DNA of 32,664 nt. It comes from Verrucomicrobiota bacterium. Lineage in GTDB: Bacteria > Verrucomicrobiota > Kiritimatiellia > RFP12 > UBA1067. This document shows positions 1 to 32,664 of the stretch, piece by piece. Below the pieces are notes generated by a model that saw only the letters and a program-made list of their open reading frames with translations, had not been told where the DNA came from and did no database searches. Where the stretch lies: the NCBI GenBank assembly GCA_022704125.1, contig JAKJHA010000003.1, positions 1-32,664 of the forward strand. The letters run 5' to 3'. Position numbers and translations under genes: made by a program. How positions within the stretch are numbered: the first letter of the stretch is position 1; each line of letters begins with the position of its first letter.

Positions 1-1553
1 AGCCCGCAGTCCGCGTCCTCGATGGCCGGCTGAACCTGGTTCTGCAGGAACCGGCTGCAATCCTGCATCTTGGAGATCTCGCCGCCGATGTAAGAGAGAA
101 GCGGATCGATCCACACGATGTCCGGCTTGTGCGTACGGCACAGATGAGCCAGAAACCGCGCGAACTCCGCGCCCGTGTACCGCGAACAGTGGACCGTCCG
201 GAAGTTCGCGTCCAAGTCATCAAGCTCGCCCGGCCCCAGGTTCAGCCCGTGGCAGATGCCGGAGAACGCCTCGTGCATATCCCCCTCGTTGTTCTCGGCC
301 TGGATCATCAGGTTGCGCAGCGGCCGCTCGACGCGCAAGCCGAACACGTCGCGGCCGACCGCGAAGCTGACCGCCGCCTGGATCGCGAACACCGACTTGC
401 CCACGCCCGACTGCGCCACGACCAGCCACGACCCCTGTCGGCACAGGAACCGTTCGCCGACCAGGTTGTCCGGCTGCGGCGCAACGAACAGGTCGCGCGG
501 CGCCCTCACCTGCGCCGAGAACTCGCCCGCCTGCTGCTCGGAGATCCACTCATCCCAGTCCGCCGCCCCGCAGGGCCCCGACACGAGGTACTGGGGTTTT
601 CCGCCGCGCACCGGCCCCGGCATACGGCTCAGGCGGCTGGAGTTCCGGCACTTCACGTCAGGCTTGAACCCCGCCGCTTCCAGCTTCTTGAACAGCATCT
701 CTATCCGCGACTTGTACAAAGCCTGGTCCGTCCCCGCGCCGATCCTGACCACCGCGTGGACGCTCTTCCCGCCCGAATGCACCACGGCCGAGCAGGGGAG
801 CCGCAGGGAAGAGATCACCGCCATCTGCCGCTCGATGCTCTGCTCGTCGCCCTCCACCAGCACATGGTCTAGGCGCGTCACGTTCGCGTTCCCGCAGCCG
901 TTGCCGTCCATCGGGTTGATGCGCGCCCAGACCCCGGCCTCCGCGTCCCAGTCGCCCAGAACGTAGCGCAGCAGCGCCTCGCCCGTGTACCCCTTCTTCT
1001 CATAGCGGTCGAGGTCGGCCTCGATGTCGGCGCGCGTGCGCGTGACGCCGGTGGTGCGCGGGTAGTGCCTGCCGTCATCGCCCTTGGCCGAGGCCGTGAC
1101 ATAGTTCACCTTGTCGTCCGGCTGGAACAGCGCGGCCAGCCACCGCCGCAGATCGCCAGCGGGATCGCCAGACGGCGGGGGGACATCGAGCACGTAGTCC
1201 GGATTCCCCTCGCCCTCCAGCGCCGCGCCCTTCGCCGGCCCGATCTCGCCGTCCCACGGGATGATCTCATCCGCGTCCGGACGCAGGACCCTGCCCCTGC
1301 CGCTGGGCGGTTCGCGCGGGATCGACCTGTACGCGCTCTCCATCACCGTTGCCGCCTCGCGTTCCGACAGCGGCGGCGTGCAGCGCGTCGCGAAAATCCC
1401 GAGCAGCGACCGCGCCGCCCCCTTATCGATCCGTGCGTCGCGGCATTGCGCCGCCAACCAGAACGCCCTGTCGTTTCGGTTACCCTCCGACGCTCCGGCA
1501 AACGCCGCGTCCTCAATGAATTTCGGCACTCTTGTGCCTCGGTCACAATCCAT
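1..1553 (-). CDS. Phage primase-helicase (AEP-like primase plus AAA ATPase), 3' end cut by window edge
   Basis: I translated this frame by hand because it runs off the left edge; about 517 residues are visible. It starts at ATG 1551-1553 behind GAGG with a 6-nt spacer, and overlaps the previous gene by 11 bp. Residues about 20-75 are helical and resemble a PriCT-type segment. A middle region carries a VVHSGGKSVHAVV block followed by NSSRLSRMPG, the kind of S-G-G-K-S-x-H and R-L-S-R-x-P-G signatures seen in archaeo-eukaryotic-type primases of phages. Residues about 370-390 contain Walker A (AQSGVGKSVF), and later DIVWIDPLLSYIGG is a Walker B of RepA/DnaB-like ATPases. Inferred role: priming and unwinding at the element's replication fork. 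The ATPase call is firm; the primase assignment rests on motifs only. Confidence 0.8.
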   Translation of the reverse strand, partial: MDCDRGTRVPKFIEDAAFAGASEGNRNDRAFWLAAQCRDARIDKGAARSLLGIFATRCTPPLSEREAATVMESAYRSIPREPPSGRGRVLRPDADEIIPWDGEIGPAKGAALEGEGNPDYVLDVPPPSGDPAGDLRRWLAALFQPDDKVNYVTASAKGDDGRHYPRTTGVTRTRADIEADLDRYEKKGYTGEALLRYVLGDWDAEAGVWARINPMDGNGCGNANVTRLDHVLVEGDEQSIERQMAVISSLRLPCSAVVHSGGKSVHAVVRIGAGTDQALYKSRIEMLFKKLEAAGFKPDVKCRNSSRLSRMPGPVRGGKPQYLVSGPCGAADWDEWISEQQAGEFSAQVRAPRDLFVAPQPDNLVGERFLCRQGSWLVVAQSGVGKSVFAIQAAVSFAVGRDVFGLRVERPLRNLMIQAENNEGDMHEAFSGICHGLNLGPGELDDLDANFRTVHCSRYTGAEFARFLAHLCRTHKPDIVWIDPLLSYIGGEISKMQDCSRFLQNQVQPAIEDADCG

Positions 1554-2013
1554 TCGTCACCTCGTTTACACGCCGCGCAATTGCCGCGACAAATGACCAT
1601 CTCGGGGGCATAGACTCCCTCACTCTCGCCGGTTTTGCGATCTTCAGATCAGTCCCTGTCCATTCGATCAGTCCGTCATCCTTGTCCAATTCTGCCAGCC
1701 TGATCAGCCCGGCCGGCGCCACGAAGTAGAACTCATGCGACACCGCGTAGGCATGCCACCGCTTGTCAGGATTTCTCAATTCGTTCTGTACGTCTGAGCG
1801 GCTAACCTTCACCTCGAACGCTCTTCTGATATTGGACGTCCTGTTCTTGCCTGAGCGCAACGTCCACGCGTTGATAGCCCATGCGTCCAGACGCTGCTCT
1901 TTGCCGGGGCCGTATCCCGTTCCTATCCGTAGCTCCGGGATGAATATCCAGCCCATTGCCTTGCTGTGCATTTTCTGTAGTTCTTCAATGAGCATTCGTG
2001 CGTCGACTTTCAT
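1543..2013 (-). CDS. MmcB-like PD-(D/E)XK nuclease family protein
   Basis: 156 residues. ATG at 2011-2013 overlaps the helicase stop as ATGA and has GGAG 6 nt upstream. The protein shows a PD-(D/E)XK arrangement: Asp43 in RLDAWAI, then Glu67-x-Lys69 in FEVKVSRSD, followed by helical sequence and HEFYFVAP. That spacing and the KVSRSD block match the MmcB/phage endonuclease-like group linked to DNA repair. Length is typical. It lies between a helicase and the primase-ATPase, so a role in processing replication or recombination intermediates is inferred. No longer N-terminal extension is likely, because the upstream frame overlaps the helicase gene. Confidence 0.7.
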   Translation of the reverse strand: MKVDARMLIEELQKMHSKAMGWIFIPELRIGTGYGPGKEQRLDAWAINAWTLRSGKNRTSNIRRAFEVKVSRSDVQNELRNPDKRWHAYAVSHEFYFVAPAGLIRLAELDKDDGLIEWTGTDLKIAKPARVRESMPPRWSFVAAIARRVNEVTNGL

Positions 2014-3593
2014 GCAAAGCTCCAGTTCTCCGGCTGCTGCCAGTTGCCGGCCTTGATCCTGTCCATAAGACCGTTTGCCTCTTTTTCGGAGATCATCCCG
2101 AGATCCTCGAACCCGTAACGCGCAAGCACCTTCAGCTTGCCGACGCTCGCCAGCTTCATCCTGCTGCGCTCGATCATCACGCCCATCAGCATGCTCGCGT
2201 GTCCCTTGCACGTCACCGCCGATGCCGCCACCCCGAACCGCTCAAGCGCCCTGATCTGCGCCTCGGTCGGCGGCTGCGCCTCCCACCGCATGGTCGGCTG
2301 GTAGTCCGTCAGGTCGCCGTCGCCGATCATCACGCCCAGCAGCACCGGATCAATGAGCCGCGCCTTTTTCCGCGCCTGCTCTTTCAGCTTCTCGGCCAGC
2401 GCCTCGTGACGCTTGCGCAGTTCCTCGGTGTTGGCCATCTGTTCGAGGTCCAGCAGGTCCATCTGCTCCGTGCCCGCCTGCGCCTCGCGCTCCTGAATCT
2501 CGGTCATGCCGGCGGCCGTCTCCGCGCGCGTGGCCACGAGGTGGCACGGCCTGCACAGGTCGTGCTGCTCCGTCTGCCACAGGAAATCGAGCAGCAGCAG
2601 CTTGTCCTTGCCGGGATAGAGCCGCGTGCCGCGTCCCACGATCTGCGTGTACAGCGCCCTGCTCTTCGTCGGCCGCAGCGGCACAATGCAATCGACGCTC
2701 GGTTCGTCAAACCCCTCGGTCAGCAGCATCGCGTTGCAACACACCTTCGGGCCCGGCGACTTGAGCCACGCCAGCACGTCGGCGCGGTCCTCGCTTTCGC
2801 CGTCCACATGCCGCGCGTCGATCCCGCGCTCGCCCAGCATCCCCGTGAACGCCCGGCTGGTCGCGCGGAGCGGCAGGAACGCCAGCGTCTTCCGGTCGCG
2901 CGCCCGCGCCGACACCTCGTCCGCGATCGCCTCAAGGTACGGCCCCAGCGCGTCACCCAGCGCGTTCTCGTCATAATCCCCGGCCTTCACCTTCACCCGC
3001 CCGAGATCAACGCGCAGCGGCACCGTCTGCGCCTCGATGCGCGAAAGGTTGCCGTCCACGACCGCCTGCCGGAGCCCGTAGGAAAACGCCAGGGACTCGT
3101 AGACCTGCCCGAGGTTCTTCTTGTCGCCACGGTCCGGCGTCGCCGTCACGCCCAGCATCTTGGCGCGTCCGAAGTACTCATAGATCCCCTGGTAAGACGG
3201 GGCCAGAGAGTGGTGCGCTTCGTCGGTGATGATCACGTCGAACTCGTCGCGGTCAAACCGTTCGAGGCGCTTCCGCCGCATCAGCGTCTGGACGCTCCCG
3301 ACGACGACGGGGAACATAGAGCCGTCGCCGCGTTCGTCGGCCTTCTCCACCGCGCACTCCAGATCGACGGCCATCCTCAGCTTATCGACAGCCTGCCGGA
3401 TCAGCTCGTCGCGGTGCGCAAGCACAAGGCCGCGCTTCCCCTGCCCTGCCAGCGTCCGCAGGACCATGGCAAACACAATCGTTTTCCCCGTGCCGGTGGC
3501 CATCTCCAGCAGCGTGGACCTCTTGTCCTTCCACTCGTTGAACACCGCGTCATGCGCGGCGATCTGGTAGGGGCGCGGCGTGATCGTGCTCAT
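2010..3593 (-). CDS. SF2 DEAD/DEAH-box helicase
   Basis: 527 residues. ATG at 3591-3593 overlaps the DUF5131 stop as ATGA; a longer open frame to 4064 exists but only overlaps that gene out of frame. Ordered SF2 motifs are visible: RPYQ near residue 7, Walker A ATGTGKT 32-38, DEAH 124-127, TATP 150-153, LTEGFDEPSVDCIV 291-304 and QIVGRGTRLYPGK 317-329. A charged helical stretch (about 385-420) and a C-terminal helical domain follow. This is the Type III restriction/RecQ-like helicase layout common in phage replication modules. It probably unwinds DNA for the adjacent primase-ATPase and nuclease. No nuclease domain is fused, so it is not a complete restriction subunit. Confidence 0.9.
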   Translation of the reverse strand: MSTITPRPYQIAAHDAVFNEWKDKRSTLLEMATGTGKTIVFAMVLRTLAGQGKRGLVLAHRDELIRQAVDKLRMAVDLECAVEKADERGDGSMFPVVVGSVQTLMRRKRLERFDRDEFDVIITDEAHHSLAPSYQGIYEYFGRAKMLGVTATPDRGDKKNLGQVYESLAFSYGLRQAVVDGNLSRIEAQTVPLRVDLGRVKVKAGDYDENALGDALGPYLEAIADEVSARARDRKTLAFLPLRATSRAFTGMLGERGIDARHVDGESEDRADVLAWLKSPGPKVCCNAMLLTEGFDEPSVDCIVPLRPTKSRALYTQIVGRGTRLYPGKDKLLLLDFLWQTEQHDLCRPCHLVATRAETAAGMTEIQEREAQAGTEQMDLLDLEQMANTEELRKRHEALAEKLKEQARKKARLIDPVLLGVMIGDGDLTDYQPTMRWEAQPPTEAQIRALERFGVAASAVTCKGHASMLMGVMIERSRMKLASVGKLKVLARYGFEDLGMISEKEANGLMDRIKAGNWQQPENWSFA

Positions 3594-4261
3594 TCGTCGT
3601 CCCTGTTTTGAACCGGCCACTCCCGGCGCAGCCAATCCTGCTTGCGCTTGTCGAAAAACGGAACCCCGAAAATCTCGCAGTCCGCCGCCAGCCAGCTTAT
3701 CCATCTGTCCTTGCACTGCCGTGCCCTGCTCCCCGTCTCCGGCCCCGCGATCACCCAGTCCAGCCTGCTGATCGACGGCAGGTACACGGCCTCCAGCATC
3801 GGCTCGACGCTGGCGAAGCGGACGGCCGCGGGCGTGTCGATAAGGATCGGGATGCGGTGGTTCGCGATGTGCTGGTTTTCCGCCGTGACCCCCAGCCACA
3901 CGTTGGGGAGGACGCTCCCGTAGCCGCGCACAAAGCTCCGCATGCGGCCTGCACGCTTGGTCAGCAGCATGAAGGTGTGGCGGGGATTTTCGCGCATGAC
4001 ATCGAACACCCTGGCGATGACGCGGTTGTCCAGATTCTCGTGGAACAGGTCGGACATCGAGCATACGAAGATGCGCGACGGCGTCTTAACCCTGCCCGGC
4101 TGCCCCAGCCTGTCCGGCATGAAAACGGGGAAGCCCCACGGGAAATCGAACCGCAGCGCCATCTCTTTCGCGTAGCAGTTCCTGCAGCCCGCGCTGATCG
4201 CCGAGCACCCGACGACGGGATTCCACGTATAGTCGCACCATTCGATTTTGGTCTTGTTCAT
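3590..4261 (-). CDS. DUF5131 (phage Gp37/Gp68) family protein
   Basis: 223 residues, opening MNKTKIEWCDYTWNP, the characteristic start of the DUF5131/Gp37-Gp68 family. Cysteines lie at positions 9, 19, 26 and 29 (GC-x6-C-x2-C), which look like metal or Fe-S ligands; some family members are described as radical-SAM-like, but this cluster is CX6CX2C rather than CX3CX2C. Conserved blocks FVCSMSDLFHE, FMLLTKR, WLGVTAEN and FASVEPML are all present, so the gene appears intact. The start follows a G-rich leader (GGACGGGGGG), and the 3' end overlaps the helicase as ATGA. Function is unknown in the family. It sits in a DNA-replication operon. Confidence 0.9.
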   Translation of the reverse strand: MNKTKIEWCDYTWNPVVGCSAISAGCRNCYAKEMALRFDFPWGFPVFMPDRLGQPGRVKTPSRIFVCSMSDLFHENLDNRVIARVFDVMRENPRHTFMLLTKRAGRMRSFVRGYGSVLPNVWLGVTAENQHIANHRIPILIDTPAAVRFASVEPMLEAVYLPSISRLDWVIAGPETGSRARQCKDRWISWLAADCEIFGVPFFDKRKQDWLRREWPVQNRDDE

Positions 4262-4458
4262 CGCGTCCCCCCGTCCTTTATGATCGGTCCCAAACTAATT
4301 CTGTAATACTCACCTTTCCATCCCGGATATGGACAAGAGCCCACATCGATTCCGCAGACGAGTCTGGCGATCCTTCCTAGCTTCGTATAGCCTGGGCTAA
4401 AAACAGCATGGGTGATCGGTCGCTTTGTAAGCCGTGCCGTCCAGTTAGGTATGACAAT
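4258..4458 (-). CDS. Unassigned open frame, no standard start codon; ATGA-coupled to DUF5131
   Basis: Minus-strand frame from 4458 to the TGA at 4258-4260 reads about 66 sense codons and then overlaps the DUF5131 ATG as ATGA, as real genes in this operon do. Its sequence looks coding (VFSPGYTKLGRIARLVCGID, then CPYPGWKGEYYRISLGPII). There is no ATG, GTG or TTG near the front: the frame opens after a TGA, and the first candidate starts are ATT (4458) or ATA. It overlaps the end of the upstream gene in the +1 frame, so it could be a non-canonically started gene or a frameshifted extension of that gene. A sequencing error is also possible. I do not recognise the family. Confidence 0.4.
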   Translation of the reverse strand: MVIPNWTARLTKRPITHAVFSPGYTKLGRIARLVCGIDVGSCPYPGWKGEYYRISLGPIIKDGGTR

Positions 4459-4756
4459 TTGTTTGCGTCACAACACCAAGTCCCCATCGTTCCTGCCTAT
4501 TCATCCGCTCCGCGAATCGCACCGCTTTGCGTAGTGCAGATACTGGACATCCGCGAAAGCCAACGCGCACCTGAGGTGTGCAGTTGATCGGTGAATAGGC
4601 ATAGTGAACGTATCCGCCATCGAATAGATACGAATACATGTCCGTGCGGCCGACAAACCAGCCGTCGTTATTCCGCAGCGCTTTTGCCCGGCATTCCCAA
4701 TATAAGCGCGGAAAAAGCAGACGCTTAACGATGTTTTTTAGCAAATCTATTTTCAT
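4445..4756 (-). CDS. Small phage protein of unknown function
   Basis: 103 residues from ATG 4754-4756, which follows AAGGGGTGA five nucleotides after the preceding stop. A longer frame to 4870 exists, but it would overlap the neighbour extensively and lacks a ribosome site. The protein is basic and rich in Arg, Tyr and Phe, with a C-terminal helix (VSALRKAVRFAERMNRQERW). No known domain is recognised. Base composition here is more AT-rich than in the flanking replication genes, suggesting a later acquisition. See the open frame at 4258-4458, which may be its continuation after a frameshift. Confidence 0.55.
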   Translation of the reverse strand: MKIDLLKNIVKRLLFPRLYWECRAKALRNNDGWFVGRTDMYSYLFDGGYVHYAYSPINCTPQVRVGFRGCPVSALRKAVRFAERMNRQERWGLGVVTQTNCHT

Positions 4757-4761
4757 CGTGT

Positions 4762-5085
4762 TCACCCCTTGTTTTCGCCGCTTGTTTTTTTCGTGTCGCT
4801 GTCGCCAAGAGGAAGCTCCGGATGGTCGGAGACAAAGCCGGTCGATGTCTTTTTCTGTTTCACGTTCCATGACAGGTTCGTGTCTACGTGGGCGCCGTTG
4901 TTCTTCGGCGAGATTTTCGCACCGACCGACAGGCTGAACGCAAACTCTGCGAACGGGTCTTCGTCGGCCTTGACCTTCTCCTGTTCTTGGATGTCTATGA
5001 CAATTCTTTCGCTATTCTCTCTGATGAGAGCGGCGATGTCGGCGGCTACTCTCTCAAGCGCCATCTGGATGACTGATTCTCTCAT
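4762..5085 (-). CDS. Small phage protein of unknown function
   Basis: 107 residues. ATG 5083-5085 is preceded by GGAGGT with an 8-nt spacer. The N-terminal half is helical and acidic (residues 1-47). The second half reads FAFSLSVGAKISPKNNGAHV and then SWNVKQKKTS, a polar beta-rich tail; the last 20 residues are low-complexity and charged. I recall this kind of short protein from phage early regions but cannot name a family. It lies directly after a strong terminator (5106-5140), so its transcription must read through that site or start inside the ATPase gene. Confidence 0.65.
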   Translation of the reverse strand: MRESVIQMALERVAADIAALIRENSERIVIDIQEQEKVKADEDPFAEFAFSLSVGAKISPKNNGAHVDTNLSWNVKQKKTSTGFVSDHPELPLGDSDTKKTSGENKG

Positions 5086-5105
5086 TTTGCATTACCTCCA
5101 CTGTT

Positions 5106-5140
5106 GAAAAACCGCGCCGGCCCTCGCTGACCGGCGCGGT
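5106..5140 (-). terminator. Strong Rho-independent terminator after the ATPase gene
   Basis: On the minus strand, a perfect 10-bp stem (ACCGCGCCGG with CCGGCGCGGT) and 10-nt loop are followed at once by TTTTTC. It starts 9 nt after the ATPase stop and ends about 20 nt before the next start codon. Confidence 0.8.
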
Positions 5141-5148
5141 GTCTAGCC

Positions 5149-6423
5149 TCACCCGAAGTTAGGCTCTTCCTCCACGGCAGCGCCGGCCACCATGCCGTCC
5201 TCGATGATGATCGTGTTGCCGCCGTCGTCGCCGACGCGCGTCCCGATCGCCTGCAGCCCCTGCGTTCCGAGCCACGCGGCGAACGTCGCGAGTGTCTTGC
5301 GGTCCATGCGCTCCATGCCGTCGATCAGCACGAAGCCGCACTCCGGCAGCACCGCGCGGCTGACCGCCGTCGCGAGGATCAGCTTCTCGCTCTCGCTCAA
5401 CTGCGACCACGGGCGGCCGTTGTATGTAAGCACCCCGCCCTCGACGCTCAGGCCGGGGTAGGGAAGCGGCGCGCCTTCGAGCAGCGCCCGCAGTTCCTCG
5501 CGCGTCTGCTCGATCTCCCGCGTCAGCTCCCTGTACTCGTCGGCCAGCGCCTCGTACGCGTCCTGGGCGGCCTTGCGCGCCAGATTCTGGCTCACGCGCT
5601 CGTTGTGCTCGGTCACCTGCTGGAGCTTCGCGCTGATCGCCTGCGTGTCCACCGGCTGTCCCGCCGATGCCGCCTTTTCCTGCGAGTCGGCGTACGCCCG
5701 TTTCGCCGCTTCGTGCTTTTCCTTCGCATCGGCCAGCGCTTTCTCGGCCTCCTTCACCCTGATCTCGGCCAGCTCTACGCGGTCCTTCGCCGCATCAACG
5801 TCGGTCGCCGCCTGCCTCACCCGCGCGTTGTGGCTGAGCGCCTCGGTCATCTGGCTACTGATCGCGTTGCCGTCGAGCTTCTCGTCTCCGGCATCCTCCC
5901 AGTAGGGGAGGCTCTCCGCGTGTCCCTTGGCGCGGTTTTGTTCGCGCCCCTTCAGGAGCCGGTCGTTCTCCAGCGTCTTGATCCGTTCCTCGAACGGCTG
6001 CGGGTTCACCCCGATCACCTGCAGCAGGATCTCCGCCTTTTTCTTATCCGTCGCGTCCATGAAGGTCGTGATGTCGAGGGCGAACGGCGAGACGAACGCC
6101 TGCAGCAGCGTCTGCCCGCCGCGCTTGCCCGTCGAGTCGGTGACCTCCAGGCGCGACCCGCCCGCCGCCGTGTAGACGCGCTTCACGCTGACGCCGTTCG
6201 ACAGCTCCACCTGCACCGTGCCGCGCTCCGCTCCGTCATGCACCGATTGCTTGTAGGTATCGCCGCCGAGCGCTCCCATGATCGCGTCGAGCACGCTCGT
6301 CTTCCCCTGCCCATTGTCGCCGCCGATCAGGGTCAGCCCTGTCTCGGTCGGCGTCAATTTCACTGCCTTGACCCGCTTGACATTTTCAATGTCGAGCGAT
6401 GTGATGGTTACTCCGTTTTGCAT
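5149..6423 (-). CDS. SMC/RecF-like AAA ATPase (phage recombination)
   Basis: 424 residues. Walker A is GGDNGQGKTS at 34-43. A coiled-coil middle of about 150-320 (long Ala/Glu/Lys heptads) leads to an ABC-type signature QLSESEKLILATA (about 340-353) and Walker B FVLIDGME (about 363-370). This split-ATPase layout is that of RecF/RecN/SMC-type proteins, in a short phage version. It is encoded next to a DUF669-like and an ERF protein, a common recombination cassette, so a role in DNA-end handling or strand annealing is inferred. The start ATG 6421-6423 has AAGGAA about 10 nt upstream. A terminator follows the gene. Confidence 0.88.
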   Translation of the reverse strand: MQNGVTITSLDIENVKRVKAVKLTPTETGLTLIGGDNGQGKTSVLDAIMGALGGDTYKQSVHDGAERGTVQVELSNGVSVKRVYTAAGGSRLEVTDSTGKRGGQTLLQAFVSPFALDITTFMDATDKKKAEILLQVIGVNPQPFEERIKTLENDRLLKGREQNRAKGHAESLPYWEDAGDEKLDGNAISSQMTEALSHNARVRQAATDVDAAKDRVELAEIRVKEAEKALADAKEKHEAAKRAYADSQEKAASAGQPVDTQAISAKLQQVTEHNERVSQNLARKAAQDAYEALADEYRELTREIEQTREELRALLEGAPLPYPGLSVEGGVLTYNGRPWSQLSESEKLILATAVSRAVLPECGFVLIDGMERMDRKTLATFAAWLGTQGLQAIGTRVGDDGGNTIIIEDGMVAGAAVEEEPNFG

Positions 6424-6450
6424 CGTGTCGTTTCCTTCCTGTGTTGCTGC

Positions 6451-6924
6451 TTACGCGAACGCTGAATCGACGCTACCGGCGCCATGCTGGTCGTTCTGGA
6501 TGGGCTCCAGATACCGCTTGATTTTGTTGTTGAACCGCTCGTCTCCGTCGCGCCCCGTGAACTTCTCCAGGCTCACCGTCGCACGTCCTGTGTAGCCGAT
6601 GATGTCCCAGTTCATGCGCAGCCGCTCTCCGTGGCGGCGCATCCCGAGAGCCAAGAAAAACTCGCACAGCTTCCACTCGCTTTTCTTGGTCAGCGTGATG
6701 TAGTCGTTGATCGACGTGCGCCCGTTGCCGGCCACACTCTCGCACATCATTTTTACGCGCACCAGCGGTTTCGTGCCGTCCTTGCTGCGCCCCTTCTCAA
6801 TCTCGGTGATCTTGAATGTCACCTCGTCATTGTCAGGGAGCGTGGCGAAACCTTCGCCGTCGTTTTCGATCACGCCGTCGTAATCGAGAATCTCATCCAT
6901 GTCTGGTGTCATGTTCTGTGTCAT
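6451..6924 (-). CDS. DUF669-like phage protein, probable ssDNA-binding partner
   Basis: 157 residues. The N-terminus is acidic; residues about 25-60 give a beta-rich segment (TLPDNDEVTFKITEIEKGRS), then PLVRVKMM, and DYITLTKKSEWKLCEFFLALG. The last block matches the DUF669 pattern, in which an OB-like region precedes a W-x3-FLxALG helix. DUF669 proteins commonly accompany phage recombination ATPases and are thought to bind single strands. Start ATG 6922-6924 follows AAAGGA with a 9-nt spacer. It lies between the ATPase and ERF genes with 27-28-nt gaps, so the three are almost certainly co-transcribed. Confidence 0.7.
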   Translation of the reverse strand: MTQNMTPDMDEILDYDGVIENDGEGFATLPDNDEVTFKITEIEKGRSKDGTKPLVRVKMMCESVAGNGRTSINDYITLTKKSEWKLCEFFLALGMRRHGERLRMNWDIIGYTGRATVSLEKFTGRDGDERFNNKIKRYLEPIQNDQHGAGSVDSAFA

Positions 6925-6952
6925 GATTGATGTCCTTTTTTTGGTGGTTGGG

Positions 6953-7807
6953 TTAGAACGGGGTGTATTCAGTGTCCGCGTGGATGCGCTCCACGATCAT
7001 CTGCCAGTTGTCCGGCTTCAGCATCGCCGCGACGATGGGCGCTCCCAGTGTGTTGATCGACATGTTGCCGATCAGCATGGGCTTCGTGATCCTCGGCTGG
7101 CCGAGCGTGCCTCTCAAATAGCCCTCCAGCCCCTCGACTGTAAGGCTCGCGGCGAACATCGCCGAGGCCAGATCAGGGTTGTTCACACCGTGCGCCATCC
7201 GTTGCGCTTGATCCGGTTGCTGCGCTTGTGCCGGTTGTGTCGGCTGAGGCTGTTGCGCCTGTTTAGCCGCCTCGTGATGCGCCGCGACCGCATCCGGCGT
7301 GTCCAGCGGCTGGCCGGTGTGCGCGCTCGTCCGGTTGCCCTTCGGCGGCTGCGTCCTCTCGCCCGACGGCGCGTTCGTGCCCGCGCTGCTCGCTGAGTTA
7401 CCGTCGTCATCCTCGACGGCTACGGACAGAAACGAGCACAGGCTGTAGCGCCGCAGGTAGGTGACCATTGCGCCGATCTGCTGGACGCTCGGCTTGAGCT
7501 CCGTGCCGTTCTTAGAGTACTCCGGACGCAGCGGACATGAGAGCCGCTTGCTTTCGATTGCGCCGCCGCTCTTGTGCAGCAGACGGGTCACAACGCCGAC
7601 CGTCATGTCGTCGAGGTTCGTGTCTGCATCCTGGACCAGCGCGAACCCGCTCTTCGCCAGCGGGTCGCGCACCGTGTTCAGCACCTCGGCCAGCGTCGCG
7701 TACTTGCTGCCGAAGTGGGGGTTTGTCGCGTCCTTCGTGGCGGCGAACACCGCCGCCTGCGCCTCTGCCAGCGCCTGGTTCAGTTCATTGTTGTTTTCGT
7801 TGCTCAT
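6953..7807 (-). CDS. erf: ERF family single-strand annealing recombinase
   Basis: 284 residues. The ERF fold is clear: LNQALAEAQAAVFAATKDA, then HFGSKYATLAEVLNTVRDPL (about 32-51), GFALVQDA, a beta-hairpin region, and the helix QQIGAMVTYLRRYSLCSFLSVA (about 108-129) that closes the domain. From about residue 145 the protein is a low-complexity Gln/Pro/Ala linker, and a short C-terminal domain starts near 210, the usual ERF shape. ERF proteins anneal complementary single strands during phage recombination. ATG 7805-7807 is 4 nt from the previous stop with GGAGTG as its ribosome site. Confidence 0.92.
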   Translation of the reverse strand: MSNENNNELNQALAEAQAAVFAATKDATNPHFGSKYATLAEVLNTVRDPLAKSGFALVQDADTNLDDMTVGVVTRLLHKSGGAIESKRLSCPLRPEYSKNGTELKPSVQQIGAMVTYLRRYSLCSFLSVAVEDDDGNSASSAGTNAPSGERTQPPKGNRTSAHTGQPLDTPDAVAAHHEAAKQAQQPQPTQPAQAQQPDQAQRMAHGVNNPDLASAMFAASLTVEGLEGYLRGTLGQPRITKPMLIGNMSINTLGAPIVAAMLKPDNWQMIVERIHADTEYTPF

Positions 7808-7811
7808 TTTT

Positions 7812-8300
7812 TCACTCCATTTCCGCTTTCTTTCTCGCCATGTCTGTCATTTCTTCTCTGTTTGCGCCCGCCGAGCGGACGCTGTTGTCCTGTGCTGGCC
7901 GGCAAAGGGCTAGTGCCTCATCCATCGGCATCCAGCCGATCACGCGACCGCGCATCGAATGGCCGCTTGCCAGCGCCCATTGCCGGTCGTCTTTCCGGCG
8001 CCACGCCGCGTCGCATGAACCGACCGCTAAACATACGAGGCCGTCGGTGTCGCGCTCGATCACCAGAAGCACGTAGTCGAGCGGCGCCGGCAGTTCGGTT
8101 TTCGGGTCGCGCCACGCCGGGCGACTGTCCGCCCGCTTGTTCCACAGCCGCGCGGCCCCTTCTCGCGCACCACCAACCACGGAGGGATTGGCAGGGCATC
8201 CGATTGCCGTGCATCTGATAATCGCTGAGTCCATCGGGTACGGCCCCATGACGGGCTCGGCCCCGCAGAACGGGCATGGCTTCAGTTCAATCCGTTTCAT
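7812..8300 (-). CDS. Lar-like zinc-binding domain fused to a DUF551-like domain
   Basis: 162 residues from ATG 8298-8300, overlapping the previous stop as ATGA; the longer frame to 8441 is a shadow of the neighbour. Residues 1-50 read LKPCPFCGAEP and later IRCTAIGCPANP, then AARLWNKRA, the Lar (restriction alleviation) zinc-finger pattern. Residues about 55-125 (LPAPLDYVLLVIERDTDG, then VIGWMPMDEAL) resemble DUF551, whose members end in a W-M-P motif. Lar proteins of Rac-type prophages reduce host Type I restriction, but most relatives with only this zinc motif are untested. The C-terminal tail is charged and short. Confidence 0.75.
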   Translation of the reverse strand: MKRIELKPCPFCGAEPVMGPYPMDSAIIRCTAIGCPANPSVVGGAREGAARLWNKRADSRPAWRDPKTELPAPLDYVLLVIERDTDGLVCLAVGSCDAAWRRKDDRQWALASGHSMRGRVIGWMPMDEALALCRPAQDNSVRSAGANREEMTDMARKKAEME

Positions 8301-8704
8301 TCCGTCTCGCCCTCCATCCTCGCCAGCGCCTCGCGCAGTGCGAGCAGTTCCTCGCTGTGTCGCGTACAGCAGGCCAGCCACTCCAGCAGGTCGCAGTACT
8401 TGGCGTAGTAGTGCCCTCCCTCGACGGCCACCACGCAGCACACCGCGCCGCGCCGCCTGACAAACATTTCGCCCAGCGCGTAGCTGCCGGAGCCCTCCGG
8501 CCCCTCGATGGGGGTGATGACTTCGCGCACGTACTGGGCGAAATGCTGCGGTACCTCTCGCCAGATGCTCACCCCCTGGGCGAAGTCATCGGCGAGGTCG
8601 CGGAATACGTCCGCGGACGCGTATGGCTGTCCGTTCAGCGGCTGGACGGTTGTTGCCGCCGCCGTCGCTGTTGTGTTATCCTTCTCCCGGCTCATTGGAA
8701 CCAT
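8297..8704 (-). CDS. Phage protein of unknown function
   Basis: 135 residues. The N-terminal 25 residues are low-complexity Thr/Ala; then a helical block (ADVFRDLADDFAQGVSIWRE) and a beta-rich core (GSYALGEMFVRRRGAVCCVV) lead to a C-terminal helix with paired cysteines (LLEWLACCTRHSEELLALRE). Two ATGs are possible, at 8704 and 8695; AAAGGAAAG lies just before the first. The stop overlaps the Lar-like gene start as ATGA, showing tight coupling. No family recognised. Confidence 0.65.
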   Translation of the reverse strand: MVPMSREKDNTTATAAATTVQPLNGQPYASADVFRDLADDFAQGVSIWREVPQHFAQYVREVITPIEGPEGSGSYALGEMFVRRRGAVCCVVAVEGGHYYAKYCDLLEWLACCTRHSEELLALREALARMEGETE

Positions 8705-8720
8705 CTTTCCTTTGTTGCCC

Positions 8721-8758
8721 GGCCGTATTCCTGCACGAACAGGAATACGGCCATTTTT
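8721..8758 (+). terminator. Terminator pointing against the leftward operon
   Basis: Perfect 13-bp stem (GGCCGTATTCCTG with CAGGAATACGGCC), 6-nt loop CACGAA, then ATTTTTG on the plus strand. It lies in the gap between two minus-strand genes. Read on the minus strand the hairpin has no following U tract, so it should stop antisense transcripts rather than the operon. Confidence 0.75.
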
Positions 8759-8765
8759 GTTTCCC

Positions 8766-8990
8766 TCACTTCCGGCCTTTCGTCCCCTTCGGGAACGGGG
8801 CCGCCTTCACCGCCGCCGCGTCCGGCGCGTTCTTGAGGCTCTCCACGAGCCCCATCACCCACGCGTAGACCTCCTCGCGCCGCCCCGGGCCGGGCACGAT
8901 CCTGATCCTGTCGCCCCACGGCGTCGTGACGCGCAGATCCGTCTTGCACGCCTCCATGTCATCGCCCATCACTTCCCTAATCTTCAGCAT
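8766..8990 (-). CDS. Small phage protein of unknown function
   Basis: 74 residues. ATG 8988-8990 follows GGAGAAGGGAC, a good ribosome site. The protein reads as a short helix, a beta pair (LRVTTPWGDRIRIVPGPGRR), a helix (EEVYAWVMGLVESLKNA) and a basic tail. No known domain. It is the second or third product of the leftward promoter, a position often held by small early phage regulators or inhibitors, but nothing in the sequence proves this. Confidence 0.6.
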   Translation of the reverse strand: MLKIREVMGDDMEACKTDLRVTTPWGDRIRIVPGPGRREEVYAWVMGLVESLKNAPDAAAVKAAPFPKGTKGRK

Positions 8991-9021
8991 GTCCCTTCTC
9001 CTTCACTGTCTGGTTGTTTGT

Positions 9022-9207
9022 TTACTGCTTCTCCGCCTTTTGCAGGCGGATTCCCATTTTCCGAAGCTTCCGCTCCAGTTCCTTCCCCGGCGCACGTTCG
9101 CCGGAAAGCACCCGCGACAGGTGCCCCTGCGAGACACCGCACTTCCGCGCCGCCTCCGTGACGCCCCGGTAAAGCGTGACCGGCTTGATCGTCACCGCGT
9201 CTTTCAT
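9022..9207 (-). CDS. Small HTH regulator (Cro-like)
   Basis: 61 residues. A helix-turn-helix is plain: VTEAARKCGVSQGHLSRVLS (about 16-35), followed by a basic C-terminus (GKELERKLRKMG). Size, position as the first gene of the leftward operon and divergence from the CI-like gene fit a Cro-type or AlpA-like switch protein. ATG 9205-9207 is preceded by AAAGGAG with a 6-nt spacer. It probably binds in the shared 114-bp intergenic region, where a dyad (9223-9244) and two 15-bp repeats are present. Which of these it binds cannot be told from sequence. Confidence 0.8.
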   Translation of the reverse strand: MKDAVTIKPVTLYRGVTEAARKCGVSQGHLSRVLSGERAPGKELERKLRKMGIRLQKAEKQ

Positions 9208-9222
9208 GATCTTCTCCTTTCC

Positions 9223-9244
9223 GTAACACCGCCTTTGGTGCTAC
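9223..9244. promoter_or_regulatory. Imperfect dyad in the divergent switch region
   Basis: GTAACACC and GGTGCTAC (7 of 8 pairs) flank a 6-bp spacer. It lies in the leader of the leftward transcript, upstream of the small HTH gene, and ends beside TACAAT (9242-9247), a possible -10 for the rightward repressor transcript. It could be a Cro-type operator. Confidence 0.4.
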
Positions 9245-9274
9245 AATGCCGCTTGCTATGCGTTAACGGCGGGA

Positions 9275-9303
9275 ACTTTACCGCAGATTGGAGAACGAGT
9301 CAA
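9275..9303 (-). promoter_or_regulatory. Leftward early promoter of the element
   Basis: Minus-strand TTGACT (9298-9303), a 17-bp spacer and TAAAGT (9275-9280). The expected start of transcription, near 9268, leaves a leader of about 60 nt before the HTH gene. One operator-like repeat fills most of the spacer and another abuts the -35 box. Confidence 0.75.
9281..9295 (-). promoter_or_regulatory. Operator-like repeat, copy 1
   Basis: TTCTCCAATCTGCGG on the minus strand, lying exactly between the -35 and -10 boxes of the leftward promoter. It matches copy 2 at 14 of 15 bases, at a 23-bp interval. Binding here would block RNA polymerase; the CI-like repressor is the probable ligand. Confidence 0.6.
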
Positions 9304-9318
9304 CCGCAAATTGGAGAA
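9304..9318 (-). promoter_or_regulatory. Operator-like repeat, copy 2
   Basis: TTCTCCAATTTGCGG on the minus strand, immediately upstream of the -35 TTGACT. Its plus-strand sequence also contains the GGAG ribosome site of the repressor gene (ATG at 9322), so occupancy could affect both directions. Confidence 0.6.
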
Positions 9319-9321
9319 AGC

Positions 9322-9693
9322 ATGAAAAATTTTCCCATGCGTATCAAAAAGCTTCGCGGAGACCTTACTTTGCAGGCTTTTTCCAACAAAATCGGCATAA
9401 ATCTCAAAACGTACCAGCATTACGAAGCTGGCACACGAAAACCGAGCGTTGCTGCAATTCTCCAAATTGCGGCAGCATGTGGAGTTTCCGCCGACTGGCT
9501 TCTCGGCCTGTCCGGTGATCCCGCCGCGCCCGCGCCGACAACCGCCGGTCCTGTGTCCGCCGTTCACGGCGGGGCCTGCGCCGCCTGCGCCGTGAAAGAC
9601 GCCCGCATCGACAAGCTTCTCGCCATCATCGACAAACTCGCGCAGGGGGGAAGTGCGTCTGGCTCCCCCTCTGCCCATTCAGAAACCGCATGA
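9322..9693 (+). CDS. CI-like XRE-family phage repressor
   Basis: 123 residues. Residues about 5-62 form an XRE helix-turn-helix: IKKLRGDLTLQAFSNKIGIN, TYQHYEAGTRKPS, ILQIAAACGVSADWLLG. After a Pro/Ala linker comes a short CAAC segment and a C-terminal helix (DARIDKLLAIIDKLAQGG) that could support dimer formation. There is no LexA/CI peptidase domain, so induction by RecA-type self-cleavage is not expected. GGAG sits 5 nt before the ATG. The gene diverges from the leftward operon, whose promoter carries two 15-bp repeats; a third copy lies within this gene at 9458-9472, suggesting autoregulation. Confidence 0.85.
   Translation: MKNFPMRIKKLRGDLTLQAFSNKIGINLKTYQHYEAGTRKPSVAAILQIAAACGVSADWLLGLSGDPAAPAPTTAGPVSAVHGGACAACAVKDARIDKLLAIIDKLAQGGSASGSPSAHSETA
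9458..9472 (+). promoter_or_regulatory. Third operator-like repeat, inside the repressor gene
   Basis: TTCTCCAAATTGCGG on the plus strand, opposite in orientation to copies 1 and 2 and 14 of 15 identical to copy 2. It encodes part of the HTH region (ILQIAA), so coding constraint may explain some of the match. Confidence 0.4.
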
Positions 9694-9721
9694 GCGGATA
9701 AACACAGAAAGGAAAAACATC

Positions 9722-9991
9722 ATGGAAATTCTGGCATGGCCGTTAATCGGTGCGATCATCGGCTACATGGCATCCAACCGGCGCGGGTTCTCCCCCGTGG
9801 CCGGCATCCTTGGCGGCCTGCTGCTCGGCCCCGTCGCGCTGGCGATGTTCTTCGTGTCCGGCGTCACCCGCGGCGAGAAGAACATCAAGTGCCCCTTCTG
9901 CGCCGAGTGGATCAAGGCCGAGGCCACGGTCTGCAAGCACTGCCGCAGCCAAATCCCCGCCGGGAACAAAAACAAAAGGAGATCCCCATGA
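9722..9991 (+). CDS. Two-TM membrane protein with C-terminal zinc ribbon
   Basis: 89 residues. Two hydrophobic segments (about 3-17 and 24-46, the second Gly/Leu-rich: VAGILGGLLLGPVALAMFFV) are followed by a zinc ribbon with CPFC at 57-60 and CKHC at 71-74, then a basic tail. The small two-helix hairpin plus double zinc knuckle resembles short bacterial membrane proteins of unknown role. ATG 9722-9724 follows AGAAAGGA. The stop overlaps the next ATG as ATGA, so the two products are made together. Its place beside the repressor in the immunity region suggests a lysogenic-conversion or exclusion function, by inference only. Confidence 0.75.
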   Translation: MEILAWPLIGAIIGYMASNRRGFSPVAGILGGLLLGPVALAMFFVSGVTRGEKNIKCPFCAEWIKAEATVCKHCRSQIPAGNKNKRRSP

Positions 9992-10824
9992 AGGTACCCA
10001 AAAAAGCGCAAGACCGCATGTCTGCGGCCGTGCCGAAGTTCCAGAAGGTTCTGGCTCTTGCAAAGGACCGCGATCTTAACGAATCCGACACGGTGGCGAT
10101 CATCACCGACATGCTGGCCGAAGTTTTCGGCTATGAGAAATACCTCGAAATCACCAGCGAGCTGGCCATCCGCGGGACGTACTGCGATTTGGCCGTGAAG
10201 CTCGGCGACAGGTTCGAGCTGCTTGTCGAATGCAAAGCCATCGGCACGGAGCTCAAAGACACGCACCTGCGGCAAGCTGTAGGTTATGGCGCGAACAAAG
10301 GAATCAAATGGATCGCGCTGACAAACGGGGTTGACTGGCAACTGTACCGCATGCGTTTCGAGCAGCCCATCGCATGGGACTTGGTTGATCGGTTCGACAT
10401 GCTCGACGGCAGTGTCAAGGATCAACGGTTTATTGATTCGCTCTACCTCATGTCACGCGAAGGCGTGGAAAAGAATGCTCGCGAAGAAGTGTTTGAAAAA
10501 ATCCAGTGCGTCAACCGGTTCGTGATCGGCAACATCCTGCTGTCCGAACCCGTGGTTTCGACTGTCCGCCGCGAACTCCGCAGGCTAGCCTCTGGCATAA
10601 AAATCGAAGACGAAGAGATCGCCGCGCTTATCCGCGAGAGTGTCCTCCGGCGCGACCTTGTGGAAGGCGAAGACGCCGCCGCCGCATGCGCCAAGGTGCA
10701 GAAGCTCTACAAATCCGCCGCCGTTAGCAAGCCCAAGCAGCCAAGGCCGGCTGAACCTCAAACGACTGAATCCGCACCGCCACCGGACGAGACGGCATCC
10801 CCCGAGACCTGCGAGGAAACGTGA
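9988..10824 (+). CDS. HsdR-N-terminal-like PD-(D/E)XK nuclease, stand-alone
   Basis: 278 residues from ATG 9988-9990, which has AAGGAGA upstream and overlaps the previous gene; the longer open frame to 9736 is out of frame with that gene and is spurious. Residues about 30-125 match the Type I restriction R-protein N-terminal fold: VFGYEKYLEITSEL, Asp67 in YCDLAVK, Glu81-x-Lys83 in LVECKAIG, then HLRQAVGYGANKGIKWIALT and NGVDWQLYR. Catalytic D, E and K are all present. There is no helicase domain, so this is not a complete restriction subunit. Residues about 150-240 are helical and the tail is Pro/Glu-rich. A phage-borne defence nuclease or repair enzyme is plausible. A terminator follows at 10849. 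Confidence 0.82.
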   Translation: MKVPKKAQDRMSAAVPKFQKVLALAKDRDLNESDTVAIITDMLAEVFGYEKYLEITSELAIRGTYCDLAVKLGDRFELLVECKAIGTELKDTHLRQAVGYGANKGIKWIALTNGVDWQLYRMRFEQPIAWDLVDRFDMLDGSVKDQRFIDSLYLMSREGVEKNAREEVFEKIQCVNRFVIGNILLSEPVVSTVRRELRRLASGIKIEDEEIAALIRESVLRRDLVEGEDAAAACAKVQKLYKSAAVSKPKQPRPAEPQTTESAPPPDETASPETCEET

Positions 10825-10848
10825 CACGCCGGAAACCGCGCTAAAATC

Positions 10849-10873
10849 GCGCAGGACGCGTCCGCGCCTTTTT
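10849..10873 (+). terminator. Terminator after the HsdR-N-like gene
   Basis: GCGC, one bulged A and GGA pair with TCC and GCGC around a CGCG loop, followed by CTTTTTA. It ends the repressor, membrane protein and nuclease transcript. Confidence 0.65.
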
Positions 10874-10902
10874 ACCGTCCGTTCCCCGCAGGAGGGTGCG
10901 CA

Positions 10903-10933
10903 AAACGCGCCACGCGGCAAATAAGGCGCGTTT
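10903..10933. repeat. Hairpin in the gap before the KTSC-like gene
   Basis: Perfect 9-bp arms AAACGCGCC and GGCGCGTTT with a 13-nt loop and no T tract. The surrounding 200-bp gap (10825-11024) shows no convincing gene. A second short G/C-rich dyad (GGCCGACCCGAAGGCC) lies just before the next start. Confidence 0.45.
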
Positions 10934-11024
10934 GAGCGGCAGAAATGTAGCCGTCCAGATCGGCTGGCACCGGCTGGGCACAAAAAAGGCCGACCCGAAG
11001 GCCGGCCGGAAAGGAAAAGACACA

Positions 11025-11249
11025 ATGCAACGATACAAGAACCTCGGCGGCGATTCTGGAATCGACGCTTACGAGATCGCTCCGGGCTCGATCACCGTGA
11101 GATTCAGCGATGGCAAAAACTACCGCTACACAGATGCCAGCGCAGGGGCTGACAGCGTTAGGCGTATGCAGGAACTTGCCGACTCCGGTCAGGGGCTGAA
11201 CGAGTTTATCAACCGTGTCGTCAAAAAGAACTACGCTGAGAAGTGGTAG
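11025..11249 (+). CDS. Small KTSC-like domain protein
   Basis: 74 residues. It follows the KTSC-type pattern of a short beta sheet and a terminal basic helix: GIDAYEIAPGSITVRFSDGK, YRYTDASAG, then LNEFINRVVKKNYAEKW. Such proteins are common in phages and plasmids, and their role is unknown, possibly nucleic-acid binding. ATG 11025 has AAGGAAAAG about 7 nt upstream; a longer GTG-started version (from 10896) has no proper ribosome spacing. It converges with the minus-strand gene that ends at 11259. Confidence 0.75.
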   Translation: MQRYKNLGGDSGIDAYEIAPGSITVRFSDGKNYRYTDASAGADSVRRMQELADSGQGLNEFINRVVKKNYAEKW

Positions 11250-11258
11250 CGGCCAGAC

Positions 11259-11477
11259 TCACGCTCGGCTACCCGGTAGCCGGTCGCGCAGGAACTCGGC
11301 CGTTTGGGCGGTGGCGACGCCCTCGGTAAGCTCTACGCCGGTCTGGTCAACGTGCGCTGTGCAGTGCGGATGGCAGTTTTCGTTCATCCACTTGATCAGC
11401 GGCTTGGCCGCTTCGAGCATCGAGTGGTTCCGCGCCTCGGCTTTTCTGATGGCCTCTTGTTTTTCCTTGTCAGTCAT
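11259..11477 (-). CDS. Small conserved phage protein (HPHxTA motif)
   Basis: 72 residues from ATG 11475-11477. The central block LIKWMNENCHPHCTAHVDQT followed by GVELTEGV is one I recognise from many short phage and plasmid proteins (hydrophobic helix, N-E-N, H-P-H, then a beta strand), though no function is known. The N-terminal helix is charged (TDKEKQEAIRKAEARN). Neither this ATG nor the alternative GTG at 11537 (which would add 20 basic, Pro-rich residues) has a good ribosome site. It runs opposite to the genes on each side and diverges from the recombinase across the dyad field at 11538-11693. Confidence 0.6.
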   Translation of the reverse strand: MTDKEKQEAIRKAEARNHSMLEAAKPLIKWMNENCHPHCTAHVDQTGVELTEGVATAQTAEFLRDRLPGSRA

Positions 11478-11537
11478 GCCGATGGCCGGAGCGTCAAACG
11501 GTAGGGGGGGAGGCTTTTTGTGTTTGCGAGTACACAC

Positions 11538-11693
11538 AGGGGAAGAATATCAAAGTTCTTCCCCTAGTACTCTCTCTTGTAGAGAGTACCGCGCGCGCGT
11601 TGCCCACCAAAAAACCACTGGGCAACGCGCGCGCGATGCCCAGTCTCAAAATGCTGGGCATGCCCAGTGTTTTTGAGTGGGCATGCCCAGTGT
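11538..11693. repeat. Dense field of tandem perfect dyads upstream of the recombinase
   Basis: Four neighbouring perfect hairpins: AGGGGAAGAA with TTCTTCCCCT (11538-11565); GTACTCTCT with AGAGAGTAC (11567-11589); CGCGCGCGCGTTGCCCA with its 17-bp complement (11590-11635, loop 12 nt); ATGCCCAG with CTGGGCAT (11636-11661). Two palindromes TGGGCATGCCCA follow at 11655-11666 and 11678-11689, 23 bp apart, each within the 16-bp direct repeat TGGGCATGCCCAGTGT. The half-site TGCCCA or its complement occurs seven times. Candidate roles are regulator-binding sites, an origin, or a recombination control site. Confidence 0.85.
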
Positions 11694-11745
11694 CGAGGAA
11701 TCGGCTTGTGAGTGTGCAATTTTGGCACAGAATGAGGGGGAAAAT

Positions 11746-13212
11746 GTGAAGGAAAATACCTCAAAAAAGGCGGTGATCTACACGCGCGTAAGCTCGGAAG
11801 CGCAGGTTGACGGCACATCCCTCGACACCCAGGCCGAGGCCTGCCGCGCCTGCGCCGCCCGCCTTGGCCTGGCCGTGATCTCCGAGCATGAGGACGCCGG
11901 AAAATCAGCAAAATCCACCGTCGGCCGTGACGCCCTCGCTGCGGCCGTGGACGCCGCGATCACGGCGAGGGCGGCGCTGATCGTGTACAAATTTGATCGC
12001 CTCTCCCGCAACCTCGGTGACGGCTACGACCTGCGCGACATGCTGCTCGCCAAGGGCTGCCGGATCATCTCTGCCACCGAAGGCGAGGCCTCGGCGTCGC
12101 CGGTTTCCAAGGCGCTTTACGCGATGATGATGGCATTTTCTGAGCTCGATAACGACATGCGCGCCGAACGATGCCGAACTGGCATGTGCGCCCGCGCAAA
12201 AGCCGGTTTCTGGCTGTCGAACCCACCGGTCGGTTTTAAGTTGGGGAAGCACCCGTCCGGTGGCACGATCCTTGTCCCGGACGGCGACCAGTCGGTGATC
12301 CTGCGCAACGCGTTTCTGGATTTCATTTCCGGGCGCATCGACAAATCCGGCCTAATCAAGCGGCTCAAAGACGCCGGCCACCCCGGCAGCACCATCGACA
12401 GAATCATCCGTTCGCCGGTCTACGGGGGTATCGTCAGGAACCGGCTGACAAACGGCGAGGACGTGCCCGCCGCGTTCCCCGGCCTGATCACCGCCGATCA
12501 ATTCTACGTCATGGAGGCCAAATTGAAACTGAAGAAGCGCGTCCAGCTCAAAGACAACCCCGCGTTCCCCTACACGGGAATCATTCACTGCTCGGTCTGC
12601 GGGCAGCCGGTGCGTTCCGGATTCTCGAAATCCAAAGGCAAATCATTCGGCTACTACTTCTGCAAAGAGGCCAAGCACCCCTCGGCGCGGCGCGACGACA
12701 TCCACGCCCAGATCGAGGCCATGCTGTCCGACCTCGGCAAGATCGCATCATTTCTGGAGCTCTTGAAGGGAGCCGTGAACGACCTTGATCTGCAAGATCC
12801 GGATCGTGCGGAGCGTACCCGTCGGCAGCGCGCCGTATCGCGGATTGAACCGCAGCTTGCCCGGCTGCGCAGCGCACTGCTGGAGGGTGTGTTTTCGGCC
12901 GAAGAGTACGCCGCCGAAAAAGACCGGTTGACCACCGAACTGGCCGAACACCGCATCTGGCTGGAGTCCCACGACGCTTCGGCCGACCACCGTTCCGAGT
13001 GCATCGACATCCTGATCGGCGTGTTTACAAATCCAGCCGAGCTGATCGAGGGGCTCACGGTCGCCCAAACCAAGGGTCTGGTGCGTATCGTTTTCGGCAA
13101 ACTTACGCTCACCCCCGAAAAAAAGATTGAACCCGCGTCCGACTCGGTATACACGATACTTACGTCTGCAAACGCGGGTTCTTTTTCAGATGGTGCGCCT
13201 GGCGGGGATTGA
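11746..13212 (+). CDS. int: Large serine recombinase (phage integrase)
   Basis: 488 residues from GTG 11746-11748, chosen because GAGGGGG lies 5 nt upstream; an ATG at 11677 would start inside the dyad field. The N-terminal resolvase domain has YTRVSS with catalytic Ser16 and DRLSRN at about 84-89. The recombinase domain follows (about 150-265), then a zinc ribbon beginning CSVCGQPVR near 282 with FCKEAKHPSARR, a coiled coil (about 360-410) and a C-terminal helical region. The last residues (SFSDGAPGGD) and the TGA are encoded within and next to tRNA-Arg. This enzyme would integrate and excise the element through att sites; no excisionase is identified. Confidence 0.93.
   Translation: MKENTSKKAVIYTRVSSEAQVDGTSLDTQAEACRACAARLGLAVISEHEDAGKSAKSTVGRDALAAAVDAAITARAALIVYKFDRLSRNLGDGYDLRDMLLAKGCRIISATEGEASASPVSKALYAMMMAFSELDNDMRAERCRTGMCARAKAGFWLSNPPVGFKLGKHPSGGTILVPDGDQSVILRNAFLDFISGRIDKSGLIKRLKDAGHPGSTIDRIIRSPVYGGIVRNRLTNGEDVPAAFPGLITADQFYVMEAKLKLKKRVQLKDNPAFPYTGIIHCSVCGQPVRSGFSKSKGKSFGYYFCKEAKHPSARRDDIHAQIEAMLSDLGKIASFLELLKGAVNDLDLQDPDRAERTRRQRAVSRIEPQLARLRSALLEGVFSAEEYAAEKDRLTTELAEHRIWLESHDASADHRSECIDILIGVFTNPAELIEGLTVAQTKGLVRIVFGKLTLTPEKKIEPASDSVYTILTSANAGSFSDGAPGGD
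13129..13186. terminator. Bidirectional terminator-like hairpin at the element/tRNA border
   Basis: GAACCCGCGT (13129-13138) and ACGCGGGTTC (13172-13181) are a perfect 10-bp inverted repeat with a 33-nt loop. On the plus strand TTTTT follows at once, still inside the recombinase frame. On the minus strand, after AATC, a run of eight T follows, which suits the end of the tRNA transcript. Confidence 0.5.
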
Positions 13213-13267
13213 ACCCACAACCTTTGGCTTCGGAGGCCAACACTCTATCCAATTGAGCTACAGGCGC
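13191..13267 (-). tRNA. tRNA-Arg (anticodon CCG)
   Basis: The minus strand folds into a full cloverleaf: acceptor GCGCCTG/CAGGCGC, D stem GCTC/GAGT, anticodon stem TTGGC/GCCAA around loop CTCCGAA (anticodon CCG), T stem GTGGG/CCCGC with loop TTCAATC, discriminator A and an encoded CCA. The 77 nt include CCA. Its 3' end faces the element, and the recombinase stop codon TGA (13210-13212) lies in the T-loop region, so the tRNA 3' half is probably the attachment site and has been kept intact. Confidence 0.96.
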
Positions 13268-13282
13268 GTGAAACGGTCTCCT

Positions 13283-13311
13283 ATATTACGGACTGAGGTC
13301 CTAAACTGCAA
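13283..13311 (-). promoter_or_regulatory. Probable promoter of tRNA-Arg
   Basis: Minus-strand TTGCAG (13306-13311), a 17-bp spacer and TAATAT (13283-13288), about 15 nt before the tRNA 5' end. Confidence 0.6.
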
Positions 13312-13323
13312 GGAGGATTTGGG

Positions 13324-13392
13324 GTGTATCGTAATCGCGGGATCTGCGATTCGCTCCTTTTGGTGTTGACTCTTTCCGTCCCCCTCGCATAA
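13324..13392 (+). CDS. Possible 22-residue hydrophobic peptide or signal-peptide remnant
   Basis: GTG 13324-13326 stands 7 nt after a strong AAGGAGG ribosome site. The frame reads MYRNRGICDSLLLVLTLSVP plus two residues before TAA, like a signal peptide that stops early. It overlaps the promoter of the next gene. It could be a leader peptide, a remnant of a broken secreted-protein gene, or chance. Confidence 0.25.
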   Translation: MYRNRGICDSLLLVLTLSVPLA

Positions 13393-13393
13393 T
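13366..13393 (+). promoter_or_regulatory. Probable promoter of the carbohydrate gene cluster
   Basis: TTGACT (13366-13371), a 16-bp spacer and CATAAT (13388-13393), leaving a leader of about 60 nt before ATG 13463. Confidence 0.55.
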
Positions 13394-13462
13394 GGACGCT
13401 AACTGTGGAAGCTGGTTTGGTGCTGGCTAATCCTGCCCAGAGGAGTATGGGGGATTGACGTG

Positions 13463-14413
13463 ATGAGGGCATTCGCAATTGTCGTTTTCGGGGTGTGTGT
13501 CGCCTGTGCGGCGCAAGCCGGGAACGGGTGGGTCAAATATGAAGGGAACCCCGTGATGGGTGATCCCGTGAACCTTGGCACGTGTTTCGACGTGAACGTC
13601 ATCAAGGGGAGCGATACGGCGTTCAGCATGTACTTCTCGTGGCGGCCGAAGAAGGCAATCGCGCTTGTGAAGGGCGATGACGGGGCGACATGGTCGAAAC
13701 CGACGATCTGTCTGGCGGCTGATCCGGTGTCGGGTTGGGAAGACGATCTCAACCGCTCATGCACCGTATTCAAAGACGGCGTCTATCACATGTGGTACAC
13801 CGGTCAGGCGCGCGGATACTCGAAGATCGGTTACGCGACTTCGCGGGACGGCGTGGCGTTCACCCGGGTCTCGAAGCTGCCGGTCATGATCTCCGAACAT
13901 CCGTGGGAGGGCTTTTCAGTGATGAATCCCTATGTCCGTTGGGATGCGGCGCGCGGGGTGTGGCGGATGTGGTACGCCGCGGGCGAAACCTACGAGCCAA
14001 ACGTCCTCTGCTATGCGGAGTCGAAGGACGGGCTCAAGTGGGAGAAGTCGCTCCTGAACCCGATCTTCGTGAAGGGCGCGAAGGACTCATGGGAGCAGGA
14101 TCGCATCGGCGGTTGCGAGGTGCATCCGTTGCCGGACGGACGCTGGGTGATGTTTTACATCGGTTATTCCGATATCCATACCGCCCGCATCGGTGCTGCG
14201 ATTTCACCGGACGGCGTCACTCGCTGGACGCGCCTCAAGACGAACCCTATCGTCTCGCCGACGCCCGACACCTTTGACGCCTCGGCGTGCTACAAGCCGT
14301 CCGTCTTCCGCGATGAGAAGGGCGACCGCTGGCTCCTGTGGTACAATGGGCGCAACACGAACAAGGGCGAATACATCGGTTTGGTTATCCACAAGGGGCT
14401 TGATCTGGAATGA
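13463..14413 (+). CDS. Secreted five-bladed beta-propeller protein, GH43/GH130-like glycosidase
   Basis: 316 residues. A signal peptide (MRAFAIVVFGVCVACAAQAG) predicts export. The mature part repeats propeller-blade motifs: FSMYFSWRP, YHMWYTGQARGYSKIGYATS with DGVAF, WRMWYAAGETYE, WVMFYIGYSD with IGAAISPDG, and WLLWYNGRN with YIGLVIHKG. This W/Y-rich M-W-Y-x-G pattern is typical of the GH43/GH32/GH130 superfamily; the exact family and catalytic acids cannot be fixed by eye. ATG 13463 is preferred over GTG 13460. The stop overlaps the next gene's ATG, so both probably act on the same glycan. Confidence 0.75.
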   Translation: MRAFAIVVFGVCVACAAQAGNGWVKYEGNPVMGDPVNLGTCFDVNVIKGSDTAFSMYFSWRPKKAIALVKGDDGATWSKPTICLAADPVSGWEDDLNRSCTVFKDGVYHMWYTGQARGYSKIGYATSRDGVAFTRVSKLPVMISEHPWEGFSVMNPYVRWDAARGVWRMWYAAGETYEPNVLCYAESKDGLKWEKSLLNPIFVKGAKDSWEQDRIGGCEVHPLPDGRWVMFYIGYSDIHTARIGAAISPDGVTRWTRLKTNPIVSPTPDTFDASACYKPSVFRDEKGDRWLLWYNGRNTNKGEYIGLVIHKGLDLE

Positions 14414-15975
14414 ATGTTCTCGCTACATCCGCGACCTGTCTGGTCACGCTGTTGAATAGCTATGTCGCAGAGTTCAACGCGGCCGACGAGGAGCTTTACA
14501 CCAACACGATTCCCAACTCCGCCGCCGCGGAATTTCTCGCGCAGAGCATACCGCTGTTCGAGTGTCCGGACAAAACGATAGAGCGCACCTACTACTTTCG
14601 TTGGTGGACATATCGCAAGCACCTCCGCAAGACGCCGTCCGGCTGGGTGGTGACGGAGTTCTTGCCGGAGGTGGCGTGGGCGGGTAAATACAACACGATC
14701 TCATGCCCGTTCGGCCACCATCTGCGTGAAGGCCGTTGGCTGCGGCAGACGTCGTATCTTGACGACTATATCCGCTTCATGCTCACCGAGGGCACCGTGA
14801 ACGGCCCGCGCGCCTACGCATCTTGGCCGGCGTGGGGTACGCTCGAACGTGCCAAAGTCACCGGCGACTTCGGCTACGCGACGAATTACCTGCAGAAGTT
14901 TGTTGCCAACTACGAGGCGTGGGAGAAGGGATGGACGACGGGCGGCATGAGCCTCCGTGATGTGGCGAAGGGTCTCCGAGAAAGAAAGATTAAGACGGGA
15001 TTCCGCGCAGATCGCGGACTTTTCGATTTTACCGGCAATCGCGAAGGCAGCGAGTTTGCGCTTTCCCACGACGGGGCGCGCCCGCTGGTCAATGCGGCGA
15101 TGTGGGCCGAAGCGACGGCAATCGCCGAGATTGCAAAACGCTCCGGCGACGCCGGACTCGCCACTCGCTTCACCGAGAAGGCGGCGGCGCTCGAAAAGAG
15201 CATCAAGGAGAAACTCTGGAACAGCGACAAGCGATTCTTCACGGTGCTTTCCGTGGAAGGCGAACATGATGACGTCTGCGAACTCAACGGGTACGCGCCG
15301 TTCTACTTTCGGATGCCTCTCGCCGGATACGAAGCGGCATGGAAGCCGCTCGTCGAAGAGACGGGATTCGCCGCCCCGGTGGGGTTGACGTTCCCGGCGC
15401 GGAACACACCGGGCTTTGATCTGCGCATTGACCTCTCCAAGCATGAGTGCCTGTGGAACGGCCCGAGCTGGCCGTATGCGACATCCATTGCGCTCACTGC
15501 GCTGTACCAATCGCTACAAGGTCCCAATGCCGCCGCCATGCCGGTCGGGGCTTCCGACTTTGCGAAACTTCTCCGTCAGTACGCCGCCCAGCAGAAACTC
15601 ACGCTGCCCGACGGACGCGAGGTGCCGTGGATTGACGAAAACCTCGATCCCATCACCGGCGAGTGGATCGCGCGCAAGGTGATGATCGCTTGGGATCGCG
15701 AAGGCATCCGGCCGCTCAAATACCGTGAGCGCGGCAAGGATTACAATCATTCGACATTCTGCGACTTGGTGATCGCCGGACTTATCGGTGTGCAGCCGAA
15801 AGCCGACGGCATGTTCGAGGTGAAGCCGATGGTCCCGGACGCCTGGGATTGGTTCCGTCTCGAACATCTCCCCTACCACGGCAAGTTTTACACGATCATT
15901 TTTGACCGCACCGGCAAACGCTATGGCGGTGCCGCCGGGCTGAGAGTGATCGAAGAAGTGCCCAAAAATTCGTAA
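14410..15975 (+). CDS. (alpha/alpha)6 glycoside hydrolase, MGH1-like (GH63-related)
   Basis: 521 residues, started by an ATGA overlap. The fold is shown by FRWWTYRKHL, FGHHLREGRWLRQTSYLDDY (about 101-120), long helices with NAAMWAEATAIAEIAKRSG, FTEKAAALEKSIKEKLWN and HECLWNGPSWPYATSIALTA (about 345-365), and a C-terminal beta segment. These blocks are those of the MGH1-like/GH63-type glucosidase-mannosidase group. No clear signal peptide is seen, although the first 16 residues are mildly hydrophobic; it may be cytoplasmic, unlike its secreted partner. Substrate unknown; plant or host-glycan oligosaccharides are possible. Confidence 0.8.
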   Translation: MNVLATSATCLVTLLNSYVAEFNAADEELYTNTIPNSAAAEFLAQSIPLFECPDKTIERTYYFRWWTYRKHLRKTPSGWVVTEFLPEVAWAGKYNTISCPFGHHLREGRWLRQTSYLDDYIRFMLTEGTVNGPRAYASWPAWGTLERAKVTGDFGYATNYLQKFVANYEAWEKGWTTGGMSLRDVAKGLRERKIKTGFRADRGLFDFTGNREGSEFALSHDGARPLVNAAMWAEATAIAEIAKRSGDAGLATRFTEKAAALEKSIKEKLWNSDKRFFTVLSVEGEHDDVCELNGYAPFYFRMPLAGYEAAWKPLVEETGFAAPVGLTFPARNTPGFDLRIDLSKHECLWNGPSWPYATSIALTALYQSLQGPNAAAMPVGASDFAKLLRQYAAQQKLTLPDGREVPWIDENLDPITGEWIARKVMIAWDREGIRPLKYRERGKDYNHSTFCDLVIAGLIGVQPKADGMFEVKPMVPDAWDWFRLEHLPYHGKFYTIIFDRTGKRYGGAAGLRVIEEVPKNS

Positions 15976-15992
15976 CCAGAAAGGTGACTCAT

Positions 15993-16880
15993 ATGCAAAC
16001 AGCATCCATGAACCTCTCGCGTCGTGACGCGTTCCGTCTTGCCGGGGCTGCGGCGGCGACGGCTGCGCTGGCGCCGACGGCAGCACGCGCGCAAGAACAG
16101 ACGCCGAAACTTAAAGGGCGTATCCGTCAGTCGGTCACATGCTGGCCGCTACGCAAGATCCCGCCGGCGGACCTTTGCCGTCAGATCAAAGAGATGGGGA
16201 TGGTCGGTCTGGATCTGGTGGGCGACCGCAACCTCTGGCCGGTCCTCAAAGAGCACGGATTGACGGCCACGATGGTGCCCGGCGCGGGCGGCATCAAGGA
16301 CGGTATCAACAACACCGCCAGGCATCCGGAGTTCCTCAAGAATTTCCGCGAGAATATCGCCGCAGCCGCTAAGTTCGGCTGGAAGCGCGTCATCACACTG
16401 GCCGGCGACCGCAAGGGCATCAGCGATGCCGACGGCATGGCCGCCTGCGTGCCGATCTTGAAGGAGGCGGTCAAGATCGCGGCCGACCATGACGTGACCA
16501 TCTGCATGGAGCTGCTCAACAGCAAGGTGGACCATCCCGGCTACATGTGCGACCACACGGCGTGGGGCGTGGAACTCTGCAAGCGCGTGGATTCGCCGCG
16601 CTTTAAGCTGCTCTACGACATCTACCACATGCAGATCATGGAGGGCGATATCATCCGCACGATCCGCGAGAACATCGAGTACATCGGGCACTTCCATACC
16701 GCCGGCAATCCCGGACGTAAGGACCTCGACGAAGATCAGGAGTTGTACTATCCCGCGATCATGCGCACCATCGCGCAGTTGCAGGAGGAGGGCAAGTTCG
16801 ACGGTTACGTGGCGCATGAGTTCTCGCCGAAAAACGGCATGGAGTCGCTACGCAAAGCGGTTCAGATCTGCGATGTGTAG
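15993..16880 (+). CDS. Tat-exported TIM-barrel protein, hydroxypyruvate/sugar isomerase-like
   Basis: 295 residues from ATG 15993 behind AAAGG (8-nt spacer). The N-terminus has a twin-arginine signal, SRRDAFRLAG at 9-18, then a hydrophobic Ala-rich run ending AARAQ. The rest is a xylose-isomerase-like TIM barrel: MVGLDLVGDRN, KRVITLAGDRKG, ICMELLNSK, KLLYDIYHMQI, IGHFHTAGNPGR and YVAHEFSP. These give the Glu, Asp-x-His and final Glu metal ligands found in the hydroxypyruvate isomerase group. Export through Tat suggests a metal-loaded periplasmic enzyme acting on products of the neighbouring glycosidases. The exact substrate is not deducible. Confidence 0.82.
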   Translation: MQTASMNLSRRDAFRLAGAAAATAALAPTAARAQEQTPKLKGRIRQSVTCWPLRKIPPADLCRQIKEMGMVGLDLVGDRNLWPVLKEHGLTATMVPGAGGIKDGINNTARHPEFLKNFRENIAAAAKFGWKRVITLAGDRKGISDADGMAACVPILKEAVKIAADHDVTICMELLNSKVDHPGYMCDHTAWGVELCKRVDSPRFKLLYDIYHMQIMEGDIIRTIRENIEYIGHFHTAGNPGRKDLDEDQELYYPAIMRTIAQLQEEGKFDGYVAHEFSPKNGMESLRKAVQICDV

Positions 16881-16904
16881 ACTGTTCCCGCAGTGAGGCC
16901 GCGA

Positions 16905-18188
16905 ATGCGCATCCTGTACATTCTGCCGGGATCGGGCGGATCGTTTTACTGCCAGAATTGTCTGCGCGACATGGCGTTGGCGGAGGCGCTGCGCCAGCGC
17001 GGACATACTGTCATCTCGATGCCGCTCTATCTGCCGGCGACGGCGCAGGCCGCAGCACCGGATGCCGTGCCGGTCTTTTATGGCGCGGTCTCGCTGTATC
17101 TGCGTCACCGTTTCGCGGCACTGCGCCGTCTGCCGCGTGCGTGGTTCGCGCCCTTGGATGCGTGGCCGGTGTTGCGCCTCGCGGCGCGTTTTTCAGAATC
17201 GACATCGGCGGCGGGGCTCGAAGACCTGACGCTCTCGATGCTGAGTGGCGAGGAGGGGCGACAGGCCGAAGAACTGCAGCGCGTGGCCGAGTGGATCACC
17301 GCGTTGCCGCTACATGAAAAGCCCGAGTTGATCGTGCTCTCCAATGCGCTGCTGATTGGACTGGCGCGGACTCTCAAACAGGCCGCCCGTTGTCCGTTGG
17401 TCTGCTGGCTTCAGGATGAGCATGTCTGGCTCGACGCGATGGACGCCGCGCTGCGGAGCGCTGCATTGCGCGTGATGGCGGCGCGTGCCGATGCCGTCGA
17501 CCGCTTCGTCGCGGTCAGCGCCTCTTACGCCGACCGTATGGCGGAGTGGCTGGCGCTTGACCGCAGCCGCTTTCGCGTGGTCTATCCGGGGCTTGATCCA
17601 TCGTTCTACCAACAGGCCGATCCTACCCGACGCCCGCCCGTGATCGGTTTCTTGTCGCGGTTGTCCGCCGAAGAAGGCTTCGATCGTTTTGTGGACGCCT
17701 TTCTGCTACTCCGCCGCGATTCGCGTTTTTCGGATGTGCGGCTCGCCGCGACCGGCGGTCCTTCAGCGGATCGCCGCTTCCTGAAACGGCAGCGCCGCAA
17801 GCTGGCCGCAACAGGCGCGCTGGCCGATGCCGAAATCACGCCGGACCGTTTCGCGCACGACCGCGTGGGATTCCTCGCCGGGCTGAGTGTGCTCTCGGTG
17901 CCCGGTGGCACCGCACCCGAAGCGCTCGGCTACTATGCGCTGGAGGCGATGGCGGCCGGCGTGCCGCTGGTGTTGCCGGCGCACGGTGCGTTTCCCGAAT
18001 TGGCCGATCTAGCAGGGTGCGGCGTGCTGACGTCTGACGCACAACCGGAAACTCTTGCCCGCGCATGGGCCGAGTTGCTGGCTGATTCGGAACGCCTGCG
18101 CCGGGAATCCAAACGCGGTCTGGCTGCGACGCGGACGCACTTCTCACATGAGGCGTGCGCGGCTGCGTTTGAGTACGCAGTCGTGTAA
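16905..18188 (+). CDS. Glycosyltransferase, GT4-like (GT-B fold)
   Basis: 427 residues. ATG 16905 is preferred to GTG 16893 because TGAGG lies 6 nt upstream. The N-terminal domain begins RILYILPGSGGSFYCQNCLR and contains RQRGHTVISMPLY; the C-terminal domain has FRVVYPGLDP, VIGFLSRLSAEEGFDRFVDA and PEALGYYALEAMAAGVPLVL, the E-x7-E motif of GT4 enzymes. It probably transfers a sugar from a nucleotide donor to a surface or storage glycan. It is 24 nt after the isomerase-like gene and may be co-transcribed. A hairpin (18291-18305) lies about 100 nt downstream. Confidence 0.85.
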   Translation: MRILYILPGSGGSFYCQNCLRDMALAEALRQRGHTVISMPLYLPATAQAAAPDAVPVFYGAVSLYLRHRFAALRRLPRAWFAPLDAWPVLRLAARFSESTSAAGLEDLTLSMLSGEEGRQAEELQRVAEWITALPLHEKPELIVLSNALLIGLARTLKQAARCPLVCWLQDEHVWLDAMDAALRSAALRVMAARADAVDRFVAVSASYADRMAEWLALDRSRFRVVYPGLDPSFYQQADPTRRPPVIGFLSRLSAEEGFDRFVDAFLLLRRDSRFSDVRLAATGGPSADRRFLKRQRRKLAATGALADAEITPDRFAHDRVGFLAGLSVLSVPGGTAPEALGYYALEAMAAGVPLVLPAHGAFPELADLAGCGVLTSDAQPETLARAWAELLADSERLRRESKRGLAATRTHFSHEACAAAFEYAVV

Positions 18189-18250
18189 TCACATGGCTTG
18201 CACACACCACACCACACGTCATCGAAAAAACATTCAGTCACTAGTGCCAT

Positions 18251-18305
18251 CGACTAGGTGTAGCGACTAAGCGTAGCCGACTAAGTGTTTCCGCGCGTAG
18301 CGCGG
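18251..18305. repeat. Triple CGACTA repeat followed by a hairpin
   Basis: Three near-tandem copies: CGACTAGGTGTAG (18251), CGACTAAGCGTAG (18264) and CGACTAAGTGT (18278). The hairpin CCGCGC-GTA-GCGCGG (18291-18305) then runs into TTCTTGTT, which could act as a weak terminator for the glycosyltransferase gene. The block lies between convergent genes. Confidence 0.6.
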
Positions 18306-18351
18306 TTCTTGTTACCGCACTTCAAAATACGTTCCCCGCCGTTGTTCGTTA

Positions 18352-19275
18352 TCAGCTATTCGCCGTTCCCTCTTTGATCACCGAGGTGGCGGCTTTGAGG
18401 ATGCCGGCCACATTCGCCAGATCAGAGGGGATGATCATGGTGTTGTTGGCCTTGGCGAGCTTGCCGAATTCGTTCAGGTATTGCTGAGCGAGTTGCATGT
18501 TCACCGCGTTCAGGCCGCCCTGCTCATTGATCGCTGCGGCCACTTGGCGAATACCGCTGGCCTGCGCTTCCGCCACCAGCAGGATCTCCTGCGCACGACC
18601 ACCCGCCTCATTGATGCGCTTTGTTTTCTCGCCTTCTGAGATTGCGATCGCCTGCTGCTTCTCGCCTTCGGCGCGGTTGATCTTGGCCTGACGGTCACCT
18701 TCGGACTCGGCAATCAGGGCACGCTTTTCGCGTTCGGCGCGCATCTGCTTCTCCATTGCATCGCGGATCGTCTGGGGCGGCGTGATGTTCTTGATCTCAT
18801 AACGCGTAACCTTGACGCCCCAAGGGCCGGACGCCTTGTCCACGGCCTCGACGATTGCGCTGTTGATGTGCATGCGCTCTTCGAAGCTCCGATCCAGTTC
18901 CAGCTTACCCATCTCGGAGCGCATGGTGGTCTGCGCGAGCTGTGTGGTGGCGAAGAGGTAGTTGCCGATGCCGTAGGAGGCTTTGGCCGGGTCCATCACC
19001 TGAAGGTAGAGGACGCCGTCCACTTCGACGGTGATGTTGTCGCGCGTGATGCACTGCTGCGGCGGCACGTCGATCGCCTGTTCCTTGAGCGTGTGTCGAT
19101 ACGAAACGCGGTCGAGGATCGGCACCAGCACGTGGAGGCCCGCCTCGAGCGTGCAGTGGTATTTCCCCAGCCGCTCCACGATGAATGCCTGCTTCTGCGG
19201 CACAATGCGCACGCACTTGTAAAGCGTGTAGACCACAGCGAACGCGATCAGATAAACGATGTATTGAGCCTGCAT
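18352..19275 (-). CDS. SPFH/stomatin-family paraslipin (QmcA-like)
   Basis: 307 residues. A single N-terminal membrane segment (YIVYLIAFAVVYTLY) is followed by the SPFH domain: VPQKQAFIVERLGKYHCTLE, GLHVLVPILDRVSYRHTLKE, DVPPQQCITRDNITVEVDGV and VTRYEIKNITPP. A long charged coiled coil (about 170-230: EKQMRAEREKRALIAESEGD and on) and a short C-terminal hydrophobic patch complete the paraslipin layout. Such proteins form large ring assemblies on the inner membrane. AAGGAAAG precedes ATG 19275. The NfeD gene lies 72 nt upstream in the same direction, the classic partner arrangement. Confidence 0.93.
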   Translation of the reverse strand: MQAQYIVYLIAFAVVYTLYKCVRIVPQKQAFIVERLGKYHCTLEAGLHVLVPILDRVSYRHTLKEQAIDVPPQQCITRDNITVEVDGVLYLQVMDPAKASYGIGNYLFATTQLAQTTMRSEMGKLELDRSFEERMHINSAIVEAVDKASGPWGVKVTRYEIKNITPPQTIRDAMEKQMRAEREKRALIAESEGDRQAKINRAEGEKQQAIAISEGEKTKRINEAGGRAQEILLVAEAQASGIRQVAAAINEQGGLNAVNMQLAQQYLNEFGKLAKANNTMIIPSDLANVAGILKAATSVIKEGTANS

Positions 19276-19347
19276 GATTCTTTCCTTCTCTTTTTCAGGA
19301 TGCCAAGCCAGCCCGTTTCGTCAGGCGACTTAGCATCGTTGTGAACA

Positions 19348-19782
19348 TTAGACCGCTTCAACTCGAAGCGTCAGATTTTTTTTGCCGATCACTCGGACCG
19401 ACGCGCCGACATCGAACTCGCCTTCGGCCTCGGCATCCCACGTCGTACCACCCAACTCGACCCGCCCCGGCTTATTCGGCGCGATGGACTGCGTCACCAG
19501 CGCCAACTTGCCGGTGAATCCGTCGTCGGGATCATCCGATACCTTGCGTGTTCCGCTGAAAACCGACTTGAGGCTTTTACGCAGCAGCACAAGGTAGAGC
19601 ACCGACAGCGCGGAAAATAGAAGCCACTGCCAGCCCTGAGCGAGCGTCGGCATCAGCCACACGATCAAGGCCACCGTCAACGCAGCCAATCCGAAGAACA
19701 GCGACACCAAACCCGGCGTCATGATCTCGAAAAGGATCAGCGCCACACCGGCATATAGCCAATACATAGCTGTCATTTGCAT
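19348..19782 (-). CDS. NfeD-like membrane protein (NfeD1b type)
   Basis: 144 residues from ATG 19780-19782, chosen for GGAGGGGGG just upstream. Two or three transmembrane segments occupy residues 5-70 (YWLYAGVALILFEIMTPGLV, LTVALIVWLMPTL, WLLFSALSVLYLVLL). The C-terminal 75 residues form an OB-like domain: GKLALVTQSIAPNKPGRVEL, then DVGASVRVIGKKNLTLRVEA. NfeD proteins partner stomatin-like SPFH proteins, here the next gene. There is no protease domain, so this is the short form. Confidence 0.9.
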   Translation of the reverse strand: MQMTAMYWLYAGVALILFEIMTPGLVSLFFGLAALTVALIVWLMPTLAQGWQWLLFSALSVLYLVLLRKSLKSVFSGTRKVSDDPDDGFTGKLALVTQSIAPNKPGRVELGGTTWDAEAEGEFDVGASVRVIGKKNLTLRVEAV

Positions 19783-19862
19783 CCGAGCCCCCCTCCATGG
19801 GTCCACATCATCACGGGGTCAATTAAATCAGGTCACCCCACCGTTTGACAAGGACGGATTAC

Positions 19863-19960
19863 GGGATTTAGGATTTGGGAGTTGGGATTTAGGAGTTTTT
19901 GGAGCCGCCAGCACTACCGGCACTGCCGGTGCTACGAGTGGTGGCGGCGTAAACGCCGCC
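19863..19960. repeat. Direct repeat plus overlapping alternative hairpins
   Basis: GGGATTTAGGA occurs at 19863 and 19884. Next come arms GCCGCCAGCACT (19904-19915) and AGTGGTGGCGGC (19937-19948), pairing at 11 of 12 positions and enclosing ACCGGCA-C-TGCCGGT (19916-19930). The right arm also begins a second perfect stem, GGCGGCGT-AA-ACGCCGCC (19943-19960), so the two folds exclude each other. It lies downstream of the LamG gene and upstream of nfeD. Confidence 0.65.
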
Positions 19961-19989
19961 CGCAGAACTTGAGCGTCGCACGGAAAATG

Positions 19990-22900
19990 TCACCGCAAAA
20001 AGAGCAGCGAACCGGCACCGTAGACGCGACACCAGAAGGCACCGGATGCAATCTCGAACTTCACATCGCGCGTGCCCGATACATTTTCCACACTCCAGCG
20101 CTCGGCCAAATCGCCCAGGCCAACATCTGTCACGGAGGTGCCGCGCGCGATTTCCCAATTGCCCGTGGCCTCTGGGGCGGATAGCGTGATCGTGCCACCG
20201 CCCGCCAGCGTGACGGTGCCGTTCGCTGTGATCAGCGGTCCCTTGTTCGCCGCCGTCAGCGTGATTGCCGCGCCGTCGGGAATCTCCACGTCGCCGGGAT
20301 AGGCGACCTGCGCCGCGCCGTCGATCGCCGTGGCGCGGAAGGTGGCGTTCACGCGCGTGACGCCTTCCGGCAACGCGAGCGCACCACCCGCCATTTCGAA
20401 GTAACCCGTGAACCCGGTGGGATTCGCGCCGAGCGTGAGTTCCGCGTCTTCCGGCAGCTTCAGCGTGCCGTCGCCCGTGAGCGTGCCCGCGAACGTGTTT
20501 GTGCCTGCAAGCGCCAGCCGCCCGCTCACGAGGCTGAGTGTACCTTCACCGGAGAGTTGACCGACCTCCTCATCGGAGCCATTTACCTCAAGCGTCGCAC
20601 CCTGCGCCACCGTCACCGCGCCGCCCGGCGGCAGCACGTGCACACCGCGCGCGTCCGCGCGCATCGTCGCACGGATCTGCTGCACGCTTAGCGCCTGATC
20701 GAACACCTTCACCTCGTCAAGCGCACCGCGGAAGAGCGCCCAAGTCGCCGTGGTCTTCGAGCCGAGATAGAAGCGGGCTGTGTCTCGTAGAGAGTCATTC
20801 ATGAACGCATCACCCGACGAGAAGCCGTCCACGTACTGTCCATCTACGAAGTTCCGCACGCCCGTCTCGGGATGGTACGTTGTGGCGAAATGGTGCCAGC
20901 GCTGAGGCGCGTCGCAGTCGTGAAGGCCGGGGAGCGTGCTGCCGGAGTTGATATCGAACAGGCTGCCGTTCGGCTTGCGTATGCAGCATCGCATACTCCA
21001 AGTTCTGTCGTTCTGATCGTACCAGTAGCTGAACATGTAGTTGATCGTTTTGTCCACGGGACAGCCCCAACTGATGAAAGTGGGGTAGTGCACGTTATTG
21101 CCCTGTTTGGTGAACTCGTCCGCCTGATGGGTCTGTATCCAGAGAGACACCGTAAACGGCTGGCCGTTTGACGGGATCGCCTCCGGGAAGCCGTCGCTGC
21201 ACAGATAGGAGAGTTTGTACGCATCGAACTTGAGCGCCTTGCCACCGAGAGGTGAGTCGATGAGCGTGAGCGTGCCGTCGCCGCATTTGACGAGGTCATT
21301 CGTGCCGACGGAGTCCTTGCCGATGTTGGACGCATCCTCGAATGCATAGTGCAACACGGGCACGGGGGCTTCCGCGCTCGCATCCGGCACCGCGCCGCGC
21401 GCGAGTGCCACCAGGTCTCTGTGCGCATAGAGATGCGCCACGTCCGCAGCGTCAAGCGCCTCGGTGTAGATGCGCACATCGTCGATGAGCCCCTTGAATT
21501 GGCGATCCGTCCTACTGAGCTGCCGCCCGATGCACACCTGCTTTAAAAGCGGAATCGCAAGCGCCTGCGCGACGTCTGTCCACCACGTCTGCACGCCGTC
21601 GCAGTAAACGGTAAACACGCTCCCCTTGCGCACGGCCGCATAGTGGTGCCACGCGCCCTGCGGATTGGGAGGCGAAGGGACGTTGGCGAAATCAAGTGTG
21701 CCACCCCAGTGGGAAAGGCAGAGTGTGCCGGCGGAAATGCCGTTGTAGCGGAACACGACCTCCTGGAAGGCGTCTTGTTTGCCCAGCGAAACGAACGTAC
21801 CCGGGTCGCCGCAGTCCGCATCAGGCTTTACCCACACGCTGATCGTGTAGTCTGTATCACCTGTGAGGTACGGCGATTTCACCGTCGCCTCAAGCCTCTG
21901 CGCCGAAGTGCCGGGGAACCGTGCCACCCAGCCGCCGCGCTCGGCGTCGTATTCACGCGAGACACCGCTCTGCGTGGTGAGGGTGTACCCGTTGCATGTG
22001 GCATCGACACCCAGGTTGTCATCTTCAAAGTCGTAGACGGCGAATGGTTGCGGCAACACCGCTGTGTTCTGGAGAACGAGCGTGCCTTCGCGCACCTCGG
22101 TACCGCCCGTGTGCGTGAGCGCACCGCCGAGCGTGAGCACGTTCGGGCCGGTCTTTGCGAACACGCTCTCACCGCGCACGCCCGCATTGTAGGTGCCCGG
22201 GCCGGTCATCGCGAGTTCGCCGCCCGCATTCATCACGATGCCGCCGCGCACGGCATTACCGTCCACACGGGCGAGGGTCTGCGTGCCGGCGAGTTGGATT
22301 TCGCCGTTGAGTTCGGTATACAACCGTGTGTTCGCGGGGATCGCCACCGGCTCACCTGCCGTGCCAACGAGATCGCCGTCCGAAATGGGCTCTTTGCCGG
22401 CGAGGAGTTGCTCAATGCCCGTGGGACCGAGCGCACGCGAATAGATGCGCACGTCATCGATATCGCCGCAGAAGAAACGACTCCATTCCGGCAGACGGCC
22501 GATGAAAATCTGAACGGTCTCTGGTAGCGTCATTTCAAGGACAATACTCCGTTCGTCGAGCACCTTCACGCCGTCCATCCATACGGTGAGGCGGCACCCT
22601 TCGCGCATCGCCATATAGTGATGCCACTGCGTGGGGTCCGAAGGGCCGGGGAGATTATTCCAGTCGCCTGCCTGGTTCCAGTGGCCGAGCAGGAGCGTGT
22701 TGCAGGCGTTATTCACGAAGCGGAACTGCACAACGCTGTGATCGGCGCACTGCGACCCGATCGCGACCATCGTGGGATAGCCGTTCGCAACGGGCGTGTC
22801 GAAGGTCCGCGCCCACAGGCTGATCGTATAGTCCGAGTCGCCCGTGAGTTCGGTGGTGTCCGTAACGGTGGCCACAAGCTCACCGCCGGAGTTGGCCGTG

Positions 22901-23874
22901 CCCGTGAAACGCGCCACCCAGCTATCGCGCTCGGTGTCGTACACGCGCTCGACCGTACCGTTCGCCACGAGATCGCGTCCGTGGCCTGAAGAGTCCTTCG
23001 TGAGGGACTCCTCGAAGTCATACTTTGCGAACGGCACTGCGGCGGGCGTTTTTGAGTCGAGGCGCAACCGCCCAGCGCGCGCGCCGTAGGCGATGTTCTC
23101 GGCGATGTTCGTCACGTACAGATTTTTCGCCACGGCCGTCACGCGCCCTGTGCCGGAAACAGCGTCAGAGAGAATGTCTGAGCGCGTGGCACCGAGCCGA
23201 AGCTCGTTGCCCTTAAGTGGGATCGCCGCGCCCGTTTCGCTTTGGAGTGAGCCCAGGGCCACCTGCGAGGTATAGTTCGAGAGCGTAAGCGTGCCCGCGC
23301 CCGTCACACGCACATCGGTAAAGGCGAGCGCGTCATCCATCATCGGGATCACCTGGCCTTCTACGATTTCAAGCGTGCGGCGCGGTTTGCCGGCGGGATA
23401 GAAAGACGAGATGCGCACGGTACCGTCTCCTTCCTTGCGCACACTGCCATAGTCATCGGGCCAGAACCGACAGTCGCTGCCGATCACGAGCGTACCGCCC
23501 CTGACGCACAGAGGGAAATAGCCAAGCGCCGCTGTGCTAGCAGTAAAACCGCTGCCGCCGTCATACCACCTCAGCCACCACAGATAACTCTCGGGCACCT
23601 CTTCTTCTGGCCCAGGCACGGCGGGCTCAACCACCATGCCACCCATATAAGCTGTCGTTCTAACAGTGATGGTCTGCCGGTCGGCGAGTTGGAAAAAGGT
23701 CACATTGGTGTGCGCGGGCAACACGCCTCCTACCCAGTTTGTGTACTCGCCCTCAGCGTTCGTCGCGGCCCACTGTCCACCCATGGAGCCGTTCCAAAGG
23801 TTCGTAGTAACGTCCGCATTCACGCCCATCACCGCATACGTGAGCGCGAGAATCAATAGGGTCGTTCTTTTCAT
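19990..23874 (-). CDS. Large secreted LamG / autotransporter-repeat protein
   Basis: 1,294 residues from ATG 23872-23874, with AGGAG about 9 nt upstream. The signal peptide is MKRTTLLILALTYAVMGVNA. Three concanavalin-like LamG (LamG_3) domains lie at roughly 281-480, 611-820 and 840-1070, each opening with YDFED or similar and closing with DDVRIY...AL or DEVKVFDQAL. Between them and at the C-terminus are beta-helix-like repeats of the autotransporter-associated type (TLGGALTHTGGTEVREGTLV). There is no outer-membrane barrel or recognised sorting signal; the protein ends YGAGSLLFLR. It probably binds surface or extracellular glycans. Such proteins are numerous in Kiritimatiellota and Lentisphaerota. 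Confidence 0.88.
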   Translation of the reverse strand: MKRTTLLILALTYAVMGVNADVTTNLWNGSMGGQWAATNAEGEYTNWVGGVLPAHTNVTFFQLADRQTITVRTTAYMGGMVVEPAVPGPEEEVPESYLWWLRWYDGGSGFTASTAALGYFPLCVRGGTLVIGSDCRFWPDDYGSVRKEGDGTVRISSFYPAGKPRRTLEIVEGQVIPMMDDALAFTDVRVTGAGTLTLSNYTSQVALGSLQSETGAAIPLKGNELRLGATRSDILSDAVSGTGRVTAVAKNLYVTNIAENIAYGARAGRLRLDSKTPAAVPFAKYDFEESLTKDSSGHGRDLVANGTVERVYDTERDSWVARFTGTANSGGELVATVTDTTELTGDSDYTISLWARTFDTPVANGYPTMVAIGSQCADHSVVQFRFVNNACNTLLLGHWNQAGDWNNLPGPSDPTQWHHYMAMREGCRLTVWMDGVKVLDERSIVLEMTLPETVQIFIGRLPEWSRFFCGDIDDVRIYSRALGPTGIEQLLAGKEPISDGDLVGTAGEPVAIPANTRLYTELNGEIQLAGTQTLARVDGNAVRGGIVMNAGGELAMTGPGTYNAGVRGESVFAKTGPNVLTLGGALTHTGGTEVREGTLVLQNTAVLPQPFAVYDFEDDNLGVDATCNGYTLTTQSGVSREYDAERGGWVARFPGTSAQRLEATVKSPYLTGDTDYTISVWVKPDADCGDPGTFVSLGKQDAFQEVVFRYNGISAGTLCLSHWGGTLDFANVPSPPNPQGAWHHYAAVRKGSVFTVYCDGVQTWWTDVAQALAIPLLKQVCIGRQLSRTDRQFKGLIDDVRIYTEALDAADVAHLYAHRDLVALARGAVPDASAEAPVPVLHYAFEDASNIGKDSVGTNDLVKCGDGTLTLIDSPLGGKALKFDAYKLSYLCSDGFPEAIPSNGQPFTVSLWIQTHQADEFTKQGNNVHYPTFISWGCPVDKTINYMFSYWYDQNDRTWSMRCCIRKPNGSLFDINSGSTLPGLHDCDAPQRWHHFATTYHPETGVRNFVDGQYVDGFSSGDAFMNDSLRDTARFYLGSKTTATWALFRGALDEVKVFDQALSVQQIRATMRADARGVHVLPPGGAVTVAQGATLEVNGSDEEVGQLSGEGTLSLVSGRLALAGTNTFAGTLTGDGTLKLPEDAELTLGANPTGFTGYFEMAGGALALPEGVTRVNATFRATAIDGAAQVAYPGDVEIPDGAAITLTAANKGPLITANGTVTLAGGGTITLSAPEATGNWEIARGTSVTDVGLGDLAERWSVENVSGTRDVKFEIASGAFWCRVYGAGSLLFLR

Positions 23875-23975
23875 GACACCATTCTCCTGACCAAACACCG
23901 TTCCTGACATACAACACCCGCGTGTCTTACAGCACTTTTAATGTAGCAAAAAAACAGGCCGCAAGAAACAAGGAA

Positions 23976-24917
23976 TTAACACAAAGCCGTTGTGTCGATG
24001 CGCATGCGTCGGCCGCGGAGTTGTAGGTTACCGCCAGTGATGATGACCTTCTCGTCCTCGCGCCGCAGGTCGAGCGGCTCACGCGCCCAGACTGCCCAGC
24101 CGCGTGCGGCGGCCCGTGCGTACAACTGCTCCAGCGTGTCGGCAAAGCGCTCCTGTCCACGCCAGAACGGCAACGGGCCAAGGCGGTAGATGAGCGGCGC
24201 GGGCGTGAGCGTTTTCACGGCGCTACCAAAATCTTCAAAGGGCGGCTGCGGCGTTCCGTAGAACGTTGTGAGATCGACAGGATCGGGTGCGGGCGACAGT
24301 ACCGGGCCGACTGACGGCGGCTCTTCCATCGCCGCATCGCCCAGCAACTCGACGCGGCTGACACCACGGACAGCCAGCAACAGCAGCGGGGTTTGGGTGA
24401 TGGCCTCGCCCATCAAATAGTAGACCGCCGCCAGATGCTTGCAGGGGTTGGCGTAATCCGGACAGGAACAGCGGCTCGACAGATCATTCTCGCGCTGCGG
24501 AAAGAGCGGACAACCGGCCTCCCGGAAGAGCCCCTCCACCTCAAGCGGCAGCTCGCCGACCAACAGGCGCGCCACCAGCATCGGCTGGGCGCGCAGGGTC
24601 TCGATCAACTGCGGCTGCGCCTCTTCCGACACCGTGCGGAAGTGGATGGTGCTGGTGTAGGGCTCCTTGCTGGCGCCCTGCACACGGGCGGTGATCACGC
24701 CCGGCGTGATCTCAAGTTGCGACACCTGGCCGGAGACTGCATAGCTACGGCCGCGTCCCAGACGCGCCCCAATGCGGAAGCGTTCGATGGCCTCGATCCA
24801 GCGTCGGCTCCACCACACGCGCGACGTTCCACTTTGCGCATGTTGCGAACGGATACCGCCCATGATTGCCATCGGCGTACGCGGCGCGTACCGCTTTTTT
24901 CGCTTTTTCTTGCTCAT
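23976..24917 (-). CDS. SWIM zinc-finger protein
   Basis: 313 residues. A very basic N-terminus (MSKKKRKKRYAPRTP) is followed by WWSRRWIEAIERFRIGARLGRGRSY, the usual front of bacterial SWIM proteins paired with SNF2 helicases. The SWIM motif is CSCPDYANPCKHLAAVYY, with ligands Cys150, Cys152, Cys159 and His161 (CxC...CxH). Its ATG overlaps the SNF2 stop as ATGA, so the two proteins are translationally coupled and likely form a complex on nucleic acid. Role in DNA repair or transcription is inferred. Confidence 0.92.
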   Translation of the reverse strand: MSKKKRKKRYAPRTPMAIMGGIRSQHAQSGTSRVWWSRRWIEAIERFRIGARLGRGRSYAVSGQVSQLEITPGVITARVQGASKEPYTSTIHFRTVSEEAQPQLIETLRAQPMLVARLLVGELPLEVEGLFREAGCPLFPQRENDLSSRCSCPDYANPCKHLAAVYYLMGEAITQTPLLLLAVRGVSRVELLGDAAMEEPPSVGPVLSPAPDPVDLTTFYGTPQPPFEDFGSAVKTLTPAPLIYRLGPLPFWRGQERFADTLEQLYARAAARGWAVWAREPLDLRREDEKVIITGGNLQLRGRRMRIDTTALC

Positions 24918-27900
24918 CCCTCCACCTCGATATCGGCAATAACCGTTTCGGAAAGCCGCAGAACCTGATCCAGTTCGGCGTCGGAAAGTTCAGTTAGGAA
25001 CTGCTCGCCACTCGTCACGATCTCGGCGGCCAAGGCGCTCTTGTGCGCGATCATATCGTCGATGCGTTCCTCCAGCGTACCGCCGCAGAGAAATTTATGG
25101 ACCATCACATCGCGCGTCTGTCCGATACGGAAGGCGCGGTCAGTGGCCTGATTCTCAACGGCGGGATTCCACCAGCGGTCGTAGTGAAAGACATGGCTCG
25201 CGCGAGTCAGGTTGAGACCGATGCCGCCGGCTTTGAGCGAAAGGACAAAGGCACGCGGTTCGACGCTCTCCTGAAACGCTCGCACCATGTTGTCGCGCGT
25301 CTTGCGCGGCACGCCGCCATGCAAAAACGGCATGTCGCGCCCAAACGTTTCGCAGAGACGTTGTTGCAGTAGCGCGCCCATCTCGGCGTACTGGGTGAAG
25401 ACCAGTGCGCTCTCGCCGCGCGCGAAAATCTCCTCCAGCATCTCTTCCAGACGTTGTAGCTTGCCGGACGGACGCGCCATGGCCTGCGGCTCGCCGAGGT
25501 AGTGCGCCGGATGGTTGCAGACCTGTTTGAGGCGGGTCAGCACACCGAGAATCAAGCCGCGTCGCGCGATACCTTCGGCGTCGGCCGCATCGCGACGAAA
25601 CTGCTCAAGCACTTCCTCGTAAAGATGCGCCTGCTCGCGCGTGAGCGTGCAGATGACGGTGCCTTCGCGCTTCTCTGGTAGATCGGCGATGATCTGTTTG
25701 TCGGTCTTGAGACGCCGCAGCAAAAACGGCGAGGTAATGCGCCGCAGCCGCGTGCGCGCGCCGGGATCGGTGCCAGAGTGGATCGGTCGGAAGAAGGTTT
25801 CGCGGAACGCGGTACGTCCGCCTAGCAGACCGGGATTGAGAAAATCCATCAACGACCAGAGGTCGCCGACGTGGTTCTCGATCGGTGTACCGGTCAGCGC
25901 GATCCGGTAATCGGCCTGTAGCGCGCGCGCCGCTTGGGCTTGGCGCGTATCAGGATTCTTGATGTTCTGCGCTTCGTCGAGCACGATGCCGGACCAGTTG
26001 ATTTTACGCAAGTCGGAGTAATCGCGGTAGAGCAGATGGTAACTGGTGAGCACGATGTCCACCCCTTTTGTCTCACGGACAAACGCATTGCCGTGACCGC
26101 GCCGTGCACCGTGATGGAGCATCACGCGCAGACTGGGCGCGAAGCGTCGACTCTCACGCAACCAGTTGCCGAGCACTGACATCGGAGCGACCAGCAAAAC
26201 CGGACGGCGCTCGCCACGCTCCTTTTCGTGCAGCAGAAAGGCGAGCGTCTGGATCGTTTTACCAAGGCCCATGTCATCCGCCAGACAGCCGCCGAAGCCC
26301 CAGGTGCGCAGGAACGCCAGCCAACTGAACCCGCGCACCTGATAGAGACGCAACTCGCCGCAAAACGTAGCGGGTTGCGGCAGCAGTTCGAACGTCTGCT
26401 CGCCGCGCAAGCGATTGAGGAACGGCGCCAGCCAACCGCCGCCACGAACCTCGGAGACCTCCAGCCCGCCACGGCTTGCGGTGCCTAGCGCCAACTGTAC
26501 CACCTCCAGCGCGGATTGCGATTCCGCCCGCTTGGGTTGCGTAACGCGCAGCGCTTCCTGAAGCTGGCGCACATCGATCTGAATCCAGCGGCCCCGGAAG
26601 AAGACCAACGGCGAGTCGGACTCCAACAGCGCCTCCAGCTCCTCGCGCGAAATCGGCTGGCCGTCCAGCGCGACCGTCCAACTCAGCGCCACCTTCTCTT
26701 CCAGTGCCTGCGGGCTGGCGTCCGCGTCGGCGTGCGGCATCGCATCAACCTCCAGCGTGACGGTTTGCTCACGGTGGCTCCACCATGCCGGTAGACCGAC
26801 GCCGTAACCAGCCGCTTCCAGCAGCGGTGCGGCAGTGTTGAGAAAGACATGTGCCTCATCAGGTGGTAGCATGCAACCAAAGCCGTGCGGATAGATTTCG
26901 GCTCTGGTCAGCGGTGGGAAGAGCATGCCGGCCTGTCCCAGCGCGATCAAGAGCGCTTCATCAGCACCCTCAAAAAACGGTGTACGGCCTTTCGGGCGCG
27001 TGCCGTTAAAGCGCACACGCAGGAACCACGGCTGACTCGGCTCGGACGGCTCTTCCAGTTCGAAGAGCAGGGCGGCGTCATGCGCCGCGCGGCCTTCGAC
27101 CGGTCGCCGCCACAGAGCGACCGCGTCATGCAGAGCGTCAAGTTCTTCGTCGGCTTCCCAGCGAATCACCGGACTCTCACCGCGCAATGCGGCGAACCAA
27201 GCGTCGTGGGCGCTGTAGAACTTGCCGCGTTCGGCATGTGAGCGCGAAAGCGTCGTCATCACGCTGAACCGCACCAAGTGGTCGGTCAGCTCCTCAAGCA
27301 GCGCGGCGGCATGGTGTTCGGGTGTCGTACCCAGCGTCAGCAACGGCGGCAGACGCGCAGCCAGCGCTTCGAGCCGCCGCCGGTCGGGCGGATCGAGCGA
27401 CGCCTGCCAGCGCGCCTCGACGCTTCCGTCGTCGCGCCGCACAAGCGCGGGCAAAAATCTGCCGCGGGCCACGAGCGAACCGGCAAAGCGGAAGAGATCG
27501 ACGAATGCGAGCAGATCTTCGCCGGCGAACACGCCATCGGCCAGCCGCCGCTCCTGACAGACTCCCAGAAAAGTAAGAGCCTGTTTCCAAGTTAAAGTGG
27601 CGGCCGTGACCCGCCAAGTATCAAGCGTCACCGGCGGCGGAGCGGAGACATCGGCAGGCAAGAGGAACGATTGTGACGGCATCGGAAGCGGACCGACAGA
27701 ACTTTGGCCCGTCGGCAGGCGCAACTCCAGATCCGCCATTTGAAGACTTTCGGTTTCCCAAAGGAATCGCTCAAGGAGGTCGCCAAGGATTTCTGCTCCG
27801 GCATCAAACGGCGATACACGCACCTGCGCCGCATCCTGCGCTGTGGGATGAGTTCCACATGCGGGTGCAACCCGTTCGCCCCACACAGCCACAACGCACT

Positions 27901-27931
27901 GGCGCCAGCTTATATGCAGAATCACTAACAT
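24914..27931 (-). CDS. SNF2-family DEAD-like helicase
   Basis: 1,005 residues if started at ATG 27929-27931; a GTG at 27964 would add 11. The N-terminal 500 residues are the poorly conserved bacterial SNF2-associated region. The motor starts near residue 545: GGCLADDMGLGKTIQTLAFL (Walker A), VLLVAPMSVLGNWLRE, DIVLTSYHLLYRD, DEAQNIKNP (about 648), ALTGTPIENHVGDLWSLMDF, LVFTQYAEMG, LSLKAGGIGLNL and DRAFRIGQ (about 930). All SNF2 motifs are intact. It should act as an ATP-driven DNA translocase, working with the overlapping SWIM protein. A good promoter lies at 28001-28029. Confidence 0.95.
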   Translation of the reverse strand: MLVILHISWRQCVVAVWGERVAPACGTHPTAQDAAQVRVSPFDAGAEILGDLLERFLWETESLQMADLELRLPTGQSSVGPLPMPSQSFLLPADVSAPPPVTLDTWRVTAATLTWKQALTFLGVCQERRLADGVFAGEDLLAFVDLFRFAGSLVARGRFLPALVRRDDGSVEARWQASLDPPDRRRLEALAARLPPLLTLGTTPEHHAAALLEELTDHLVRFSVMTTLSRSHAERGKFYSAHDAWFAALRGESPVIRWEADEELDALHDAVALWRRPVEGRAAHDAALLFELEEPSEPSQPWFLRVRFNGTRPKGRTPFFEGADEALLIALGQAGMLFPPLTRAEIYPHGFGCMLPPDEAHVFLNTAAPLLEAAGYGVGLPAWWSHREQTVTLEVDAMPHADADASPQALEEKVALSWTVALDGQPISREELEALLESDSPLVFFRGRWIQIDVRQLQEALRVTQPKRAESQSALEVVQLALGTASRGGLEVSEVRGGGWLAPFLNRLRGEQTFELLPQPATFCGELRLYQVRGFSWLAFLRTWGFGGCLADDMGLGKTIQTLAFLLHEKERGERRPVLLVAPMSVLGNWLRESRRFAPSLRVMLHHGARRGHGNAFVRETKGVDIVLTSYHLLYRDYSDLRKINWSGIVLDEAQNIKNPDTRQAQAARALQADYRIALTGTPIENHVGDLWSLMDFLNPGLLGGRTAFRETFFRPIHSGTDPGARTRLRRITSPFLLRRLKTDKQIIADLPEKREGTVICTLTREQAHLYEEVLEQFRRDAADAEGIARRGLILGVLTRLKQVCNHPAHYLGEPQAMARPSGKLQRLEEMLEEIFARGESALVFTQYAEMGALLQQRLCETFGRDMPFLHGGVPRKTRDNMVRAFQESVEPRAFVLSLKAGGIGLNLTRASHVFHYDRWWNPAVENQATDRAFRIGQTRDVMVHKFLCGGTLEERIDDMIAHKSALAAEIVTSGEQFLTELSDAELDQVLRLSETVIADIEVEG

Positions 27932-28000
27932 CCCATCGGCCTGTCCGGCAACATGCCGCACCACTGACGGTCATAAAGCGGTCACAGACACGTATACCAT

Positions 28001-28029
28001 ACCATAATGTGATCCCGCCTCTCCGTCAA
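28001..28029 (-). promoter_or_regulatory. Promoter of the SNF2-SWIM pair
   Basis: Minus-strand TTGACG (28024-28029), a 17-bp spacer and TATGGT (28001-28006). The leader to ATG 27931 would be about 60 nt. Confidence 0.6.
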
Positions 28030-28087
28030 GCCACCCGTTTCGGTCACCCCCCGTTTAGGCGTGGTTTTGCGGCTTTGGACGTTGGGG

Positions 28088-28117
28088 TTGCGCCGGGGCG
28101 GGCCGATGCCCTATACT
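28088..28117 (+). promoter_or_regulatory. Probable promoter of rsmD, giving a near-leaderless transcript
   Basis: TTGCGC (28088-28093), an 18-bp spacer and TATACT (28112-28117). The expected start of transcription near 28124 is only about 3 nt before ATG 28127, which has no ribosome site. Confidence 0.45.
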
Positions 28118-28126
28118 TATCTCTCT

Positions 28127-28696
28127 ATGCGAATTTCAGGCGGCGAGATGTGCGGCCGGAAGCTGAAGGTGCCGCCGGGCGACAAGGTGCGGCCAACTCA
28201 GGACCGTGTGCGCGAGGCGCTTTTCGCGATGCTGATGACGGCGATCCCTGACGCCGTGTTCGTTGACCTGTTTGCAGGGTCGGGCGCGGTAGGGATCGAG
28301 GCGTACAGCCGCGGTGCGCGTCAGGTGACGTGGGTCGAGCAGGATCCGCGCAACGTGTCCGTGCTGAAGGCGAACGTCGCGGCACTGATGCCGGGAGAGG
28401 GCGAGGTGGTTTGCAGCGAGGTGTCGCGCTGGCTGAAAGGCGCGGGGCGCGGGCGGCAGGCCACCATTGTTTTCGCCGATCCGCCGTATGTGGCCGGACT
28501 CGATCAGGGTTTCGCCGAGGTGATGCGGTTGCTCCGCGAGAACCGGGTGTTGGGCGCGGACGGGCTGTTCGCCGCTGAAATGCCGGTAGGGCGGCAGCCT
28601 GACGAGGTAGAGGGCTGGGTTTTGTTGCGCGACCGGACTTACGGCCGCACGCGGTTGGTGATCTACCGGATGGACGGTACGGAAAGCGCCGGATGA
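28127..28696 (+). CDS. rsmD: 16S rRNA (guanine966-N2) methyltransferase RsmD
   Basis: 189 residues. MRISGGEMCGRKLKVPPGDK matches the family N-terminus, and RPTQDRVREALFAML follows. The SAM-binding motif I is FVDLFAGSGAVGIEA (about 44-58) and the catalytic motif is FADPPY (about 116-121). The enzyme methylates G966 of 16S rRNA. ATG 28127 fits the family start; an upstream ATG (28106) would place seven extra residues before it and lies ahead of the -10 box. coaD follows 29 nt later, a common gene neighbour. Confidence 0.92.
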   Translation: MRISGGEMCGRKLKVPPGDKVRPTQDRVREALFAMLMTAIPDAVFVDLFAGSGAVGIEAYSRGARQVTWVEQDPRNVSVLKANVAALMPGEGEVVCSEVSRWLKGAGRGRQATIVFADPPYVAGLDQGFAEVMRLLRENRVLGADGLFAAEMPVGRQPDEVEGWVLLRDRTYGRTRLVIYRMDGTESAG

Positions 28697-28725
28697 CCGG
28701 TGTGTAACGAAGAGAAGGGGAGCGT

Positions 28726-29277
28726 ATGGCAAAAATCGCGGTTTATCCCGGGACGTTCGACCCGTTGACGATGGGTCACTTTGATCTGTTGCGACGCAGC
28801 GCATCGCTGTTTGACAAGGTGGTCGTTGTGGTCGCCGGTGTGTCGTCCAAAGCGACCGGCATGTTTAATCTGCACGAGCGTATGACCATGATCCGCGAAA
28901 GCGCGGAGGCGGCCGGCATAAAAAACGTGGAGGTTGACCGGCTCGATTGCCTGCTGGTCGACTACTGCCGCAACCGCGGGATTGGCGTGGTGGTGCGCGG
29001 ACTGCGCATGTATTCTGATTTTGAGTATGAGTTCCAGATGGCACTGACCAACCGCAAGCTCGAGCCTGATGTCGAGACGCTGTTCATGATGCCAAGCGAG
29101 AGCTACAGCTATGTGACGGCCAGCACGGTCCGCGAGGTCGCGCGTTACGGCGGCGATACCCGTGCATTCGTGCCGCCGCAGGTTCAGGCTTATATCGAGG
29201 CGCACATGCGCCAGCATCCGGAGCAGCGCATCCGGACAGGAGGCGGAATTGGAGACACAGGGGCGTTTGATCGTTGA
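28726..29277 (+). CDS. coaD: Phosphopantetheine adenylyltransferase CoaD
   Basis: 183 residues. The nucleotidyltransferase motif is GTFDPLTMGH (9-18), with T-x-G-H as the nucleotide-binding signature; RGLRMYSDFEYEFQMALTNR (91-110) and YSYVTASTVRE (127-137) are CoaD hallmarks. It makes dephospho-CoA from 4'-phosphopantetheine and ATP in coenzyme A synthesis. AAGGGGAG precedes the ATG. The C-terminus extends about 20 residues past the usual end (IRTGGGIGDTGAFDR), and this extension is encoded in the overlap with the next gene. Confidence 0.96.
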   Translation: MAKIAVYPGTFDPLTMGHFDLLRRSASLFDKVVVVVAGVSSKATGMFNLHERMTMIRESAEAAGIKNVEVDRLDCLLVDYCRNRGIGVVVRGLRMYSDFEYEFQMALTNRKLEPDVETLFMMPSESYSYVTASTVREVARYGGDTRAFVPPQVQAYIEAHMRQHPEQRIRTGGGIGDTGAFDR

Positions 29278-29773
29278 TGTTGCGCGCCTCGCGAAGGACG
29301 GCGAGTGGTTCCGCGGCGAGACTGCGGACGATCTGCTGGATCTGGGCGAGAGTGAGTACGTGACGCCGGAAGGCGGTATGTGCTATGCGCTAAAGGTGGA
29401 GCTGATCGGCAGCGAGCTGCTGGTGCGGGGCGAGGTGCGCCAGCGGCTGGTTTGCGTCTGTTCGCGCTGTGCGGAGAATTTCGCAACGGAGGTTGTGGAC
29501 CCCGAATTTGTCTATTCGTATGAAATAAATGCGACAACAGACTTCGTGGACTTGACCGAAGAGGTCCGGGAGGCTATCATTCTCGCCCTTCCCGGTTATC
29601 CGGTTTGTAGCGAATCGTGCCGGGGTCTCTGCATGACCTGCGGGACAAACCTGAATAAAGCTGCGTGTCGGTGCCACGAAGCGGGTGGAGACAACCGCTG
29701 GGCAGCGCTTGACGTGTTGAAAACAGAGCTGGATGCGTCGCGCTCGAAACGCGCACGACCGAGAGAGAGGTAA
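29249..29773 (+). CDS. yceD: YceD/DUF177 family protein
   Basis: 174 residues from TTG 29249-29251. That start is chosen because AGGAGG lies a few bases upstream and no in-frame ATG fits; the gene overlaps coaD by 29 bp. The DUF177 pattern is complete: GELLVRGEV-like strand, VCVCSRCAENFA, FVDLTEEVREAIILALP and the cysteine cluster CSESCRGLCMTCGTNLN with ACRCHE. The family is regularly encoded directly before rpmF and is linked to 23S rRNA or ribosome assembly. The clustered Cys residues may bind zinc. Confidence 0.9.
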   Translation: METQGRLIVDVARLAKDGEWFRGETADDLLDLGESEYVTPEGGMCYALKVELIGSELLVRGEVRQRLVCVCSRCAENFATEVVDPEFVYSYEINATTDFVDLTEEVREAIILALPGYPVCSESCRGLCMTCGTNLNKAACRCHEAGGDNRWAALDVLKTELDASRSKRARPRER

Positions 29774-29784
29774 GGAGAGAACAA

Positions 29785-29964
29785 ATGGCCGTTCCAAAGA
29801 GGAAAAAGTCGAAGATGCGGGTGCGTCAGCGCCGCGGGCATGTTAAGGCGACAGTCGCCCAGACACAGAGCTGCCCGAGCTGCGGCGCCGTGCAGCAGAC
29901 GCACCGTGTGTGTCCGTCTTGTGGCATGTACAGAGGGCGCAAGGTTCTGACGATCGAGGCGTAA
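29785..29964 (+). CDS. rpmF: 50S ribosomal protein L32
   Basis: 59 residues beginning MAVPKRKKSKMRVRQRRGHV, the universal L32 start. A zinc ribbon is present with Cys30, Cys33, Cys43 and Cys46 (CPSC, then CPSC), so this is the zinc-binding (C+) form. AAGGAGAG lies before the ATG. It sits between yceD and plsX, the standard arrangement. Confidence 0.97.
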   Translation: MAVPKRKKSKMRVRQRRGHVKATVAQTQSCPSCGAVQQTHRVCPSCGMYRGRKVLTIEA

Positions 29965-30003
29965 GCCATCGTCGGTTCGCTCGGGCATGCGAACGTTGCA
30001 GGG

Positions 30004-30030
30004 GGTTTCCGCTATCGGCGGGAACCTTTT
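30004..30030 (+). terminator. Weak terminator/attenuator-like hairpin between rpmF and plsX
   Basis: GGTTTCCGC and GCGGGAACC pair with one mismatch around a short loop and are followed by TTTT. It could reduce read-through from rpmF into plsX. Confidence 0.4.
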
Positions 30031-30060
30031 GCATGATCGAAAACGAACGAAGGGCTGACG

Positions 30061-32536
<2,476 letters not shown>

Positions 32537-32613
32537 AAAAGACACCGTAGGTTTTTTTGAGGCGGTGACGATCCGTCAAATACTGGACACCGAAGGCGTC
32601 ATGAGACGGGGGG

Positions 32614-32664
32614 GCGCAAGGACGTGAAGGGTGGCCGGGTCCCGCTCCCTGCACGTCCTTGCGC
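32614..32664. repeat. Perfect 13-bp inverted repeat at the window end
   Basis: GCGCAAGGACGTG (32614-32626) and CACGTCCTTGCGC (32652-32664) flank a 25-nt G/C-rich loop that itself contains AGGG and CCCT. The right arm ends at the last base of the window, so the element may be larger. It resembles a REP-type or small transposable repeat after purB. Confidence 0.6.

Follow-up and report, generated by a model that had tools for sequence, protein, structure and literature searches.

A stand-alone nuclease of the HsdR-N type is encoded directly behind the repressor of a prophage, and it may, on our tentative reading, act against other phages, being transcribed together with the repressor and optionally tethered or gated at the membrane. 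The window, which is the whole stretch of 32,664 nucleotides that was analysed, carries one end of this prophage, and sugar-metabolism genes lie beyond the tRNA-Arg. The features needed here are as follows.

9022 to 9207, minus strand: small divergent HTH protein (Cro-like), facing away from the repressor (PF01381, 5.2e-5; PHROG 35 repressor, 1.5e-5)
9322 to 9693, plus strand: repressor of 123 aa, HTH_3 / RstR-like, opening the putative lysogen-expressed operon (PF01381, 2e-10)
9722 to 9991, plus strand: 89-aa membrane protein (P0001), two hydrophobic helices followed by a zinc ribbon at the C-terminus (ORF, AF2, PHROG 8436)
9988 to 10824, plus strand: 278-aa stand-alone HsdR-N-type PD-(D/E)XK nuclease (P0002; PF13588, PHROG 17239, AF2 fold)
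about 10849 to 10873, plus strand: possible, weak intrinsic terminator (bulged stem, then T5)
11025 to 11249, plus strand: 74-aa protein, encoded between the nuclease and integrase genes (PHROG 17428, 5.2e-22)
11677 to 13212, plus strand: large serine recombinase (phage integrase) at the prophage end (PF00239, 1.8e-27; PHROG 95 integrase, 1.9e-66)
13191 to 13267, minus strand: tRNA-Arg(CCG), into which the 3' end of the integrase gene extends (ARAGORN; Rfam RF00005, 70 bits)

The order of genes thus runs from the divergent Cro-like gene through the HTH_3 repressor, the pair and the 74-aa protein to the large serine recombinase. The repressor also matched the transcriptional regulators of PHROG 8 (5.6e-15) and, at a sub-threshold 44.9 bits, the RstR family of NCBIfam. 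The tRNA-Arg(CCG) is likely the attachment site and the border between prophage and host. ERF and other replication and recombination genes are oriented against the repressor and the pair, and this opposite orientation makes expression of the pair in the lysogenic phase plausible. Expression in the lysogen direction, as given in the initial annotation, would follow from this position. Several further observations were made in the surroundings. The 74-aa protein matched no Pfam domain and resembles a part of a larger family of virion structural proteins, PHROG 24656. Just 5' of the serine recombinase, at 11590 to 11690, palindromic repeats of the form TGCCCA...TGGGCA occur in about three copies with CGCGCGCGCG runs; these are possible sites for a regulator or a recombination factor. 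In the host part, on the minus strand at 23976 to 27964, a SWIM zinc-finger protein adjoins an SNF2/DUF3670 helicase.

Most of the description of the pair given in the initial annotation was confirmed. The pair follows the HTH_3 repressor after a gap of 28 bp, and its two genes overlap by ATGA, with the ATG of the nuclease at 9988 and the TGA of P0001 at 9989 to 9991. The reading frame of the nuclease is open further upstream, to 9736; its start was placed at 9988 because both homology and an AAGGAG ribosome site 5 to 6 nt 5' of this start favour it. The AF2 model of P0001, which is of modest confidence (mean pLDDT 73), contains helices at residues 5 to 21 and 25 to 45, followed by a zinc ribbon of the form CPFC-x10-CKHC with the cysteines C57, C60, C71 and C74. 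Pfam gave weak, sub-threshold zinc-ribbon matches and PADLOC weak zinc-ribbon matches to other models (E<=1). P0001 matched PHROG 8436 at 1.7e-12, and in a family of 16 members the four cysteines are invariant and PHROG 8436 was matched in all 16. The terminator that was ascribed to the pair is a weak one: the candidate hairpin (-11.1 kcal/mol, z -1.4) was equalled by 14 of 200 shuffles and was absent from the output of the consensus terminator scan. The best hairpin near the pair, at 10988 to 11007 (z -3.3), serves the minus strand.

P0002 belongs to the stand-alone HsdR-N nucleases of PF13588 and PHROG 17239, with 26.9 bits against HSDR_N_2 (PF13588, cut-off 25) and a match of 1.5e-82 to PHROG 17239 across residues 1 to 245, which is nearly the full length. 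Both PHROG 17239 and PHROG 8436 are listed without an assigned function. No PADLOC or NCBIfam model matched the nuclease, and a sequence search against solved structures returned nothing meaningful. Relatives were gathered from 247 chromosomal and 61 viral stretches, the closest named ones being Kiritimatiellota, and clustering of the loci at 80% identity gave 114 clusters, 112 of which were scorable for active-site residues. D67, E81 and K83, which had been pointed out as retained in the window, are invariant in all 112, as is the QxxxY pair Q96/Y100; none of these columns was part of the search patterns. The conserved E32, D34 and G48 were left out of the evidence because the stretches containing them served as search patterns.

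The AF2 model of the nuclease (pLDDT 91) has its closest structural matches in BpuSI (Z 12.1), DrdV (11.8) and the HsdR structure 3h1t (11.7), followed by a second HsdR (9.5) and, more weakly, by NucC (Z 7.0) and SduA (Z 6.4). It also contains a helical C-terminal domain (about residues 146 to 246), whose part from about 175 to 246 showed no fold relative within the whole-protein model, and a disordered tail. Since the catalytic residues are invariant and the predicted fold is that of restriction nucleases, P0002 is very probably an active nuclease. Judged by this model, it is the nuclease end of restriction enzymes minus their motor, methyltransferase and specificity parts. No helicase, HsdM or HsdS is encoded alongside.

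For the analysis of gene neighbourhoods, genes in the fetched loci were called with a home-made codon-usage caller, membrane helices with a hydropathy threshold, and repressors and integrases with profiles grown within the loci. Absolute rates are approximate, and comparisons with the background used the same methods on both sides; many of the enrichment tests were post hoc in design. Of the 45 viral nuclease clusters, 19 have an HTH repressor in the same direction no more than 800 bp upstream, compared to 68 of 796 background genes (8.5%, p=8e-9), which makes the nuclease a typical gene of the lysogeny module. An integrase follows within 2.5 kb downstream in 16 of the 45 viral clusters and at 59 of the 796 background genes (p=3e-7). 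Close repressors were found at 7 of 69 chromosomal nuclease clusters. Annotated examples are the Thermus phage Riverbug, with a LexA-like regulator, the nuclease, a periplasmic-domain protein and an integrase in succession, and the Corynebacterium phage Juicebox, in which the nuclease is likewise post-repressor. Because the repressors in front of nuclease relatives are of many types, the nuclease appears to have been acquired repeatedly behind repressors.

In the window, the nuclease has the position of a prophage defence gene, as it lies in the lysogeny module, in the direction of the repressor and between repressor and integrase. The proposal that the gene belongs to the immunity region and has kept its nuclease site intact is supported, and the recurrence of the family behind unrelated repressors is what would be expected of prophage-encoded protection. 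Chromosomal copies are not clearly located in defence islands: with PADLOC at E 1e-10, 27 models with one member each were matched near these copies and 7 models far away, a contrast that is suggestive only. In Campylobacter, a stand-alone HsdR-N gene distinguishes a phage-resistant from a phage-sensitive strain, and its role there is unclear (PMC8713573).

The pairing of the nuclease with zinc-ribbon membrane proteins is real and repeated, yet it is not obligate. Homologues of P0001 adjoin the nuclease at loci L121, L132 and L133 as well as in the window, i.e. in four unrelated phages. At L109, L115 and L141 the adjoining membrane proteins have the reversed domain order, with the ribbon preceding the helices. 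Both orders of membrane gene and nuclease gene occur. Of the eight small zinc-ribbon TM genes in viral loci, six directly adjoin the nuclease on the same strand (p=1.6e-5). Compared to matched lysogeny loci, in which the zinc-ribbon membrane gene is rarer, the contrasts are post hoc and modest (4/19 vs 0/22, p=0.04; 4/19 vs 3/102, p=0.01), and the repressor controls, two narrower repressor families plus serine-integrase loci, are an imperfect match. On the nuclease tree, the zinc-ribbon labels require at least three separate changes. The loci L133:6151-7790 and L115:6779-8819 both consist of repressor, zinc-ribbon membrane protein and nuclease, with opposite domain order in the membrane protein; their nucleases form neighbouring branches of the tree, and the two membrane proteins look like an analogous replacement. 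The minus strand of L330:110-1348 encodes, beside a nuclease relative, a protein of 412 aa with multiple zinc ribbons, the last of which (CPHCSKWIEGNALECRHC) closely resembles the ribbon of P0001.

A general attraction of the nuclease to small membrane genes was considered and rejected, as such genes overall occur at the -1/+1 positions at the background rate of 0.10; enrichment was confined to zinc-ribbon TM, multi-TM and channel genes. Multi-TM close neighbours were found at 9 of 50 nucleases versus 52 of 1028 (p=0.0013). An obligate two-gene module was also rejected by the counts. Of the nuclease loci, 3 of 61 viral and 0 of 80 chromosomal ones have a member of the P0001 family, and 31 of 34 viral loci with this family lack the nuclease. 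At L012, which carries a near relative of the nuclease and a similar repressor, the nuclease stands alone, with an open frame overlapping the end of the repressor. The coupling proposed in the initial annotation, for which conserved adjacency was to be checked, is thus borne out as an enrichment in unrelated phages and not as a fixed unit, since most relatives of each protein occur without the other.

These counts bear on the most serious of the other explanations, namely that the two genes are independent morons in a common post-repressor slot, with the nuclease acting alone and P0001 being a separate exclusion or housekeeping gene. This is possible, if somewhat doubtful. Several of the membrane-family loci without the nuclease lie directly behind repressors, as do the zinc-ribbon membrane proteins at L170, L172 and L180, where the nuclease is absent; a shared slot could therefore explain part of the pairing. 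The many nuclease loci without the membrane family, the solitary nuclease at L012 and the varying gene order are likewise what independent acquisition would produce. Against this stand the six of eight zinc-ribbon TM genes that adjoin the nuclease, together with their lower frequency in matched lysogeny loci, and a second kind of pairing found in chromosomes, where an effect of the phage slot is not possible.

This second partner is an ion channel. Ion_trans (PF00520) was the commonest family in the neighbour scans of chromosomal copies, and a 6-TM channel (PF00520/PF07885), usually with the K+ filter TVGYGD, adjoins nuclease relatives in several phyla and in viral contigs, at the following loci.

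L011:4427-6106: channel and nuclease, the latter 66% identical
L044:8001-9627 and L070: channel and nuclease
L015:7226-8780 and L016:7235-8798: channel and nuclease, 8-bp overlap
L019:8001-9717: channel and nuclease, 1 bp
L029:8001-9639: channel and nuclease, 22 bp
L146, L131 and L140: channel and nuclease in viral loci
L314 and L334, and L320 in convergent arrangement: channel and nuclease in the fresh sample

The channel is a neighbour of the nuclease in 5 of 69 chromosomal clusters (binomial 5e-9) and in 3 of about 33 fresh loci (3e-6). Seven paired genomes were checked, and in each the channel family has no strong match other than the partner channel, so chance adjacency is negligible; and because the pairing occurs in chromosomes, it is not an effect of the phage slot. 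The channel labels require no fewer than four separate changes on the tree of nucleases, a count of lineages that is unaffected by the rows L016 and L070, which are labelled partnerless despite their channel and are sisters of labelled rows. The clade of the window's own nuclease has one member with a zinc-ribbon protein, one with a channel and one with a single-TM protein. Most relatives of the nuclease have neither a zinc-ribbon nor a channel partner. In four partner channels (L019:8881-9717, L029:8761-9639, L146:8635-9540 and L334:2407-3213) the cytoplasmic tail ends in CPHCG, half a zinc ribbon. This motif was not used as a link to the zinc-ribbon protein, as it may be general to the channel subfamily. 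In the literature, for which coverage of subscription journals and preprints was thin, no report of a defence system consisting of an ion channel and an HsdR-N nuclease was found.

The occurrence of channels as partners could also suggest that the roles are reversed, with the membrane protein as effector and the nuclease-fold protein as a sensor that opens a pore upon encountering foreign DNA intermediates. The model for this is lambda Rex, in which the CI-linked DNA-binding protein RexA acts with the membrane channel RexB (PMC12894663). Like lambda RexAB and Pseudomonas putida RexABpp, the pair combines a membrane gene and a DNA-acting gene downstream of a prophage repressor, and the cI-linked two-gene layout is that of rexA-rexB (PMC12894663). 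Nevertheless, such a reversal is improbable: all catalytic residues of the nuclease are conserved, which indicates that cutting matters, whereas RexA is described as DNA-binding only, a sensor. RexB is a larger channel, and an 89-aa protein with two helices and a zinc ribbon is unlikely to form a channel alone. The operon position is shared with RexAB, but no Rex family was among the Pfam, PHROG and NCBIfam matches.

A role of the nuclease in the DNA metabolism of the phage, i.e. in recombination, integration or induction of the prophage and not in defence, is more improbable still. The serine integrase is only 0.85 kb from the nuclease, and many relatives are linked to integrases. However, the gene points in the direction of the repressor and opposite to ERF and the replication genes, its relatives occur with serine as well as with tyrosine integrases, and 66 of 69 chromosomal clusters have no integrase close downstream. 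That P0002 is a remnant or partner of a restriction-modification system with its methyltransferase elsewhere is the least credible explanation. Its closest folds are indeed those of restriction nucleases of types IIG and I, but methyltransferase motifs, in a search with limited sensitivity, were found in 0 of 165 genes within two positions of the nucleases. One of the fresh loci (L306:1498-3631), in which a chromosomal nuclease relative is followed by a C5-methyltransferase-like gene and preceded by a GIY-YIG-like gene, both named by eye from motifs, is the one possible restriction-modification-like setting among the loci seen.

By the features tested, P0002 and P0001 do not constitute a type I or type IIG restriction-modification system, Kiwa, Zorya, SNIPE or Rex. 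The nuclease shares D..E-x-K, QxxxY and the fold (Z 9.5-11.7) with the N-terminal domain of HsdR (PF13588; EcoR124I, Vibrio 3h1t). It differs from type I HsdR in lacking the helicase motor and in having, within 278 aa, its own helical C-terminal domain; no helicase domain was detected, and neither HsdM nor HsdS was found among the neighbouring ORFs examined. The N-terminal nuclease domains of the type IIG enzymes BpuSI and DrdV are the best structural matches, but P0002 has neither a methyltransferase nor a target recognition domain. Shedu SduA and NucC are, like P0002, stand-alone PD-(D/E)XK defence nucleases without a restriction motor; they match its structure more weakly and have different accessory domains, and no sign of a cyclic-nucleotide or DNA-end trigger was seen here.

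Among the membrane-associated systems, Kiwa consists of the inner-membrane tetramer KwaA and the cytoplasmic DNA-binding partner KwaB (PMC12904381). It resembles the pair in having two genes, one for a membrane component and one for a DNA-acting partner, but KwaB does not cut DNA, whereas P0002 has a nuclease site; PADLOC gave no match for the nuclease and only the weak matches to other models for P0001. In Zorya and SNIPE, it is a membrane component that positions a nuclease or switches it on during phage injection (PMC12904381). The pair has no ZorAB-like motor and no family match to either system; PADLOC gave no match, and the neighbouring ORFs examined include no motor protein. Unlike in SNIPE, the nuclease and the membrane component are here two different proteins, unrelated to each other; there was no DUF4041 match, and the nuclease model contains no membrane helix. 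The suggestion that a membrane sensor with a nuclease effector would be a new combination was too strong, because Zorya, Kiwa and SNIPE precede it (PMC12904381), and it holds only for these particular families.

For the prophage anti-phage nuclease, the following course can be envisaged. As an accessory gene of the lysogeny module, the nuclease would be co-transcribed with the repressor during dormancy and would restrict incoming phage or plasmid DNA, providing defence against superinfection. With neither a methyltransferase nor a specificity subunit at its side, the nuclease must leave self-DNA untouched by other means. Most likely, the enzyme would be silent until activated, or would be restricted to the membrane site at which phage DNA comes in. 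P0001 could be the tether or gate in the window, and the ion channel could take that part for other relatives. This membrane step, deduced from the repeated independent pairing, is the least certain.

A broader reading, which we consider rather unlikely, is that of a nuclease family forming anti-phage systems with exchangeable membrane gates, where temperate phages use a two-helix zinc-ribbon protein and chromosomes a six-TM K+-type channel, and where the partner would sense a disturbed membrane at phage entry, or altered ion flow, and license the nuclease locally. If true, it would explain how self-DNA is spared without a methyltransferase. How nucleases without modification avoid their own chromosome is a question across several defence systems, for which these genes offer natural two-gene pairs. 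A working hypothesis is gained for PHROG 17239 and PHROG 8436, and the post-repressor slot emerges as a recurrent home of this nuclease in unrelated temperate phages.
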